From assembly GCA_003577145.1 (NCBI GenBank), contig QEUP01000017.1, positions 131,909 through 195,908 on the forward strand: a DNA stretch of 64,000 bases, given 5' to 3'. Shown here in pieces: positions 1-64,000 of this stretch (position 1 is its first letter; the number at the start of each line of letters is the position of its first letter). The notes under the pieces are model-generated. The model saw only the letters and a list, made by a program, of their open reading frames with translations, had not been told where the DNA came from and did not search any database. Source of the stretch: Acidobacteriota bacterium. GTDB taxonomy: Bacteria > Actinomycetota > Acidimicrobiia > Acidimicrobiales > Microtrichaceae. The position numbers were made by a program, and so were the translations under genes.

Positions 1-99
1 GACGGCGAAGCTGCTGCGTTCTGGCTCGCCTGCTAGGTCGACGGGGCGCTCGGACGGCGAAGGGGACCGGACGGCGAAGCTGCTGCGTTCTGGCTCGCC
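1..99. repeat. Direct repeat pair downstream of rsmG
   Basis: A 30-bp sequence beginning GACGGCGAAGCTGCTGCG is present identically at 1-30 and 70-99, 69 bp apart, with a partial third start (GGACGGCGAAG) at 52-62. Each copy has short inverted ends (GGCGA and TCGCC), so it could fold. It lies just past the 3' end of rsmG. Similar pairs with nearly the same spacing occur at 14808-14902 and 31078-31177, also at gene ends. Function unknown; the left side is cut by the window edge. Confidence 0.7.
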
Positions 100-107
100 G
101 GTCGGCG

Positions 108-791
108 TCATCCGGCCTCCCAGAGCGGCGACCGTTGTGGCTTTCCTGTTGCCCTGGGCCAGTGCTCCGGGCAGGGGCTGAGCTGTTCGAGGACCTGAAT
201 GGTGGCTCCCGCCTCCCTCACCAGCCGGCCTCGGGCCAACCCCAACTCGGCCAGGGCGGCGGGCGGCCAACGAGTGGGTGATGGATCGGGGGGTTCGCTG
301 ACCAGCAGCACGCCACCTACCTGCAGCAGCGGCGCGGCGCACTCAGCGCTGACCGCGGGACGGCCGAACGACCGAGCCAACACGGCATCGAAGCTGTGGC
401 GGAAGCCTGGGTCACGGCCGTAGCTCTCCGCACGCCCCAGGGCCACCTCGATCCGGTCATCGATACGCAACTCCCTCACCGCCCGGTCCAAGAAGCTGGC
501 CCGTCGCTCCGTGGCGTCCAATAGCACTCCCGTCAGATCGCTCCGCCGGCAAGCGACGACGAGCCCCGGTACTCCCCCGCCCGAGCCGAGGTCCACGAAT
601 CGCGCTCCCGGTGGAACAAGCGAAACGAAAGCCCGGCTGTGAAGGATCTGCTCGGCGACAGGAGTCGCGCCCAGGAAACCGAGGTCCTGCGCCACCCGGA
701 GCCGCTCCTCGAGCCGGCTTTCGTCGTCAGCGCGTGCTCGGTCGCCACAGGGCTCGGGGGCCACCGCGACAAACCCTCGACAACCCCTCAA
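108..791 (-). CDS. rsmG: 16S rRNA (guanine527-N7)-methyltransferase RsmG
   Basis: Methylates N7 of G527 in 16S rRNA using S-adenosylmethionine. The SAM-binding glycine-rich loop VDLGSGGGVPGL is clear at about residues 66-77, followed by the LLDATERRASFL segment and the LARSFG segment typical of RsmG. The 227-residue length is normal. The start is a TTG whose TTGA overlaps the jag stop codon by 4 bp, indicating translational coupling. It is the last visible gene of the minus-strand rpmH-rnpA-yidD-yidC-jag-rsmG run. parA and parB usually follow in actinobacteria but would lie outside the window. Family assignment is firm; the exact N-terminus is less so. Confidence 0.93.
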   Translation of the reverse strand: MRGCRGFVAVAPEPCGDRARADDESRLEERLRVAQDLGFLGATPVAEQILHSRAFVSLVPPGARFVDLGSGGGVPGLVVACRRSDLTGVLLDATERRASFLDRAVRELRIDDRIEVALGRAESYGRDPGFRHSFDAVLARSFGRPAVSAECAAPLLQVGGVLLVSEPPDPSPTRWPPAALAELGLARGRLVREAGATIQVLEQLSPCPEHWPRATGKPQRSPLWEAG

Positions 792-1723
792 CCGTCGTCG
801 TTCTCGGGTACGAGCACCACCCGGCGACGAGGATCCTGGCCTTCGGAGACGGTGGCCACCCCGTCGATGTCGTTGACGGTGTCATGGACGGTCTTGCGAT
901 CGGCGGGACCCATGGTCTCCAACGAGATCTCGGTCCCGGTATCGATGACCTCTTGCGCCATCTCCCGAACGAACTCAGCCAACGAGTCGCGCCGGCGTGC
1001 CCGGTAATCACCGATGTCGATGAACACCCTTCCCTCTTTGGTGGTTCCACCTTGTCGTTGGACGGTTGTGCGTGCCAACTCCTGGATGGCCTGCATCGTG
1101 GACCCGCCGGGCCCGATCAGCAGGCCCAAGCGGTCGCCGGTCACCGTCACCTCCAGGTCACCGTCAGCGGCATCCCGGATAGTGATCTCACCCTCGACCT
1201 CGAAGGCCTCCAACAGGCCGTCCAAGAACTCGCTCACTACCTCTGCCTGCTGTTGCAGCGTCAGTGATTCTTCCCCCATACCCGATTCCTCCTCTCGCTG
1301 TGGTCCCTTCCCGGGCACCTTCTCCCGGGACACCGCAGCCTTGCCGGCGGGACGCGACCGCCTCTGTTGACCAGCCTTCGCTCTACCTGACGGCTCCGAC
1401 CGCTCGACGCCAGAGCCCTTCTTGCGGGTTGGGCGGTTCCTCACATTGCCTTTGCCCTCACCGCCACCACTCCTGTCAGCATCCGCCGAACGGTTACGCC
1501 CTCTACCGCCACGGCGGCGCTCTCGTCGCTCGAGCTTGGGCCGGGGTCGACGGGGCTTGACGCGAGCCCGTACCCGCGCCTCTACCCGCAACCGTCCGAA
1601 CAGGCCGGTCTTCGGCTCATCTATGACATCGAACTCCGCTTCGTCCTCGGCTACTCCCAACCGGTCCAGGGCGAGGTCCTTGGCCTCTTCGATCGTTCGC
1701 CCCGTGGTCTCTACCCATTCCAC
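788..1723 (-). CDS. jag: Jag/KhpB RNA-binding protein (Jag-N, KH, R3H)
   Basis: Single-stranded-nucleic-acid-binding protein of the Jag/KhpB family. A Jag-N domain (VEWVETTGRTIEEAKDLAL) at the N-terminus is followed by about 100 residues of Arg/Gly/Lys-rich low-complexity linker. A KH domain with the GPGG loop (LLIGPGGSTM) comes next, then an R3H domain (DRKTVHDTV) at the C-terminus. The open frame extends upstream to 2101 across yidC. I place the start at the GTG at 1723, just before the Jag-N domain and 34 bp after the yidC stop. A GGAGAGG Shine-Dalgarno lies about 13 nt upstream, rather far, so the start is uncertain. The long basic linker is an actinobacterial trait. It sits in the usual yidC-jag-rsmG order. 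Confidence 0.88.
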   Translation of the reverse strand: MEWVETTGRTIEEAKDLALDRLGVAEDEAEFDVIDEPKTGLFGRLRVEARVRARVKPRRPRPKLERRERRRGGRGRNRSADADRSGGGEGKGNVRNRPTRKKGSGVERSEPSGRAKAGQQRRSRPAGKAAVSREKVPGKGPQREEESGMGEESLTLQQQAEVVSEFLDGLLEAFEVEGEITIRDAADGDLEVTVTGDRLGLLIGPGGSTMQAIQELARTTVQRQGGTTKEGRVFIDIGDYRARRRDSLAEFVREMAQEVIDTGTEISLETMGPADRKTVHDTVNDIDGVATVSEGQDPRRRVVLVPENDDG

Positions 1724-1757
1724 GATTTCTTCGTCACCTCTCCATGATTGCGGGCGA

Positions 1758-2966
1758 TCATCGCTTCTTCTTCCGCGACCGCGGCTGGCCGGATCGGGTG
1801 CGCGATTCGCCGGCAGGGGGCTGGTCGGTCCCCGGCTTTGCCTTGTCGCTGCGGCCTTTCCTGTTCGGCTCAGCCGCAGGGCCGGCCTCCTTGCGCTGCA
1901 GCGCCTGGCTCTTGGCCGACTTGCCCGGCTTCTTCTGGGGTTGAGCCGAGGTGCGGCCCTTGCGCGCCCCGCTGGCGCGCCCCGTCTTGCCCCCGGCAGC
2001 GGGCTTGTTCCTGCCGCCGTCGTTGCTCTGGCTCCCGGAGGGTAACGCCCGGGTCCCACCTCTGCCCTTTGAACCCCCTTTTCCGCCGTCGGAAAGGGCA
2101 CTCTTGCCCACCGACTTCTCCTTCGGCTTCTCCTTGGCGGTCGTGTCGATCAGACCGCGAGCGTGCATGCTGCGGGTGATCCAGGCCTGCTGGCCGATGC
2201 GGTAGACGTTCGACACCACGAAGTACAGGACGAGACCGGCGGAGAACCCGAAGGAGAACACCGGCAGCAGGTAGGGCATGAACTTCATGATCGCCTGCTG
2301 CTGGCTGCTCACCTGGCTGCCGGTCTGACGACCCTGGATCTGGCGCTGCTGGATGATGCTGCTGACCAGCACGATGATGATCAGAACCAGGTAGGGAAGG
2401 AAGGTGACGAAGCTCTGCTGGAGCGCGTTGCTGGCCGACAGCGAGAGGTCGATACCGAGGAAGTCCATGGAACTGGAGGTATGAAGCGCCTGGTACATGG
2501 CCGTGTCGCTGCTCAGGTTGTCGGGACAGAAGACCTGGTCGGTCAGGATCCACGACGTGAGTGGCTTGTCCAGCTCTGATTCGGCTGCGATCGACCCGGT
2601 CCCGCTCCCGAGCCCTCCGCATCTGATGGTGATGCCCCGCAGCACCTGGAACAAGATGATGAACACCGGCATCTGCACCAGCAGCGGCAGGCAGCCGCCC
2701 ACGGGATTGATGTTGTGCTCCTTGTAGAACGCCATCATCTCCTGGTTGAGCTTCTCGCGGTCGCCCTTGTGCTTGGCCTGGATCCGCTTCAGCTCGGGCT
2801 GGAGGCGCTGCATCTCCATCATGGAGCGGGTGCCCTTGAGGGTGAGGGGCGTGAGCACGATCATCACCGCCACCGTCAGCATGATGATCGCCAGTCCATA
2901 GCTGGGTACCAGCGAGTAGAACCAGGCGAGCACCGCCGCGATCGCTTCGCTCAATCCGCTCAGCAT
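1758..2966 (-). CDS. yidC: Membrane protein insertase YidC/Oxa1
   Basis: Inserts and folds proteins in the cytoplasmic membrane with or without SecYEG. The 402 residues hold a Gram-positive-type Oxa1 core: an N-terminal membrane helix, the cytosolic hairpin (MMEMQRLQPELKRIQAKHKG), the NPVGGCLPLLVQMPVFIILF segment, and further helices to about residue 265. A strongly basic, low-complexity tail of about 130 residues (many Lys, Arg, Gly, Ser) follows, probably ribosome- or RNA-facing. The ATG follows the yidD stop directly (TAGATG), which implies coupling. Actinobacterial YidC proteins often have such tails, so this is long but not abnormal. Confidence 0.95.
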   Translation of the reverse strand: MLSGLSEAIAAVLAWFYSLVPSYGLAIIMLTVAVMIVLTPLTLKGTRSMMEMQRLQPELKRIQAKHKGDREKLNQEMMAFYKEHNINPVGGCLPLLVQMPVFIILFQVLRGITIRCGGLGSGTGSIAAESELDKPLTSWILTDQVFCPDNLSSDTAMYQALHTSSSMDFLGIDLSLSASNALQQSFVTFLPYLVLIIIVLVSSIIQQRQIQGRQTGSQVSSQQQAIMKFMPYLLPVFSFGFSAGLVLYFVVSNVYRIGQQAWITRSMHARGLIDTTAKEKPKEKSVGKSALSDGGKGGSKGRGGTRALPSGSQSNDGGRNKPAAGGKTGRASGARKGRTSAQPQKKPGKSAKSQALQRKEAGPAAEPNRKGRSDKAKPGTDQPPAGESRTRSGQPRSRKKKR

Positions 2967-3227
2967 CTACGATCCCCTCTTCCCCGGCGGGACCGGGTCG
3001 TAGCCGTGGCCGCCCCAGGGGTGGCAGCGTCCCACGCGCCGAACCGCCAACCACGATCCCCTCAATGCCCCATGGGTCTCGATGGCTTCTTCGGCGTAGC
3101 TCGAGCAGGTAGGGACGAAACGACACGGTGAAGCCCGATACGAGAACAGCCGTTGATACGCGCGTATTAAAGCGAGCAGGAGCCGCGCCCCGGGTCCCAC
3201 CAACTCGTCGTGGGGGGGAGTGCTCAC
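2967..3227 (-). CDS. yidD: Membrane protein insertion efficiency factor YidD
   Basis: Small membrane-associated protein that assists YidC. The core matches the family: [16 protein letters not shown], then [17 protein letters not shown] with the paired cysteines, then the [13 protein letters not shown] signature. The open frame runs up to 3323, overlapping rnpA. I chose the GTG at 3227 (protein begins VSTPPHDEL, 86 residues) because it gives a normal length and starts close after the rnpA stop at 3241. Another GTG at 3233 is possible; neither has a strong Shine-Dalgarno. The stop codon TAG abuts the yidC ATG. Confidence 0.88.
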
Positions 3228-3240
3228 CGCCACAGCGTGT

Positions 3241-3591
3241 TCACCGCCCACTTCTCCGCCGAAGCTCCCCGAGCGCACCGCGCAGCATCCCCCGCAGCGC
3301 CGCTGTGTCGGCGTCATAGGCACTGGTCCCGGCGGACACGAGGTACAGCCCGGCCGGCATCAACGAAGGCTCCTCTCGGACGACTTCGACCAGCAGGCCA
3401 CGCAAACAGCGCTTGAGCCGGTTCCGCTCGACTGCGCCGGCTGCACGCCGGCGGATGGCGTAGGCGACGGCCCTGCGGTTGCCCGCCGGCGGTGCTGGGA
3501 CATGGCGGACACCGAGAGCACCGCACCGGGCCCGGGCGCCCCGAAGCCTGAGGAGCTCGAAGTCACTGCGGTCACGAACGCGCCAGATCAG
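3241..3591 (-). CDS. rnpA: Ribonuclease P protein component
   Basis: Protein subunit of RNase P, which matures tRNA 5' ends. The RNR signature is present ([13 protein letters not shown]) after FELLRLRG. No ATG, GTG or TTG lies in frame between the rpmH region and the conserved domain. The best family-length start (116 residues) is a CTG at 3591 that overlaps the rpmH stop as CTGA, the same geometry as common ATGA overlaps. The nearest conventional start is a GTG at 3741, 19 nt upstream of the rpmH start and preceded by AGGAGG. That would give 166 residues and contain rpmH entirely in another frame, as described for Thermus rnpA. Family is certain; start is unresolved. Confidence 0.85.
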
Positions 3592-3722
3592 GCGGCCAGC
3601 CGCTGCCGACCCTTGCGTCGACGTGCCTTGATGATCGCCCGGCCTCCCCGGGTCGACATGCGCTTGCGGAACCCGTGCTTCTTGTGGCGCTTGCGGTTGT
3701 TCGGCTGATAGGTGCGCTTCAC
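3588..3722 (-). CDS. rpmH: 50S ribosomal protein L34
   Basis: A 44-residue, very basic protein reading [19 protein letters not shown] at the start and ending [11 protein letters not shown], a complete L34. The start is a GTG with GAGGAG 7 nt upstream. Its stop TGA overlaps a CTG in the rnpA frame. The rnpA reading frame stays open through the whole gene in the other register. First gene of the minus-strand operon diverging from dnaA. Confidence 0.97.
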
Positions 3723-3751
3723 TTCTCGTCTCCTCGGGCACGCAGCCTCCT
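3723..3751 (-). promoter_or_regulatory. Two stacked Shine-Dalgarno sequences before rpmH/rnpA
   Basis: On the minus strand, AGGAGG (3746-3751) lies 4 nt before an in-frame rnpA GTG at 3741. A second GAGGAG lies 7 nt before the rpmH GTG at 3722. The first has no other obvious gene to serve. This supports, but does not prove, initiation of a long RnpA that overlaps rpmH. Confidence 0.5.
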
Positions 3752-4332
3752 CGGGGCGCGCCTAACGAACTCTGCAGGGCGCGGTCGCGGCAGGAACTCC
3801 ACCGAGCATGAACTCGAGCCGGTGCTACTGCGTGGAACGTGGAGGTGCACCCCGCTGGAATCGCTTCCACCGGGGCGCGAACGAATACCGCGCTGGTCAC
3901 CAAAGCTAGAGCTTCGCGCCACCGCGCAGCAACAACCGCCACCGGGGCGGTCAACGACGCTCGGAGGTCGACCGCTCGGGGCCCGGGCCGGCACCCACCG
4001 CTGCACCCGCCGAGCACCGCACCCGGCTCCCCAACCGACCCAGGCCCAGCTGCGGCCAAGTGGTCCCTTCCCGCCGGCGAACCTCAACCCAAGGTGGTCC
4101 CTTCCCGGCCGGCGGGTGACACGAAGTGCCGGGTTCTGACCCCCATGACCTGCATGAACACAGGCTCGAGAAGTTCCGGCGCGCACGCCTCGCCCAGGGT
4201 GCTACGGTGCCGTTTTCGCCGCGCCGGACAGCAACGGGGGGCGCCCGGTGCGGTGACACAGGCTCACGTTGTGGGTCGGACAGGACAAAGGGTCTCACAA
4301 GGCGGCTGACTCGCTCAGCCGCCAACACGAGC
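3752..4332. other. rpmH-dnaA divergent intergenic region
   Basis: About 580 bp with no convincing gene between two divergent operons; it should hold the promoters for both, but I could not assign -35/-10 boxes. A 20-bp imperfect direct repeat (AAG-TGGTCCCTTCCC-GCCGGCG) occurs at 4058-4079 and 4091-4114. Open frames here are high-GC shadows. Confidence 0.5.
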
Positions 4333-4364
4333 TTTTCCACAGCTTGTGGATGAGCTGTGGACTG
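4333..4364. promoter_or_regulatory. DnaA-box cluster upstream of dnaA
   Basis: Three closely packed matches to the DnaA box TTATCCACA/TTGTCCACA: TTTTCCACA at 4333-4341 (plus strand), TGTGGATGA at 4345-4353 (minus-strand TCATCCACA, 8 of 9), and TGTGGACTG at 4356-4364. Tight spacing just before dnaA fits autoregulation by DnaA or an origin sub-site. Confidence 0.65.
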
Positions 4365-4395
4365 GCTCGCTCAGCGAACGGAGGCGTTGACGCTG

Positions 4396-5820
4396 GTGGA
4401 CGACGCAGAACTCCTTTGGAAAGTGACGGGTGAGATCCTCGTCCAACAGGTTTCCGACGCGGTATGGCTCACGACCTTCAACGATGTAGGCGCTATCGGA
4501 CTTCACGACGGGCTGTTGACCATCAGCGTCCCGAGCGTCTTGGTGAAAGACCGCATCGAGTCGCGCTACCGCGAGTTGGTCACCAGCGCCTTGGCCGACG
4601 CTGGTCAACCCGGACTCGATCTTCACATCGAGGTGAACCCCGCGCCGGGAATCACCGACGACGCCGAGCTCCTCGAGGCTGAGCTCAAGCGGATCAACGA
4701 GAGCGTGGGCCCGGCGTCAGATGACCTGCTCCAAGGCGCTGTCGTCAACGCGAACTCGCCGGTCCTGAACAGCACGGCAGTCGATCTCACTCCTACCGAA
4801 TCGAACCCCAAGTACACCTTCGAGGCCTTCGTTACGGGACCGTCGAACCGCTTCGCCCAAGCCGCTGCCCTCTCCGTTGCCGAGACACCCGCCCGGTCCT
4901 ACAACCCGCTGTTCATCTACGGCGATGCCGGTTTGGGAAAGACCCACCTTCTCCAGGCGATAGCTCACTACGTGGACGAGAACTACCCGAACTACAAGGT
5001 TCGCTACATCTCGACGGAAGCCTTCATGAACCAGTTCGTCGATGCCATCCGCACCAATGCGCTGCCGGCCTTCAAGCGCCGCTATCGCGAGATCGACGTC
5101 TTGTTGGTCGACGACATCCAGTTCATGGAAGGCAAGGAAGGATTGCAGGAGGAGTTCTTCCACACCTTCAACACCCTCCACGAGGCCAACCGCCAGATCG
5201 TGCTCTCCTCGGATCGGCCCCCCGACTCCATCTCCACGCTCGAGGACCGTCTTCGTACTCGCTTCAAGATGGGTCTGATCACCGACATCCAACCTCCCGA
5301 TCTGGAAACACGCCTCGCCATCCTCCGCAAGAAGGCCGAGCACGAGAAGACGCCGATACCCGACGGCGTCCTCGACTTCATCGTCACGCACATAACCAAC
5401 AACATCCGCGAGCTCGAAGGTGCACTCATCCGAGTCGCCGCCTATGCCAACCTCACCAAAGAGGACCTGTCGGTCGACGTCGCCGAGCACGTGCTCGGCG
5501 ACTTGTTGACCGACGACGAGCCCCGCCGCATAACACCGGACAACATCCTCGACGCCACCGCGACCAAGTACAACTTCTCCGTGGAAGAGCTGCGGGGCAA
5601 GAGCCGCCGCCGCCCGCTCGTGATCGCCCGCCAGGTCGGCATGTACGTGTTCCGGGAACTGACGGACCTGAGCTATCCCCAGATCGCTCGTGAGTTCGGG
5701 GGGAGAGATCACACCACGGTCATTCACGCGTACGACAAGATCAGCTCCCTGATGAAGGAGCGCAGAGCCATCTACGACGATGTGACGTCGCTCATCCAGG
5801 AGATCAAGAGCGTTGGCTGA
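4396..5820 (+). CDS. dnaA: Chromosomal replication initiator DnaA
   Basis: Initiates replication by binding DnaA boxes and opening oriC. All four domains are visible: the N-terminal domain (ELLWKVTGEILVQQ), a short variable linker, the AAA+ domain with Walker A GDAGLGKTHLL and Walker B VLLVDDIQFMEGKEG, and the C-terminal HTH with the signature GGRDHTTVIHAYDKI. I chose GTG 4396 (474 residues), which has GGAGG 11 nt upstream. An upstream GTG at 4357 would put the start inside the DnaA-box cluster, and a TTG at 4387 is only 2 nt from the GGAGG. Domain II is short for an actinobacterium. Confidence 0.97.
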   Translation: MDDAELLWKVTGEILVQQVSDAVWLTTFNDVGAIGLHDGLLTISVPSVLVKDRIESRYRELVTSALADAGQPGLDLHIEVNPAPGITDDAELLEAELKRINESVGPASDDLLQGAVVNANSPVLNSTAVDLTPTESNPKYTFEAFVTGPSNRFAQAAALSVAETPARSYNPLFIYGDAGLGKTHLLQAIAHYVDENYPNYKVRYISTEAFMNQFVDAIRTNALPAFKRRYREIDVLLVDDIQFMEGKEGLQEEFFHTFNTLHEANRQIVLSSDRPPDSISTLEDRLRTRFKMGLITDIQPPDLETRLAILRKKAEHEKTPIPDGVLDFIVTHITNNIRELEGALIRVAAYANLTKEDLSVDVAEHVLGDLLTDDEPRRITPDNILDATATKYNFSVEELRGKSRRRPLVIARQVGMYVFRELTDLSYPQIAREFGGRDHTTVIHAYDKISSLMKERRAIYDDVTSLIQEIKSVG

Positions 5821-6208
5821 CCCGGCTGCCACTCTCGGTGGGGATCTGGCGACGATCTTCACCGGTGTCGCGCTCTGTGTGCCCACAGCTGTGGAAAGAA
5901 CTGTGGACGATGCTTGCGATAGCAAGCGGGGCATGGTGGACAACGGCTCTGTCTCCCCAACTCCGGATGCTCCGGACCGCGCTACCTGTGCATACCTGGG
6001 GACTATCCGTGGAAACGAAAACCTCCGTTCACCTGCGGGTTTAGTAGTTTTCCCACAGTCCACAGCACCTACTACTTCCACCTCCTGAGATGAACCATCG
6101 ACGCCGGCAATCGAGACGACGGGCAGCCAACGGTCGCCTGTTCCACGGCTCGGTTGCAGGCCAGAGGTTTGCGGAGGGAGCACCAGAACCAGAAATGAGG
6201 CCAACAGC
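5821..6208. other. Probable origin of replication (oriC)
   Basis: The 388-bp dnaA-dnaN gap is the usual oriC site in actinobacteria. It holds several degenerate DnaA boxes: TGTGGAAAG 5890-5898, TGTGGACGA 5902-5910, GGTGGACAA 5935-5943 (reverse TTGTCCACC, 8 of 9) and CAGTCCACA 6056-6064. It also has a locally AT-richer stretch around 6040-6055. There is no gene. The boxes are weaker than in Streptomyces, so the exact core is uncertain. Confidence 0.65.
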
Positions 6209-7303
6209 GTGAAGTTCCGATGCGAGCGTGATGTCCTCGTCGATGCGCTGACCACAACAGGACGGGCTGTATCGGGGCGAGGGGGAGCACTGCCGGTCCT
6301 GTCCGGCATCCGGTTCGCGCTCGAAGACGACGCCTTGGTGATGACCGGTAGCGACCTCGACCTCACCATCTCGGTTTCGTTGACGGTGGCCGGAAGCACT
6401 GACGGCAGCGCGGTGATCCCTGCGAAGCTGGCTGCTGACATCGCCCGGGCGCTGGAACCCGGGGCCGTCCAGATCGAGGCCAAGGACAACGAGGCGATCA
6501 TCACCGCGGGGCGGTCCGAGTTCTCGGTTCATCTGGCCCCCGCCGAGGAGTTCCCCCACCTGGCCGGCCCCACCGGCAAATCGGTCACCTTGAACGCGGC
6601 CGAGTTCTCCGAGGGGCTGCGACAGGTGGTACCTGCAGCCAGCGCCGATGACTCGCGTCCCATTCTCACCGGTGTGTTGCTGGCGGCGGAGGCTGACGGC
6701 CTCCGCCTGGTGGCCACCGACTCCTACCGGTTGGCGGTGCGTGACCTACCCGGGGCGAGCGTGCTCGAGGAAGGCCAGGAGGTCCTGGTCCCCTCGCGAG
6801 CACTGGGGGAGTTGACACGTGCTCTCGGCGATGCCGCAGAGGTTGTACTCGTGCTGGGTGAACGCGACGCAACCTTCGACATCGGAGCAACGAGGCTGAC
6901 CACCCGACTCATCGAAGGTGAGTTCCCGAACTACACGGGGCTCATTCCGACCAGCCAGCCCAACCGCTTGACAGTGGGGAGGACCCCGCTGATCGATGCC
7001 ATGCGTCGGGTGAAGTTGCTAGCTCGTGAGGCGACACCGGTGAGGCTCGTGATGCAACCCGACCGGCTCGAGTTGATTGCCATCACCCAAGACGTCGGCC
7101 AGGCCCACGAGGAGTTGGACGCGAAGTACGAGGGTTCAGACCTGACAGTCGCCTTCAACCCCGAGTACCTGCTCGACGGGTTGGAGGTCACCCCAGGTGA
7201 CGAGGTGACGCTCGAAACCGTCGATGCCCTCAAACCGGCACTGATCCGCTCGGCAGAAGCGGTGGACTTCCTCTACCTCTTGATGCCGGTGCGCGTGTCC
7301 TGA
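6209..7303 (+). CDS. dnaN: DNA polymerase III beta subunit (sliding clamp)
   Basis: Ring-shaped processivity clamp of the replicative polymerase. The 364 residues begin MKFRCERDVLVDAL and contain the three clamp repeats, with DSYRLAVRDLP in the middle and the C-terminal YLLMPVR that closes the hydrophobic protein-binding pocket. GTG start with GAGG 8 nt upstream. Followed after 18 bp by recF. Confidence 0.97.
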   Translation: MKFRCERDVLVDALTTTGRAVSGRGGALPVLSGIRFALEDDALVMTGSDLDLTISVSLTVAGSTDGSAVIPAKLAADIARALEPGAVQIEAKDNEAIITAGRSEFSVHLAPAEEFPHLAGPTGKSVTLNAAEFSEGLRQVVPAASADDSRPILTGVLLAAEADGLRLVATDSYRLAVRDLPGASVLEEGQEVLVPSRALGELTRALGDAAEVVLVLGERDATFDIGATRLTTRLIEGEFPNYTGLIPTSQPNRLTVGRTPLIDAMRRVKLLAREATPVRLVMQPDRLELIAITQDVGQAHEELDAKYEGSDLTVAFNPEYLLDGLEVTPGDEVTLETVDALKPALIRSAEAVDFLYLLMPVRVS

Positions 7304-7321
7304 CCCGAGAACCTGCTCGGC

Positions 7322-8395
7322 ATGAGGGTGCGCCGGCTCTGGCTGACCGACTTCCGCAACTACCGGGATGCCGACATCACACTCGGCGGCGGGTTCACGG
7401 TGGTGGTCGGTCCCAACGGCTGCGGCAAGACCAGCCTGTTGGAGGCCATCGGCTACCTGGCTCGACTGGAGTCGTTTCGTGGTGCGACGCTCGACACGAT
7501 GGTCCGCCACGGCGCGGGCAGCTCAGTCATCAGAGCAGAGGCGGAGAGCCGGAACCGGGAGTTGCTCATCGAGGCGGAGTTGGTGCCGGGCGGCCGCAGC
7601 CGCTGCCAGCTGAACCGCCAACCAGTGCGCAACGGCAAGGAGTTGGCGTCATTGATGCAAGTGTCGGTGTTCACGCCCGATGATGTCCTCTTGGTGAAAG
7701 GGGGGCCCGTTCATCGCCGCCGATTCCTGGACGAGACGTTGGGAACGATGCACAGCCGAAACCTCGCCTTGCGTCATGACCTCGAGCGGGTCCTTCGTCA
7801 GCGGAACGCTCTGCTCAAACAGGCTGGCGGCCGCACCAACGCTGAGGTCGAGGCGACCCTCGACGTCTGGGACGGGCGCCTCGCCGAGGTCGGGGAGGAA
7901 CTGGCGGCGCTGAGGTCTCAGCTGGTAGGCCGGCTGCAACCGGTCGTCGGGGATGTCTACGGATCCCTCGCCGAGAGCCGAGCGGCGACAGGACTGACCT
8001 ACCGGCGTGGTTGGGCGGGTGATCTGCTGGGAGCCCTCAAGGGGTCGAGGTGTGAGGATCTCCGGAGAACGGTGACCACCGTGGGACCTCAGCGCGACGA
8101 GTTGGACCTGGTGCTGGGGGACCTACCTGCCCGAACGCACGCCTCACAGGGGGAGCAGCGGACGTTGGCTCTGAGCCTGCGGTTGGCCGGTCACCAGGTG
8201 GCGACCGAGACCCTCGGCTTCGCTCCCGTGCTGTTGCTCGACGACGTCTTGTCGGAGTTGGATGAACGGCGCAGCCGCCGGCTGGTGGGTGTCCTGCCCG
8301 AAGGTCAATCGATCATGACCACCGCCGGAGCCCTTCCGGAGGGAGATGTCCACCCCGAGTTGGTGCTGTCGCTCGAAGCCGGCAGGGTACGGTGA
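7322..8395 (+). CDS. recF: DNA replication and repair protein RecF
   Basis: SMC-like ATPase that loads RecA at gaps with RecO and RecR. It begins MRVRRLWLTDFRNYRDADI, with Walker A GPNGCGKTSLLE at about residue 30. The signature/Walker B region near the C-terminus reads ASQGEQRTLALSLRLA and LLLDDVLSELD. The 357-residue length is normal and the gene is in the canonical dnaN-recF order. Confidence 0.97.
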   Translation: MRVRRLWLTDFRNYRDADITLGGGFTVVVGPNGCGKTSLLEAIGYLARLESFRGATLDTMVRHGAGSSVIRAEAESRNRELLIEAELVPGGRSRCQLNRQPVRNGKELASLMQVSVFTPDDVLLVKGGPVHRRRFLDETLGTMHSRNLALRHDLERVLRQRNALLKQAGGRTNAEVEATLDVWDGRLAEVGEELAALRSQLVGRLQPVVGDVYGSLAESRAATGLTYRRGWAGDLLGALKGSRCEDLRRTVTTVGPQRDELDLVLGDLPARTHASQGEQRTLALSLRLAGHQVATETLGFAPVLLLDDVLSELDERRSRRLVGVLPEGQSIMTTAGALPEGDVHPELVLSLEAGRVR

Positions 8396-8461
8396 GGTGG
8401 TGTTGCGTTGAAAGGGGGATGGGGGAGCAGGCCGGCAACGGCACTGCGATCCTGACTGCCA

Positions 8462-8788
8462 ATGGCTTGGACGTCCGCGGAGGAGTCGGGTGAACCCATC
8501 TCGCTGAAGCGCTCCCTCGATTCGGCATTTCGCCACATCGGAGCCGGGCCCTCGGCCACCGCAGCAGTGTCGGTCATCTTCGACGAGTGGACGCGACTGG
8601 TTGGCCTCGACCTGGCTGAGGTGTGCCGGCCTCTGGCTCTGGAGGACACCCGCCTTGTCATCGGTGTGAGCGATCCGGCTTGGGCCAGCCATCTGCAGTG
8701 GCTTGAATCAGATCTGGTGGCCACTGTCAACCGGGCCGCTGGCGCCGAGGTGGTGGCGACCATCGAGATCCGGGTGCGACCGGCCTGA
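8462..8788 (+). CDS. DUF721/DciA-family protein
   Basis: A 108-residue member of the DUF721 family found between recF and gyrB in actinobacteria. DciA proteins of this family are replicative-helicase loaders or operators in bacteria lacking DnaC. Conserved elements are the central WTRLVGLDLAEVCRPLALEDTRL segment and DPAWASHLQWLES. Its place among replication genes supports the role. The ATG at 8462 lacks an obvious Shine-Dalgarno, so a slightly different start is possible. Confidence 0.8.
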   Translation: MAWTSAEESGEPISLKRSLDSAFRHIGAGPSATAAVSVIFDEWTRLVGLDLAEVCRPLALEDTRLVIGVSDPAWASHLQWLESDLVATVNRAAGAEVVATIEIRVRPA

Positions 8789-8837
8789 TCCAGTGCCATC
8801 GGGGGAGCTCTGGCGAGTCGGGCTCGGCACCCGCGGA

Positions 8838-8846
8838 TGGTAAACT
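8838..8846 (+). promoter_or_regulatory. Possible extended -10 promoter of gyrB
   Basis: TGGTAAACT matches an extended -10 (TGn followed by TAAACT, fitting the actinobacterial TAnnnT pattern) about 115 nt before the gyrB start. No good -35 is visible, as is usual for extended -10 promoters. Tentative. Confidence 0.35.
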
Positions 8847-8872
8847 ACAAAGGTTGTGATTTGGGCCGCTGA

Positions 8873-10894
<2,022 letters not shown>

Positions 10895-10908
10895 GGAGAG
10901 CGCCGCAA

Positions 10909-13377
10909 ATGGCTGACGAGCTCCCACCTGCCGACGGTGACGCCGGCATCACGTTCGGAACGATCGAACCCATCGAGATCCAGGAGGAGATGGAGCAGTC
11001 GTTCCTCGACTATGCGATGTCGGTGATCGTCTCCCGGGCGCTACCGGACGTGCGCGACGGTCTCAAGCCGGTACACCGCCGCATCCTCTGGGCGATGTAT
11101 GACGCCGGGCTCCGTCCGGACCGAAGGCATGTCAAGTGCGCGACGGTTGTGGGCGACGTGATCGGGCGGTACCACCCGCACGGCGATCAAGCGGCCTACG
11201 ACTCACTCGTGCGCATGGGCCAGGGCTTCAGCCTGCGTCACACGCTCATAGATCCGCACGGCAACTTCGGATCCCCCAGCGACCCACCGGCCGCGTATCG
11301 CTACACGGAATGCCGGCTGACCAGCCTGGCGATGCGCCTGTTGGCCGACATCGACGAGGACACCGTCGATTTCGCTGCGAACTTCGACGGGCGGTTCGAG
11401 GAGCCGGAGGTCTTGCCGGCGCGATTCCCCAACTTCCTCGTCAACGGGAGCCAGGGGATCGCAGTGGGGATGGCCACCAACGTTCCGCCTCACAACCTCG
11501 GGGAGGTCATCGACGCCACCATCCATCTCATCGACAATCCCGACTCTGCCGCCGAGGCCCTCATGGAGTTCGTGAAGGGCCCGGACTTCCCCACCGGCGG
11601 CCAGATCATGGGACGGTCCGGGATCGCCGACGCCTACCTCACGGGCCGCGGATCCATAAAGCTTCGCAGTGTCGCCGAGATCGAAGAGAGCGGCAGGACG
11701 CCACGAATCGTCGTGACGGAGATCCCCTACCAGGCCAGCGTCGAGCAGATCGAGCAGAAGGCCGCCGAGCTGGTCGATCGACGCGAGCTCGAGGGAGTCA
11801 AAGACATCCGCAACGAGTCGGCGCAGGGCAACACCCGCCTCGTCTTCGAGTTGAAGAAGGACGCACCGGCGCTGGTGATCCTGAACAACCTCTACAAGCA
11901 CACTCCGCTGCAGACGAACTTCCCGATCAACATGGTGGCCCTCGTGGACGGGGTTCCCCGTGTTCTCAACCTGCGGGACTCGATCGCCTCGTATGTGTCG
12001 CACCAGACCGAGGTTCTCACGCGCCGATCGGAGTTCCGTCTGGAGAAGGCGCGCAGCCGGGCGCACATCGTGGAAGGGCTCATCAAGGCGATCAGCCTCA
12101 TCGACGAGATCATCGTGACGATACGCGCTTCGGCGAACCGCTCAGTCGCACGCGAGGCACTCATGGGTGAGCCCTTCGAGTTCACCGAGAGGCAGGCCAC
12201 GGAGATACTCGACATGCAGCTCGGCCGGCTCACCCGGCTCGGTCACGAGGAACTGGAGAAGGAGCTGAGCGACCTGCGACAGGCCATTGCCGAGCTCGAG
12301 GCCATTCTCGCCGACGAGTCCAGGCTCAGGGCGCTGATGAAAGACGAGCTCGTGGCGTTGAAGGAGGAGTTCAGTGAGGCGCGCCGGACCACTGTCACCA
12401 TCGACCCTGGGGACCTCGACATAGAGGACCTCATCGACGACGAGGATCTCGTCGTCGTGATGAGCGCCAACGGCTACATCAAGACGGTCTCCATCGACGC
12501 GTTCCGTACGCAGGCTCGGGGCGGGCGAGGGGTCACCGGGGCGACGTTGCGTGGGGAGGACTATGTCCGCGACATAATCCACACGACCGCCCATGCCTAC
12601 TTGTTGTTCTTCTCGAACCGAGGGAAGGTCTACCGGGTCAAAGCCCACGAGATCCCGATGGCCAACCGGACTGCTCGTGGCACAGCAATCGTGAACCTGC
12701 TGCAACTGCAGCCCGAAGAGCGAATCCAAGCGATCATCGACACCCGCGACTACGAGACCAATAGGTTCCTGTTCTTCGCTACCAAGCTGGGGCAGGTCAA
12801 GAAGACCAGGTTCAACGAGTACGACTCCTCGCGACGCGACGGGCTGATCGCCATCAACCTGCGCGAAGACGACGAGCTCGTGAGGGTCATACCGACCAAC
12901 GGCGACGACGACATCGTCCTGGTGTCGCAGAAGGGCCAGGGGATTCGCTTCTCGGAGGAGGATGTCCGGCCCATGGGTCGCTCCGCGGCTGGTGTGCGGG
13001 GCATGAAACTCCGCGGCGGTGACGTCGTCGTGGGCTGCGATGCCGTCCGCGCCGAGATGAGCCTGTTGACGATCACCGACGGCGGGTACGGCAAGCGGAC
13101 GCCGGTGGAGCAGTTCGGCACGCAGCATCGAGGTGGTCAAGGCGTGCGCGCCATGCGCATCCACGAGGGCAAGGGTCGTGGGGTCGTCTCCGGGTTCACG
13201 GTGGGGACCGACGACGAGATCTTCGTGATCGCCTCCGGGGGCGTCATCATCCGGATGTCGGTCGGCGACATCTCACAGCAGGGCCGGGACGCCACCGGTG
13301 TGCGGGTGATGAACCTAGAGCCGGAGCAGCAGGTTGCAGCCGTCGCCCGTGTTTTGCAAGGCGACGAGGAGGTCTAG
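10909..13377 (+). CDS. gyrA: DNA gyrase subunit A
   Basis: DNA breakage-reunion subunit of gyrase. It has the IQEEMEQSFLDYAMSVIVSRALP start and the winged-helix region with the active-site Tyr in AAYRYTECRL. The quinolone-determining region has GRYHPHGDQAAYDSL. The C-terminal beta-pinwheel carries the GyrA-box-like QARGGRGVTG and further blade repeats. 822 residues, ATG with GAGGAG upstream, 14 bp after gyrB. Confidence 0.97.
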   Translation: MADELPPADGDAGITFGTIEPIEIQEEMEQSFLDYAMSVIVSRALPDVRDGLKPVHRRILWAMYDAGLRPDRRHVKCATVVGDVIGRYHPHGDQAAYDSLVRMGQGFSLRHTLIDPHGNFGSPSDPPAAYRYTECRLTSLAMRLLADIDEDTVDFAANFDGRFEEPEVLPARFPNFLVNGSQGIAVGMATNVPPHNLGEVIDATIHLIDNPDSAAEALMEFVKGPDFPTGGQIMGRSGIADAYLTGRGSIKLRSVAEIEESGRTPRIVVTEIPYQASVEQIEQKAAELVDRRELEGVKDIRNESAQGNTRLVFELKKDAPALVILNNLYKHTPLQTNFPINMVALVDGVPRVLNLRDSIASYVSHQTEVLTRRSEFRLEKARSRAHIVEGLIKAISLIDEIIVTIRASANRSVAREALMGEPFEFTERQATEILDMQLGRLTRLGHEELEKELSDLRQAIAELEAILADESRLRALMKDELVALKEEFSEARRTTVTIDPGDLDIEDLIDDEDLVVVMSANGYIKTVSIDAFRTQARGGRGVTGATLRGEDYVRDIIHTTAHAYLLFFSNRGKVYRVKAHEIPMANRTARGTAIVNLLQLQPEERIQAIIDTRDYETNRFLFFATKLGQVKKTRFNEYDSSRRDGLIAINLREDDELVRVIPTNGDDDIVLVSQKGQGIRFSEEDVRPMGRSAAGVRGMKLRGGDVVVGCDAVRAEMSLLTITDGGYGKRTPVEQFGTQHRGGQGVRAMRIHEGKGRGVVSGFTVGTDDEIFVIASGGVIIRMSVGDISQQGRDATGVRVMNLEPEQQVAAVARVLQGDEEV

Positions 13378-13522
13378 CTGGTCGGGGCAGTAGCGGCGCG
13401 CTGCGTTGAACACAGCAGGGCACTCATGGAACTACGTGAATGATCGGGGCTAGACTCGCCGCACCCGCCTTCCCCTCTTCTGCCCTTCCCCCGCAGAGAG
13501 TCGTCTCTTGGGATGGGAAGCC

Positions 13523-13819
13523 ATGCGTGAGCGAGGCCAGGCCGCACCACTCGTACTGATAGTGCTCAGCGTGACCGTCTTGATGCTCGTGGTGATCAGC
13601 GCGGTGGGCAGGGCGGTTATGGATCGGGCGCGGGCCCAGACCGTTGCCGACGTCTCCGCCTTGGCCGGCGCGGTGACGGGGGAGAGCGAGGCGGCCGATC
13701 TGGCCGCGGCGAACGGCGGTGAGCTCGTCAGCTTCGAGACGGCCGGCGAGGTGGTGGTGGTGATCGTGGCCGAAGGAATCGCCCGCGCCAGCGCTGCGGC
13801 CACGGCCAGCGGGGAATGA
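13523..13819 (+). CDS. Small TadE/TadG-like single-pass protein
   Basis: A 98-residue protein with a short basic N-terminus (MRERGQAAP), one hydrophobic helix (LVLIVLSVTVLMLVVISAV) and then DRARAQTVADVSALAGA. The last pattern is typical of TadE/TadG-type pilus-assembly and related actinobacterial secretion-neighbourhood proteins. No other pilus gene is nearby, so the role is unknown. Start is the ATG at 13523; an in-frame TTG lies at 13508. Confidence 0.65.
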   Translation: MRERGQAAPLVLIVLSVTVLMLVVISAVGRAVMDRARAQTVADVSALAGAVTGESEAADLAAANGGELVSFETAGEVVVVIVAEGIARASAAATASGE

Positions 13820-13867
13820 GTTTCGCTGACACCGTCACTCGAGACCCCTGGCACTACACTGCTCGGT

Positions 13868-14497
13868 GTGTCACCGGAGCGCACCGACCTGACAGCGGAG
13901 GCCGAAGAACCCTCGGACGTCACTGTCAGCGCCGCCGAGCCGGATTCCGGCCACGAGGGGCGCGAGGGATCAAACGGTTCGGAGGAGAGGCCGTCGGTCG
14001 AATCGGTGCAGTTCGACGCTACCGTGCAGACGGCTCCTTCGAAGGGTCTCCGTCGAGTCACCCCGACCCAGCGCATGGGCTATCTTGCCCGCCGCCGTGC
14101 CACCCGGTTCAGGGCCAAGAAGGTCCGGCGGCTGGTTCGCCACATCGATCCCTGGTCGGTCCTCAAGCTGTCGTTGCTGTTCTTCATCTGCGTGTGGGTG
14201 ATCTTCATGATCGCCGGCGTGATGCTGTGGAGTGTGGCGGTCACGTCGGGGACCATCACCAACGTGGAGAACTTCGTCGAGGAGTTGTTGGCGCTACCGG
14301 AGTTCCAGTTCGACGCCGATCTCCTGTTCCGCCGCGGTGCGCTCATCGGGCTCATCATGGTGCTCGGCAGCACCGGCGCTGTCGTGCTCGGAGCGGTGAT
14401 CTTCAATCTGATCAGCGATCTGATCGGTGGGGTGTGGATCACGGTCATCGAAGAGGAGACGGCGCGGCCCTCACCTGATTCAGCGCCGGTCCCGTAG
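13868..14497 (+). CDS. DUF3566 transmembrane protein
   Basis: A 209-residue protein with an acidic disordered N-terminal third, a basic stretch, then the DUF3566 domain. The domain has IDPWSVLKLSLLFFICVWVI (first membrane helix), an extracytoplasmic loop with NVENFVEELL, a second helix and FNLISDLIGGVWITVIEEE at the C-terminus. DUF3566 proteins sit just after gyrA in most actinobacteria, often beside tRNA genes as here. Function is not established; a cell-envelope role is presumed. Confidence 0.88.
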   Translation: MSPERTDLTAEAEEPSDVTVSAAEPDSGHEGREGSNGSEERPSVESVQFDATVQTAPSKGLRRVTPTQRMGYLARRRATRFRAKKVRRLVRHIDPWSVLKLSLLFFICVWVIFMIAGVMLWSVAVTSGTITNVENFVEELLALPEFQFDADLLFRRGALIGLIMVLGSTGAVVLGAVIFNLISDLIGGVWITVIEEETARPSPDSAPVP

Positions 14498-14540
14498 TGC
14501 CGGTAGGGTTGCCGGACCGCCGGGTCCGCAAGTCCTTGAC

Positions 14541-14614
<74 letters not shown>

Positions 14615-14681
14615 CGGAGACCTCTGATGTTCCGGGTTCCTCGCCTGTCGGCTCGGTTGAGATCGTGGAGGTTCTGAAAAC

Positions 14682-14816
14682 GTGACTCTTCGTCGAGCGC
14701 TCGGCGCTCTTGCATTCGCCGTGGTGATAGCGGCCGCCATCCGGCTGCGGGGCTCCGGTGGGATTCCTCCCCAAAAGGGAGGCTGGCGGGAGTTGTCCGG
14801 CCCGGAACTGCGATGA
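14682..14816 (+). CDS. Putative 44-residue membrane microprotein
   Basis: A short frame starting at GTG 14682 with GGAGG 10 nt upstream. It encodes a basic start (VTLRRALG), one hydrophobic helix (ALAFAVVIAAAIRL) and a short polar tail ending WRELSGPELR. Small single-pass proteins near the gyrA-distal tRNA genes are common in actinobacteria (for example the DLW-39 family), though I cannot assign this one to a family. Its stop falls inside the first copy of the 14808-14902 repeat. Function unknown. Confidence 0.5.
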   Translation: MTLRRALGALAFAVVIAAAIRLRGSGGIPPQKGGWRELSGPELR

Positions 14817-14902
14817 CGAGCGAGTCCGGCGAGGAGTTGTTGCGACAGCCACCGGGGGCAGGCTGTTCCGGCGAAGCTGCGATGACGAGCGAGGCCGGCG
14901 AG
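14808..14902. repeat. Direct repeat pair between two genes
   Basis: CTGCGATGACGAGCGAG followed by CCGGCGAG occurs at 14808-14833 and 14877-14902, 25 of 26 positions identical and 69 bp apart. The spacing equals that of the repeat pair at 1-99, and both families share the word GGCGAAGCTGC. The first copy overlaps the end of the small upstream frame; the second ends at the start of the dehydrogenase-like gene. Confidence 0.65.
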
Positions 14903-14904
14903 TG

Positions 14905-15900
14905 GTGAAGGTTGCGGTGTTCGGCCTCGGCGCCGTCGGAGCGAGGGTCACCCGCCAGTTGGCGTCAACTGACGGGGTCGCCGAGATCCTCCTGTCGGGC
15001 CCGCATCGCGAACGACTCGAAGCTGTGGTCAAAGCCGTCGGTACGCGCGTGCAGGCCGTTCACGATGCAGAAGCGGCCGGGGAGGTGGATGTCGCGGTGC
15101 TGGCGGGGCCGGCGACGACCCAGCAGGGTCTCGCGCGGGCCCTCGTGACCCGTGGGGTGTCGGTGGTGTCGGTGTCCGACGCGCTCGACGACGTCGAGTA
15201 CCTGTTGTCGCTCGATGACGTAGCCCGCCGGGCGGGAACGGTGGTTGCGGTGGGCGCGGGCTTCGCCCCCGGCTTGTCCTGTGTCCTCGCCGACCATGCC
15301 GCGGCCACCTTGGATGTCGTGGACGAGATCCACGTCGCGAAGGTCGGCACTGGTGGGCCCGAGTGTGCTCGCCAGCACCATCGAGCCTTCGCCGACGCTG
15401 CTCGGGAGCTTCGCGATGGGTCATGGGTCGAGTACCGATCGGGCTCCGGCCGGGAGTTGTGCTGGTTTCCCGACCCCATCGGGGCCCGCGACTGCTATCG
15501 GGCTTCGTTACCCGACTCGGTCCTGCTGGCGGCGGCTTTTCCCGGCGCCCGCCGGATAAGCGCGCGCCTGTCAGCGTCTAGACGCGATCGCCTGACCGGC
15601 CGGTTTCCGATGATGCGACCACCCCATCCTGAAGGCGGACCGGGTGCTCTGCGGGTCGAGCTGAGGGGCTGGAGGGCCGGCGAGTACCGCGTTGAGGTCC
15701 TCGGTGTCATGGACCGGCCGGCGGTGGCCGCCGGCGCGGTGGCCGCGTTGGCTGCGACCGAGATCGCCAGTGGCCACGTCATGCGTGCCGGGTCAGCGGG
15801 TCTGTCCCAACTTGTCGAGGCGCTCCCGTTCCTGCATGAACTGCATCGCAGGGGAGTCCGGGCGGCCACCTTCGAAGGCCGCGCCCGTCACATCGCGTGA
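14905..15900 (+). CDS. Saccharopine-dehydrogenase-like NAD(P)-binding protein
   Basis: A Rossmann-fold protein with an N-terminal nucleotide-binding motif (VAVFGLGAVGARV) and a saccharopine-dehydrogenase-type layout: a catalytic-like central part with GAGFAPGLSCVLADH and a C-terminal dimerisation region. It is 331 residues from the GTG at 14905 (a second GTG is directly before it). The frame extends further upstream but that part only translates the 14808-14902 repeat. The substrate is unknown and neighbours give no clear hint. Confidence 0.7.
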   Translation: MKVAVFGLGAVGARVTRQLASTDGVAEILLSGPHRERLEAVVKAVGTRVQAVHDAEAAGEVDVAVLAGPATTQQGLARALVTRGVSVVSVSDALDDVEYLLSLDDVARRAGTVVAVGAGFAPGLSCVLADHAAATLDVVDEIHVAKVGTGGPECARQHHRAFADAARELRDGSWVEYRSGSGRELCWFPDPIGARDCYRASLPDSVLLAAAFPGARRISARLSASRRDRLTGRFPMMRPPHPEGGPGALRVELRGWRAGEYRVEVLGVMDRPAVAAGAVAALAATEIASGHVMRAGSAGLSQLVEALPFLHELHRRGVRAATFEGRARHIA

Positions 15901-15901
15901 G

Positions 15902-16007
15902 GAATTTCTTCAGTCGGCCACTGAAAGTGACGAAGAGGGTCATGAGCACTTACCCGGGGACGCGCAAACTCGACTCCCGTAGAGAACCTTTGAATTTCTT
16001 CTAAAGG
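15902..16007. promoter_or_regulatory. Repeats upstream of the sigma-factor gene
   Basis: The word GAATTTCTTC is repeated at 15902-15911 and 15990-15999. A perfect 7-bp inverted repeat AACCTTT (15983-15989)/AAAGGTT (16001-16007) encloses the second copy, leaving an 11-nt loop. Its position 60-160 bp upstream of the sigma gene suggests a promoter or operator, but no factor can be named. Confidence 0.4.
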
Positions 16008-16066
16008 TTTCGCCCGCGCGCGCCGACACCTCCTTCGCTGGTCAGGAGATGGAGGGCGAATGACCA

Positions 16067-16960
16067 ATGGGCGAAACCACTGACACCACCCGCCTCATCG
16101 AGGAGAACCTCCCGCTCGTCAAGCACATCGTCTTTCAGGTGGCGGTTCACTTTCCCCGTCACGTGGACCGCGACGAGTTGGCCCGGGCCGGTGCGTTGGG
16201 CCTGGTGGAGGCCGCCCGGCGTTTCGACGAATCCCGGGGCGTGCCATTCGATCGATTCGCGGCCCAGCGTGTTCGTGGAGCGATCCTCGACGCGGTAAGG
16301 GCTGCTGACTGGGCCCCCAGGTCGGTCAGGAATCTCGCCCGCCGTCTGGAGAGCACTGAGCAGAAGTTGGCAACCGAGTTGGGCCGCGTGCCGAGTGTCG
16401 GTGAGATGGCCGATGCTCTCGGCATGTCACGGGAGGACCTGAATCGGCTGCAAGACCGCCTCTTCCGGTCGGTCGTGCTGGCCCTCGAGCACGAGGTCAA
16501 CGACGGTCAGGAGGAGGACCTCACCCTGGTCGACGTGCTGGTCGACCAGTCCTCGATCGAGCCACTCGAGGAGCTCGAAACGCGTGAGCTGCACGCCTAC
16601 CTGCGGGACGCCGTCGCACTACTGCCCGAGAGGCAGCGCCTGGTGATCGTCGGGTACTTCCTGGAGGGCAGGACATCACAGGATCTCGCCCGGTTCCTGG
16701 GTGTGACCGAGTCGCGGGTTTCGCAGATGCGCTCGGAGGCGCTGGGCATGCTCCGCGAGGGGATCGAGGCGCAGTACAGCGTCCCGCCGCGAGAGAGCGA
16801 GATCAACGGGCGGGCAGCGCGGCGTAAGGCGGACTATGCCAATGCCATATCGGAGCGCAGCGGATGGACGCGGCGGATCGATGAGATCGACATCGAGTGC
16901 CCCGTGCACGAGCTGTTGCGTGTCGAGGAGCTCGAGGACATCGAGACATCCGTCGCCTGA
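16067..16960 (+). CDS. FliA/WhiG-type (sigma-28 class) RNA polymerase sigma factor
   Basis: A group-3 sigma factor of 297 residues. Region 2 reads ENLPLVKHIVFQVAVHFP then DELARAGALGLVEAARRFD and FDRFAAQRVRGAILDAVR. Region 3 has ELGRVPSVGEMADALG. Region 4 has LPERQRLVIVGYFLEGRTSQDLA and an HTH with VTESRVSQMRSEAL. An acidic tail of about 60 residues follows. No flagellar or chemotaxis genes are in the window, so it may control something other than motility, as WhiG does in Streptomyces. ATG start with GGAGG 11 nt upstream. No anti-sigma gene lies beside it. Confidence 0.88.
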   Translation: MGETTDTTRLIEENLPLVKHIVFQVAVHFPRHVDRDELARAGALGLVEAARRFDESRGVPFDRFAAQRVRGAILDAVRAADWAPRSVRNLARRLESTEQKLATELGRVPSVGEMADALGMSREDLNRLQDRLFRSVVLALEHEVNDGQEEDLTLVDVLVDQSSIEPLEELETRELHAYLRDAVALLPERQRLVIVGYFLEGRTSQDLARFLGVTESRVSQMRSEALGMLREGIEAQYSVPPRESEINGRAARRKADYANAISERSGWTRRIDEIDIECPVHELLRVEELEDIETSVA

Positions 16961-16984
16961 CGGCGGGTCGCTGTCGTCGTCGGG

Positions 16985-18055
16985 TCATGGTGGGGGCGCA
17001 GCGGGGCTGTCCGGCGCAACGGTGGGCGCGGAGGTCCGCGGTAGCACCGCGACGAGTCCGGCGAGGATCACGACGGCCACGATTGCGCCCACGGTGAGCG
17101 CTATCAACGCATGAGCCGCCGCCGGGTTCAGCGTCGTTGGCAGTACCGGCTTGGTCAGGTGCCCGAGCACGAGGACCGCCCACGGGGCGAGCACGGCAGC
17201 AGAGACGAATGCTGCCAGCATGCCAACCCTTCGCCGGGCGAGGGCTATGGTCAACGCTCCTGCCACGAGACCGCTGCACGCCAGTGCCAGCGGCAGAGGT
17301 GATGGTCCCAGCGCAGCCGGTTGAGCTGCCTTCTCGGTGGCGCTGACCAACACCGCCACCGAGCCGGCGACCGTCGCGCTGATCCCTATCGTCACGACCG
17401 GAGACCGGCGGCCGAGGGCGAGCACCGTTCCGGCCGCGAGCAGGGCCAGGGCTCCCCAGATCCACGCCTTCTCCGCTGGTAGGACGAACAGCTCACCGTG
17501 GACCGTGACCGGCTCGCCCTCAACCACCAGATCGAGCTCCCACTCGTTGACGAGGTGCACCTGGGATCGGTCGCCGACCGAAGGTGGGAGCGTGTCAGGG
17601 ACCATCCAATGCGTTCGGTGATCGTGCCAGGCATAGGTCCCGTCGTCGGCGACCACCTCCCATTCGGGCTGGGCATCGGCGTCGGCATTCGCTGGAACAG
17701 CGACGTCCTGGTAGCGATCCTCGTTCAGGTACCGGGCCGGCGAGTTCCGGTTCACCGATACCGTTCCGTCGGCGTCGATGCGAACGTACGGTTCGCCTTC
17801 GTATCCCAGGACGGTCGCTTCGGTTCCCTCGTCGACCACGATCTCGATGAACGAGTCACCACCGAGGACCTGAAGTTCTACGCCGGGGGCCGGCTCGGTG
17901 TCGCTGATGCTGGATTCGTAGTCGGTGGGGCCGGCCGGGTCAGCCGAAACGGGCTGGGGGCCGGCGACGATCACCACGGCGAGCGCGACTGTCTGCGCGA
18001 GCACAGCCCGGCGAATGGGCCGGCAGTAGCGGGTCGACCCGGTGATGCGGCCCAA
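16985..18055 (-). CDS. Secreted/membrane protein of a copper-type cluster with HDHRTHWM motif
   Basis: A 356-residue protein starting at TTG. It has a signal-peptide-like N-terminus, an extracytoplasmic domain of about 150 residues, and about five membrane helices in the C-terminal half. The soluble domain holds YVRIDADGTVSVNRNSPA and the motif YAWHDHRTHWM, whose clustered His and Met residues look able to bind a metal such as copper. It directly follows the repeat lipoprotein and the CopC-CopD fusion on the same strand, so it is probably part of the same surface metal system. I do not recognise a named family. Confidence 0.6.
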   Translation of the reverse strand: MGRITGSTRYCRPIRRAVLAQTVALAVVIVAGPQPVSADPAGPTDYESSISDTEPAPGVELQVLGGDSFIEIVVDEGTEATVLGYEGEPYVRIDADGTVSVNRNSPARYLNEDRYQDVAVPANADADAQPEWEVVADDGTYAWHDHRTHWMVPDTLPPSVGDRSQVHLVNEWELDLVVEGEPVTVHGELFVLPAEKAWIWGALALLAAGTVLALGRRSPVVTIGISATVAGSVAVLVSATEKAAQPAALGPSPLPLALACSGLVAGALTIALARRRVGMLAAFVSAAVLAPWAVLVLGHLTKPVLPTTLNPAAAHALIALTVGAIVAVVILAGLVAVLPRTSAPTVAPDSPAAPPP

Positions 18056-18058
18056 GTG

Positions 18059-18655
18059 TCACCTGCCGGCGGCTCGGCGCCTTCGCTGCCTCGACCCATG
18101 CCCCGAACGGGCCTGGGCGAAGCCGATGGCTCCTCCGAGCGCGGTGGCAGCGCCCACGATCGCCGCCACGACCCCGACGGCCCAGTTCTTGACGACCCCG
18201 GTTATCTCACCGCCGCTCTGTGCCAACTGCTCCGCCTCCTCGAGCGAGATCGGCTCGTCGCTCTCGTGGTCGTCATCTCCGGCCGGGTCGTCGCTCTCGT
18301 GGTCGTCGCTCTCGTGGTCGTCATCTCCGGCCGGGTCGTCGCTCTCGTGGTCGTCATCTCCGGCCGGGCCGTCGCTCTCGTGGTCTTCGCTCTCGTGGTC
18401 GTCATCTCCGGCCGGGTCGTCGCTCTCGTGGTCGTCATCTCCGGCCGGGCCGTCGCGGTCGTGGTCTTCGCTCTCGTGGTCGTCATCTCCGGCCGGGCCG
18501 TCGCTCTCGTGGTCGTCGCTCTCGTGGTCGTCATCTCCGGCCGGGCCGTCGCTCTCGTGGTCGTCGGGGGCACTGCCTGCCGCCGGAGGTGCGGCGCAGG
18601 CCGTCAGCAACACCAGGATGGCCGCGAGCAGTGATGTGATCACGATCTTCTTCAT
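18059..18655 (-). CDS. Lipoprotein with Asp/His tandem repeats and C-terminal membrane helix
   Basis: A 198-residue protein from ATG 18655 (begins MKKIVITSLLAA; AAGGAG upstream), even though the open frame reaches 18787. The lipobox LTAC puts the lipidated Cys at residue 20. Residues 31-132 are built from two units: 12 copies of a pentad (mostly DDHES) and 7 of a hexad (DGPAGD or DDPAGD), giving 12 His amid dozens of Asp/Glu. Then come SLEEAEQLAQSGGEITG, one membrane helix (WAVGVVAAIVGAATALGG) and a basic tail. With CopC-CopD upstream, a periplasm-facing metal-buffering role is plausible; this is inference. I know no named family. Confidence 0.75.
   Translation of the reverse strand: MKKIVITSLLAAILVLLTACAAPPAAGSAPDDHESDGPAGDDDHESDDHESDGPAGDDDHESEDHDRDGPAGDDDHESDDPAGDDDHESEDHESDGPAGDDDHESDDPAGDDDHESDDHESDDPAGDDDHESDEPISLEEAEQLAQSGGEITGVVKNWAVGVVAAIVGAATALGGAIGFAQARSGHGSRQRRRRAAGR
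18260..18565. repeat. In-frame tandem repeats (15-bp and 18-bp units)
   Basis: About 306 bp of alternating units encoding DDHES (15 bp) and D(G/D)PAGD (18 bp) in the lipoprotein gene. Both the order of units and near-identical codons indicate recent slippage or unequal exchange. Unit lengths are multiples of three, so the frame is kept; copy number is likely to vary between strains. Confidence 0.85.
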
Positions 18656-18749
18656 CGGTCTCCTTCTCGAAGCTGCCAATGTCATCAGCACACGTCGGCT
18701 CGCTGCTGGCTGTCGCCGGCCAGCTGCCACTGGCCTGCCCCGTGAAGCA

Positions 18750-20384
18750 CTATTTGCCGACCGGCACCCGCAGCGTCGCCCGCTCATCTTCGAATTGCGA
18801 CGGTCGGGTGATCACCTCTACCTCCCAGTCGCCCGGGATCGGCAAATCGACACCGGCGAGCAGGTAGTGGCCCGACCCGGCGTCGAAGGGCTCACGGCTG
18901 ATCGGGCCGAGGTCGCGACTCGGCAGCGAGAAGAGCAACTCGACTGCGGATACCCCTTCGTCCACCCGGCCATTCTCGTCGAAGAAATAGAGGTGTACCT
19001 CATTCTGGTCCCCTGCGCGGTTGGGATCGACGACGACGTTGACCTCGCCGTCTCCGATCGGAACGGTGGCGCTGTAGTACCCGCTGATCCCGGCCTCGGA
19101 CGCGGCCGGTGTGAGGTTCACGAGCACGGCGGTAACTGCCAGCACGAGAACGACCAGGCCGACCTCGAACCTCATGGTGAGCCTCAGTTGCTTCCAGGTT
19201 GCACTGTCGACGGAAGCCCTGACCGCTGGGACGAGGCGGAAGCGGTTGTACACCGCCAGCGACAGGATGGCGGCCACCAGGGCGAGCTTGACGGCCAAGG
19301 TCCAGCCATAGGCGGTCGCGGTCAGTGCTCGCCAGGCGCGTACCTCGACCCAGGCGAGCAAGCCCCCAGCCACGACCGCGGCAACGAGAGCGAACCCCGC
19401 GATCATCGAGAAGCGGTCGACGATGTCGGCTGCACCAGCGGGATCGTCGAGGCGACGCCGCTCCTGCCACAGCAGCAAGGCGGCGAGCAGGCCGCCGGAC
19501 CACGTTGCCGCGGCCAGAACATGCAGGAGGTCGGCAGCTGTGACGAGTGCGACGGGGCTCGTCGACCGGTTGTGTCCAGTCAGCACAAGTGCCACGCAGG
19601 CCATGGCGCCACCCACAAATCCCGTGATGCGCGGAGCCCGGCGGCCACTCGACAGGCCCACCAGAGCCAGCCCGACGACCGAAAGAGCGGTCGCCAGCCC
19701 CACCCCGTCACCCAGGACAGCGGACACGACAGCGCTGTCGAAGAGCGCCCGGAACCCGGTACCGGTAGCAAGTGCGGCTTGGATGGGGATCGACAGCAGC
19801 GCTGACAGCATCCCGGCGATGGCACCGACCCTGATCACGGCTACCGTTCGTCGGTCCGGCGCCTTGCGCAAGGCGGTGGCGAGCCATGCGCCCCCCGACG
19901 CGATCAGAGTTCCGGTGTAGATCACCCAACGGGCGACCACTGCGGCCAGCTCCCACCAGCGATCTCCCGAGCCGAGGATCGCGTCGAGATCGACGTCATC
20001 GACGGGGGAGCCGGGGCCCACCGAGAAGACGATGGCTCCCCGCACCGGATGGGTGTCGGAGGACTGGACCCGGTAAGAGACGACGTAGGTACCGTCGGGT
20101 ATTTCGCCTTCGAGCGTGACGGTTACCGTCATGGCGTCATCGCTCAGGACGGGCTGGCCCGTCTGCACGGGGATATCGCCAGGGCCGAACACACGTATCC
20201 CTCCGAGGTCTACCGACACGCCCTCGTTGAAGGCCAGCGTGACAGCGGAGGGTGCTCGATCGAGCTGTTCGCCGTCCGCGGGAGAGCTGGACACGAGGAC
20301 GGCATGTGCGGAAGCGGGGGAAGCCCAGCAGAGGGCGAGAACGACGCCCGCAGTCGCTGCCAGGAGGCGCCGCGGCGGTCTCAC
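18750..20384 (-). CDS. CopC-CopD fusion copper-resistance/uptake protein
   Basis: A 544-residue fusion. After the signal peptide the mature protein should begin HAVLVSSSPADGEQL, with the N-terminal His that binds copper in CopC; a second site is in SSDTHPVRG. The CopC domain spans about residues 27-125. Some eight membrane helices follow (CopD domain, about 140-430). The extracytoplasmic C-terminal domain of about 110 residues (SGYYSATVPIGDGEVNVVV) resembles the FixH/YtkA-like domain of similar fusions. GTG start one base after the stop of the upstream phosphatase gene. It probably moves or stores copper at the envelope. Confidence 0.88.
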   Translation of the reverse strand: MRPPRRLLAATAGVVLALCWASPASAHAVLVSSSPADGEQLDRAPSAVTLAFNEGVSVDLGGIRVFGPGDIPVQTGQPVLSDDAMTVTVTLEGEIPDGTYVVSYRVQSSDTHPVRGAIVFSVGPGSPVDDVDLDAILGSGDRWWELAAVVARWVIYTGTLIASGGAWLATALRKAPDRRTVAVIRVGAIAGMLSALLSIPIQAALATGTGFRALFDSAVVSAVLGDGVGLATALSVVGLALVGLSSGRRAPRITGFVGGAMACVALVLTGHNRSTSPVALVTAADLLHVLAAATWSGGLLAALLLWQERRRLDDPAGAADIVDRFSMIAGFALVAAVVAGGLLAWVEVRAWRALTATAYGWTLAVKLALVAAILSLAVYNRFRLVPAVRASVDSATWKQLRLTMRFEVGLVVLVLAVTAVLVNLTPAASEAGISGYYSATVPIGDGEVNVVVDPNRAGDQNEVHLYFFDENGRVDEGVSAVELLFSLPSRDLGPISREPFDAGSGHYLLAGVDLPIPGDWEVEVITRPSQFEDERATLRVPVGK

Positions 20385-20385
20385 A

Positions 20386-21177
20386 TCAGGTGCCCGAGCC
20401 GGAGAGCACCGCCAGGACCCTGTCGTGGACGAGGCCGTTCGAGCCGACCCCGCTACCTCCGGAAGGATCGACTTCGCCGGTGAGGGTGGTGAAGCAGCCG
20501 CCGGCTTCGGAGAGGATCACGCTCATCGGTTCGAGATCCCAGCGGGCTGCTTCGGGGTCGACCATTACGTCGACGCGTCCGGTGGCGACCAAGGCGTAGC
20601 CGTAGCCATCACCCCAGGTTCTCAACTGGAAGCCGGCGCTCTTGGCGCGTCGAAGCATCTCGTCTGACCATGCCTCGTAGCCGCTGGTGGTGAGAATGGC
20701 ACCAGACAGGTCCTCTGTGCGGCTGACCCGGGCGGGTCGCCGGTTGCAGAAGCAACCGAGCCCCCGACCCGCGTAGACGGTCTCGTCGAGCGCGGGAAGG
20801 TTGATCACACCCAGCGCCGGACCGTGCCGGTCGGTCATGGCCAGCAGGTTGCAGTAGAGCGGAACCCCAGCCGTGAAGGCCTTGGTGCCATCGATCGGAT
20901 CGATCACCCATTCACGGCCGCTGGTGCCCTCGCTCAGGCCTTCCTCTTCCCCGATCAGGGTGTCATCCGGGTGGAGCTCGGCAAGGCGCTCACGCAGGTA
21001 CCGCTCGGCGGCTCGATCGGCATCGGTCACAGGCGTGCCGTCCTCTTTGCGGTCGACGCTCAGGTCATCGGAGCCGAACCAGCCGAGGGTGATCCTGCCC
21101 GCTTCCCTGAGCAATTCCACCGCTTCGTTCATGAGTTCGGGGTCGATGGGATGGCTCATCATCGGATCATGCTCCAT
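20386..21177 (-). CDS. Inositol-monophosphatase-family phosphatase (possibly histidinol-phosphatase)
   Basis: Metal-dependent sugar/histidinol phosphatase of the IMPase family, 263 residues. Motifs are GEEEG, DPIDGTKAF (metal-binding Asp residues), WGDGYGYALVATG and the C-terminal DPEAARWDLEP. The WGDGYGY form is typical of the HisN histidinol-phosphatase subgroup in actinobacteria, but without his genes nearby I leave the symbol empty. It heads the minus-strand run containing copC-copD (stop and next start 1 nt apart), perhaps only by chance. Confidence 0.82.
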   Translation of the reverse strand: MEHDPMMSHPIDPELMNEAVELLREAGRITLGWFGSDDLSVDRKEDGTPVTDADRAAERYLRERLAELHPDDTLIGEEEGLSEGTSGREWVIDPIDGTKAFTAGVPLYCNLLAMTDRHGPALGVINLPALDETVYAGRGLGCFCNRRPARVSRTEDLSGAILTTSGYEAWSDEMLRRAKSAGFQLRTWGDGYGYALVATGRVDVMVDPEAARWDLEPMSVILSEAGGCFTTLTGEVDPSGGSGVGSNGLVHDRVLAVLSGSGT

Positions 21178-21299
21178 CGCGGTGCTTGCCTCCCAGTCAG
21201 GGGAGTGCAGCCGGCAGGTGGAAGATCCCGGATCGCGTCGTTCAGTCGGGCCTATCGGGTGCCGATGAATCGATCACGACCCAACAGAGGCGTAGAGAG

Positions 21300-21632
21300 A
21301 TGGCGACCATCAGAACCACCTGTCCCAACTGTGGTGATGTGAGGCTCAAAGTACAAGAGGTGACGCTTCGCATCTGCGAGGACGACAACTCGGGGGAGTG
21401 CCTGATCAGTTGTCCCCGGTGCCGGACTCGGTTCACCAAGGAGACCGACGACCGCATGATCGTCGTCCTGACCGCTGCCGGCGTGGACGTCATCTACTGG
21501 TATCTGCCGGCAGAGATCTACGAGCGGCCCTCCATCACGAAGCCTCTGACCCACGACGACCTGATCGACTTCCACACCCTTCTCGAAGACGACGACGCAA
21601 GCGTCATCGAGCAGATCACGGGTCCGGTTTGA
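21300..21632 (+). CDS. Conserved zinc-ribbon protein
   Basis: A 110-residue protein with two Cys pairs, CPNC at residues 8-11 and CPRC at 38-41, making a zinc ribbon, then an alpha/beta-like C-terminal half rich in acidic residues. Start ATG 21300 (begins MATIRTTC). It seems to be a conserved actinobacterial hypothetical; function unknown. The frame upstream of this ATG is not coding. Confidence 0.72.
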   Translation: MATIRTTCPNCGDVRLKVQEVTLRICEDDNSGECLISCPRCRTRFTKETDDRMIVVLTAAGVDVIYWYLPAEIYERPSITKPLTHDDLIDFHTLLEDDDASVIEQITGPV

Positions 21633-21726
21633 GAAACCGCCGATGCGGTGACCGACCCAGGCTGCCGGTTGAGATCCGCGGATTGGTGGTACCTGACGGG
21701 GCCGGGCCCTCCCGGTAGACGATCGG

Positions 21727-22668
21727 TCAAGCTGGATCGATCGTCGGTGCGTCGATCCTGATCAGCAGTGCCAGCCCCGCGATGACAACGGCCATGCCAA
21801 CCAACTGCCAGGCTACGACCGCCTCACCGAGCACCAGTGCCGCTCCTATCGTCGACAGCACCGGGAGTGACAGGGTGAGCGTGGACGTCAGGGTTATGGG
21901 TAGGTATGCGTGGGCCCAGTTCATCAGGAGATGACCCGTACCGGGGACGAGAGCCATCACGGCGACCAAGCCCAGTTCCGATGCCGACGGTCGTGCCAAT
22001 CCCCCTTCGCTCAGCAACGCCAGAGGCAGGACGATGAACGGACCTATGACAAGGACAGCGGTCTGGTACTCGATGGCGCCCAGGTGGTTGCGGGCCTTCT
22101 TGGATGCGACGAAGTACCAGGCCCACACTACGGTGGCCACAAAGGCCAGTGCGTCCCCGGAGGGGCTCCACACGGGTGACCCGGTGGATCCGAAGACGAC
22201 GAGAGTCACACCGGCGAGAGTGACCGCGATGAGGGCGACTGTTCGGGGGTTCAGCTTCTCGCCGAAGAGACGCTCGGCGACGAACAGCAGAAGTATCGGT
22301 TGAAGTGCCGCGATCACGGTGGCGTTGGCGACCGTCGTCCACTTGATGGCGGTGAAGAAGATGCAGATGTCGAGTGAGAACGCGACGGCACCCGGAAGCG
22401 CCAGGCGGATCGTGCGCCAGGTCAACCTTCCCCCGGTCACGGTGAGAACTGCCGCGTAGACCGCCGCGCCGACGACGATGCGGTAGAAGGCCAGTTGAAC
22501 TCCGGGGAGGCTGACGTACTTGGCCAGCACGTTGCCGCTGCTCCAGAGCAGCATCGTGGTGACCGCGGCCAGCATTGCGGCGCGGGGCTCGTCACGGGTC
22601 AGGCTGGCTGTGGTGACGGCGCGGGACACGTTCAGATCACCGGGACCCTGATCGGGCGGCCTCTTCAC
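21727..22668 (-). CDS. EamA/DMT-family transporter
   Basis: A 313-residue membrane protein with about ten hydrophobic segments in two EamA repeats, e.g. LWSSGNVLAKYVSLPGVQLA in the first and VPGTGHLLMNWAHAYLPIT in the second. Drug/metabolite transporters export or import small metabolites; the substrate is unknown. The GTG at 22668 overlaps the end of pyrE by about 30 bp; a GTG at 22629 would begin just after the pyrE stop and is equally possible. Confidence 0.82.
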   Translation of the reverse strand: MKRPPDQGPGDLNVSRAVTTASLTRDEPRAAMLAAVTTMLLWSSGNVLAKYVSLPGVQLAFYRIVVGAAVYAAVLTVTGGRLTWRTIRLALPGAVAFSLDICIFFTAIKWTTVANATVIAALQPILLLFVAERLFGEKLNPRTVALIAVTLAGVTLVVFGSTGSPVWSPSGDALAFVATVVWAWYFVASKKARNHLGAIEYQTAVLVIGPFIVLPLALLSEGGLARPSASELGLVAVMALVPGTGHLLMNWAHAYLPITLTSTLTLSLPVLSTIGAALVLGEAVVAWQLVGMAVVIAGLALLIRIDAPTIDPA

Positions 22669-23218
22669 CGATTGCAGGTATCCCGAGATCGTCGTTCGTC
22701 GCCAGCGGCAGGTAGGTGATGTTCTCCGACCGGAAGCGTTCCGCCAACCCGCTGCCCCGGTCTATGAGGGCTGTCGCGGCGACGATTGTCGCTCCGGTTG
22801 CGCGGACGACGTCAACGGCTTTGAGCATGGAACCGCCGGTCGTCACGACGTCTTCGACCATCAAGACGCGACTCGATTCGTCGAGGCGGGCACCTTCGAT
22901 GAGCTTGTCGGTCCCGCGGCCCTTGGGTTGCTTCCTGACGACGAACCACTTCGTGTCGCAGAGCACGGCGATACCGTGAGCGAACTGGTCGGCCCCCATC
23001 GTCATGCCGCCCACGGAATCGAAGCCCACCTCCCGTTCGGACATGGCCTCGGTCATGGCGTTGCACGCCAGAGCGAGGTGGTGGCCTTGAGCCAGCGCCC
23101 GCTTCCCGTCGCAGAACCAGTGGGAGAGTGCACCGCTGGACAACTCGAAGGGCTCCTCGCGGTATTCGAGGCAGTTGTCTCTCAGATGCCGGACGAGCTC
23201 TTCTCGTTTGGAGGCCAC
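22637..23218 (-). CDS. pyrE: Orotate phosphoribosyltransferase
   Basis: Makes orotidine monophosphate from orotate and PRPP in pyrimidine synthesis. The PRPP-binding loop VLMVEDVVTTGGSMLKA is intact, as are the VVRKQPKGRGTDKLIEG loop and the N-terminal segment with the FELSSGALSHWFCDGKR pattern. 193 residues, normal length. Other pyr genes are not adjacent. The EamA transporter follows with a short overlap. Confidence 0.9.
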   Translation of the reverse strand: MASKREELVRHLRDNCLEYREEPFELSSGALSHWFCDGKRALAQGHHLALACNAMTEAMSEREVGFDSVGGMTMGADQFAHGIAVLCDTKWFVVRKQPKGRGTDKLIEGARLDESSRVLMVEDVVTTGGSMLKAVDVVRATGATIVAATALIDRGSGLAERFRSENITYLPLATNDDLGIPAIGEEAARSGSR

Positions 23219-23328
23219 CGGCAGAAGCTATATGGAGGGACCGCTTCACAACTAGCGAGTATCCGCCGGCTCTGCCTTTCCGCCAGGAGCCGCTTCATCG
23301 AGCGCCCGAATCCGCCGACAGGAGAAGG

Positions 23329-25050
23329 GTGGACCCGTTGCAGTTGGCCCAGGTGGAGACGCCCGTCAACCACACGATCGCCACTGCGATAGGGGTCGTT
23401 CTGACCTTGGTGCTGCTGTGGATCGCCTTCATCTCGCTTTCCAGGAAGTGGCGGGTGGACGACGTTCCGACATCGAAAGTCGCAGGTGCGTTCATCGGCG
23501 AGAACGAGGTGACCGGTGTCGCCGAGTCGGACAATCCGTTGATTGGAGTGTTCACCGGACGATCGTGCTTCTGGTACAGGTACAAGGAGGAGAGGCGGAC
23601 CGACTCGGTTGACACCCACGATGACCGGAGCGGCAGGTGGACCAAGGTGCGCTCCGGGGAGCGCATGATCCCGTTCAGGATCCGCGACGACACAGGAGCG
23701 ATGTGGGTCCGGCCGAAAGGCGCGGAGTTCAATGGCGGTGAGACCCGCGTGTTCACACGAGGCGACCGCCGCTACACAGAGACAGCCTTGCGGCTCAACG
23801 AACCGACCTATGTGATCGGCCCGGTTCGCTGGTCGGATGACGCGCCGGCCCCGTTCTTCACCCGGAGCCCGGATTCGGCTCGCGACCTGTACATGATTGC
23901 GCGGGGGACCGATCGGCAGGTCTCGCACCGGATGGGCTGGCTCGGGTATGGGGTCGCCCTGCAGGCCGTCGCCCTGGCCGTGATCACGCCATTCCTCGGG
24001 TACTCGACGTTGGAGACAACGGCGGGTGAGTCCACCATCCAGTTGCGGTTCGTCACTGACGGGAGAGTGGGTCTGGCGGCGATCTTCGGCGGTGTCGTGA
24101 TCGGCCTGTTGCTGTTGAGCTACCTGACTCACCTCTACAACCGGCTCGTCGCCTCCAAGAACCGGACCGGGATGGCGTGGTCGATGATCGACGTGCAGCT
24201 ACAGCGGCGTACCGACCTCATCGGCAACCTCGTGGAGGTGGTCCGGGGCTACACGGCCTATGAGCGCCGGGTTCTGGAGGCCATCGCCTACCGCCGAAGC
24301 TGCCGCGAGGTTCCGACCGGCGCTGACATCAGCACCGCCGATCGCGCCTATGCCGGTCAACAGGGTGTGACCAAGGAACTGGTCGCCCTGGCCGAGGCCT
24401 ATCCCGACCTTCGAGCAGCCGCCAGCTACCAGTCGCTGCTGGGGGCGCTGGCGGATACCGAGGATCGCGTGGCCTGGGCCCGCTCGTTCTACAACGACAC
24501 CGTCACCGTGCTGAGAGACAGGGTGCGCACCTTCCCCGGGATCCTCTTGGCCCCACTGGTGCGACCCGGCAGCCGTGAGCTGTTCAGGATCGGAGCGGAT
24601 GAGCGCGTCGTTCCCCGGGTGGATCTCAGCGATCGTCAGCTGCCATGGGCTGGTCCGCATGGTGACGACACCGGTCCACCGACGGGGGACCCGTCGATCC
24701 CGCCGCCCGCCGGCACGCCGTCGGCGCCTTCGCCCGGAGGGGGCTGGGCAGCCGAGGATCCGTTCAGCTCGAGGACGGGCGGCATCTCACTCGGTCCGTA
24801 CGAGGAACGCACCCTGCGACCGGTACCGCGCGCGCAGAACCCCTCTCCGCCGGAGGGCTGGTACCCGGATCCTGTGGCCAAGCGTGATCGCGTGCGGTTC
24901 TGGAGCGGACGGGACTGGACGGTCTACGTGAAGCCGGGGGAGCGTTGTGAGGACTGCTCGGCCGATGCTCCCCCGCCCGAGCATCACCAGCGTGTGGCGG
25001 CCTTCGAGGAGCCCAAGGGCTGGCGCAGCGCCAACGCGTCCCAAACCTAG
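23329..25050 (+). CDS. GIDE-domain and LemA-domain membrane protein with DUF2510 tail
   Basis: About 573 residues. A first membrane helix near the N-terminus (IGVVLTLVLLWIAFISL) is followed by a GIDE-like domain (GAFIGENEVTGVAESDNPLI, then CFWYRYKEE and a FTRGDRRYTETAL segment). Two more helices come around residues 205-270, then a LemA-type helical domain (LYNRLVASKNRTGMAWSMID, IGNLVEVVRGYTAYERRVLE) and a Pro-rich linker. The short DUF2510 motif GWYPDP sits near residue 510. Start uncertain: GTG 23329 with AGGAG 4 nt upstream, or TTG 23338, or GTG 23353. The combination of GIDE and LemA occurs in other bacteria; the role is unknown, probably envelope-associated. Confidence 0.75.
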   Translation: MDPLQLAQVETPVNHTIATAIGVVLTLVLLWIAFISLSRKWRVDDVPTSKVAGAFIGENEVTGVAESDNPLIGVFTGRSCFWYRYKEERRTDSVDTHDDRSGRWTKVRSGERMIPFRIRDDTGAMWVRPKGAEFNGGETRVFTRGDRRYTETALRLNEPTYVIGPVRWSDDAPAPFFTRSPDSARDLYMIARGTDRQVSHRMGWLGYGVALQAVALAVITPFLGYSTLETTAGESTIQLRFVTDGRVGLAAIFGGVVIGLLLLSYLTHLYNRLVASKNRTGMAWSMIDVQLQRRTDLIGNLVEVVRGYTAYERRVLEAIAYRRSCREVPTGADISTADRAYAGQQGVTKELVALAEAYPDLRAAASYQSLLGALADTEDRVAWARSFYNDTVTVLRDRVRTFPGILLAPLVRPGSRELFRIGADERVVPRVDLSDRQLPWAGPHGDDTGPPTGDPSIPPPAGTPSAPSPGGGWAAEDPFSSRTGGISLGPYEERTLRPVPRAQNPSPPEGWYPDPVAKRDRVRFWSGRDWTVYVKPGERCEDCSADAPPPEHHQRVAAFEEPKGWRSANASQT

Positions 25051-25097
25051 GGGTTGGGCCAGCCGCGGCACAGTGCCGGCGGGCGGCGGGATCGGCC

Positions 25098-27854
25098 TCA
25101 GCCGTAGGCTTCGCAGCTCACGTTGAGGCAGCGGTCGAAAGGAACGGGCTGCCACTCGGTGGGTGAGTACTTGAGGTGCTCGTAGCCGCCGGCAAGGTGC
25201 AGCCACTTGACCAGCCCCGTCTCGCACTCGTTGGGTCCGCCGCCTCCGGGAAACATGAATCCCTCGAAGCCGTTGTAGACGGTGAGCGCGCCCGGACGCT
25301 GTGTCGGGCTGGTCCTTACCGCGGCTACGAACTCTCCGGCCTCGTTCCACACGCGCAGGAGGCCATCGTCGGCAACACCTTTGGCTGTGGCGTCGTCGTC
25401 GTTCATCAGCACGAACGGCTTGCCGCGGTGCGTGTCCAGCAGTACCCGGTTGGTGGTGTTCATGGCGTGGATGCTCCAGCGGTTGTGCCCGCTGGACAAG
25501 CGGAACGGGTGGTCCTTCCCGCCCATGGGTGGAGGCTCTTTGTGCACGGGCAGATCTTCGCCGGCCTCGACGAACCACGGGTGCTCGATGAGGAACTGGG
25601 CGCGGCGGGTGAGGGTCGGGTACGGGTCGCCACGCTCGATGTGGTGACGCAGCGGAGCGTGGGTCTCCCGGGCCGGGAAGGGTGAGGCCTGGCCCTTCGC
25701 CATCGTCATCATTCCCCAGTCGGTGTAGCGGGTGAAGCCCCGGTCCCGGATCGATCGGAGGGTCGAGTCGGCGGGAATGGTGCCGGCAAGCACCGAGTCG
25801 CGGACCATCTCGTCTGCTACGTCCTCGTCGCTGGTCAGCGTCCCCTCGAGGGTGAAGCTGCCCCACAGCGCTCGGTAGCTCCGTCTCCTTCCCAGGCGGT
25901 CGGTGTAGCTGTCGAGCCCGCGGGAGGTGGCCCGTTCCTCGATGACCCGACACAGCTCGGCGAGCATCTCCCACTCGGAGCGGGCCTCACCTCGGGGCGG
26001 GGTTGCCTGATCTGTCATGCCGAGGAACATCGTCCACGGTGTCGGCATGCCGAAGCAGACCTTCTCGTACTGTTGGGTGGCAGGGAGCACGATGTCGGAC
26101 CACAGCGCGGTCTGTGACATCCGGAAGTCACAGCAGACGACCAGCGACAGTTGGGGCCACAGCTCCTCGAGCAGGTGGGTCTTCCCGCCGCGTGACCGGC
26201 GCAGCATGTTGCCGGCTATCTCGATGAGGACACGTGGCGGTCGGTCGGGCGGTGGCGAAGCCACGCTGTCCCACCAGCCTTGCTCCATGGCCTCGTTCCA
26301 GTGATCGTCGAAGGCGCCCGGCATGGTCGGGTCTGCCCAGGCCGGGTTGTTCCACCGCTTGCGGTAGCCGGCGTGCCAGTACCAGAAGAAGACCGGCGGG
26401 ACCATGCCGGCGACCCCGAGCTGCCCGCGCATCAGGTGGGTCGCGGCCAGCTCAGGTGTGAGGGTGGGATCGAAGTCGCACATCACCTCGACGGCTGTCT
26501 CGTAGGCGGCCAGGACCTGCTCGGCACCCTCGGCCCCGGGTACCTGCTTGGCCATGGCAATCGTCTGCCCGTCGAAGAGACCCGTCGCCCAGCCGCTCAT
26601 GCCTGTGCCCTTGCGACCCCAATTGCCCGAGACGGCCAGCAACAGCGCCATTGCCCGCTGCATCAGGTCGCCGTGGAAGTACTTGGTCACCCCGGCGTTG
26701 GGGAGTATGCGGGTGCGCCCCGTGGCGATCAGCCGCGCGACCTTCCTGATCGTGTCGGGATGTGATCCGCACAACTCGCTCACCTGCTCCGGTCGGTACT
26801 CGGCGTCCAGCATCCGTCGGAGCCGGCACAGCAGCGGCTCGACCGTCACGCTCTGTCCGTCGGTCAGTTCGACTTCGATGCTGCCGGCGAGCAGCGGCTC
26901 GAAGTCGAGGTGGAGGTCCGCGGGGTCGGCGAGCAAGACCCCTTTGTCCGGGTGCGCGTGGAAGAAGCGGTCCTCTGCGCCCCCATCGCTGATGTCAGCC
27001 TCTCTCAGGTACAGGCCGGTGTCGTCGCGCACCAGGAGAGCGAGGTCGGTCTGGGAGCGTATGAAGCCGAGGTCGGCGAGGTCCTCCTCGAGGATGACCT
27101 GGGTCATCGCCAGGGCCAAGGCGGCGTCGGTGCCGTGCCTTACCGGCACGTGTATGTCGACGTGAGAGTGAGACGGGTTCACGTCGGGCGAGATCAGGAT
27201 CAGGTTGGCTCCCCGGTAGCGGGCCTCGACCAGGTAGTGGAAGGCGCCGATCTGGGTGTAGGCGGGGTTGCAGTGCCAGATGAGGATGCAGTCTGAGTGG
27301 AAGTAGTCGTCTACCGAGGGCGCGAAGTAGAACTTGCCGAACACCTGGTGCAGGCCGGCCCAGAAGTCGTTGATCGATCCGTCCACGTCGAGGACCGTCC
27401 CGCCAAGGGCACCCATGAAGCGCACCGGACCGTGGATCACGCCCACCTCGGGAGATCCCTCGTGCACGATCGACTCGGGCCCTACCTCCTCGATGGCGTC
27501 GATGATCGCGTCGGCGATCTCCTCCAGTGCCTGGTCCCAGGTGATCTGTTCCCAGCGACCATCACCCCTCTCGCCCGCTCGACGAAGGGGGTGAAGGATC
27601 CGGTCGGGCGCGTCGAGCTGACGGCTCCAAGCCGCGCCCTTCTGGCAGCCCATGGGGTTCATGTCGGGCACGCCTTCTTCGACGACAGGAAGCGTCCCGG
27701 TGATCTCCTCCCGGATGACCTTGCCGTCTCTGACGAACACCGTGTAAGGGCAGTTGGCGGGGAAGCAGTCGACGCAGTGGCTGCCCTTGGCGACGCGGTC
27801 CCAGGTCAACCGGGAGCGGTAGCTGTGCTCGGTACTGCGACCTTCTGGCACCAT
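25098..27854 (-). CDS. Molybdopterin oxidoreductase (DMSO-reductase family, type-II-like catalytic subunit)
   Basis: A 918-residue molybdopterin enzyme. The N-terminal Fe-S site reads SHCVDCFPANCPY, with ligand candidates His27, Cys28, Cys31, Cys36 and Cys71 (GCQKG). The spacing HX3CX4CX34C resembles the NarG/ethylbenzene-dehydrogenase class more than periplasmic nitrate reductase. Later motifs include LPNAGVTKYFHGDL, GNWGRKGTGMSG and DIVLPATQQYEK (cofactor-binding). The C-terminal cap has HNRWSIHAMNTTNR. No Tat signal and no beta, gamma or chaperone gene are nearby. ATG 27854 lies 20 bp after the acyl-CoA dehydrogenase stop, so the two are likely one operon. Substrate unknown. Confidence 0.88.
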   Translation of the reverse strand: MVPEGRSTEHSYRSRLTWDRVAKGSHCVDCFPANCPYTVFVRDGKVIREEITGTLPVVEEGVPDMNPMGCQKGAAWSRQLDAPDRILHPLRRAGERGDGRWEQITWDQALEEIADAIIDAIEEVGPESIVHEGSPEVGVIHGPVRFMGALGGTVLDVDGSINDFWAGLHQVFGKFYFAPSVDDYFHSDCILIWHCNPAYTQIGAFHYLVEARYRGANLILISPDVNPSHSHVDIHVPVRHGTDAALALAMTQVILEEDLADLGFIRSQTDLALLVRDDTGLYLREADISDGGAEDRFFHAHPDKGVLLADPADLHLDFEPLLAGSIEVELTDGQSVTVEPLLCRLRRMLDAEYRPEQVSELCGSHPDTIRKVARLIATGRTRILPNAGVTKYFHGDLMQRAMALLLAVSGNWGRKGTGMSGWATGLFDGQTIAMAKQVPGAEGAEQVLAAYETAVEVMCDFDPTLTPELAATHLMRGQLGVAGMVPPVFFWYWHAGYRKRWNNPAWADPTMPGAFDDHWNEAMEQGWWDSVASPPPDRPPRVLIEIAGNMLRRSRGGKTHLLEELWPQLSLVVCCDFRMSQTALWSDIVLPATQQYEKVCFGMPTPWTMFLGMTDQATPPRGEARSEWEMLAELCRVIEERATSRGLDSYTDRLGRRRSYRALWGSFTLEGTLTSDEDVADEMVRDSVLAGTIPADSTLRSIRDRGFTRYTDWGMMTMAKGQASPFPARETHAPLRHHIERGDPYPTLTRRAQFLIEHPWFVEAGEDLPVHKEPPPMGGKDHPFRLSSGHNRWSIHAMNTTNRVLLDTHRGKPFVLMNDDDATAKGVADDGLLRVWNEAGEFVAAVRTSPTQRPGALTVYNGFEGFMFPGGGGPNECETGLVKWLHLAGGYEHLKYSPTEWQPVPFDRCLNVSCEAYG

Positions 27855-27874
27855 CAAGTCGGTTCCACCCCGGT

Positions 27875-29071
27875 TCAGTCAGCCTTCGGGCAGCGCTCGG
27901 AGAGGATGCCTTCGACGATCTCGAATCGGTTTATCTGGTTGGTGCCTTCGTAGATCTGGGTGAGCTTCGCGTCGCGGAGGAGCTTTTCGACGCCGTGATC
28001 TCGCATGTAGCCGTGACCCCCCATGATCTGGATCGCGTCGAGGGCGTTGGCGACGGCCGCGTCGGACGCGAAGGTCTTTGCCATCGATGCCAGTTTCAGC
28101 GACGGCTGGCCCATCTGGGTGGAGTGCGCCGACTCGAGCACGAGACCACGCGCTGCCTCGACCCGCGTGGCCATGTCAGCCAGCATCAGCTGCATCGCCT
28201 GGTGGCCGACTATCGGCCGGCCTCCCTGGATGCGCGCCTCGGCGTAGTCCAGAGCGTGGTCGTAGGCCGCCCGCGCGATGCCGAGGGCGATCGCTCCGAC
28301 GGGCGTTCGTGAAACGGACATGACCGCCCGGTTGATGAGCCAGCCGCTGCCCGGTTGACCGATGCAGTTCTCCTCGGGCAGGAAGACGTCGTCGAAGACG
28401 AGCTCGGCTGCCGGGCAGGCCCGCTGACCCATCTTGTCGAAGACCTGGCCCACGGAGAACCCATCGGTGTCAGTGGGCACAGCCAGGCAGATGCAGTTCT
28501 CCCTGATCGGGCCCGATGGGTCGAGGCTGGCGAAGACGGTCACGAGGCTGGCGAGGGATCCGTTCGAGATGAAGATCTTCGTCCCGTTCACGACGAATCC
28601 GCCGTCAACCCTTTCGGCTCGTGTTCGTGCCCGGGCTCCGGGGTGCCCCCCGATGAAGTCCGAGCCCATCTCGGGCTCGGTCGCCGCCAGAGCGGAGAGC
28701 TGGGGCTCGCCGGTCGGCCACGACGCGGTGAGAGGGACCACGAAGCGCTGGATCGCCTCGAAGTCGAAGGACAACAGGATTGGGGAGAGACCCAGTGCCG
28801 TGGCGCCGATGAGAACTGCACAGCCGGAGCAGGCTGCTGCGAGCTCCTCGCTGACCAGCATCGTCGAGACAGCGTCGAGGCCCTGACCGCCCAACTCGGC
28901 GGGCAGGGCCATGCCGAGCAGCCCCACGCCGGCCGCCTCCTTGATGAGCGCGTCACGAGCGGGGGAGTCGGGGTCGCGGTCCAGCTCCAGAGCAATGGGT
29001 GCGATGAAGCGCGTGGCGAACTCCCGTCCCCATTCCTGAGCCTCGCGCTGCTCGCTGGTCAGCTGGGTCAT
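27875..29071 (-). CDS. Acyl-CoA dehydrogenase
   Basis: FAD-dependent acyl-CoA dehydrogenase, 398 residues. It has the N-terminal helical domain (GMALPAELGGQGLDAV), the middle beta-domain (AATEPEMGSDFIGG and FVVNGTKIFISNG) and the C-terminal helical domain (QIMGGHGYMRD and IYEGTNQINRFEIVEGIL). The catalytic Glu lies in the YEGTNQ region as in short/medium-chain enzymes. The true start is ATG 29071, overlapping the upstream gene's stop by 4 bp; the same frame stays open far upstream but only as a shadow. Probably oxidises a CoA ester made in the pathway of this operon. Confidence 0.9.
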   Translation of the reverse strand: MTQLTSEQREAQEWGREFATRFIAPIALELDRDPDSPARDALIKEAAGVGLLGMALPAELGGQGLDAVSTMLVSEELAAACSGCAVLIGATALGLSPILLSFDFEAIQRFVVPLTASWPTGEPQLSALAATEPEMGSDFIGGHPGARARTRAERVDGGFVVNGTKIFISNGSLASLVTVFASLDPSGPIRENCICLAVPTDTDGFSVGQVFDKMGQRACPAAELVFDDVFLPEENCIGQPGSGWLINRAVMSVSRTPVGAIALGIARAAYDHALDYAEARIQGGRPIVGHQAMQLMLADMATRVEAARGLVLESAHSTQMGQPSLKLASMAKTFASDAAVANALDAIQIMGGHGYMRDHGVEKLLRDAKLTQIYEGTNQINRFEIVEGILSERCPKAD

Positions 29072-29814
29072 GCCGAGACCCGCCGATCGATCCTCTGGAC
29101 CACCTCCCCGGCTGGGATGGTGTTGTCCGAGACCATGGCCACGAGCATCCCCGCGCCATCGGGGATCAGGTCCGCGAGGGGATCGTCGGGCCCGTTCTCG
29201 GAGCTGACCGTGGCGCTGCCGAGCTCCATGTCGCGAGGCTGCATCTCCAGGCGGGTCAGGGTGATCTCTTCGATCTCGATCTCTCCTGCGGGGCCGGGGA
29301 TCAGCTTGTAGTTGAGCGTTGGCGCGTCGGCAGCGGCTGAGCCGGCGGCGTCGACCGGCAGCGGGCCCTGGAGCTCGCCTTCGAGCGTCAGGATGGGCCT
29401 TCCCCAGCGGGTGACCCTTCCCTCGAAGCGGGTCCCTTCCCGCTGCCAGGAGATGTCGGCGAGGCGCTTGGGCCAACCCGCGATCTCCCTCCCGGCGATG
29501 AGCGCCTCGTCGGTGGTCACGTAGATGTAGGGGACGTAGTTGCCTTCGATGTCTCCGAGCCGGACCGGTACGAGCACCACCAGCTCGTTGAAGGGGTGGA
29601 TGCCCGTCTCGCCGGGGGGGTAGCTCAGCATGGTGATCATGCCGAGGCCATCCCCTGGTTCGAAGGCCGGGGGGAGGATCCTCTCGACGGTTTCGGCCAC
29701 CGGGGCGAAGGGGAAGGCGACCATCCGCACGCCTTTCCAGGCGTGGGGCGGGGGTCCGAACAGCGGAGCCGACCAGGGCATGGTGATCGGGTAGTTCACG
29801 ACTTGTTCGTCCAT
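29068..29814 (-). CDS. Acetoacetate-decarboxylase-family protein
   Basis: A 248-residue protein of the acetoacetate decarboxylase fold. Typical segments are FEPGDGLGMITMLSYPP, EGNYVPYIYVTTDEALIAGRE and the GWPKRLADISW motif, whose Lys matches the catalytic Schiff-base Lys in true decarboxylases (inferred by pattern only). Related proteins act on other beta-keto acids or as dehydratases. ATG with AGGAGG 6 nt upstream. First gene of the operon with the acyl-CoA dehydrogenase and the molybdenum enzyme, divergent from the alcohol dehydrogenase. Confidence 0.82.
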   Translation of the reverse strand: MDEQVVNYPITMPWSAPLFGPPPHAWKGVRMVAFPFAPVAETVERILPPAFEPGDGLGMITMLSYPPGETGIHPFNELVVLVPVRLGDIEGNYVPYIYVTTDEALIAGREIAGWPKRLADISWQREGTRFEGRVTRWGRPILTLEGELQGPLPVDAAGSAAADAPTLNYKLIPGPAGEIEIEEITLTRLEMQPRDMELGSATVSSENGPDDPLADLIPDGAGMLVAMVSDNTIPAGEVVQRIDRRVSA

Positions 29815-29866
29815 CGGGGTCCTCCTGGCTTCGTTTGCGTGGGGGTGCCTTTGTCTCTGTAGCGCT

Positions 29867-29886
29867 CGTTATAGTAACGTTCACTA
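29867..29886. promoter_or_regulatory. Operator-like palindromes in divergent promoter
   Basis: In the 156-bp gap between two divergent genes, CGTTA-TAG-TAACG (29867-29879) is a perfect 5-bp inverted repeat. The overlapping TAGTAACGTTCACTA (29872-29886) is nearly the palindrome TAGTGAACGTTCACTA, lacking one base. AACGTT-centred palindromes of this sort are typical of TetR-family regulators of lipid-type catabolism. No regulator gene is adjacent. Confidence 0.5.
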
Positions 29887-29970
29887 CATTACAGATGGAG
29901 TTGCTCGCCATCAAACAGCGGTTTGTAATGGCTGGCGGCGCTGTGCCAGCAGAACCAGGGGAGGTCCACC

Positions 29971-31029
29971 ATGGCCACTGACACGATTCGCGCGGTGCGC
30001 TTCCACGGAGCCGAACTCGGCGTGGCGATCGACGAGGTCCCCTATCCCGCTCCGGGGAAGGGCGAGGTGGCGTTGCGGGTGTCGGCCTGCGGTTTGTGCG
30101 GCTCGGACCTGCACTTCCTCGAAGGGATGCCGGTGCCGGGCGGCGTGCCGCTGACCCTGGGTCACGAGCCGGCGGGCGTGGTGGAGGCGATCGGTGAAGG
30201 GGTGACGGCCTGGTCGCCGGGCGATCGCGTGGCGATAACCCTCGGCGCCGGCTGCGGTGAATGTCCCACCTGTAGAACCGGTCATCCCAACTCGTGCCCG
30301 TACCTGGTCGCTCCCGGGCTCCACATAGACGGCGCCTGGGCGGATGTCATGCGGGTGCCCGAGAGCACCCTCGTGCGGATTCCCGACGGCGTCTCCGATG
30401 TAGCCGCCGCAGTGGCGACCGACTGTGTCGCCACCCCCTATCACGGCCTGAAGTGTCGGGCGCGGCTGCAGCCCGGTGAGCAGATCGCGGTCATCGGTTG
30501 CGGAGGCCTGGGAACCCAGACCATCGCCATGGCCCGGCACCTCGGGGCAGCCGACATAGTCGCGGTGGACGTGTCCGCGGCTGCCCTCGAGCATGCCCGC
30601 GCCGCCGGCGCTACTGCGACGGTGCTGGTCGAGCCCGGTCGTGATGCCGCCGCCGCCATCATGGGCGCTCTGGGTGCGGGTGTGACTCTCGCTGTCGAGT
30701 GCGTCGGCCGGCCCGAGACCGTCGCCTCCGGAATCGGCGCGCTCGTCCCCGGGGGACGGGTGCTCATCATCGGGGTCGGCATGTTGCCTCTCTCGATCGG
30801 CGTGCCGCAGGCGCTGATCGCACTCTGGGAGTACTCGTTCATCGGCTCGTTCGGCTCGCACAAAGAGGACCTCGAGGAGGTGCTGCGCCTCGAGGCCGCC
30901 GGCGAGATCGACATCGAGTCATGCATCTCCCACCGGCTCGGGTTGGACGAGGTACCCGCAGGTCTGGAGATGCTGCAGTCCAAGCGCGACGATCCCCAGC
31001 GCATCGTCATGGAGACGGGCGTCGTTTGA
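29971..31029 (+). CDS. Zinc-dependent alcohol dehydrogenase (MDR family)
   Basis: Medium-chain dehydrogenase, 352 residues. Catalytic-zinc ligands are in ACGLCGSDLHFLEG and GHEPAGVVEAIGEGV. Structural-zinc cysteines are in GCGECPTCRTGHPNSC. The NAD-binding Rossmann motif is VIGCGGLGTQTIAMARHLGA. ATG with GGGGAGG upstream. Divergent from the decarboxylase/acyl-CoA dehydrogenase/molybdenum-enzyme operon, suggesting shared control and a shared pathway for an alcohol or ketone; the substrate is not predictable from the sequence. Confidence 0.9.
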   Translation: MATDTIRAVRFHGAELGVAIDEVPYPAPGKGEVALRVSACGLCGSDLHFLEGMPVPGGVPLTLGHEPAGVVEAIGEGVTAWSPGDRVAITLGAGCGECPTCRTGHPNSCPYLVAPGLHIDGAWADVMRVPESTLVRIPDGVSDVAAAVATDCVATPYHGLKCRARLQPGEQIAVIGCGGLGTQTIAMARHLGAADIVAVDVSAAALEHARAAGATATVLVEPGRDAAAAIMGALGAGVTLAVECVGRPETVASGIGALVPGGRVLIIGVGMLPLSIGVPQALIALWEYSFIGSFGSHKEDLEEVLRLEAAGEIDIESCISHRLGLDEVPAGLEMLQSKRDDPQRIVMETGVV

Positions 31030-31077
31030 TCGAGGGCCTTCTCACACGACATGCCATCGGTGTCGGGCCGTTTCGGC

Positions 31078-31177
31078 CGGTGAGGCGCTCAGCGGTGGTG
31101 GCGCAGCCATCTAGCCCGCCGGTCCGGTGCCGCTCCGGACGCTCAGTTCGGTGAGGCGCTCAGCGGTGTTGGCGCAG
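31078..31177. repeat. Direct repeat pair between convergent genes
   Basis: CGGTGAGGCGCTCAGCGGTG followed by GTGGCGCAG (second copy TTGGCGCAG) occurs at 31078-31106 and 31149-31177, 28 of 29 positions identical and 71 bp apart, in the gap between two convergent gene ends. Similar in size, spacing and location to the pairs at 1-99 and 14808-14902. Confidence 0.65.
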
Positions 31178-31186
31178 TTCCAAGGG

Positions 31187-31810
31187 TCAGGTGCGAGCTG
31201 CGCCGAACACGGCATCCATGAACTCGTCGAGCCGCTCCTGGTCGTAGGCGATGTCGTAGCCCTCAGCGGTCTTCTCGATGGACAGCGTCGGGCAGAACTC
31301 CTCGTAGCCGTCGCAGAAGAAGTGAGGTGAGCCCTTCACGCCGCGCTGCCTGCCATCCTCGTACTCGCCGAGAGCACGGCTCGGGTACGAAGGGCGGGCG
31401 ATCCCGTGCTCAGCGGCGACCTTCGCGAGGACTCCTTCGTCGCTGACGTCGAACCCGTCTTCGAAGAGCAGGCGGCGCAACGCCATGGCGACCTTCTCCC
31501 CGGTGCTCACGTCCTTGGCGTATGCGAGTGAGGTGAGCTCGAGGGCCGGCAGTGAGGTGCTGGGCCAGACTTCGGGGTCGAACCCGGTGAAGAGGTCGGG
31601 AGCAACGCTGCGGCGAAGGGCTCCGATCTTGGGGGCTACCGCAGTGGGGCTCAACATCTCGCTGTTGACGATCTCGAGTGGCCATGCCCGGACCTCGATC
31701 TCGATGTCGCGGGCCCCTCGGAGCTCTCGCTCGCTGAACAGGCGTGTCAGGCCCACATGCGTGAAGGGGCACACGATGTCGGCGAAGACAACGACTGTCG
31801 ATCCCGTCAT
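31187..31810 (-). CDS. DsbA-family thioredoxin-fold protein
   Basis: A 207-residue cytoplasmic protein of the DsbA/FrnE/HCCA-isomerase superfamily. It begins VVVFADIVCPFTHVGLTRL, so the active-site-like motif is CPFT with only one Cys. The C-terminal KGSPHFFCDGYEEFCP holds the cis-Pro. Lacking the second motif Cys, it is more likely a glutathione- or mycothiol-dependent isomerase-like enzyme than a disulfide oxidase (inference). Start 12 bp after the stop of the GGDEF gene on the same strand. Confidence 0.78.
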   Translation of the reverse strand: MTGSTVVVFADIVCPFTHVGLTRLFSERELRGARDIEIEVRAWPLEIVNSEMLSPTAVAPKIGALRRSVAPDLFTGFDPEVWPSTSLPALELTSLAYAKDVSTGEKVAMALRRLLFEDGFDVSDEGVLAKVAAEHGIARPSYPSRALGEYEDGRQRGVKGSPHFFCDGYEEFCPTLSIEKTAEGYDIAYDQERLDEFMDAVFGAART

Positions 31811-31822
31811 CCTCTCATCATG

Positions 31823-33499
31823 TCATTCGCGGGCCAGCACCAGATCAGCCAGTTGGCTACCGGGCGTGGCCGGCTCGACCGCTTCACCGGAAACGAGGTG
31901 AAAGCCCAGATGCTCGGCCTCGTCGATCTGGTCGCGGGAGACGGCGCCTGTGAGGACGAGCTGAACATCGGCCATGAGGTCGGTTTCGGTGGACCTGGCG
32001 TGGGCCGCGGGGACCGAGTCGAGGTCGCAAGCCGCGACGAGCACGGCAACGGGTGAGCGGGGGAGTGCCCCGCTGCTCAGACGCCACGCGTCAGGGCCCG
32101 TCACAGCGAAATCGGTGCCGGTGTCAGCCAAGCACTTGAGCAATCGGGCCACTGCCGAGCTGTCATCGAGGACGAGGCCGGCGGGAACGTCGAGGCAGAA
32201 GCGGTGCTCCGGGAGTTCGGTGGTGGACAGCAGGCCAGTGAGTCCCTCACAGAAGTCGACATCGTGGATCTGGTCGTGCAGCACGGGTAGGTGCACAACC
32301 GGAGCGCTGGGTCCGAGCTGCCTGAACAGGGTCGCCGACTGGTTCACGGCGTCGCGGATCATCTGCCAGCCGAGTGCTACCGCCACTCCCCCGGCTGCTG
32401 CCGTCCTGGCCAGTGTCTCACCGGCCATGACATCTTCACCTCGGCGCCACCGGGAGGAGGCGAGCGCGGCGAGGACTCTACCGGTCTCGAGCGCGATCAT
32501 CGGCTCGTACAGGACATCGATCTCACCGCGGGTGACCGACAGCGCCAGGATGCGGCCTTCGCTTCGCCGCCGCCGGATCTCCTGGTCGAGGCCGGCGTGA
32601 GCGAACGAGTAGCCACCGCCGCTGAGCTTGGCGTGGTACATGGCGGAGTCGGCGGTGTTGGCGAGGTCTTCGATCTCGTTGTCGGCGTCCCCTTCGGCAA
32701 TGCCGATGCTGGCCGAGAGGCGAACCGTCTGGTCGTCGACCGTGATCGGGTCCACCAGCGTCTCGAGGATGCGACGAGCAAGGGACCCGGCGGCGGTCTC
32801 GCTCCGGTCGACCACGAACACGAACTCGTCGCCGCCCCATCGAGCCATCAGATCCGTGGGCCGGACGAGCTTCCTGAGCCTCTCGGCGACTCTGACCAGG
32901 ACGCGGTCGCCGAACTCGTGGCCGTGGTGGTCGTTCACCCGTTTGAATCCGTCCAGGTCGACGAACAGCAGCGCGTAAGGCTCACCGCTGACCCGGGATC
33001 GGGCCCTGACCATGGCGAGATGCTCTCGTAGGATCCCCCGTCGGGGTAGGCGGGTGAGCTCGTCGTAGCCAGTAGGCACCTCTCCGGTGTGGGTCCGGGT
33101 CTCCTGGATCGGCCGGCTCAGGGTGGCCAGCCAGCGCACCTCACCGCCGAGGCCACGCCAGCCGACGACGGTCTGGTGTGACTTGCTGACCGAACCGTCG
33201 GCGTCGTACACCGGTAGGTCGCCTGTCCAGGGTTCTCCGCGCAGGACCGCTGGGCGCACCTCCGTGTAGTAGAGCTCGAACGCCTCGGGTGGGTACATAT
33301 CGAAGGTCGTCAGACGATCCGGGTCGTGTCCCATCGCGGAGTAGAAACGGCGGGCAGCCGGATTGAGCCAGATGACCCGTCCGGCGTCGTCGGTCACGCC
33401 AACCAACTCGGGCAGGCCTTCGACCAGTCGCAGGATCGCTTCGGGTGGGAGTTCGGATCCGCCGACCGGCCCATCGGGTGGATCGTGGTCGTTCGGCAT
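31823..33499 (-). CDS. PAS-GGDEF-degenerate EAL protein
   Basis: A 558-residue c-di-GMP-type signalling protein without membrane helices. The PAS domain spans about 20-140 (LPELVGVTDDAGRVIWLNPA). The GGDEF domain at about 145-305 has an intact ARWGGDEFVFV active site and YALLFVDLDGFKRVNDHHGH, so it is probably an active diguanylate cyclase. The EAL-like domain that follows has lost its signature: the region expected to read EALxR reads ALASSRW after LYEPMIALETGRVL, and later metal ligands are not evident. It may sense rather than hydrolyse c-di-GMP. Co-directional with the DsbA-like gene. Confidence 0.87.
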   Translation of the reverse strand: MPNDHDPPDGPVGGSELPPEAILRLVEGLPELVGVTDDAGRVIWLNPAARRFYSAMGHDPDRLTTFDMYPPEAFELYYTEVRPAVLRGEPWTGDLPVYDADGSVSKSHQTVVGWRGLGGEVRWLATLSRPIQETRTHTGEVPTGYDELTRLPRRGILREHLAMVRARSRVSGEPYALLFVDLDGFKRVNDHHGHEFGDRVLVRVAERLRKLVRPTDLMARWGGDEFVFVVDRSETAAGSLARRILETLVDPITVDDQTVRLSASIGIAEGDADNEIEDLANTADSAMYHAKLSGGGYSFAHAGLDQEIRRRRSEGRILALSVTRGEIDVLYEPMIALETGRVLAALASSRWRRGEDVMAGETLARTAAAGGVAVALGWQMIRDAVNQSATLFRQLGPSAPVVHLPVLHDQIHDVDFCEGLTGLLSTTELPEHRFCLDVPAGLVLDDSSAVARLLKCLADTGTDFAVTGPDAWRLSSGALPRSPVAVLVAACDLDSVPAAHARSTETDLMADVQLVLTGAVSRDQIDEAEHLGFHLVSGEAVEPATPGSQLADLVLARE

Positions 33500-33674
33500 G
33501 CACTCTACTCACTGGGTATCACGCCGACACCTCGTTGGCAACGCTCACCGCGCGAGGCCACCGAGCCTCGGGCCAGGGTTGCGCCCCGGCTCACTGCCCT
33601 CCCGAGCAACCGCTACGCGGCGCTCGGCGAGCGGTAGATTCGGCACCGGTGACAACAGGACGGGCGAGTCCCCA

Positions 33675-34382
33675 TTGTCGAAGCGACTGCTGAGCAAGCT
33701 GACCACCTGGCTCGTCGTCGGGGTCATCGTCGGCTTCTTGATGGTCGTGGCCGTGGGGATGATCTATCCACCGGTGATAACCAACACCGGCGCCAAGATC
33801 GTCTGCAGCGGTCAGGTGACACAGGAGTCCGAGACCTACCGACCCGTTCCGGGTGAGACGACGACGACGAGGGAGTGGTACTGCCGGGACGAATCAGGCG
33901 AGCAGCGCGACATCACCTGGTTGGCAATAGGGGCCTCGTTCCTGTTCTTCACCGTGGCTTCGGGCATGTTCATGTTCCTGCTGGGCAGGGTGACAGCCCC
34001 GTTGCGCTCCACCGGCAAGGACACGGCTGTCCCGGTGCCGGTCGCCGTTGGCCGGTCCGAGGACATGCAAGCGGCTACGAGTGATCTGAGCGTGGACGCG
34101 CCGGTTTCGCACGGATCGACCCAGGACGACTCGTCTGCCGGCACGGCTGGGACTACCACTGCAACGAAGCCGGCCTTCGACTACTCCGAGCCGCGGTATC
34201 CCGACTCGGAGTTCAGCCGATCACGATTCCCCGACGGGGTCCGAACCACAGCCAAAGGAGACGTCGAGGAGGCCGAAGGAGACGTCGAGCACCTCGCCGA
34301 GTTGGACCGGTTGCGGCGCGACGGATCCCTCACGGAGGAGGAGTTCGAGATCCTCAAGCGCCGCATCATCGGCGAGGGTTGA
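33675..34382 (+). CDS. Two-helix membrane protein with C-terminal SHOCT motif
   Basis: A 235-residue protein from TTG 33675 (LSKRLLSKLTTWLVVG). Membrane helix 1 is near residue 10-32. An extracytoplasmic loop with a Cys pair (KIVCSGQ and EWYCRDE, likely disulfide) follows, then helix 2 (ITWLAIGASFLFFTVASGMF) and a long polar cytoplasmic part. It ends in a SHOCT motif (LAELDRLRRDGSLTEEEFEI). SHOCT segments mediate oligomerisation in many envelope proteins. The frame is open upstream but overlaps the divergent GGDEF gene. No named family. Confidence 0.68.
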   Translation: MSKRLLSKLTTWLVVGVIVGFLMVVAVGMIYPPVITNTGAKIVCSGQVTQESETYRPVPGETTTTREWYCRDESGEQRDITWLAIGASFLFFTVASGMFMFLLGRVTAPLRSTGKDTAVPVPVAVGRSEDMQAATSDLSVDAPVSHGSTQDDSSAGTAGTTTATKPAFDYSEPRYPDSEFSRSRFPDGVRTTAKGDVEEAEGDVEHLAELDRLRRDGSLTEEEFEILKRRIIGEG

Positions 34383-34403
34383 GAGACACGAGGATAACGA
34401 GCG

Positions 34404-35084
34404 GTGCAGAACCCCTATGAGATGGAGTCAAGGAGCGGCGTCGGCTCGTTCGTCGCGTTCGTGCTGGTTTTCGGCGGTTGCCTTGCTTTCCTGGTCTGGT
34501 CCGTCTTGCGGATCGCCACAGGCTCCACAGCCGCCACCGAAGCACTCACGGCAGACGGTGGCGGTATGCCGGCGAGCACCACTGTTGCACCGGTGTCGGG
34601 TGAGGACACTGAGGCTGTGGTGGCCTTCGGCCAGGAAGGCCTCGAGGCGATCGAGGCGGAGACGGGGGCCGAGTACGCCACCGCCTATTTCATGATCAGG
34701 CCCGACACGCAGACCGTGGACCTCGGTATCGAGGATCCCGACATCCCCGGGGAGCAGAAGGTCCTCGACTACACGTGGCGCAACGGTCAGGTCGAGGGGC
34801 CGGACAGGGCCAGCGTTCCGCTGGTGGAGTTCGTCAACCTCAACGAACTGGACTGGGAGGCACTCCCGGGACTCATCGACCAGGCTCGCGTGCTCTACGA
34901 CTCGGCGTCACCGGACACCCTTGTCAATCCCCGGGGCCTCACCTGGGTCGAGGTGGAATCCGGCCTCCCGTTCACCGAGGGCACTGTCATCCGGGTTCGC
35001 TTCGACGGTGGCGAGGCGCACAGTGGCGGCTGGGTGGAGTACGCGATCGACGGAACCCTGCTCGGAGTGCAGCCGGCCCAGTAG
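34404..35084 (+). CDS. Single-pass membrane protein, unknown function
   Basis: A 226-residue protein from GTG 34404. A short cytoplasmic N-terminus and one membrane helix (VGSFVAFVLVFGGCLAFLVWSV) are followed by an extracytoplasmic domain of about 170 residues, acidic, with no Cys and no motif I recognise (DYTWRNGQVEGPDRASVPLV). Starts 21 bp after the SHOCT gene on the same strand, so probably co-transcribed with it. Confidence 0.65.
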   Translation: MQNPYEMESRSGVGSFVAFVLVFGGCLAFLVWSVLRIATGSTAATEALTADGGGMPASTTVAPVSGEDTEAVVAFGQEGLEAIEAETGAEYATAYFMIRPDTQTVDLGIEDPDIPGEQKVLDYTWRNGQVEGPDRASVPLVEFVNLNELDWEALPGLIDQARVLYDSASPDTLVNPRGLTWVEVESGLPFTEGTVIRVRFDGGEAHSGGWVEYAIDGTLLGVQPAQ

Positions 35085-35143
35085 CCGGGGGCTCTCACGG
35101 CCCCGGATCAGGGTTAATCCTCCGCTAATGCTCCTCATCGTGT

Positions 35144-35158
35144 ACTCACAGAGTGAGT
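35144..35158. promoter_or_regulatory. Perfect palindrome before a lipoprotein gene
   Basis: ACTCAC-AGA-GTGAGT is a perfect 6-bp inverted repeat ending 15 nt before the lipoprotein ATG. It covers the place where a Shine-Dalgarno would lie, so it could be an operator or an RNA hairpin that hides the start. No factor known. Confidence 0.4.
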
Positions 35159-35173
35159 CCACACAGTGGCGCC

Positions 35174-36205
35174 ATGGACATGCTGACGCGAGTTGCCAAT
35201 AAGGTCGCGGTGCTGCTCCCCATGGTCGTGCTCCTGGGATCATGTGCCCTGATAGGAGCGAACGGAGGTACGCCGCCGTCCACGTCAGTTCCCGACGAGG
35301 AGCCCGACCAAGGCGAAGGCGAAGAGCCGATCCACCTCGGGCTGTCGATCCACGTCGAGGGATTTGTCGGCGAGGACACCATCGAGCAGAGGTTCAGCGT
35401 CCACCGGGACATGGTGCTCGAGTTGGCCACCGACGCGTACGAGCACGGAGCGGTCGTGACCTTCGAGTTGGGTCCCAGTTTCGTCGCCGGAGTCGCCAAC
35501 TTCGACGACGACGTGCTCGCTCAGCTCACCTCGATGGGACATTCGATAGCGGTCCACGCCGACGCGGGCGGTTCCGGAGTCCCGACCCTGGAGGAGTTCA
35601 CGGCCGAGCTGACCGAGCAGCGCGAGGCGCTGGCGGCTGTCGGCTACGAGGTGAGTCACGTGTCGGGTATCTGCTCACGCGGACCCTGGGTGGAGGCGGC
35701 GATCCAAGCCGGGTTCAGCTCCGTCTCCGGCGGCGTCGAGTACTGCCTGACCTCTCTCGCTCCCGAGAACATGCCCGCCGGCTACGAGTGGGTCTACGAG
35801 TGTTCCGATCCCTCAACATGTCACGGCGAGGTATCACTCGAGGGGGACCAGCAGGTCGAGCCCTGGCGTACGTCTGATTCCTCGAACTGGCTGCTTCCCG
35901 ATCCGGCCGGTGGGCTCGTGTACATTCCCGGGGCTCAAGGCGTGGACTTCAGCTGCATCGTCGGCAGGAATGTCAATCCTTGTTCCGAGGCCGACGAGGA
36001 CATCGCCACCTACCTCACCGCCCTCGAAGAGGCCTTGGCTGTCTACGACGGGGACGGGACCGCGGTGTTCACCGTCACCTGGAGCTTCGGCGACGGGGTG
36101 CCCGACGGGTATGCGGACGACTTCTTCGCTGCGACCGAGAGCTACGTGAGCTCGGGCGACGCAGCCTGGGCGGGCCTGGACGACGTGGCCGCGCTCGTCC
36201 CGTGA
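35174..36205 (+). CDS. Lipoprotein with polysaccharide-deacetylase-like domain
   Basis: A 343-residue lipoprotein; the lipobox LLGSC puts the modified Cys at residue 24, followed by an acidic, Pro-rich linker. The globular part begins IHLGLSIHVEG and later has GHSIAVHADAGG. This arrangement resembles NodB-type polysaccharide deacetylases, but the usual HxxxH metal motif is not evident, so activity is doubtful. Four or more Cys may form disulfides. Start ATG 35174. Its 3' end overlaps the convergent GH65 gene by 64 bp. Confidence 0.6.
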   Translation: MDMLTRVANKVAVLLPMVVLLGSCALIGANGGTPPSTSVPDEEPDQGEGEEPIHLGLSIHVEGFVGEDTIEQRFSVHRDMVLELATDAYEHGAVVTFELGPSFVAGVANFDDDVLAQLTSMGHSIAVHADAGGSGVPTLEEFTAELTEQREALAAVGYEVSHVSGICSRGPWVEAAIQAGFSSVSGGVEYCLTSLAPENMPAGYEWVYECSDPSTCHGEVSLEGDQQVEPWRTSDSSNWLLPDPAGGLVYIPGAQGVDFSCIVGRNVNPCSEADEDIATYLTALEEALAVYDGDGTAVFTVTWSFGDGVPDGYADDFFAATESYVSSGDAAWAGLDDVAALVP

Positions 36206-38697
36206 GCTGGCTCGAGGGGCGGAGCGGGTTCGTCCGGCTCTGACCGCCAGGGCTCCCGCTCGAGGAGCCCGTGCTCCTCGGCGACACCGGGCAACCTGGG
36301 AAGCTCCTCGCGGCGCGGGTCCGGGAGCACCACGGTCTCCCCTTCGGTCAGGGTGACCTCGGTGCCCCAGTGGTGCACCACGGCCCATCGCCCTTCGAGC
36401 AGCGTGTAGCTGACGTCCTCGTGGCACACCGAGACCTCGATGAGCTGGGACCGGCGACGGATCCGGAACGTCATCCGTTCCCATCCCTCGGGGATGACCG
36501 GCTGGAACCTCAGCTCGCCGTCGTGGTCGCGAAGGCCACCGAAGCCGCATACGAGTGCCAGCCACACTCCACCCGCCGAGGCGATGTGGAGACCGTCCCG
36601 CACGTTTCCGGCCAGGTCGAGGAGGTCGATGAGTACCGCCCGGGCGAAGTACCTCGTCGCGCTCTCCATCAGTCCCAACTCGGTGGCCATGATGGCCTGG
36701 ATGGAAGCCGAGAGAGATGAGTCGCCGGTGGTGAGCGGGTCGTAGTAGTCGAAGATCCGCTTCTTGTCCTCGTAGGTGAACCAGTAGCCGAGCAGGAACG
36801 TGGCGAGCACGACATCAGCCTGCTTGATGACCTGGTGACGATAGATCTCGAGTGGGTGGTAGTGGAGCAGGAGCGGGTACTTCTCCGCAGGCGTGTTGGC
36901 GAAGTCCCAGACCTCACGATCGAGGAAGGCGTCGTCTTGGAGGTGCACCTGTGCTTCGTCGTCGTAGGGCACGTGGATGTTCTCGGCGGCACGGCGCCAC
37001 ACTGCGAGCTCGGCGAGGTCGAGGCCTGTACGCCCGGCCAGCACCTCGTACTTGTCGGGACGGCGGACCCGCAACCACTCGACGGCGTCGAGTGCGACCA
37101 ACAGGTTCTCGCGGGCCATCAGGTTCGTGTAGAGGTTGTTGTCGACAACGGTGGTGTACTCGTCTGGCCCGGTAACGCCGTTGATGACGAACTCGCCGCC
37201 CTTGCGGCTGCTGAAGAACCCGAGATCGACCCAGAGCCGTGCCGTCTCGACCATGATCTCGACGCCCTTGTCGGCCAGGAACTCCAGGTCGCCTGCTGCT
37301 CTGGTGTACCTGCTGATCGCCGACACGATGTCGGCGTTTATGTGGTACTGGGCGGTACCGGCGGCGTAGTAGGCGGAGGCCTCCTCGCCGTTGATGGTTC
37401 GCCACGGGTAGAGGGCACCGCGGTGGCCGACCTCGCGGGCCCGCTCACGTGCCTTGTCGAGCATGCCGGCACGGAAGTTGATGAGGTTCTTGGCAACGTG
37501 AGGGATCGAGTAGGCACAGAGCGGCACGACGAAGATGTCGGCGTCCCAGAAGTACTGGCCCTCGTACCCGGTCCCGGTGAGTCCTTTGGAGGGTAGGCCG
37601 AGTCCGTCCGCTCGAGCGGCGGACTGGAAGACGTGGAAGAGGTTGAAGCGAACCGCGGACTGCAGTTCGGGGGCTCCCTCGATGCGAACATCGGCCCCTG
37701 TCCAGAACTCGGCCATTCGCTCGTGCTGGCGCTCGAAGATCCGTTCCACGCCGACGTGAAGGGCGCGGTCGAGGCTTTGGTGAACCCTGAACTCGAGTTC
37801 TTCGTGCCCGGTGTTGGCCGAAGCGTGGTAGGCGGCGAACTTCGTGAGCCTGACCGGGCAGCCGCGCCGACCGTCGACCAGGAACACCTCGCGGGCCTGG
37901 TCTCCGCCACCTTCGAGGCGTTGTTCGAACTCGCACTCCGTCGTCATGGAATGCTCCACACCGCAGGCAACCGTCATGCCCGAGCTTTGGGTCCTGAGGC
38001 TGAGGACGACACGGCCATCGCCTTGTTCGTAGCTGACGGGCTCGAGCACGGAGAGGTCGAAGGGCCGGGCTCGTCGCGGGTCCAAAGGGCCTTCATCGGC
38101 GTAGGTCCGGGCCCGGGCCAACTCCGACGAGATGGTGAGTGTGGCGACGGAGTCGAGCAACTCGACCTCGTAGTCGATCACGAAGAGGTGACGGTGCTCC
38201 AACGATGCGCAGCGCCTGGAACGAACGGCCAGCCGGCGGCCGTCGGGCGTCTCCCACACGACCTGCCGGGAGAGGAGCCCGGTCCTCATGTCCAGGACGC
38301 GTCGGGCTTCGTGGATGAAGGAGCGGTCCATGTCCAGCGGCTCATCGTCCACGTAGAGCTTCATGAGGGTGGCGTCCGGAACCGGGACGATCGTCTGGCC
38401 GGTCTTGGCGAACCCGTAGGCCTCCTCGCCGTAGACGATGGGCCAGGTCTCGTGAAAGCCGTTGACCAGGGTTGCTCGTTGATGGCAGGGGTTCTCCTCC
38501 TCGAATGCACCTCTGACGCCGAGGAACCCGTTGGACATCGCGAAGAGGGATTCCGCCTGGGCCAGGAATCGGGGTGCGTAGCGCTTCTCGACGAGCCGGA
38601 AGGGCTCGTGGAGATAGTCGGACGGTGCTGCCTCCTGCCGGTAGGTGTTCCAGACGCGATCCCAGAGGGCGCCGCCGGAGTTGCTGCCCGTGCTCAT
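36142..38697 (-). CDS. GH65 family glycoside phosphorylase (maltose/trehalose/kojibiose type)
   Basis: An 851-residue glycoside hydrolase family 65 enzyme. Inverting phosphorylases of this family split an alpha-glucoside with phosphate to give beta-glucose 1-phosphate. Visible are the N-terminal beta-sandwich (ESLFAMSNGFLGVRGAFEE), the catalytic Glu around residue 512 in GVTGPDEYTTVVDNN, and the phosphate-binding HQVIKQADVVLATFLLG. A polar tail of about 60 residues past the domain runs over the convergent lipoprotein gene. ATG overlaps the phosphoglucomutase stop by 4 bp. Kojibiose, trehalose and maltose specificity cannot be told apart here. Confidence 0.9.
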   Translation of the reverse strand: MSTGSNSGGALWDRVWNTYRQEAAPSDYLHEPFRLVEKRYAPRFLAQAESLFAMSNGFLGVRGAFEEENPCHQRATLVNGFHETWPIVYGEEAYGFAKTGQTIVPVPDATLMKLYVDDEPLDMDRSFIHEARRVLDMRTGLLSRQVVWETPDGRRLAVRSRRCASLEHRHLFVIDYEVELLDSVATLTISSELARARTYADEGPLDPRRARPFDLSVLEPVSYEQGDGRVVLSLRTQSSGMTVACGVEHSMTTECEFEQRLEGGGDQAREVFLVDGRRGCPVRLTKFAAYHASANTGHEELEFRVHQSLDRALHVGVERIFERQHERMAEFWTGADVRIEGAPELQSAVRFNLFHVFQSAARADGLGLPSKGLTGTGYEGQYFWDADIFVVPLCAYSIPHVAKNLINFRAGMLDKARERAREVGHRGALYPWRTINGEEASAYYAAGTAQYHINADIVSAISRYTRAAGDLEFLADKGVEIMVETARLWVDLGFFSSRKGGEFVINGVTGPDEYTTVVDNNLYTNLMARENLLVALDAVEWLRVRRPDKYEVLAGRTGLDLAELAVWRRAAENIHVPYDDEAQVHLQDDAFLDREVWDFANTPAEKYPLLLHYHPLEIYRHQVIKQADVVLATFLLGYWFTYEDKKRIFDYYDPLTTGDSSLSASIQAIMATELGLMESATRYFARAVLIDLLDLAGNVRDGLHIASAGGVWLALVCGFGGLRDHDGELRFQPVIPEGWERMTFRIRRRSQLIEVSVCHEDVSYTLLEGRWAVVHHWGTEVTLTEGETVVLPDPRREELPRLPGVAEEHGLLEREPWRSEPDEPAPPLEPAHGTSAATSSRPAQAASPELT

Positions 38698-39458
38698 CGG
38701 ATCATCTCGCTCAGGTCGTGCAGGACGATGTCAGCACCGCTGTCGATCAGCGGCTGCTCGTTCCCGTGACGAGCCACGCCGATGACAAGACCGAAGCCAC
38801 CCGCACGCGCTGCTTCCACCCCGGGGATGGAGTCTTCGACGACGACAGCTCGTTGCGGCTTCACACCCAGGTGGCCGGCGGTGTCGAGGTAGGTGTCGGG
38901 AGCGGGCTTGCCCGGGAGGTTTCGTTCAGCTCGAATCAGGCCGTCGACCTTGGCGTCGAACTGGTCGGTCAGTCCCGCGACCTCCAGGACGAACATCGTG
39001 TCGCGACTCGACGAGACGATGGCCGTCATGAGTCCTTCCCTGCGCAGGCGGTGTATCCATTCAACGGTGCCGTCGAAGGCCCGCACCCCCTCGGTCCGGA
39101 GCACCGCGCGCACCAGCTGGTTCTTGCGGTTTCCCAGGCCGCGTACGGACTCCTCCGTCGGCGGGCTGTCCATGGTTCCTTCCGGCAGGATGATGTTGCG
39201 CGAGGCGAGGAAGTCGCGCACTCCGTCGTAACGGGGTTTGCCGTCGACGTGTGCGAGGTAGTCCTCGACCTCGTCGAAGGGCGTGAAGATCTCTCCCCTC
39301 TCCTTCGCCCGCGACTCGAGGTAATCGTCCATCGTCCGCTTCCAGGCGGCCGCGTGGACGTCGGCGGTATCGGTGACCACCCCGTCGAGCTCGAAGAGGA
39401 CAGCGTCGAAAGAATCGGAGTCGACTAGTGCAGGCACTGTGTCAACATCGTCGGCCAT
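38694..39458 (-). CDS. HAD-family beta-phosphoglucomutase with altered nucleophile
   Basis: A 254-residue HAD protein of the beta-phosphoglucomutase type. Motif I reads AVLFELDGVVTDTADVHAAAW, where the usual FDLDGV has Glu instead of the first Asp (codon at 39390-39392). Other motifs are normal: IVSSSRD (motif II), PGKPAPDTYL (motif III Lys) and VVVEDSIPGVEAA (motif IV). Pairing with GH65 by a 4-bp overlap fits conversion of beta-glucose 1-phosphate to glucose 6-phosphate. If the Glu is real, the enzyme may be inactive or work differently. Start ATG 39458; the frame is open to 39518. Confidence 0.85.
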   Translation of the reverse strand: MADDVDTVPALVDSDSFDAVLFELDGVVTDTADVHAAAWKRTMDDYLESRAKERGEIFTPFDEVEDYLAHVDGKPRYDGVRDFLASRNIILPEGTMDSPPTEESVRGLGNRKNQLVRAVLRTEGVRAFDGTVEWIHRLRREGLMTAIVSSSRDTMFVLEVAGLTDQFDAKVDGLIRAERNLPGKPAPDTYLDTAGHLGVKPQRAVVVEDSIPGVEAARAGGFGLVIGVARHGNEQPLIDSGADIVLHDLSEMIR

Positions 39459-39647
39459 GGCGGTGATCCTATGAGGTGCGCCGACAACGTCCTGAGCGGG
39501 CTGCTGGAAGCTCCTCAAGTGACGTCACTGGCGAGCCGATCTAGCATCCTATGGCGGCTCCCATCGGGCCGTCTCGCGGCACGGCCTCTGGCTCATGTCC
39601 AGCGTGCACCGGCCGGTCCCACCAACGGAACTGCGTGAGGGGAGCTC

Positions 39648-40007
39648 ATGGGATTCTTCAAGAAGGACAAAGCAGCACCAGCCCCGGGAGGGTCCGACGA
39701 CTCCCCCCGGATCGGCGTGTCCGGCATGATGGCCAACCCCGCGGTGCTGGGGGGCCCATCGACGACCCCCTTGTCCCCCGATGACCCATTGCTTCAACCC
39801 ATCGACGGCATCGGACTGGCGGAGTACGCGGCGGTGGCCCGCGAGGCCCAGTCGCGAGGTGTGACGACCGAAGAGGGGGTGGCTCAGATCGCCCAGGAGC
39901 AGGGGCACGATCCACAGGTCTTCGCCGCGGCGGCTGCGGAGTGGGTCAGCCGCATGGGCCAGTCGATGGTCGTGGGACAGGAGTTCCGCAGGCACCTCGG
40001 GGTCTAG
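39648..40007 (+). CDS. Small soluble protein, unknown function
   Basis: A 119-residue protein, MGFFKKDKAAPAPGGSDD at the start, with a GxSGMMANPAVLGG segment, then a helical part with LQPIDGIGLAEYAAVAREAQ and VSRMGQSMVVGQEF. GGGGAG precedes the ATG. It looks like a conserved small actinobacterial protein, but I cannot name a function. It stands alone between the phosphoglucomutase and the monooxygenase. Confidence 0.65.
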   Translation: MGFFKKDKAAPAPGGSDDSPRIGVSGMMANPAVLGGPSTTPLSPDDPLLQPIDGIGLAEYAAVAREAQSRGVTTEEGVAQIAQEQGHDPQVFAAAAAEWVSRMGQSMVVGQEFRRHLGV

Positions 40008-40104
40008 CGCCGATCACAGACCCCTGGTTTGTGCTCGGCGAACCGGGTGGTCGCCGGCCACCAACGGAATGAGCCCCTCGGCCGCCGCGCCAGGAAAGCG
40101 GTCT

Positions 40105-41562
40105 TCAGCTCACCAGTTCGTAGTCGGAGATGTCCGGCGCGCTCATCTCGGCCCGGAAGCGGTCGAAGGTCCAAGGCCAGACCGCCGGGATCCCGCGGTC
40201 GTCGAGGTACCAGCTGCGACAGCCCGTCATCCAGACGGTGCCCTTGGCGGCTTCCTCTCTTTCGGCCTCGAAAGCCTCGAGCGCGGATGCAGAGGCGCTG
40301 ATCTCACGGCACCTGCCCGAACGGATGCAGTCGATGAGCTGCATGATGTAGCCGAACTGCAACTCGGCGACCTCGATGAGAGAGAAGTTGCCCACGGGGC
40401 CGTTGGGGCCGTTGAGCATGAACAGGTTGGGGAAACCGGGGATGGAGATGGAGAGGTAGGCCTGGGGACGATCGCGCCACGCCTCGTCGAGACCCCTTCC
40501 GTTCCGGCCGGTTATCGCCATCGGTCGCATGAACGCGTCGACCTTGAAACCTGTTGCCAGGACCAGCACATCCAGTTCGTGGAGCCTCCCGTCACGGGTG
40601 CGCACTCCGTCGGGCACGATGGCCTCGATGCCTTCCGTCACGAGCTCGGCGTTCGGCTTGGCTATGGCCTCGTAGAAGTCGGGTGAGATGATCAGCCGTT
40701 TGCACGCCGCCCGGTAGTCTGGGCGCAGCTTGTCCCTCAGGTCGGGATCGTGGACGTTCTGCTCGAGGTTCGCGCGACAGGCCTCCTCGAGCAGCTTCAT
40801 CTGAGGCGACTCGGCATCGACGACCGCGTTGGCGAAGCCGTCGGCGAAGAGCTTGGAGAGGTTTTCGTGAAGGTCCGCCATGACCTGCGGTTCGCGGCGG
40901 AAAGCCTCCCGCTCCTCCTCGGAGTACGCGGGGTTGGCCTGTGGGAGGATCCATTGTGCGGTGCGCTGGAAGAGTGAGAGATTGTCGACCTCGTCGACTA
41001 TCGCCGACACGATCTGAACCGCCGTCGAGCCCGTGCCGATGATCCCCACCCGTCGACCTGCCAGGGGGATGCTGTGGTCCCAACGGGCACTGTGGAAGGT
41101 CGGGCCGCCGAAGGAATCCAAGCCGTCGATCTCGGGATACTTCGGGTGATGAAGGACACCGGTCGCAGCTATCACGACATCGACCTCATCTCGATGGCCG
41201 CTTGCCGTCGCGAGATGCCAGCGACCGCCCGTGAACTCACAGCTCACGACCTCGTCGGAGAAGCGGATGCAGCGCAAGAGGTCGTGCTCGCCGGCGATCC
41301 GCTCGAAGTACGCCTGGATTTCCGCGCCAGGGGAGAAGAGATGACTCCAGTCGGGGTTCAAGTCGAACGAGTAGCTGTAGAGGTGGGACGGGACGTCGCA
41401 GGACAGGCCCGGATAGGTGTTCTCCCGCCAGGTGCCTCCAACACGGTCGGCCTTCTCGTAGACGGTGATGTCATCGAGACCGGCCTCCTTGAGCTTGATA
41501 GCGCTCAGGATCCCGGCCATCCCCGCCCCGACGATGCCGAACCGCAACCTCGGCTCGTTCAT
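40105..41562 (-). CDS. Flavin-containing monooxygenase (Baeyer-Villiger type)
   Basis: A 485-residue FAD/NADPH monooxygenase. The FAD-binding motif is GIVGAGMAGILSAIKLKEAG. The fingerprint FGGPTFHSARW matches FxGxxxHxxxW of class B enzymes, and the NADPH motif is VGIIGTGSTAVQIV. The GLSCDVPSHLYSYSFDLNPDW segment is typical of Baeyer-Villiger monooxygenases. These insert oxygen into ketones or oxidise heteroatoms. No partner gene is adjacent. Divergent from hppA across a 455-bp gap. Confidence 0.9.
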   Translation of the reverse strand: MNEPRLRFGIVGAGMAGILSAIKLKEAGLDDITVYEKADRVGGTWRENTYPGLSCDVPSHLYSYSFDLNPDWSHLFSPGAEIQAYFERIAGEHDLLRCIRFSDEVVSCEFTGGRWHLATASGHRDEVDVVIAATGVLHHPKYPEIDGLDSFGGPTFHSARWDHSIPLAGRRVGIIGTGSTAVQIVSAIVDEVDNLSLFQRTAQWILPQANPAYSEEEREAFRREPQVMADLHENLSKLFADGFANAVVDAESPQMKLLEEACRANLEQNVHDPDLRDKLRPDYRAACKRLIISPDFYEAIAKPNAELVTEGIEAIVPDGVRTRDGRLHELDVLVLATGFKVDAFMRPMAITGRNGRGLDEAWRDRPQAYLSISIPGFPNLFMLNGPNGPVGNFSLIEVAELQFGYIMQLIDCIRSGRCREISASASALEAFEAEREEAAKGTVWMTGCRSWYLDDRGIPAVWPWTFDRFRAEMSAPDISDYELVS

Positions 41563-42017
41563 CGCGGTCGACCCCCCGTCGTTTCGCAGCGAGGTGAACC
41601 AGGGCCGCCCAACTCGATGTGATCGCCGCCGAGCGGCTCCTCACGCCTCGACGCCCATGCACCGTCGTCATGCACCGTGCTCGACATTGCCCAATCCCCC
41701 CGGATCGACGAGCGAATGATCACCCATCGCGGGCGGCCAACGCCAACCCGCAGTGAGGGACTGGAATGTCGCCGCTCCTCAGGTGCTTGCCTGTCCCGCA
41801 TCGAGGAGTTCTCGCCGGCAGCGCAGGTGCCGGCGGAGTTGGGATCCCCGCCGGGACGGGAGCCCGGCCGACGGCTCTTTCGCGTTTTTCACCGTCGCGT
41901 TTCGCTCCGGTACGCTGTCGCCGCTCATGCAGTGGGCCTGGAACCACCTGAGTCACGGGTTCACCCGTGCAGGAGCTGGCCCGTTCAAGCCGGCCGCCCC
42001 GATCGCAGGAGGATGAG
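41563..42017. promoter_or_regulatory. Divergent promoter region with likely hppA promoter
   Basis: A 455-bp gap without a convincing gene. TTCACC (41888-41893) and TACGCT (41911-41916) are 17 bp apart and could be the -35/-10 of hppA, with a leader of about 95 nt. An AGGAGG lies 5 nt before the hppA TTG. A G/C-rich stretch at 41810-41875 could fold but matches no riboswitch I know. Confidence 0.4.
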
Positions 42018-44504
42018 TTGTCCCTTTCAGTTCTTGCCGCTGAAGGCGGCTACCAATCCTTTGAGTTGGGACGATCCGAGTGGTTCTGGCTCGTGTTCTC
42101 GGCGGGGACCGCAGTGCTGGCCGTCGTCGTCGGCCTCACCTTGATGAAGGGCGTGCTGGCGGCCGACCAGGGCACTCCGAAGATGCGCGAGATCGCCAAG
42201 GCCATCCAGGAAGGAGCGCAGGCCTACCTCAAGCGGCAGTTCCGCACGATCGCGCTCATCCTCGTACCGCTGGCGGTGGTCGTCTTCGTGACCTCGACCG
42301 CGATCGCCAAACCGGACGGATCCACGGCGCTCACCTTCGCCCAGTCGGGCCTTTTCCGGACGCTCGCGTTCGTCGCCGGGTGCGTGATGTCGGGCCTGAC
42401 CGGCTTCATCGGGATGAGCTTGGCAGTTCGGGGCAACGTCAGGACCGCGGCCGCGGCGCGGTCGGGCTCGCTGCCCGACGCCTTGCGGGTCGCCTTCCGC
42501 ACGGGTGGCATCGCCGGGATGTTCACCGTGGGCCTCGGGCTGCTCGGCGCCTCGGTGATAATCATGGTGTTCCAGAACACCAGCTCGGCGATCCTCGTCG
42601 GGTTCGGCTTCGGCGGCTCGCTGCTGGCCCTGTTCCTGCGCGTCGGTGGCGGGATCTTCACCAAGGCAGCCGATGTCGGAGCTGACCTGGTCGGCAAGGT
42701 GGAGGTCGGGATACCCGAGGACGACCCCCGCAACCCCGCAACCATCGCCGACAACGTCGGTGACAACGTGGGTGACTGCGCGGGGATGGCCTCGGACCTC
42801 TTCGAGAGCTACGAGGTGACCCTCGTGGCGTCGATCATCCTCGGGGTGGCGGCATTCGAGTCCATCGGAGCCAATCCTGCACTGGGCCTCATCTTCCCCC
42901 TGGCAGCGCGGGCCATCGGCGTGCTTGCGTCGATAGTCGGCGTCTACCTGGTACGGGCGACCAAACGCGACCGTTCGGCCATGGCGCCCATCAACCGCGG
43001 GTTCCTCGCCGCCAGCGTACTCACCGTCGTGGGGACTGGAGCTGTCGCTCTCGCATATGTGGGAAACGACGCCGAGAACCTGTCCAACCCCGGTTGGCGG
43101 ATGTTCGGCGCAGTAGTGGTCGGGTTGGTCCTGGCCCAGGTGGCCAGTCGGCTCACCGAGTACTTCACGTCCACCGACCGGGCGCCGGTTCGTGAGATCG
43201 CCGAGGCATCGCGTACTGGTCCGGCCACGACGATCCTGTCGGGGATCAGCTCGGGTCTCGAATCGACCGTCTGGGCGATCGTCGCCATCGCGTTGGCGAT
43301 AGGCGCCGCGATCGGCTTGGGTGGCGGCAACATCCAGTTCTCCTTCTACCTGGTCGCGCTGGCCGGAATGGGCATGCTGGCCACTACGGGGGTCGTGGTC
43401 TCCGAGGACACCTTCGGGCCTGTGGCTGACAACGCGGCCGGCATCGCCGAGATGTCAGGCGAGTTCGAGGGTGAGCCGGAGAGGATCATGGTGAGCCTCG
43501 ACGCGGTCGGCAACACCACCAAGGCAGTCACCAAGGGATTCGCGATCGGTTCTGCGGTCATAGCAGCGGTGGCGCTGTTCGCCTCGTTCATAGAGACCAT
43601 CGCCGACGAGATCCTCGGTCCCGAGGCCATAGAGCGGCTCGAGACCGCCGGCGGCACCGTCTTCGACGCATTTCCGATCAACGTGGCCGATCCCGAGACC
43701 TTCATCGGGCTGCTGGTCGGTGGTTCGATCGCCTTTCTCTTCAGCGCCCTTGCCATCCGAGCCGTAGGCCGCACTGCGGGAACGGTCGTGCACGAAGTGC
43801 GCCGCCAGTTCGCCGACGGCCAGATCATGGCCGGGGCACGCCGCCCTGATTACGGCCCTGTCATCGACATCTGCACGACCGCCTCCCTGCGTGAGCTGGC
43901 CACCCCGGCGCTTCTGGCGGTGCTCACGCCCGTCATCATCGGATTCGGCATCAACGTCTACGCTCTCGGCGCCTTCCTTGCCGCGGTGATCCTCACCGGC
44001 CAGTTGATGGCCAACTTCCTGTCGAACTCCGGAGGAGCCTGGGACAACGCCAAGAAGTTCATCGAGGACGGGAACGAGGGAGGCAAGGGATCCGAGGCGC
44101 ACACCGCGGCCGTCATCGGTGACACCGTCGGCGATCCGTTCAAGGACACCGCAGGGCCGGCCCTCAATCCGCTGATCAAGGTGATGAACCTGGTTTCACT
44201 CCTCATCCTCCCCGCCATCATCACGCTCGATGACAACGACACCGCCCGTTACGTCATCGCCGGCGTCGCGCTCGTCGTGCTCGGTGCAGCCATCCTGTGG
44301 TCGAAGCGCCGAGCGGAGGCGATGGTCGAGGGGGGTGTTCTCGAAGAGGCCCAGAACCTGGCTCCGGACGTGGTCTCGGGTGACCGCGACGCCATCTTGC
44401 GCGAGGCGATCGACCAGTGGATAGCCGACCTCGGACGTGACGAGCATGAATTGCGCCAGTCCCTGCTGGAGGTGCGCTCGAGCCTCGGACAGCAGGGCTC
44501 TTGA
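42018..44504 (+). CDS. hppA: Proton-translocating membrane pyrophosphatase (K+-independent)
   Basis: Couples pyrophosphate hydrolysis to H+ (or Na+) export. 828 residues and about 16 membrane helices. Catalytic loops are intact: GADLVGKVEVGIPEDDPRNP at about residue 222, then NVGDNVGDCAGMASDLFESY. The ISGLESTVWA-type region and the DTVGDPFKDTAGPALN end loop are also present. Near residue 497 it reads GNTTKAVTKGFAIGSA; Lys at this place is the mark of K+-independent enzymes. Start TTG 42018 with AGGAGG 5 nt upstream; an earlier in-frame GTG at 41967 is less likely. The stop overlaps the next ATG. Confidence 0.94.
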   Translation: MSLSVLAAEGGYQSFELGRSEWFWLVFSAGTAVLAVVVGLTLMKGVLAADQGTPKMREIAKAIQEGAQAYLKRQFRTIALILVPLAVVVFVTSTAIAKPDGSTALTFAQSGLFRTLAFVAGCVMSGLTGFIGMSLAVRGNVRTAAAARSGSLPDALRVAFRTGGIAGMFTVGLGLLGASVIIMVFQNTSSAILVGFGFGGSLLALFLRVGGGIFTKAADVGADLVGKVEVGIPEDDPRNPATIADNVGDNVGDCAGMASDLFESYEVTLVASIILGVAAFESIGANPALGLIFPLAARAIGVLASIVGVYLVRATKRDRSAMAPINRGFLAASVLTVVGTGAVALAYVGNDAENLSNPGWRMFGAVVVGLVLAQVASRLTEYFTSTDRAPVREIAEASRTGPATTILSGISSGLESTVWAIVAIALAIGAAIGLGGGNIQFSFYLVALAGMGMLATTGVVVSEDTFGPVADNAAGIAEMSGEFEGEPERIMVSLDAVGNTTKAVTKGFAIGSAVIAAVALFASFIETIADEILGPEAIERLETAGGTVFDAFPINVADPETFIGLLVGGSIAFLFSALAIRAVGRTAGTVVHEVRRQFADGQIMAGARRPDYGPVIDICTTASLRELATPALLAVLTPVIIGFGINVYALGAFLAAVILTGQLMANFLSNSGGAWDNAKKFIEDGNEGGKGSEAHTAAVIGDTVGDPFKDTAGPALNPLIKVMNLVSLLILPAIITLDDNDTARYVIAGVALVVLGAAILWSKRRAEAMVEGGVLEEAQNLAPDVVSGDRDAILREAIDQWIADLGRDEHELRQSLLEVRSSLGQQGS

Positions 44505-45163
44505 TGCTGGCTCTGCTCCCCGACTGGCTCGATCCCCAAGAGATCCTCGAAGCCGGGAGCTACCTCATACTGTTCGCGGTCACCTTCATCGAGACCGGGC
44601 TGCTTGTCGGCTTCTTCCTGCCAGGCGATTCCCTTTTGTTCACGGCCGGTGTCTTCGCCGCCAAGGGTGATCTCAACATCGTCGTGGTAGCGGTGGGATG
44701 TTTCATCGCGGCAGTGCTGGGTGACCAGGTCGGCTTTCTCATCGGGGTCCGTGCCGGACCTGCGCTGTTCCGGAGACCCGACGCTCGCCTCTTCCATCAG
44801 GCCCACGTCCGCCGGGCCGAGGAGTACTTCGAGGAGCACGGTCCCAAGACCATCGTCCTCGCCCGGTTCGTGCCCATCGTGAGGACCTTCGCTCCCGTGC
44901 TCGCCGGTGTCGGGAAGATGGACTATCGGCGTTTCGTGACCTACAACATCGTGGGCGGCCTTCTCTGGGCGGTTGGCATCACGCTGTTGGGCTACTTCGC
45001 GGGGGAGGCGATCGGTGAGGAGAACATCGATCGCTACCTGCTGCCGATCATCGGCGTGATCGTCCTCGTCTCGGTCCTGCCGGTGGCCCGTGAGTACCTC
45101 AAGACCCGCCGGGCGTCGGCGGACCAGTCCGAACCGGTCGAGCCCCCGCCGTCCGCCGGTTGA
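44504..45163 (+). CDS. DedA/VTT-family membrane protein
   Basis: A 219-residue membrane protein of the DedA (VTT/SNARE-associated) family. FIETGLLVGFFLPGDSLLFTAG and the RFVPIVRTFAPVLAGVGKMDYRRF stretch are the two hallmark regions; the latter holds conserved Arg and Pro residues. DedA proteins flip lipid carriers or phospholipids across the membrane. Its ATG overlaps the hppA stop by one base (TGATG), so it is coupled to the proton pump. Confidence 0.88.
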   Translation: MLALLPDWLDPQEILEAGSYLILFAVTFIETGLLVGFFLPGDSLLFTAGVFAAKGDLNIVVVAVGCFIAAVLGDQVGFLIGVRAGPALFRRPDARLFHQAHVRRAEEYFEEHGPKTIVLARFVPIVRTFAPVLAGVGKMDYRRFVTYNIVGGLLWAVGITLLGYFAGEAIGEENIDRYLLPIIGVIVLVSVLPVAREYLKTRRASADQSEPVEPPPSAG

Positions 45164-45255
45164 GGCTGGATCCGGCCCTGCGTTTCGACTGAACCCTCGC
45201 GTGCTCGTACTCCCAGCGGGCCGCCGGCCTGCCCGAACCAAGTAGACGTTTGTGG

Positions 45256-45978
45256 TCAGTCCGGCATGGCCTGAGCGTCCAACCATGAGGTCGTTGCGAT
45301 GGCCGCCGCGGAGGTGGCTGCTCTCATGCCCCGGGCTAGCCGCACGAGGTGAAGGATCCTGCCCGGGTGAGCGAGGAGGAAGCGTGTGATGGCGGTGGGC
45401 TTCGCCGATCCGTCCGGATGGCTGAGGCCGAGAACCGAATCGTCGGTCAGCGGTTCACCGGCTCGGTCACTGATCGCTCGGAGGACCGACCAGGTGACGC
45501 CCTTGTCCCGGCAGGCAGACGCAACCGCTGCGGTCTCCATGTCGACTGCCACGATCCCACGCTTCACCAACCCCGGCAGCCTCTCCGGCTGGTGGAGGAG
45601 CTCGTCGGTCGTCAACAACCTACCCTTGGGCTGGTTGCAGGGGCTAGAGGCCGGGCGGTGCTCCGCGCCGGTCACGGCATCGATGACGACCTCGGGGACC
45701 ACCAGCGAGCCGATGTCGAGCGATGGATCCACCGCACCGGCTATGCCCACCATCAGCACGTGGTCGACCGGATGGGCGTCGAGTAGCTCCTCGGTGGCCC
45801 GCCGCGCGGACTGAGTTCCGATACCGGTGACCGTGGCGACGACATCCGTGCCTGCGTAGCGCCCCCGGTAGAGAGCGGCCTTTCCGCCGGCCGTGTCTCG
45901 CCGCAGCCCCAGAGCCCTGGCAATGGGGTGCATCTCCTGCAGCATGGCTGTCAATATCGCGACCCGCTCAGCAGCCAT
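45256..45978 (-). CDS. MTA/SAH-nucleosidase-like (PNP/UDP phosphorylase family) protein
   Basis: A 240-residue nucleoside-cleaving enzyme of the PNP superfamily. It begins VAILTAMLQEMHPIARALG, has the TGIGTQSARRATEELLD and VGIAGAVDPSLDIGSLVVP elements, and has the substrate-binding VDMETAAVASACRDKGV with the ribose-binding Glu. SDRAGEPLTDD supplies the catalytic-type Asp. It probably cleaves methylthioadenosine, S-adenosylhomocysteine or futalosine; no menaquinone or methionine-salvage genes are nearby to decide. Confidence 0.8.
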   Translation of the reverse strand: MAAERVAILTAMLQEMHPIARALGLRRDTAGGKAALYRGRYAGTDVVATVTGIGTQSARRATEELLDAHPVDHVLMVGIAGAVDPSLDIGSLVVPEVVIDAVTGAEHRPASSPCNQPKGRLLTTDELLHQPERLPGLVKRGIVAVDMETAAVASACRDKGVTWSVLRAISDRAGEPLTDDSVLGLSHPDGSAKPTAITRFLLAHPGRILHLVRLARGMRAATSAAAIATTSWLDAQAMPD

Positions 45979-46081
45979 GGTGCAATTCCACCACGGGGGG
46001 CCAGTGCTGCTCCATGACTCAGTGATCGGTCACGGAGATCGGTGGCCTCTATCGCGGGTGATCATCTGACGTAGGAGGGCA

Positions 46082-46100
46082 GCCTCGCGCGGCGCGAGGC
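46082..46100. other. Perfect 19-bp palindrome in divergent gap
   Basis: GCCTCGCGC-G-GCGCGAGGC is a perfect inverted repeat in the 266-bp region between the nucleosidase and thioesterase genes. As RNA it could form a 7-bp stem with a 5-nt loop; as DNA it could bind a dimeric regulator. No T-run follows, so it is not a standard terminator. Confidence 0.45.
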
Positions 46101-46244
46101 CACGTTGGTCGTTGTTCATCCGCGGAGCTCAAAGCCCTGCCGGTCACTTGCACGTTCAAACCGCGAAAACCATCCTTCCCGGCTAGATGCCTCCAAGATG
46201 TGCGCTGAAATGTTGCCCAGGACCGGATGAACGAGGAGTCAGCG

Positions 46245-46739
46245 ATGGCTGACCAGGAACATGTCGAGGACCCCGAGGCAGTAGCCCGCCCGGCAAGGGC
46301 GAGGGAGGTCCCTCTCCACACGCTGCTCGGCTTGGAGTTCGAGCGCCCGCAGAAAGGTGCCCGTCGCGCCGAGGTGCGCATGCCTGTGAGACCCGAGGCC
46401 TTCGGGCTCACCGCGAACCTGCACGGCGGGGCGATCGCCACGCTGGTCGACTTGGCGTGTGCCCTGGCGGCGGCGCGCAGTACCGATTTCGACCCGTTGG
46501 AACAGTCGCTGGTCACAGCCGACATGCACATCCGCTACCTGGGGCGGGCGCGGACCGGCACGGTCATCGCCCGCTCCGAGGTCGTGCGCATCGGTAGCCA
46601 GCTCATCGTGGTCGAGTGCAAGGTGGTGGACGAGGAAGAGCACGTGATCGCCACCGCGGACTTCTCGATGATGATCGTGCCGTTGCGGCGCCCGCTGGCG
46701 CCGGGGATGGAGCCCGAACCCGGCGCGCCGGAGCTCTGA
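46245..46739 (+). CDS. PaaI-type hotdog-fold thioesterase
   Basis: A 164-residue hotdog-fold protein. LHGGAIATLVDLACALAAARS matches the PaaI-type thioesterase helix with the HGG motif, followed by LVTADMHIRYLGRARTGTVIA. Such enzymes hydrolyse acyl- or aryl-CoA esters. ATG 46245 has GAGGAG 6 nt upstream; an earlier ATG at 46227 is possible. Convergent with the deaminase. Confidence 0.85.
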   Translation: MADQEHVEDPEAVARPARAREVPLHTLLGLEFERPQKGARRAEVRMPVRPEAFGLTANLHGGAIATLVDLACALAAARSTDFDPLEQSLVTADMHIRYLGRARTGTVIARSEVVRIGSQLIVVECKVVDEEEHVIATADFSMMIVPLRRPLAPGMEPEPGAPEL

Positions 46740-46783
46740 CGGGCAACCGACCTGACGTGGGGCGCGGACAGGTCCTCAGGTCC

Positions 46784-47449
46784 TCAGCCGTTGCCGCAGA
46801 GCTCGTGGAGGGAATCCCACAGGGTCTCGAGTGCGTCCCGCACGTCGCCACCTTGGCCGGCTACGTCGGCGAGACCTTCGCTGTTGACGACGTCGAGAGC
46901 CACGTCGAGGTGGCGAGGCCGCAGCTGGCGGTGGGCGTCGAGGACGCCCCCGTCGCGCATCCAGAAGGCGAGCCAGGAGACATGTAGCACGTGAGCGAAC
47001 GCACCGACGGGCCCACCGAGCTCTTCTCGCTCGGGGAGGCGGTCACTGGCGAAGGGCAACGCCGAGAACCAGTCGTGCAGCCCGTCGAAGACGGGATCGG
47101 CGGCGGCGTAGCGGACGTGCGCGATGCGAGTTTGGAGAATGGCGCTTGCACACATCAAACACGGCTCGAACGTGGTCGAGATCGTCAAGCCGGCAGTGGG
47201 CCGTAGCTTCAGCGCGGCGAGGGCGTTCATCTCGGCGTGCGCCAGAAGGGTCGATGCCAGCAGGCCGGGTTCCTCGTGGGTATCGGTGATCCGGTTCCGG
47301 CCAACGGTGATGATCCTCCCGTCAGCGTCGGAGATCACCGCGCCAACGCCGGCACTGCCGGCCGTCCATGACTTCCAGGCCTCCGACAGCGCTGTCTGCC
47401 AAGGCTTGTCGAGCGCTTCGAGAGCTTCGGCGGCGGCGGTCATCGGCAA
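46784..47449 (-). CDS. Nucleoside/tRNA-type deaminase
   Basis: A cytidine-deaminase-fold enzyme of 221 residues with the zinc site HAEMNAL and PCLMCASAIL (His, Cys, Cys ligands and the catalytic Glu). The spacing resembles tRNA-adenosine or guanine deaminases. About 90 extra residues at the C-terminus (FAHVLHVSWLAFWMRDGG) are longer than in TadA, so it is more likely a nucleoside or base deaminase of unknown specificity. No partner gene. Confidence 0.82.
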   Translation of the reverse strand: MPMTAAAEALEALDKPWQTALSEAWKSWTAGSAGVGAVISDADGRIITVGRNRITDTHEEPGLLASTLLAHAEMNALAALKLRPTAGLTISTTFEPCLMCASAILQTRIAHVRYAAADPVFDGLHDWFSALPFASDRLPEREELGGPVGAFAHVLHVSWLAFWMRDGGVLDAHRQLRPRHLDVALDVVNSEGLADVAGQGGDVRDALETLWDSLHELCGNG

Positions 47450-47564
47450 GGAGCCTATTCCCTCCCGTGGGTGCGAGAGGGCCAGGTGCAGGTGCGTTCC
47501 ACTGGGAAGTGGATGAAGTCGCGCCTACAGTCTGTGCCGCAACGCGTCGGGAGGGGAGGTCGAG

Positions 47565-49118
47565 TTGTCGGGCACACACAGGAGACCGACGTCGAAGCGG
47601 TTGTGGGTACCACCTCGCTCAGGGGCGGGCCAGGAGGTGGATCGGCGGGCCTTCCTCCAGTGGTCGGCCCGCAGCAGCCTGGTGGGGCTTTCGCTCCTGG
47701 GGGCCTGGGGCGGGGTGACCGGCTGCGGGGGCAGCAACTCCGGAGGTGGTGGCGGCGACGGCGACGGCGACGGCGAGTTGCCCTCGTCGCTGAAGGTAGG
47801 GGTGATAGCACCGCTGTCGGGCATCGGCCAGTTCATCGGGACGATCGTCGAGCGGTCGATGGCCGCCACCAAGCAGCACCTCGACGACGATGACGTGCTC
47901 CCGGGGACCGAAGCGGAGTACATCCTCGTCGATTCACCGGTCGAGGAGTTCGCCGAGGGCACGACTGCCGCGTACAACGAGCTGGTCGCCGACCCCGACG
48001 TGATCGGCATCCTGTGGTGCACGCCGATCGGGCTCACCGAGGCGCGCGCCCAGATGCAACGTGACCAGATCCCGGTGATCGCGGTCTTCGCCGATCCCTA
48101 CTCGGAGGGCTGGCTCTATCCCGAGGGACCCGAGCGCAACATCTTCCAGATGCTGCTCCCCGACACCATGTCATTCGATGCCATGTGCCGCTATGCCGCC
48201 GAGGACCGGGGCTATTCCACCACTGCGCTGATCTACGACAGCTCGACGCTCGCCATGGGCAAAGACCAGTTCGAGGCCGCTGCCGGTGCTCACGACCTCG
48301 AGGTCGTCGGTGTGGAGGAGTTCCAGGTCTTCAGCGGCGACTACGGTGCTCAGCTCCAACGCCTCAAGGACGCAGCTCCCGAGTCGTTGTTCGTGTGGGG
48401 CCTGGCGGACAACACCGCGGGGATCGTGTCGGGGCTGAGTGCCCTCGATGCCGAGTACATCGACACGCCGACAGCGAAATCCGGCGACGGGTGGCATCCT
48501 CACATCCTCGGGTACCCGGGAGGGACCGGCGAGAAGAAGTGGGCAGAGCTCGCGGGCGACGCGGCCAAGAGCGGCTCCCTCACTGCCTGGTACCTCGGCG
48601 GCCTGGTGGGTGGGCCGCAGTTCCCGATCCGCGACTGGCTGGTGGCCTACGACGGAGTCGGTGCCACCGGTGGGGAGGAGTCCGCACCCAACGGCTGGTG
48701 GGCGCTGATCGAGGCCGTCCGCATTGCCGGTTCGACTGACCGGGTGGCGATGGTCGACGCGCTCGAAACCGTCGATACCACCTTCGCCGGCCTGTCTTTC
48801 GGCTTCACGCCCGATCACCACCTGGGGATGACCGCAGACGACGTGGTGCTCATCAGCCTCGAACGTTACACCGGGCCGGTCGACACCGATCCGCCGTACG
48901 TCCTCGGTCGCGAGTGGGAGGAGACCTTCCCACTGGTGAAGGAGGACTACGTGGGACCGACCCATCTCGTTAGGCCCACCCTCGAGGCCAATCGCAAGGT
49001 CAAGCCCGACTACATGGACCTGCTGCTCGAGGAGGGCTGGGGCACGCAGTGCACCAAGACCCCCGCCGACGCTCTCGGCGCCGACGTCGAGCTGACCGGC
49101 GACTGCAAGATCCACTGA
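47565..49118 (+). CDS. Tat-exported substrate-binding lipoprotein of Liv-type ABC importer
   Basis: A 517-residue periplasmic-binding protein of the branched-chain amino acid/amide type (LKVGVIAPLSGIGQFIG). The N-terminus has a twin-arginine motif (DRRAFLQWS, Arg27-Arg28) and a lipobox VTGC (Cys54), followed by a Gly/Ser linker, so it is probably folded before export and then lipidated. TTG start with GGGAGG 5 nt upstream. First gene of a three-gene importer. The ligand may be an amino acid, amide or other small acid. Confidence 0.88.
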   Translation: MSGTHRRPTSKRLWVPPRSGAGQEVDRRAFLQWSARSSLVGLSLLGAWGGVTGCGGSNSGGGGGDGDGDGELPSSLKVGVIAPLSGIGQFIGTIVERSMAATKQHLDDDDVLPGTEAEYILVDSPVEEFAEGTTAAYNELVADPDVIGILWCTPIGLTEARAQMQRDQIPVIAVFADPYSEGWLYPEGPERNIFQMLLPDTMSFDAMCRYAAEDRGYSTTALIYDSSTLAMGKDQFEAAAGAHDLEVVGVEEFQVFSGDYGAQLQRLKDAAPESLFVWGLADNTAGIVSGLSALDAEYIDTPTAKSGDGWHPHILGYPGGTGEKKWAELAGDAAKSGSLTAWYLGGLVGGPQFPIRDWLVAYDGVGATGGEESAPNGWWALIEAVRIAGSTDRVAMVDALETVDTTFAGLSFGFTPDHHLGMTADDVVLISLERYTGPVDTDPPYVLGREWEETFPLVKEDYVGPTHLVRPTLEANRKVKPDYMDLLLEEGWGTQCTKTPADALGADVELTGDCKIH

Positions 49119-49149
49119 CCATGAACGCTCGTGATGTGCGGGCCTGACG

Positions 49150-50061
49150 ATGGGAGAGGTCGTCCAGGTCGTCGTCTACACACTGACCGTCGGGTCGGTG
49201 TACGCCCTGGTCGCGTTCGGCTACAGCCTCATCTTCTCGACTACCCGCATAGTCAACTTCGCGCAGGGCACGCTGGTCGTGGTCGGCGGCTACCTGGCGT
49301 GGTGGATCTACACGCAGGCCTTCGACGAAGGGCTCCCGCTCATCGTGGTGCTCTTGATGGTGGTGGTGCTGTCGGGTCTGGTGGGGCTGGTCTTCGACCT
49401 CGTGGCGGTGGCTCCGCTGGGTCGCTTCGACCCTGCCACCAACATCGCCTGGTTGGTGACCACGTTCGGAGCGGCGGTTGTGGCGCAGGAGCTGGTGGCG
49501 CGCACCATCAGCGACACCGGCCAGACGCTGCCGGCGTTGGGTTCTTCCATTCTCGGTTGGCAGGGCTCGGTCGTCGAAGACGTCGCCATCCGGCCCAGCG
49601 ACCTGGTCCTGGTGGGATCGACGCTGCTGATCTTCTTCTTCCTGGACGCGATGCAGGAGCGAACCCGGATCGGACAGGCGTTTCACGCTGTTGCCCAGGA
49701 CCGGCAGGCGGCCTCGCTCATGGGCATCAACCCCACCGCGATGGTGATCCTCAGCTTCGTCATCGCCGGCGCGCTTGCCGCGCTCAGCGGTATCCTCATC
49801 GCGCCCCGGCTGGGGGTCCGGTTCAACATCGGCCTCAATCTCGGGGTGTACGGTTTCGTCGCCGCGGTGATCGGTGGGCTGGGTTCTACACGCGGGGCGA
49901 TCCTGGGTGGGTACCTCGTCGGTCTCGTCGACGGTGTCGTTGGTGTGGCGTCCAAGCGCGCTGACAGCTGGCGGCCGCTGGCGATCTTCCTGGTCTTCGT
50001 GCTGGTCCTCACCCTGCGGCCGAGTGGTCTGCTCGGCAAGCCCGTCACGGAGAAGGTATGA
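49150..50061 (+). CDS. LivH-type ABC permease
   Basis: A 303-residue permease with about eight membrane helices. It has GSVYALVAFGYSLIFSTTRIVNFAQGTLVV near the start and MGINPTAMVILSFVIAGALAALSGIL in the EAA-like region, the pattern of LivH. Follows the binding protein by 31 bp and overlaps the next gene by 4 bp (ATGA). Confidence 0.92.
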   Translation: MGEVVQVVVYTLTVGSVYALVAFGYSLIFSTTRIVNFAQGTLVVVGGYLAWWIYTQAFDEGLPLIVVLLMVVVLSGLVGLVFDLVAVAPLGRFDPATNIAWLVTTFGAAVVAQELVARTISDTGQTLPALGSSILGWQGSVVEDVAIRPSDLVLVGSTLLIFFFLDAMQERTRIGQAFHAVAQDRQAASLMGINPTAMVILSFVIAGALAALSGILIAPRLGVRFNIGLNLGVYGFVAAVIGGLGSTRGAILGGYLVGLVDGVVGVASKRADSWRPLAIFLVFVLVLTLRPSGLLGKPVTEKV

Positions 50062-52661
50062 GACTGGATCGGCGCAACGTTGCCGCCGGTGCCCTCAGGG
50101 CCGCGCCGCTGGTGGTGTTCCTCGTCGTCGTGTTGTGGTTCGGCCAGTCCCAGGCGACGGACCGTTACTGGATGATGCTGGGGATCCAGGCCCTGTGGAT
50201 GACGGTCGCGGTCATCGGCCTCAACCTGCTCATCGGCTACACCGGCCTGCTCTCACTCGGCCATTACGCGTTCTTCCTCTACGGCGGCTTCATGGGTGCC
50301 ATCTGGGTTGTCGAGGGCTGGGGCCTCTCACCGTGGTTGGGCTTCCCTCTGGCTTTCGTGCTGGGCGCGGCGATGGGAGCGGTGCTGGCCCTCACCTGCT
50401 GTCACCTGCGCGGGTTCTACCTGACTGTTGTGACCCTGGCGTTCGGGCTGATCGCCTCCGCGGTGGCCCTGTTGTTCGAGGAACCGTTCAACGGGCTGTC
50501 CGGGCGAGGGGTGCGCCAGCCGCTGGACACCAGCTTCGGGTTCCTCGATGCCGCCAACCCCAACCGTCCGTTCGTGGGTCTGTATTGGCTCGGCGCAGCT
50601 CTGGTGCTGCTCTCGCTCTACCTCGCCTGGAACCTGGTCCGCAGTCGCTGGGGACGGGCCTACCAGGCGATCCGGGAATCCGAGCTCGCCGCCCGCACCT
50701 GCGGGGTGCCGACCTACGGCTACAAGGTGTCGGTGTTCGCGCTGTCGGCGGGGTTCGAGGCGCTGGCAGGGGTGCTGGCTGCCCAGACGAACCTGACGGT
50801 CACCATGGCCGACGGGACCGCAGTCATCGGCCAGTCGTTTCGCCAGGTGATCTACGCCTTCTTCGGTGGACTCGGTACGTTGGCCGGGCCGGTGGTCGGA
50901 TCGTTCACCTTCACGCTGGGCCTGGGGGCCGATCTGGGAGAGCAGTCGCTTACGGAGTTGCTGGGCCGCTGGGAGACGCTCTTCTTCGGTCTGTTGATCA
51001 TCCTGATAGCGGTCCTCGCACCGGCCGGGGTGGTCGGCACGGTCAAGGGCCTGCTCGGTCGCTGGCTCCCCCGCCCGGTGCTCGAGGCGAGCGCCGGAGC
51101 CGAGGGTCCTCACCCCCGGCGGACACCCGACTCCGCAGCACCGGTGATGCGGATCACCGGAGTCACCAAGACCTTCGGCGGCCTGGCTGCGCTGTCGGAT
51201 GTGTCGTTCGAGATCGCCGCGGGGTCAGTGCACGCGCTGATCGGCCCCAACGGCTCGGGCAAATCCACCCTGGCCAGCGTCCTCACGGGCGTCACGCCAT
51301 CCGACAGCGGCACCATCGCCTTCGCCGGCGGGGAGCTGGCCGGGAGGAGTGCCAGCGCCTGCGCCCGCCTGGGAGTGGCCCGGACATTCCAGACCTGCCA
51401 GATCTGGCGGCGCATGAGTGTGCTCGAGAACGTGATGGTAGGCGCCCACACCCAGACACGGACCGGTCTGCTCCGGGCCCTTCTCCTGCCGGTGTGGGTC
51501 AGGCGAGAGGAGCGGGTGACGCGACGGCGCTCGCTGGAGCTCTTGGCCTTCGTCGGGCTGGACGGGCGGGCACTCGACTCGGCCGGGGCGCTGCCCTTCG
51601 CCGATCAGCGGCGGTTGGAGATCGCCCGAGCCCTGGCTGCCGACCCGGACCTGTTGATCCTCGACGAGCCTGCCGCGGGAATGCACCCCGGCGAGGTCAA
51701 CGAGCTCAAGGAGCTCATCGAGCGCGTACGTGACGCGGGGATAACGGTGCTGCTCATAGAGCACCACATGGAGGTCGTGATGGACCTCTCCGACCGCGTG
51801 ACAGTGCTCAACTACGGCGAGAGGATCGCCGAGGGGACGCCGGCTGAGGTTGCCGCCGACCCGGTGGTGGTGGAGGCCTACCTCGGGGCTGCCGACCGTG
51901 AGCCGGTCTCGCGGGTGGTTGGCAGGTCAGGCGTGCAGAACCGGCCGCCGCTGTTGGAGGTCCGGAACCTGCAGGTGCAATACGGCGCCGCAACAGCCTT
52001 GTCCGGCGTGAGCTTCGACGTGTACGAGGGGGAGGTGGTGGCGCTGATCGGCGCCAACGGTGCCGGCAAGACCACCACTCTCAAGGCCGTCTCCGGCGTC
52101 AGCGAGCTCCTCAAGTCTGTGCGGGGGGAGGTCAGCTTCGCCGGAAAGCGCATCGAGCGCTGGCCGGCCTATCGCATAGTGCGCGCGGGCATGGCGCACG
52201 TTCCCGAAGGCCGGCGGGTGTTCCCCGACTCGACGGTGGAAGAGAACCTGCGTCTCGGGGGCTATCGACGCGACCCGGGGGAGGTGGCTACGTCCATCTC
52301 GCAGGCTTACGAGCGCTTCCCGGTCCTCGCAGACCGGCGAGACCAGGATGCGGGCCTGCTGTCGGGCGGTGAGCAGCAGATGCTGGCGATCGCCAGAGCG
52401 CTGATCAGCCGTCCACGATTCCTGCTTCTCGACGAGCCCTCCCTGGGCCTCGCACCCACCGTCGTCGACCAGGTCTTCGAGACAGTTCGCTCTCTCGCCG
52501 GCGAAGGGGTCACCATCCTGCTCGTGGAGCAACTGGCGCACCAGGCGCTTGCCCTGGCTGATCGTGGCTACATCCTCGAGACCGGCGCCATCGTCATCGG
52601 GGGTCCCGCCACTGAGCTGGCCGCGGACCCGGTGATTCAGTCGACCTACCTCGGCGGGTGA
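50058..52661 (+). CDS. Fused LivM-LivG-LivF: ABC permease with two ATPase domains
   Basis: One 867-residue polypeptide carries what are usually three subunits. Residues 1-335 are a LivM permease (GLNLLIGYTGLLSLGHYAFF). Residues about 357-600 are a LivG ATPase with Walker A GPNGSGKST near 396, a degenerate signature LPFADQRRLEIARAL and LLILDEPAAGMHPGE. Residues about 630-867 are a LivF ATPase with Walker A GANGAGKTT near 664, signature LSGGEQQMLAIARAL and LLLDEPSLGLAP. No frameshift or start separates them. With the binding protein and LivH this makes a complete importer from three genes. LivM-LivG fusions are known; the triple fusion is rarer. Confidence 0.93.
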   Translation: MRLDRRNVAAGALRAAPLVVFLVVVLWFGQSQATDRYWMMLGIQALWMTVAVIGLNLLIGYTGLLSLGHYAFFLYGGFMGAIWVVEGWGLSPWLGFPLAFVLGAAMGAVLALTCCHLRGFYLTVVTLAFGLIASAVALLFEEPFNGLSGRGVRQPLDTSFGFLDAANPNRPFVGLYWLGAALVLLSLYLAWNLVRSRWGRAYQAIRESELAARTCGVPTYGYKVSVFALSAGFEALAGVLAAQTNLTVTMADGTAVIGQSFRQVIYAFFGGLGTLAGPVVGSFTFTLGLGADLGEQSLTELLGRWETLFFGLLIILIAVLAPAGVVGTVKGLLGRWLPRPVLEASAGAEGPHPRRTPDSAAPVMRITGVTKTFGGLAALSDVSFEIAAGSVHALIGPNGSGKSTLASVLTGVTPSDSGTIAFAGGELAGRSASACARLGVARTFQTCQIWRRMSVLENVMVGAHTQTRTGLLRALLLPVWVRREERVTRRRSLELLAFVGLDGRALDSAGALPFADQRRLEIARALAADPDLLILDEPAAGMHPGEVNELKELIERVRDAGITVLLIEHHMEVVMDLSDRVTVLNYGERIAEGTPAEVAADPVVVEAYLGAADREPVSRVVGRSGVQNRPPLLEVRNLQVQYGAATALSGVSFDVYEGEVVALIGANGAGKTTTLKAVSGVSELLKSVRGEVSFAGKRIERWPAYRIVRAGMAHVPEGRRVFPDSTVEENLRLGGYRRDPGEVATSISQAYERFPVLADRRDQDAGLLSGGEQQMLAIARALISRPRFLLLDEPSLGLAPTVVDQVFETVRSLAGEGVTILLVEQLAHQALALADRGYILETGAIVIGGPATELAADPVIQSTYLGG

Positions 52662-52734
52662 CGCCTCGCGGCCGGCGGCCTTCACGGCATGGTGGCTCGT
52701 CCGGCTTCTGGGCCCGCCTCAGCAGTGCCCAAAA

Positions 52735-52767
52735 GCGCCGCGTAGCGGGTCAGGACCGAGCGCATCC
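52735..52767 (-). pseudogene. 33-bp exact copy of the 3' end of the SARP-type gene
   Basis: The 33 bp at 52735-52767 are identical to 60503-60535, the last codons of the AfsR-type regulator, encoding MRSVLTRYAA in the same orientation. The flanks do not match. It lies between the LivMGF gene and the end of the LuxR-family gene in a 163-bp gap with no intact gene. Most simply it is the remnant of a second regulator copy or of a recombination event. Confidence 0.6.
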
Positions 52768-52824
52768 GGGGCGGCTGCCATGCTGGAGCCGGGCACAGAT
52801 ACCAAGAGATGTCGCGAGCAACGG

Positions 52825-55596
52825 CTAATCGGGCACGGCCAAGCGGCGGTCCGGATCGAGGACGCTCGCCAGGTCTTCTCGGCTCGATATCCCGAGTTTC
52901 TCGTAAGTGCGCTGGAGGTGGTTGTCCACTGTGCGGGTCGAGAGGCTCAGCCGGCGCGCGATGATCTTGCTCGCAAGCCCCCTCGCTGCGAGGGAGGCGA
53001 CCTGGCGTTCACGACGCGTGAGGTCAGGCGGCACCCCTGCCATGTCCAGCATCGGGGTCTGGGCGCCCTCGCAGCACGAGAGCAGCGCCCGTGAGCGCTG
53101 GCAGAACGCCGTCGCGGCCCTCGGCTCACCGGCCCGTATCGCCATTGCGGAAGCCGCGGCAGCCGTCTCTGCCGCGTAGAGCAGCGCTCCCATGGCCTCG
53201 AAATCAACCGACGCAGCATCGAGCTCGAGCCAGTCTTCATCTGATACAGCTACTGCAAGTGCCAGCCGCGCCGAGCCAAGCGGGCCGTCGAGACGGGTGG
53301 CTGTACGCCTCAATCCTTGCGCCGCGCCGTCATCGAGGGTCAGGCGGAGCAGGTCGTGCCAGGCTGCGGCAGCCAGTGACCAAGCGCCGACCACCTCTGC
53401 GGTATCGATAGCTCGTTCGAGCATGCGGCGCGCCTCGTCAGGATCGCCTTGGACATGCGCCGCCCAGGCGCGGGCTCTCCACACGTCTGGTTCCATCATC
53501 CCCATCGGTGAGGGCGAGAGCTCATCCAGATCCGCAAGTGCTGCCATTGCGGCCGAGCGGTCCCCCTGGAGGGCGGTTGCCAGGATCTGGCCGGCTGCAC
53601 ACCAACGTCTGAGCCCCCGTTGCCCGAGGTCGGCGAAAGCCAGCCCACCTTCAGTGAAGGACCGCTTGGCTGCATCGAGCTTGCCCTCGACCAGCGCGAG
53701 TCGCCCGATGAGGAGTGCGAACCAGGCCTGGCCCAGTTTCGTGTCGGTCGCAACGGCGAAGTCATACCCCATCCTCGCGGTTTCGGCGCTCTCTTCGAGT
53801 CGCCCGGACTCACAATGGGCGAGGACGCGGGATACGACGTGGATCCCCGCGTGACTCATGACTTCCTGTTCACCGAGTCGGAGGTGCACTTCCAGCCCGC
53901 GCTCGGCCACTGAAAGAGCTTCGTCGTACCGGCCCATCACCGCGAGTGCGGGTGCGGCGGCGACGGCCGCTCCCGCGGTGGCTCGGTCATCCTCCGGGCG
54001 GTTGAAGACCGGCAGCGCCAGCTCCAATGCGGCGGGGAAGCGCCCACAGAGCATCTCGAAGGTAGCGCGGTGAGCCCGGACCTCATCCCGCCATGGCCCC
54101 CGCTGGAGCTGCGTCTCGGTCGCGCAAAGAGTCGCAAGAGCGTCGTTGGCCCGGTCGAGACCCATGAAGAGGGCGAGCGCGTGCTCCATGGCTACCAGCG
54201 CGCGCTCTTCTTCAGATGCGGTGATCTGGGCGAGCTGCTTGGCGATCGTGTCTCGCTCGCGGTGACGGCCGAGGTCACCGAGGACCTGGGTGAGCACCAG
54301 CCCCGCCCGTACGCTCGGTTCGATCTGGAAGGCTACGCCGGCCAGGCGTTCGGCGAGCGTCAGGTCGTGGGTGAAGAAGGCTGTTCGTGCGGCCTCCACC
54401 ATTGCGGCGGCGTCGGCGGCACCGCCTCCCTCGAGTCGCCAGAGGGCAACCCGGAACAGATCTTCGCACCGCCCTGCACCGGTCGCTTCTGTGGCGTCGG
54501 CGAGGCGACGGTTGAGGTTCAGGGCCCGCAGACCGGTCAGTGATTCTCTCAGCACATCTCCGTGTATCGGATGATCGAGGCGGACCTCGCTTCGCCGGCC
54601 GTTGAGCGCGACGTGGGCGAGCTGGTGACGTTCGAGCGCCTCGATCGTCTCGGGGTCGACCAGGTTGGTCAGTACCGCCAGCGGGACGGGTTCACCCACG
54701 GCGAGCAGCTCGAGCGCGTCCCGTTCGGTGGGCAACAGATCAGCGAGACGTGCCTCTACCAACTCCTGCAAGCGGGGAGTGCTGGCCAGCTTGTCGCTGA
54801 GACGCCACACGCCGTCGACTTGGCGCAGCACTCCCGCGTCGATCGCGCCGGCCAGGAGCTCGCGAAGGAACAAGGGGTTGCCTTGGCTGGCACACCAGAG
54901 CTGTTGCCTCGTTCCGCCGTCGATGTGGCCACCGAGTGCCTCCTCCAGGAGCTGCCCGACGACCGCGCGAGAAAGGGGGCGAAGATCGATGCGCCGCGCT
55001 AGCCCGTCCTTCCAGAGGCTACGGGCGGCAGCGGGTACGAGCCCGCCGGTACGGACGGTGGCGATGATGAAAACACCCTTGCTTCCTGCCAACTGGTGGA
55101 TGACGGTGGCCGTGGCGTCATCGAGGAACTGCGCGTCATCCACTACGAGCGCCAGCGCTTGGTCCTCGTCGTCCCGCAGCGAGCGTGCGGCCCACTCGAG
55201 CAGGTCCCCTCGCAGCTCCACCTGATCCTCGATCGGGGGCAACAGTGGTGCGAGTGCACCGAGCGGTATGCCCGTCGAGGACCTGGTCGCCAGCACCGTG
55301 GCGGATCGGAAGCCACGTTCGGTCGCAAGGCGGGCGGCCTCCATGGCAAGGCGGGTCTTGCCGACGCCTGCTCCGCCGGCCAGCACGACGCCGCCGACAT
55401 TGCGGTCGTCGATGGCCGCGACGATGACCTCGAGCTCGTCGACCCGACCGACAAGCGGCCAAGCCGACAGGATCATTCCCTTCACTGAGTTCGAGGGTAC
55501 GTGGATACGATCCGAAATCGGTGCCAGTGCGTTGCGCTCTTGCCCGAGCACGCCCAGCAGTTGACGAATTCCGCCGCCACGTGCCGCCGCGACCAC
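52825..55596 (-). CDS. Large LuxR-family ATP-binding regulator (LAL type)
   Basis: A 923-residue regulator. The N-terminal AAA/STAND ATPase has Walker A GGAGVGKTRLA near residue 74 and Walker B ALALVVDDAQFLDD. A long helical, TPR-like middle part follows. The C-terminal LuxR HTH at about 860-915 reads LTRRERQVASLAARGLASK then RRLSLSTRTVDNHLQRTYEKLG. GTG 55596 has AGGAGG 7 nt upstream, which decides the start. A 19-bp palindrome lies 70 nt before it, the same motif as before the propeller genes, so it probably controls itself and them. Such regulators respond to ligands or protein partners (maltose for MalT); the signal here is unknown. Confidence 0.9.
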   Translation of the reverse strand: MVAAARGGGIRQLLGVLGQERNALAPISDRIHVPSNSVKGMILSAWPLVGRVDELEVIVAAIDDRNVGGVVLAGGAGVGKTRLAMEAARLATERGFRSATVLATRSSTGIPLGALAPLLPPIEDQVELRGDLLEWAARSLRDDEDQALALVVDDAQFLDDATATVIHQLAGSKGVFIIATVRTGGLVPAAARSLWKDGLARRIDLRPLSRAVVGQLLEEALGGHIDGGTRQQLWCASQGNPLFLRELLAGAIDAGVLRQVDGVWRLSDKLASTPRLQELVEARLADLLPTERDALELLAVGEPVPLAVLTNLVDPETIEALERHQLAHVALNGRRSEVRLDHPIHGDVLRESLTGLRALNLNRRLADATEATGAGRCEDLFRVALWRLEGGGAADAAAMVEAARTAFFTHDLTLAERLAGVAFQIEPSVRAGLVLTQVLGDLGRHRERDTIAKQLAQITASEEERALVAMEHALALFMGLDRANDALATLCATETQLQRGPWRDEVRAHRATFEMLCGRFPAALELALPVFNRPEDDRATAGAAVAAAPALAVMGRYDEALSVAERGLEVHLRLGEQEVMSHAGIHVVSRVLAHCESGRLEESAETARMGYDFAVATDTKLGQAWFALLIGRLALVEGKLDAAKRSFTEGGLAFADLGQRGLRRWCAAGQILATALQGDRSAAMAALADLDELSPSPMGMMEPDVWRARAWAAHVQGDPDEARRMLERAIDTAEVVGAWSLAAAAWHDLLRLTLDDGAAQGLRRTATRLDGPLGSARLALAVAVSDEDWLELDAASVDFEAMGALLYAAETAAAASAMAIRAGEPRAATAFCQRSRALLSCCEGAQTPMLDMAGVPPDLTRRERQVASLAARGLASKIIARRLSLSTRTVDNHLQRTYEKLGISSREDLASVLDPDRRLAVPD

Positions 55597-55639
55597 CTCA
55601 TATCCTCCTGCCCGGCCCCGCCTGTCGCCTCGGTAAGGA

Positions 55640-55685
55640 AAGGTACGGGCTCGAAGAGCCGGTGTCCTGAGTAGCGATTACTCAG
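55640..55685 (-). promoter_or_regulatory. lux-box-like palindrome and promoter of the LuxR-family gene
   Basis: On the minus strand CTGAGTAATCGCTACTCAG (55667-55685) has perfect 7-bp arms around ATCGC. Exactly 21 nt downstream is TACCTT (55640-55645), a weak -10. The palindrome centre is then near -43, where a LuxR-type activator touches RNA polymerase. It lies 70 nt before the LuxR-family GTG. Confidence 0.65.
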
Positions 55686-55737
55686 TTGGCCCTGGGCTAG
55701 GTGTGCGACCGCCTATCGAGGTTGTGAAAGTCTCACG

Positions 55738-57333
55738 TCAGGGGGCGACACGTTGGGCCCACACCTCGAAGTCGTCGTCTACCAGGGTTCCGCTCTTGGT
55801 GTCACCAGCCCACGCGACGAGGTAGCCGGGGGTGGTGGTGCTCGACCCGGATGCGACCGCGGGCTTGTAAGCGTCGAAGTTGGCGTCGCCGTTGGGCTTC
55901 ATCGAGGAGATGTGGAAGTCATCCGGCCCGACGGCCAAAGCCTTACCGCCCGTGACCGATACAGCTTGCCCGTAGATCTCGAACTCGTCGTTGACCCAGG
56001 GCGCCGTCTCTTCGTCGCCCTGGAAGGTGACGAGGAACTGCTTTGCGCCCACGTTGTAGGCAACGTCGGCAGCCGTTAGCTCGTGATCGGCCGGGGCATC
56101 AGCGCCAAACTGGGAGACAGGGATCATCGAGCCCGCAGGCTTGCCGGCGGAAGCGCCGGATGCGTACAGCGCCTGGCCCCAGATGTCGCTGTTGCCGCTG
56201 ATGCCGCCCAACAAGTTGTGGTCCCCGTCCCAGACGACGAGGTACCTCCCGGCGCTGGGGTCGAGCGCGACCGCCGGCCGGAGCGCTTCGTAAGACTGTT
56301 GGGCTGGGCCGGCGTCGGGCCCGACGTGTGAGATCCGGTAGTCATCGGCACCGATCTGTGTCCCCACGCTGCCGGGATTGGCGGAGAGCCGCTGACCCAG
56401 GATCTCGTATTCGTCGTCTTTCATCCCGTTGGCGTTGTCATCGGCGGTGAACACCACCAGGTACTCGCCGGCCGAGGCGTTGTAGACGAGATCGGGCACC
56501 CCGGTGTCATACTTCGGGTCTCCGTCGGGGCCCACGTTGGAGATCCGGGTGTCCATGCCGATCTCGCTGCCGGTTGCGGACACCCGTTGGTAGAAGATCT
56601 CGTATTCGTCGACGGCCTTGCCGCTGTAGGTATCCCCCTGCCAGACCACCAGGTACTCGTTGAGTTTGGTGTTGTAGGCGACCGAGGGATAGGTGGCGCT
56701 GAATGGGTCGTCTTGCGCAGGCATCTGGGAGATCCGGAAGTCGTCGGGCCCGACCTCGGCACCGCTCAGGGAGATTCGCTGGCCGAAGACCTCGACTTCG
56801 CCCTGGGACATGCCCGGGAGGTTGTCGTTCCCGGCCCAGACGACGAGGAACTCCCGCGCCGCGGAGTTGTAGGTGACCGCCGGGAAGAGGGCGCCGTAGT
56901 CGTTGCTTCCGTCGGGCCCGACCTGGGAGATGCGGAAATCGCCGCCTATCGGGCTGCCGGCACCGTCCAGGAACTGGCCCCAGATCTCGAGCCCCGTCTT
57001 GGCGAAGATCGGCGTCTTCTCGTCGGAGGTCCACACGACTAGGTACCGGTTGGCATCGGGGCTGTGGGCGATCGCAACGGTGTGTGTAAACCATCCCGCG
57101 GGGGGACCGTATCCGGGGGTGCCTTCAGGCCCCATCTCCGAGACGCGGACCGGGTTCCCGACCGGCAATGCCCCCGCGATCTGCGGGGCTGCCACCTGGC
57201 ACAGCAATGTCATGGCGAGGGAGGCGACGGCCGCCGTGGCCGTCACCCTCCCCCGACCTCGGCGCCACCCAGTGCGTCCCCGGCTGGGTCGCCTCAGCAG
57301 CGTCTCGTTGGTTCCCGCCTGCGCCGTGCGCAT
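55738..57333 (-). CDS. Secreted seven-repeat protein, predicted beta-propeller (copy A)
   Basis: A 531-residue exported protein: twin-Arg-rich basic start, hydrophobic segment (AVASLAMTLLCQVAAPQIAGA) and cleavage near residue 55. The rest consists of seven repeats of about 65-70 residues following the pattern P-x-V-x-Y-N...YLVVWxGD...EIxGQRVS..G...G..DFRIS. The last repeat stops after QRVAP, and the missing outer strand (NPVRVSEMGPEG) is at the N-terminus, the velcro closure of a seven-bladed beta-propeller. No catalytic motif is seen; binding of a ligand, glycan or surface is plausible. Own palindrome and promoter upstream. Fold is inferred. Confidence 0.78.
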   Translation of the reverse strand: MRTAQAGTNETLLRRPSRGRTGWRRGRGRVTATAAVASLAMTLLCQVAAPQIAGALPVGNPVRVSEMGPEGTPGYGPPAGWFTHTVAIAHSPDANRYLVVWTSDEKTPIFAKTGLEIWGQFLDGAGSPIGGDFRISQVGPDGSNDYGALFPAVTYNSAAREFLVVWAGNDNLPGMSQGEVEVFGQRISLSGAEVGPDDFRISQMPAQDDPFSATYPSVAYNTKLNEYLVVWQGDTYSGKAVDEYEIFYQRVSATGSEIGMDTRISNVGPDGDPKYDTGVPDLVYNASAGEYLVVFTADDNANGMKDDEYEILGQRLSANPGSVGTQIGADDYRISHVGPDAGPAQQSYEALRPAVALDPSAGRYLVVWDGDHNLLGGISGNSDIWGQALYASGASAGKPAGSMIPVSQFGADAPADHELTAADVAYNVGAKQFLVTFQGDEETAPWVNDEFEIYGQAVSVTGGKALAVGPDDFHISSMKPNGDANFDAYKPAVASGSSTTTPGYLVAWAGDTKSGTLVDDDFEVWAQRVAP

Positions 57334-57374
57334 CGCTTACCCTCCCGTTCCGCCCGCCATGGGGCGCCAATGCG

Positions 57375-57420
57375 ATTGTGCATGCTCGTGAGCGGGCTGG
57401 CCTGAGCAGCGATTGCTCAG
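57375..57420 (-). promoter_or_regulatory. lux-box-like palindrome and promoter of propeller gene A
   Basis: Minus strand CTGAGCAATCGCTGCTCAG (57402-57420), perfect 7-bp arms, followed exactly 21 nt later by CACAAT (57375-57380), a -10-like hexamer. It lies 68 nt before the ATG at 57333. Same motif and same geometry as the sites at 55667 and 60422. Confidence 0.68.
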
Positions 57421-57446
57421 GTCGTCAGTTGTGGGGGCGCCCGGGC

Positions 57447-58895
57447 TCACGGCGCCACCAACCCGGCCCAGATCTCGGTGTCCGAGGTCTCGTCGTTCTC
57501 AGTCCCCGTCCATATGGCCAGGTACAGGTTCTGTTGCGACCCGTAGGCGACAGAGGGAAAGTAGTCGACGTAGTCAACGTCGCTCGAGATCAAAGAGTCG
57601 TCCAAGCCGATAGGCTGGCCCGCCGAGTTCGTCGCGTGGCCGTAGATGGCCGGTAGTTCGAAACTGTCAGCTATTGCGGCGTAGACGACGAGGTGCTGCT
57701 TGCCGGCGGCGTTGTAGGTCACGTCGGGATGAACTGCCTTATTCTCAGGGCCTGGTTGAGAGAGCTGTGTGGGGGGCCCTGCGGCCTTGCCCACCCACCA
57801 CATGGACCACCAGTTGAAGCTCGCGTACAGCGCCTGCGCCCAGACCGCGCTGTCCTTTGCGCTGTTGACGATCGGCGAGTCAGCCCACACGACGAGGTAG
57901 CGCAGCTCTGTCGGGTCGAAGGACACTGCTGGGGTGACAGCGCTGTTTTCGGTGGTGGGGTCGGGGGTGACGTAGGTGACGCGCTTGTCGGTGCCGATCT
58001 CGGCGCCGGCGTTGGCCGGGCCGGCGCCGAGACGTTGGCTGAAGATCTCCGTGCCATATGCCGCCCCGCCGTCGGTCGCGCTCCAGACCACGAAGTACTC
58101 ATCGACCACCCGGTTGTGCACCACGTCGGGCGTGAGGGCTTGGTATGCCGTGTCGCCGTAGGGCCCGGTGGTGGAGATCCTCGCCTCGGGAGCCTTCTCG
58201 ACACCAGTCGCTGACAGTCGCTGGGCGTAGATCTCCGTTTCCGGAGAGCCGACGCCGAGCAGCACACGGTCGCCTTGCCAGACCACGAGGTACTCGTTGA
58301 GATCCGAGTTGTAGGCGACGGACGGATACACGGCGTCTTGGGAAGGGTTTCCGCCGGCCCCCTGGTTGGAGATCCGGAAGTCCTGCACGCCTGGTTGGGC
58401 GCCGGCCAGCGACACCCGCTGGCCGAAGATCTCCATTTCGCCCTTGGCCATCCCCGGCTGGTCGTCGTCGGCGGCCCACACGACGAGGAACTCCTTGGCC
58501 TGGCTGTTGTAGGCGACCGCAGGTGAGGTGGCGTAGTAATTGGAGTCGTTCGGGGTGCCCATCTCGGAGATGCGGAACTCATTGGTCACGGGAACCCCCG
58601 AGCCGGTGTAGAGCTTGCCCCATACCTCATCGGTGCTGTCCCCGCCGGGGGAGTCGTCATTGGCGGCCCACACGACGAGGAAACGATCAGTGACGGCGTC
58701 GGTGTAGGCCACGGCACTCTGACGCGGGTACAGGTCGACCTCTTGGAATATGCTCCCGGGTGGCCCTACCTGTGACACCTGGAATTGTGGGCCGACCGGG
58801 CCCGCGCCGGCCGGGCCCCCGAGCCCCAGCAGCGACACCACCAATGCCGCCGCCACACCTGCCTTCAGCGATCCCCGTCTTCTGCTCGTGCTCAT
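57447..58895 (-). CDS. Secreted seven-repeat protein, predicted beta-propeller (copy B)
   Basis: A 482-residue paralogue of copies A and C. Signal peptide (SLKAGVAAALVVSLLGLGGP) with cleavage around AGA, then N-terminal strand QFQVSQVGPPG and seven blades with EFLVVWAADDDQPG, EYLVVWQGDRVLLG, YFVVWSATDGG and so on, ending in AGLVAP. It is very close to copy C in amino acids and DNA; one run of at least 67 bp is identical (57926-57992 and 59391-59457). It begins 41 bp after the end of copy C with no palindrome between, so it is probably co-transcribed with C. Blade 5 holds an odd WWSMWW insertion. Confidence 0.78.
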   Translation of the reverse strand: MSTSRRRGSLKAGVAAALVVSLLGLGGPAGAGPVGPQFQVSQVGPPGSIFQEVDLYPRQSAVAYTDAVTDRFLVVWAANDDSPGGDSTDEVWGKLYTGSGVPVTNEFRISEMGTPNDSNYYATSPAVAYNSQAKEFLVVWAADDDQPGMAKGEMEIFGQRVSLAGAQPGVQDFRISNQGAGGNPSQDAVYPSVAYNSDLNEYLVVWQGDRVLLGVGSPETEIYAQRLSATGVEKAPEARISTTGPYGDTAYQALTPDVVHNRVVDEYFVVWSATDGGAAYGTEIFSQRLGAGPANAGAEIGTDKRVTYVTPDPTTENSAVTPAVSFDPTELRYLVVWADSPIVNSAKDSAVWAQALYASFNWWSMWWVGKAAGPPTQLSQPGPENKAVHPDVTYNAAGKQHLVVYAAIADSFELPAIYGHATNSAGQPIGLDDSLISSDVDYVDYFPSVAYGSQQNLYLAIWTGTENDETSDTEIWAGLVAP

Positions 58896-58935
58896 CGCTC
58901 CAGCCCTTCCTCGTCAGTTGTGCGGGCGCCCTGGC

Positions 58936-60360
58936 TCACGGCGCCACCTTCCGGGCCCAGATCTCGAAGTAGGTCTCCTCGTCGAACGCCCCCGTCCATA
59001 TCGCCAGGTACTGGTTCGGCTTCGACCCGTAGGCGACAGAGGGATAGATGGCGAAGGGCATGGTCGAGATGGCGAAGTCGTCCGCGCCGGTGGGCTCGCC
59101 CGAGGAGTTCGTTGCTTGGCCGTAGACAGCCGGTTGCTCGCCCTTCTCTTGTGCGGCGAAGACGACGAGGTGCTGCTTGGCGGCGGCGTTGTAGACCACG
59201 TCGGGAACCGTTGCGATACCGCCCGGGCCTGTTTGTGAGAGCTGTGTCGGCGGCCCTGCGGCCTTGCCCGCCCACCAGTTGGAGTTCGCGTGCAGTGCCT
59301 GCGCCCAGACCTCGCTGTCCTCCGCTCCGTTGACGACCCGCGAGTCACCCCACACGACGAGATAGCGCAGCTCTGTCGGGTCGAAAGAGACTGCTGGGGT
59401 GACAGCGCTGTTTTCGGTGGTGGGGTCGGGGGTGACGTAGGTGACGCGCTTGTCGGTACCGATCTCGGTGCCGGCGTTGGCCGGGCCCGCACCCAGGCGT
59501 TGGCTGAAGATCTCCGTGCCATATGTCGCACCGCCGTCGGTCGCGCTCCAGACCACGAAGTACTCGTCGACCACCGGGTTGTGAACCACGTCGGGCATGA
59601 CGGCTTGGTATGCCGTGTCGCCGTAGGGCCCGGTGGTGGAGATCCTCGCCTCGGGAGCCTTCTCGCCGCCGGTCGCCGACAGCCGCTGGGCGTAGATCTC
59701 CTCTTCCGGAGCGCCGGATCGGAGCAGCACACGGTCGCCTTGCCACACGACGAGGTACTCGTTGAGATCCGAGTTGTAGGCGACGGACGGGAACAGGGCG
59801 TCCTGGGAAGGGTCTCCGCCGGCGCCCTGTTTGGAGATCCTGAAGTCCTGCACGCCTGGTTGGGCACCGGCCGGCGACACCCGCTGGCCGAAGATCTCCA
59901 GCTCGCCCAGGGCCATCCCCGGCTGGTCGTCATTGGCGGCCCACACGACGAGGAACTCCTTGGCCTGGCTGTTGTATGCGACCGCAGGCGAACTGACGAG
60001 GTAGTCGTCGTCGTTCGGGGCGCCCATCTCGGAGATGCGGAACTCGTTGGTCACGGGACTACCGGAGCCGGTGTAGAGCCGGCCCCACACCTCATAAGTG
60101 CTGTCCCCCCCGGGGAAGTTGTCTTGAGCGGCCCACACGACGAGGTACCGATCGGTCGCAGCGTCGGTGTAGGCCACCGCACTCTCCCGAAACCACGGGA
60201 GGATAATGGCGGATGGGCTTCCGGGCGGCCCGACCTGTGACACCTGGAATTGCGGGCCGACCGGGCCCGCGCCGGCCGGGCTCCCGAGCCCCAGCAGCGA
60301 CACCACCAATGCTGCCGCCACGGCCGCCTTCAACCATCCCTGTTCTGTGCTCGTGGTCAT
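58936..60360 (-). CDS. Secreted seven-repeat protein, predicted beta-propeller (copy C)
   Basis: A 474-residue protein from ATG 60360 (MTTSTEQGWLKAAVAAAL), the start that aligns with copy B; the open frame continues to 60423 but would run over the promoter. It has a signal peptide, the N-terminal strand QFQVSQVGPPG and seven blades with the YLVVWxGD and EIxxQRLS patterns, ending in ARKVAP. No Cys-rich or catalytic motif. First gene of the C-B transcription unit. GGGAGAG directly precedes the ATG. Confidence 0.78.
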   Translation of the reverse strand: MTTSTEQGWLKAAVAAALVVSLLGLGSPAGAGPVGPQFQVSQVGPPGSPSAIILPWFRESAVAYTDAATDRYLVVWAAQDNFPGGDSTYEVWGRLYTGSGSPVTNEFRISEMGAPNDDDYLVSSPAVAYNSQAKEFLVVWAANDDQPGMALGELEIFGQRVSPAGAQPGVQDFRISKQGAGGDPSQDALFPSVAYNSDLNEYLVVWQGDRVLLRSGAPEEEIYAQRLSATGGEKAPEARISTTGPYGDTAYQAVMPDVVHNPVVDEYFVVWSATDGGATYGTEIFSQRLGAGPANAGTEIGTDKRVTYVTPDPTTENSAVTPAVSFDPTELRYLVVWGDSRVVNGAEDSEVWAQALHANSNWWAGKAAGPPTQLSQTGPGGIATVPDVVYNAAAKQHLVVFAAQEKGEQPAVYGQATNSSGEPTGADDFAISTMPFAIYPSVAYGSKPNQYLAIWTGAFDEETYFEIWARKVAP

Positions 60361-60394
60361 CTCTCCCGCCCCGCTCGATCTTCCGCCGACACGG

Positions 60395-60440
60395 ATTGTG
60401 GCGAGCGGAGCGCCGGATGTCATGAGTAGTGATTGCTCAG
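60395..60440 (-). promoter_or_regulatory. lux-box-like palindrome and promoter of propeller genes C-B
   Basis: Minus strand CTGAGCAATCACTACTCAT (60422-60440), arms matching at five of seven pairs, followed exactly 21 nt later by CACAAT (60395-60400), the same hexamer at the same distance as at gene A. It lies 61 nt before the copy C ATG and 46 bp after the end of the SARP-type gene. Confidence 0.65.
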
Positions 60441-60485
60441 CCGCGCTCCTTCAGATCGCGGAGGCCAAACTCATGTTCCTCCGGT

Positions 60486-63400
60486 CTATGCAGTTACCGG
60501 GGGCGCCGCGTAGCGGGTCAGGACCGAGCGCATCCCCAGGCGTGTAGCCAACGCCAAGCCGCTGCGGGCGAGGTCCTCGATGCGCTTGGCGTCGCCTCCG
60601 ATCGAGGTCAGCCAGCTCGCGTAGGCGAGCCGGTCGCGTGCGAGGAACGGCCGGGCACCGAGACGCTCGTGCAGCGACATGGCGGCCTCGAAGTGCATGG
60701 ACGCACGCACGCTGTTGCCGAGCAGCGCGCCCAGTGGGCCCAGGAACCGGTGGATCGAGCCCCAGCAAAGCGCGCCCTCGCCGGCGACGATCACTCGTGA
60801 ACCATGGGGTGCCAGCAGCTCGTAGAGAGCACCGGCAGCCTCACGGTCCTCCAGGGACTCGACCGCTGTTGCCGCGGCGCCCAGCGCGAGGAAGTACAGC
60901 TCGTCGCGGGGGATGGTCTCGAAATGGGTGCTGGTGAAGGGGTGCAACACAGCGGCCGCTCGCTCCGGTTCGCCCAACTCAACCAGCAGCACGCCGTGGC
61001 CGATCGACCAGGCGGGATGGGAGCTCCCTGTGGCCCACGCTTCGACCCCGTCACGCACCTCCTCCAGGCGTCCCTGCTCGTGGCGTGAGGCGAAGAGCTG
61101 AACGGCCAGCCCCTCCAAGAACTCCGGGGTCGGTTCCAGGGCGACAGCCTGGCGGGCTCGCGCTTCAGCTTCGGCGAAGCGACCAGCCAGCAGCGCGCGC
61201 ATGGCTCGTCGTTGCTCGACGCCGGCCATGTAGCGAGGGATGTGCACAACGCGAACCAGCTCCTCGTACTCGCGCCCCACCTCGTCGGAGGCGGCAGGTT
61301 CGGCTGCGGCGAGGTAGGCGCGGCGCAGGTTGCTCAGTGCTTCGACCAGCTCGAAGGCGTCACCCGTCTCGCGTGCTGCCGAGAGGCAGGATCGGGCCAG
61401 GTCGACGACGCGCTCGACCGGGCTCGTAGCCCCTATGACTGCCAAGCAGTACTCGATTACCGTTCGCCGATCGACAGGCCCGAGCGTCGCGGTCCTCGCC
61501 AGTGCCCACTCGGCCAGTCGCAGGGCTCTATCACCTGGCTCGCCGGAGAACGCGTGGGAGGCGATCGCCGTGAGAACTACTCGCAAAGGCGAGGCCTCGT
61601 CGAGCTGTTGCCTGACCAACTCGGCTCGCGTAGGCCATGGTTCGGCCGCGTAGAGGGTACCTGCGAAGCTCTCCACCACCACCTCGGCGAGAAGCGTGGC
61701 CTCACCGCCGTCGGTGGCCAGAGCCCACGCCTGTTCGAGCAGCGGTCCTCGCTCGCGGTAGTTCCCCGAGTGCCTGAGCGTGCCCGCGAGCGCCACCGCG
61801 ACCCGGCACACCGTCGACGGCTCCGCTGCCGGATGGCTCGCGAGAGCCTCATGTGCAGTGCGCAGGATGGCGACGGCGTCGTCATAGGTGTAACGCTTCA
61901 CCGCCTGCCTCGCGGCGACGAGAGCGGCCTCCACGCCCGGAGCGATGTCGCTTTGGTCGGCGGCCGCGGCGAGGAGGTGCCGGGCCACTGCGCCCTCGGC
62001 CCCACCGAGCTCGGCTAGGGCGTTGCCGAACCGGCGGTGCACTCGGGCGCGTCGGGCGGCGCCGAGCCCGTCGCGTAGCACCGTTTGTATCAACGCGTGG
62101 GAGAAGCCGTAGACGCCCGCCTGGCCAGGGTGCTCGTGTACGACTCCAGCCAGCGCCGCCATAGCGAGGGCGTCGTCGGCGACATCGATCTCCACCGCTG
62201 CGGCGCGCGCGACGACTTCGAGACGGAACTCCGGTCCGGCGACGGCTGCGACGCCGAGGAGGCGCCGAGCTTGTTCGGGAAGGCGCAACATCCGGCGGGC
62301 GATCGTGTCGCGCACCGAATCGGGAACCGCGCCCGCCTCGAGCTCGCCGCCGCTCTCGGTCACGTGGCGCGCCAGTTCCTCGATGTAGAAGGGATTGCCT
62401 TCGGTCAGCTCGTAGAAGTCCGAGACGGTCGGGTCGACACCTCGCTCGGCGACCAGGGTCCGCACCTCCGGGGGGCTCAGGCCCTCGAGCTTGACGCGGT
62501 CGAGTCGCCGATCTCGTTGGAGGTCCGCGACGAGCGCCAGCAACTCCTCGTTCGGCTCGGTGTCACGCGTGGTGCCGAGGACGAGCAACGGACCCCGCTC
62601 GTCGTCCCGGAGCAGGTGCGCCAAGAGCTGGAGTGAGGGGGGAGTGGCCCACTGCAGATCGTCGAGCACCAGCACGACAGGGTGACGAAGCCGGGTCGTG
62701 TCGAGAAGGCTGCTGATGGCCCGGAACAAAGCGTAGCGGTGGGCCTGGGCGTCCACCGCCGGCAGCAGGGCCGGACTCTGCGATAGCTCGGGTACCAGCG
62801 CTGCCAGCACGGCGAGGTCGCCCGGCGCGTCACGTTCCAGCCGGTCCCGCTGAGCGATGATCAGACGGTCCAGAGCCTCGCCAAAGGGCTGTAGCACGTG
62901 CAGCGGTTCCTGCACGCATCGTCCGCCCAGAACGAGCGCCCCAGTCGGGTGGAGCTGCTCCGTTGTCTCACGTACCAGCCGTGACTTGCCGATTCCCGGC
63001 TCGCCGACGATCAGAGCCAGGCGTCGCTCACCGCTGACGGTGCGGCCAAACGACGCATGCACGGCATCAAGCTCCGTGTTGCGACCCACGAAGGTGTCAC
63101 CCGGAGTACGGAGCCAGGCAGGTGGCGCAACGTCGGCAGCCGCGACCGGCGTTGGCGTCGAGTGCATCTGGCGGGGAGCGAGGTCGGCTTCCTGGCGCAG
63201 TATGGCGCTTTCGAGCATGCACAGCGCAGGGCCGGGTTCGATGCCCAGCTCGCTCACGAGGAGGGTTCGAACTTCCTGGAAGCGACGCAGCGCTTCGGAT
63301 TGTCGACCGCTGCGATACAGCGCCAGCAACAGCAGCTCCCAGCACCGCTCACGCAGAGGGTGCGCAGCTACCAGAGTTTCGAGGTCGGCTACAGCCCGTC

Positions 63401-63938
63401 CATGGTCCCCCAGCGCCAGAGCCGCCTCGGCGCGTTCCTCTGAGGCAAGCACGCGCAGCTCTTCGAGGCGGCTCACTTCGGTCCCGAAGAGGATGGGGTC
63501 CTTGAAGTCGGCCAGCACCGGCCCTCGCCATTCGTCGAGAGCGTGCCCGAGCAGCTCGTCGGCATGCTCGGGGTCGTCGTCGGCGAGCGCGGTCCGACCT
63601 CGTGATGCAAGCCGTTCGAAGCGGTGGGCGTCGAGCTCGTCCTCGCCGAGGTGCAACACGTAGGCGTCGCCTCGGGTGGAGAGCCGAGCCGAAGGGGCGC
63701 GTGGTGGGCGCTCCGGTTCCAGGGCTCGGCGTAGCCGCGAGACGTGGCTCTGCACCGCCGCCTCCCATTTGGCGGGCGGCCCGGTGGGCCAGAGCACCTC
63801 GGCCAGCCGGGCACTGCTGACAGGAGAGTCGGGCTGTAGTGCAAGGACCGCGAAGAGCGTGCGGGCCTGGCGGAGCCCGAGTTCGACGGCCCCTCGGGCG
63901 TCGCTGACCTCGAGTGATCCCAGGATCCTCACGTCCAT
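60486..63938 (-). CDS. AfsR/SARP-type transcriptional regulator with ATPase domain
   Basis: A 1150-residue regulator. Residues 1-95 are an OmpR-like winged helix (MDVRILGSLEVSDARGAVEL). About 100-245 are the bacterial transcriptional activator domain (LGIEPGPALCMLESAILRQE). From about 283 comes an AAA/STAND ATPase with FVGRNTELDAV, Walker A GEPGIGKSRL near 314 and Walker B VVLVLDDLQWATPP, then a long helical TPR-like tail. This layout is that of AfsR-like activators of Streptomyces. It ends 46 bp before the copy C palindrome, suggesting it helps control the propeller genes; its targets are unknown. Complete ATG start at 63938; its promoter lies mostly outside the window. Confidence 0.9.
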   Translation of the reverse strand: MDVRILGSLEVSDARGAVELGLRQARTLFAVLALQPDSPVSSARLAEVLWPTGPPAKWEAAVQSHVSRLRRALEPERPPRAPSARLSTRGDAYVLHLGEDELDAHRFERLASRGRTALADDDPEHADELLGHALDEWRGPVLADFKDPILFGTEVSRLEELRVLASEERAEAALALGDHGRAVADLETLVAAHPLRERCWELLLLALYRSGRQSEALRRFQEVRTLLVSELGIEPGPALCMLESAILRQEADLAPRQMHSTPTPVAAADVAPPAWLRTPGDTFVGRNTELDAVHASFGRTVSGERRLALIVGEPGIGKSRLVRETTEQLHPTGALVLGGRCVQEPLHVLQPFGEALDRLIIAQRDRLERDAPGDLAVLAALVPELSQSPALLPAVDAQAHRYALFRAISSLLDTTRLRHPVVLVLDDLQWATPPSLQLLAHLLRDDERGPLLVLGTTRDTEPNEELLALVADLQRDRRLDRVKLEGLSPPEVRTLVAERGVDPTVSDFYELTEGNPFYIEELARHVTESGGELEAGAVPDSVRDTIARRMLRLPEQARRLLGVAAVAGPEFRLEVVARAAAVEIDVADDALAMAALAGVVHEHPGQAGVYGFSHALIQTVLRDGLGAARRARVHRRFGNALAELGGAEGAVARHLLAAAADQSDIAPGVEAALVAARQAVKRYTYDDAVAILRTAHEALASHPAAEPSTVCRVAVALAGTLRHSGNYRERGPLLEQAWALATDGGEATLLAEVVVESFAGTLYAAEPWPTRAELVRQQLDEASPLRVVLTAIASHAFSGEPGDRALRLAEWALARTATLGPVDRRTVIEYCLAVIGATSPVERVVDLARSCLSAARETGDAFELVEALSNLRRAYLAAAEPAASDEVGREYEELVRVVHIPRYMAGVEQRRAMRALLAGRFAEAEARARQAVALEPTPEFLEGLAVQLFASRHEQGRLEEVRDGVEAWATGSSHPAWSIGHGVLLVELGEPERAAAVLHPFTSTHFETIPRDELYFLALGAAATAVESLEDREAAGALYELLAPHGSRVIVAGEGALCWGSIHRFLGPLGALLGNSVRASMHFEAAMSLHERLGARPFLARDRLAYASWLTSIGGDAKRIEDLARSGLALATRLGMRSVLTRYAAPPVTA

Positions 63939-64000
63939 GCAGCCGCTGCTCCCAGCACAGGCGTCGTGTGAAGCCGAGCCACCGCGGGGCCGAGCATCCC

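Follow-up and report, generated by a model that had tools for sequence, protein, structure and literature searches.

A LuxR-type STAND regulator with predicted secreted propeller proteins as its apparent regulon, marked by a near-exact palindromic operator

Among the closest described systems are the Streptomyces LAL (MalT-type) regulators SCO6993, SCO0877, and PikD, which the available portions of the reports present as large proteins with an N-terminal ATPase bearing a Walker A motif and a C-terminal LuxR helix-turn-helix (PMC9628970; PMC3282765). The accessible text on SCO6993 describes binding to its own promoter and palindromic sites without a common consensus, which its authors were unable to predict (PMC9628970), while that on PimR, a SARP-LAL protein, describes direct repeats—CGGCAAG heptamers with 4-bp spacers (PMC5930380). 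Both regulator classes represented at the locus studied here are already known; what looks new is the regulon, together with the operator and the layout of the promoters, and a search of open-licence PMC literature returned no paper linking the operator, LAL proteins, and this bacterial class.

In the window—the whole 64,000-nucleotide stretch of DNA that was analysed—the open reading frame list places five genes on the minus strand, at the positions first described, in the order SARP-STAND, propC, propB, propA, and LuxR-STAND:

52825..55596, minus strand: luxR, LuxR-type STAND/LAL regulator, 923 aa, GTG start (open reading frame; GerE and AAA_16 matches)
55640..55645, minus strand: -10-like hexamer TACCTT of luxR, 22 bp past the operator
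55668..55684, minus strand: operator TGAGTAATCGCTACTCA upstream of luxR, read as possible autoregulation (pattern scan)
55738..57333, minus strand: propA, predicted secreted seven-bladed propeller, 531 aa (open reading frame, repeats, model)
57375..57380, minus strand: -10-like hexamer CACAAT of propA
57403..57419, minus strand: operator TGAGCAATCGCTGCTCA upstream of propA (pattern scan)
57447..58895, minus strand: propB, seven-repeat paralogue with predicted export, 482 aa (open reading frame, repeats)
58936..60360, minus strand: propC, predicted secreted propeller, 474 aa (open reading frame, model; 60360 is the better start)
60395..60400, minus strand: -10-like hexamer CACAAT of propC
60423..60439, minus strand: operator TGAGCAATCACTACTCA upstream of propC-propB (pattern scan)
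60486..63938, minus strand: SARP-type STAND regulator, 1150 aa, a neighbour read as a separate module (Pfam domains)

Reading frames, repeats, and the Pfam domains of the two regulators bear out the original observation that one strand carries, side by side, the genes of a LuxR-type and a SARP-type STAND protein and of three paralogues with seven repeats each and predicted export. Its further claim of shared operator sites holds for luxR, propA, and propC-propB, but neither for propB, which has no operator of its own, nor for the SARP gene, before which no such operator was found. PropB sits 40 bp behind propC (79% identity between the two proteins), and the pair is probably co-transcribed.

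The LuxR-STAND protein resembles the Streptomyces LALs in its architecture. Its 923 aa fall within the LAL size range (about 800–1000 aa), with a Walker A motif (GGAGVGKTRL) in an N-terminal ATPase whose AAA_16 match (E 3.7e-6, 28.0 bits) lies under the 32.6-bit Pfam cut-off, and a C-terminal LuxR helix-turn-helix matched by GerE at residues 859–912 (E 4.5e-15, 55.5 bits against a cut-off of 23.5). Alignments with homologues begin at residue 41 (MILSAWPLVGR, about position 55476), and the protein is the only match in its own genome at E<=1e-15. As an AbsR2 equivalog it was rejected, the partial match to the NCBIfam profile (NF050132) reaching 212.9 bits, far under the 850-bit cut-off. The presence of an operator before luxR parallels the reported binding of SCO6993 to its own promoter and may likewise point to autoregulation; unlike SCO6993, however, this system has one near-exact palindrome with a fixed -10 spacing, and whereas the Streptomyces LALs named above regulate either antibiotics or the response to phosphate, the apparent output here is a set of predicted secreted propellers.

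The palindrome, with consensus TGAGYA-N5-TRCTCA, is found upstream of luxR, propA, and propC-propB, and its sharing is far beyond chance: the window holds three exact operators, as against a mean of 0.23 and a maximum of 2 in shuffles allowing up to three mismatches. Across the 4.05-Mb genome four exact operators occur, each of them ahead of either luxR or a transcription unit encoding propellers, the fourth preceding propD, an unlinked fourth propeller paralogue on another contig. A -10-like hexamer lies exactly 22 bp downstream of the operator at all four sites, and a whole-genome composite search for operator plus spaced -10 recovered the same four and no others without mismatch. Operator, rarity, and spacing were all computed directly. 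Since reversed patterns also match when mismatches are allowed (three whole-genome matches for the operator at up to two mismatches, and three for operator plus -10 at up to one), only exact matches were used. Together with the linkage to LuxR homologues described below, the four exact operators and their -10 spacing lend good support to the idea that the large regulator has secreted propellers as its apparent regulon.

We consider it likely that LuxR-STAND activates its own gene along with propA, propC-propB, and propD through TGAGYA-N5-TRCTCA, the propellers serving as binding proteins. On this model, an ATP-dependent activator responding to a signal would bind the palindrome in dimeric form, at a position centred some 43 bp ahead of the transcription start and in contact with the -35 box, and would bring RNA polymerase to a -10 box whose distance from the palindrome is exactly 22 bp. 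Firing of the four full-layout promoters (luxR, propA, propC-propB, and propD on its other contig) would yield a self-reinforcing burst of propellers that are presumably exported and whose most likely role is extracellular binding, lectin-like or adhesive.

Because the -10 hexamer lies 22 bp downstream, the operator would be centred near -43, an activator position. Class II activators need a fixed base-pair distance to the -10 box, whereas repressors seldom do, and the site here stands upstream of the -35 box at just such a fixed distance. The same regulon could in principle carry the opposite sign, with LuxR-STAND repressing at the -35 region until released by a signal, and the last base of the palindrome does coincide with the first of the -35 position, at which a repressor might act too. 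The promoter elements themselves point both ways: -35 hexamers in this genome are not uniformly poor, at three to five of six consensus matches (ATGACA 5/6, ATGACT 4/6, AGGACA 4/6, AGGCCA 3/6), and in 19 of 35 readings NGAC comes after the site, but over all 35 readings the -35 match ranges from 0 to 5 of 6, and the -10 hexamers here reach only 3–4 of 6. A LAL protein acting as a repressor has a precedent in SCO6993, according to the available part of its report (PMC9628970). On balance we regard repression as unlikely and activation as the better reading.

The SARP-type neighbour was originally placed in one module with LuxR-STAND, the two regulators jointly controlling the propellers; this reading is not supported. 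The genes are adjacent on the same strand, and the propC operator begins 46 bp past the SARP stop codon, so that read-through from the SARP gene is possible. Against this, the palindromic operator is absent before the SARP gene, no SARP-type repeats occur in the window at up to three mismatches, and the genome holds one copy of them at up to one mismatch (a tolerance at which the reversed pattern gives three matches), located between the SARP gene and a divergent, predicted giant secreted gene with a G8 domain that faces it and starts just beyond the window. There, CCGCAAG-TGAA-CCGCAAG forms a candidate heptameric repeat with a 4-bp spacer. SARP orthologues (63–64%) in G069 and G080, both from a single other genus of the class, also face a putative giant secreted gene, with TCGCAAG repeats at the corresponding place, and neither genome has a propeller match at E<=1e-20. 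Because orthologues keep the giant gene and probable operator there, with no such operator at the propellers, we read the SARP gene as a separate module, probably a second, independent switch for the giant secreted protein, and consider joint control of the propellers very improbable. Nor is the SARP protein a convincing reader of the palindrome, a candidate that we rejected given that no site precedes its gene and palindromes track LuxR homologues.

By its domains this neighbour has the Trans_reg_C, BTAD, and ATPase combination of a SARP-LAL protein, all above the Pfam cut-offs (Trans_reg_C 28.0, BTAD 156.6, and AAA_16 109.3 bits). It was not accepted as an AfsR equivalog, its partial match to NF053617 scoring 158.5 bits, far under the 1430-bit NCBIfam cut-off. 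It is like PimR, as far as the accessible text on the latter goes (PMC5930380), in combining SARP and ATPase domains and in the YCGCAAG heptamers with a 4-bp spacer in a divergent promoter region; unlike PimR, it faces a giant secreted G8-domain gene rather than an antibiotic cluster, and apparently exerts no control over the propellers.

PropA, propB, and propC each read as seven LVVW-type repeats behind an N-terminal signal-like stretch, and Pfam and NCBIfam profile searches returned no family above cut-off for any of them. The propeller fold originally proposed is supported by the two AlphaFold2 models made, of propA and propC, although their confidence is modest, with pLDDT of 72 and 76 from alignments of six rows: each is predicted as a closed ring of seven blades, propA with 28 strands as 7 x 4 (pTM 0.79) and propC with fewer outer strands assigned by DSSP (pTM 0.83). 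In the propA model, strand 56–65 at the N-terminus completes blade 7, in agreement with the proposed closure of the last blade. These folds were likewise computed directly; what the proteins do is a further step. The best fold matches are to the propeller of CylK, at Z 33.9 and 35.7, and to YncE, at a Z of about 33, with sialidases heading the Foldseek list, which might suggest that the propellers are CylK- or glycosidase-like enzymes, or parts of nutrient capture, and no binders. Yet many unrelated propellers score Z 27–30, the sequences show no recognised enzyme family, and the highest residue identities among 50 propC rows, though low at 14–17%, belong to the PLL/PHL propeller lectins of Photorhabdus, which resemble propC in fold (Z 27–30) but were matched in sequence neither by phmmer nor by the profile at E<=5. 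We think an enzymatic or nutrient-capture role rather unlikely, noting that it concerns only the last step of the model and overlaps with the other readings; that the propellers are lectin-like binders is our guess.

Propeller relatives are rare and scattered. They occur in eight of 296 genomes of the class, own genome included (E<=1e-20), and a scan of genome contigs for relatives yielded three distant ones only. Sequence searches of solved structures gave no match for propA and only weak, chance-like matches for the profile and propC, and phage families gave a single weak match, to propB (E 0.028). A plasmid origin was rejected, since tblastn found no propA match in the plasmid collection. 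A pattern scan of eight propeller stretches from six of the seven other genomes (G295 left out) found no operator; an exact palindrome is absent genome-wide from G038, G112, G124, G274, and G295, and lies on contigs other than the propeller contigs in G287 and G299. With a LuxR match (E<=1e-40) beside the relatives in only one of the seven, G038, at a distance of 11 kb, we rejected propeller-LuxR synteny as a conserved unit. Of the linkage originally proposed, then, the part involving the propellers dissolves among relatives, whereas that between regulator and operator persists with other outputs.

The latter linkage was counted directly in the remaining 295 genomes, where genes were called with a simple script (long open frames with GC bias). 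Sites with at least 10 of 12 half-site matches occur in 18 of 92 flanks of 46 LuxR homologues as against two of 959 control windows (11 of 58 LuxR matches were left out as second or partial copies or low-ranked), with the site-bearing flanks concentrated at LuxR genes in several families. In G060 (two), G086 (two), G109, G213, and G235, exact palindromes are found no more than about 260 bp from LuxR homologues; the G086 genome has five sites in all. Of the genomes other than our own, 14 of 26 palindrome-bearing genomes have a LuxR match, which is found in 42 of the 295 overall (Fisher p 5e-7). A -10-like hexamer stands at +22 in 22 of 35 oriented readings, compared with 0–3 at each other offset from 8 to 49; for this count, eight of 43 listed readings were left out (direction unclear or site already read the other way), the G003 site was counted in both directions, and that of G074 was entered in a non-fitting direction, the opposite one fitting. 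As the palindrome stands beside LuxR homologues elsewhere and the 22-bp spacing recurs there, the operator is very probably that of the LuxR protein.

The association is incomplete. No site with 10 of 12 matches was found in either flank of 33 of 47 LuxR genes, including the close homologues in G199, G118, G122 (G122a), G244 (both copies), and G195, although sites do occur at other places in the G199, G118, and G122 genomes. Thirteen of the 35 readings lack the +22 hexamer, including those for the RCC1 gene of G235, a secreted gene of G086, and the secreted genes of G066, G150, and G213, as well as three of six readings toward luxR itself. Some sites are also remote from every LuxR homologue, and of 27 palindrome-bearing genomes 12 show no LuxR match at E<=1e-40, as would fit another transcription factor reading the palindrome with luxR merely one of its targets. 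In genomes of that kind, however, the +22 hexamer accompanies only one of 12 sites (one per genome, read both ways), as against 10 of 14 in genomes with a LuxR match, and many sites in one family have another form, TGAGTACTCAGTACTCA; with site-bearing flanks gathered at LuxR genes, we hold a different reader to be highly doubtful and retain LuxR-STAND as the protein that probably binds the site.

It is possible, though we would put it somewhat short of an even chance, that a LuxR-STAND clade across one class carries the conserved promoter grammar TGAGTA-N5-TACTCA with a -10 at +22 as a plug-in switch, with outputs swapped between lineages. If so, this would be a general on-demand surface-repertoire system, an envelope counterpart of the antibiotic-cluster LAL switches. 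A near-exact operator and promoter layout across the class would make regulons readable from sequence alone, tie a LAL-type regulator to predicted secreted binding-type proteins rather than antibiotics, offer a route to the signal sensed by a STAND switch, and suggest a testable role for a propeller family beyond the reach of any Pfam model. The swapped outputs would be the LVVW propellers of this genome, in G235 an RCC1-propeller/Calx-beta protein, and in G086 a DUF5650-repeat/HYR protein plus a predicted beta-helix. Outputs found behind the operator include putatively exported proteins such as these RCC1-propeller and DUF5650-repeat proteins, export being judged from a signal-like N-terminus by eye and hydrophobicity rather than by a predictor. 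Small proteins without a signal peptide stand behind sites in six genomes (G118, G122, G199, G240, G213, and G003).

The five-gene arrangement in the original prediction, with two large regulators around three secreted seven-repeat (LVVW-type) paralogues, was borne out, all five genes lying on the minus strand where they had been placed. The LuxR-type STAND regulator (luxR, 55596-52825) carries GerE at its C-terminus and, at its N-terminus, an ATPase in which Walker A is visible (AAA_16 falls under its Pfam cut-off), and is the single match to LuxR-STAND at E<=1e-15 in the whole genome; the SARP-type STAND regulator (63938-60486) has Trans_reg_C, BTAD, and AAA_16 domains (Pfam). The intervening paralogues, propA, propB, and propC, gave no Pfam or NCBIfam family above cut-off. 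PropB and propC, with propB 40 bp behind propC, are 79% identical to each other and 45-46% identical to propA, and a fourth paralogue, propD (53% identity to propA), lies on contig C34 with no adjoining regulator. On the plus strand at 50058-52661, a single 867-aa frame joins, judged by its sequence, what look like a LivM permease and two ABC ATPases for branched-chain amino acids (LivG, LivF).

AlphaFold2 predicted propellers for both paralogues modelled, propA and propC, and the anticipated closure of the last blade by an N-terminal strand was found in propA. The propA model, built from a six-row alignment, has 28 strands (7 x 4; pLDDT 71.8, pTM 0.79), with strand 56-65 completing the seventh blade; that of propC is of the same kind (pLDDT 75.9, pTM 0.83), some outer strands being too short for listing. 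Among solved structures, the best match for each was the CylK propeller (propA, Z 33.9, 359 residues, 3.0 A; propC, Z 35.7, 356 residues, 3.1 A), followed by YncE (Z about 33) and then WD40 proteins. By sequence, a search of propA against solved structures found nothing, and propC and the six-row profile gave weak, chance-like matches alone. The structure matches of propC include a series of PLL/PHL-type lectins (Z 27-30, 14-17% identity), which may offer a lead rather than a function, as a common fold proves none.

A pattern search for the palindromic operator TGAGYA-N5-TRCTCA located three exact sites in the window:

55668-55684: operator TGAGYAATCRCTRCTCA, exact, before luxR
57403-57419: operator TGAGYAATCRCTRCTCA, exact, before propA
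60423-60439: operator TGAGYAATCRCTRCTCA, exact, before propC

A fourth exact copy, the last in the 4.05 Mb genome, lies 60 bp before propD; thus, luxR and all propeller transcription units known in the genome are marked by the exact site. One further operator-like site with two mismatches is at chance level, since the pattern read backwards gave three genome matches at up to two mismatches. The proposal of shared operator sites therefore holds for luxR, propA, and propC, but propB and the SARP gene have no site. Nor was the idea of a single module under two regulators supported, as the SARP gene seems to pair instead with a giant secreted protein, with repeats of their own between them:

L012:3984-6545, from window-equivalent about 64075, plus strand: giant secreted protein bearing a G8 domain (domain scan of this protein alone), divergent from the SARP gene and running off the contig

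SARP orthologues in G080 (64% identity) and G069 (63%), two genomes from a single genus that belongs to the class but not to the order, likewise face a giant secreted protein whose opening is similar. An 11-bp direct repeat stands in the shared promoter region, as CCGCAAG-TGAA-CCGCAAG here; the G069 (L190) and G080 (L191) pairs show TCGCAAG repeats (CGCAAG direct repeats). The CCGCAAG repeat occurs once in the genome at up to one mismatch (window-equivalent 64007-64023); the window itself has none, even with 3 mismatches allowed. Because the orthologues face the giant protein and the sole repeat copy lies there, the SARP gene is best read, from sequence, as a second switch that would lie upstream of the propellers by chance. 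These repeats fit the heptamers with 4-bp spacers described for the SARP-LAL protein PimR (PMC5930380).

All four operators share a promoter layout: a -10-like hexamer (CACAAT in three cases, TACCTT in one), whose second base is A and sixth base T, begins precisely 22 bp past the palindrome. This offset was first spotted in five sites (these four and one in G086) and counted afterwards: across the class, it was found in 22/35 oriented site readings, against 0-3 at every other offset from 8 to 49, and in 17/30 with the five discovery sites removed. By downstream gene, the hexamer accompanied 9/14 readings before signal-like starts, 10/15 before others, and 3/6 before luxR; taking one site per genome in both directions, it was found in 10/14 with a LuxR match versus 1/12 without. 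Palindrome plus spaced hexamer occurs without mismatch at 4 places in the genome, and one mismatch adds the same sites reversed in three cases and one place on C50 (backwards control, three matches). The final operator base is the first base of the -35 hexamer (ATGACA, ATGACT, AGGACA, and AGGCCA, with 5, 4, 4, and 3 of 6 consensus matches), and the operator centre would be near -43. LuxR-type class II activators sit at this position, by the -35 hexamer. A repressor acting at the operator instead is conceivable; most likely, LuxR-STAND would activate its own gene in a self-reinforcing loop, together with three secreted-propeller transcription units. We infer operator binding, the sign of control, the signal, and the export and function of the propellers. 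The LAL protein SCO6993 is described as binding palindromes, its own promoter included, with a consensus beyond its authors' prediction (PMC9628970), whereas an exact operator, likewise including the regulator's own promoter, is predicted here. The kind of system is thus known, while the operator and regulon look new, no such operator or regulon having been found in the open-access literature (PMC).

Across 296 class genomes, TGAGTA-N5-TACTCA was present in 27, a LuxR match (E<=1e-40) in 43, and both in 15 (14 excluding our own genome; Fisher p 5e-7). More telling than co-occurrence for LuxR as the probable reader of the operator is position: exact palindromes lie on both sides of the LuxR homologue in G060 and G086, and adjoin it in G213, G235, and G109. 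When 430-bp flanks of 47 of the 58 LuxR matches were surveyed, 19/94 windows reached at least 10/12 half-site matches versus 4/1103 control windows from the same stretches (18/92 versus 2/959 with our own genome removed). Counting against this reading, in 33/47 LuxR genes, including close homologues in G244, G195, G199, and G118, neither flank held such a site; G199 and G118 have operator sites elsewhere in the genome. Two homologues, L163 (G306b) and L149 (G122b), are flanked on each side by matching variant palindromes (TACGTA- and TCAGTA-type), as though their operator and HTH had shifted in step. Five genomes (G212, G305, G287, G299, and G329) carry 3-9 palindromes each, many of the form TGAGTACTCAGTACTCA, one adjoining a MarR-like gene (L068); this seems to be a different element.

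Secreted output behind these sites is frequent across the class. The four G086 sites away from luxR precede genes for two related secreted proteins (321 and 328 aa), a 1114-aa secreted protein predicted from its repeats to be a beta-helix (Pfam matched nothing), and a 1214-aa protein in which DUF5650 matched ten times alongside an HYR domain. In G235, a site adjoining luxR precedes a secreted Calx-beta and RCC1 propeller-repeat protein, and proteins with signal-like N-termini also follow sites in G003, G066, G150, G213, G109, and G118. Secretion is not a rule, since sites also precede small signal-less proteins (G118, G122, G199, G240, G213, and G003), many beginning MGxFKD or similar and spread over several families of the class:

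L062:5848-6330, L129:3699-4130, L138:3433-3861, L140:3425-3862, and others: small MGxFKD proteins behind the same palindrome

The propellers themselves are rare. No propA match at E<=0.001 was found in the 32 other family genomes searched, one of 28 order genomes had one (G038, E 2.7e-30, 40% over about 280 residues), and the propeller profile at E<=1e-20 reached 8/296 class genomes, our own included, with five genes each in G112 and G274 and three in G295. In six of the seven other genomes, no operator was found in the stretches opened around the propellers. Such a distribution points to acquisition by transfer or to repeated loss, with the propellers having been recruited under the LuxR operator in our own lineage. 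The LVVW-repeat genes of G112 and G274 (L055, L056, L057, and L059) are scattered, without operator, through genomes of small size (G112 has five in 2.4 Mb). In G038 (L053:7829-13666), three similar 170-174-aa proteins, phage tail-collar-like by eye, directly precede a 1415-aa LVVW-repeat secreted protein.
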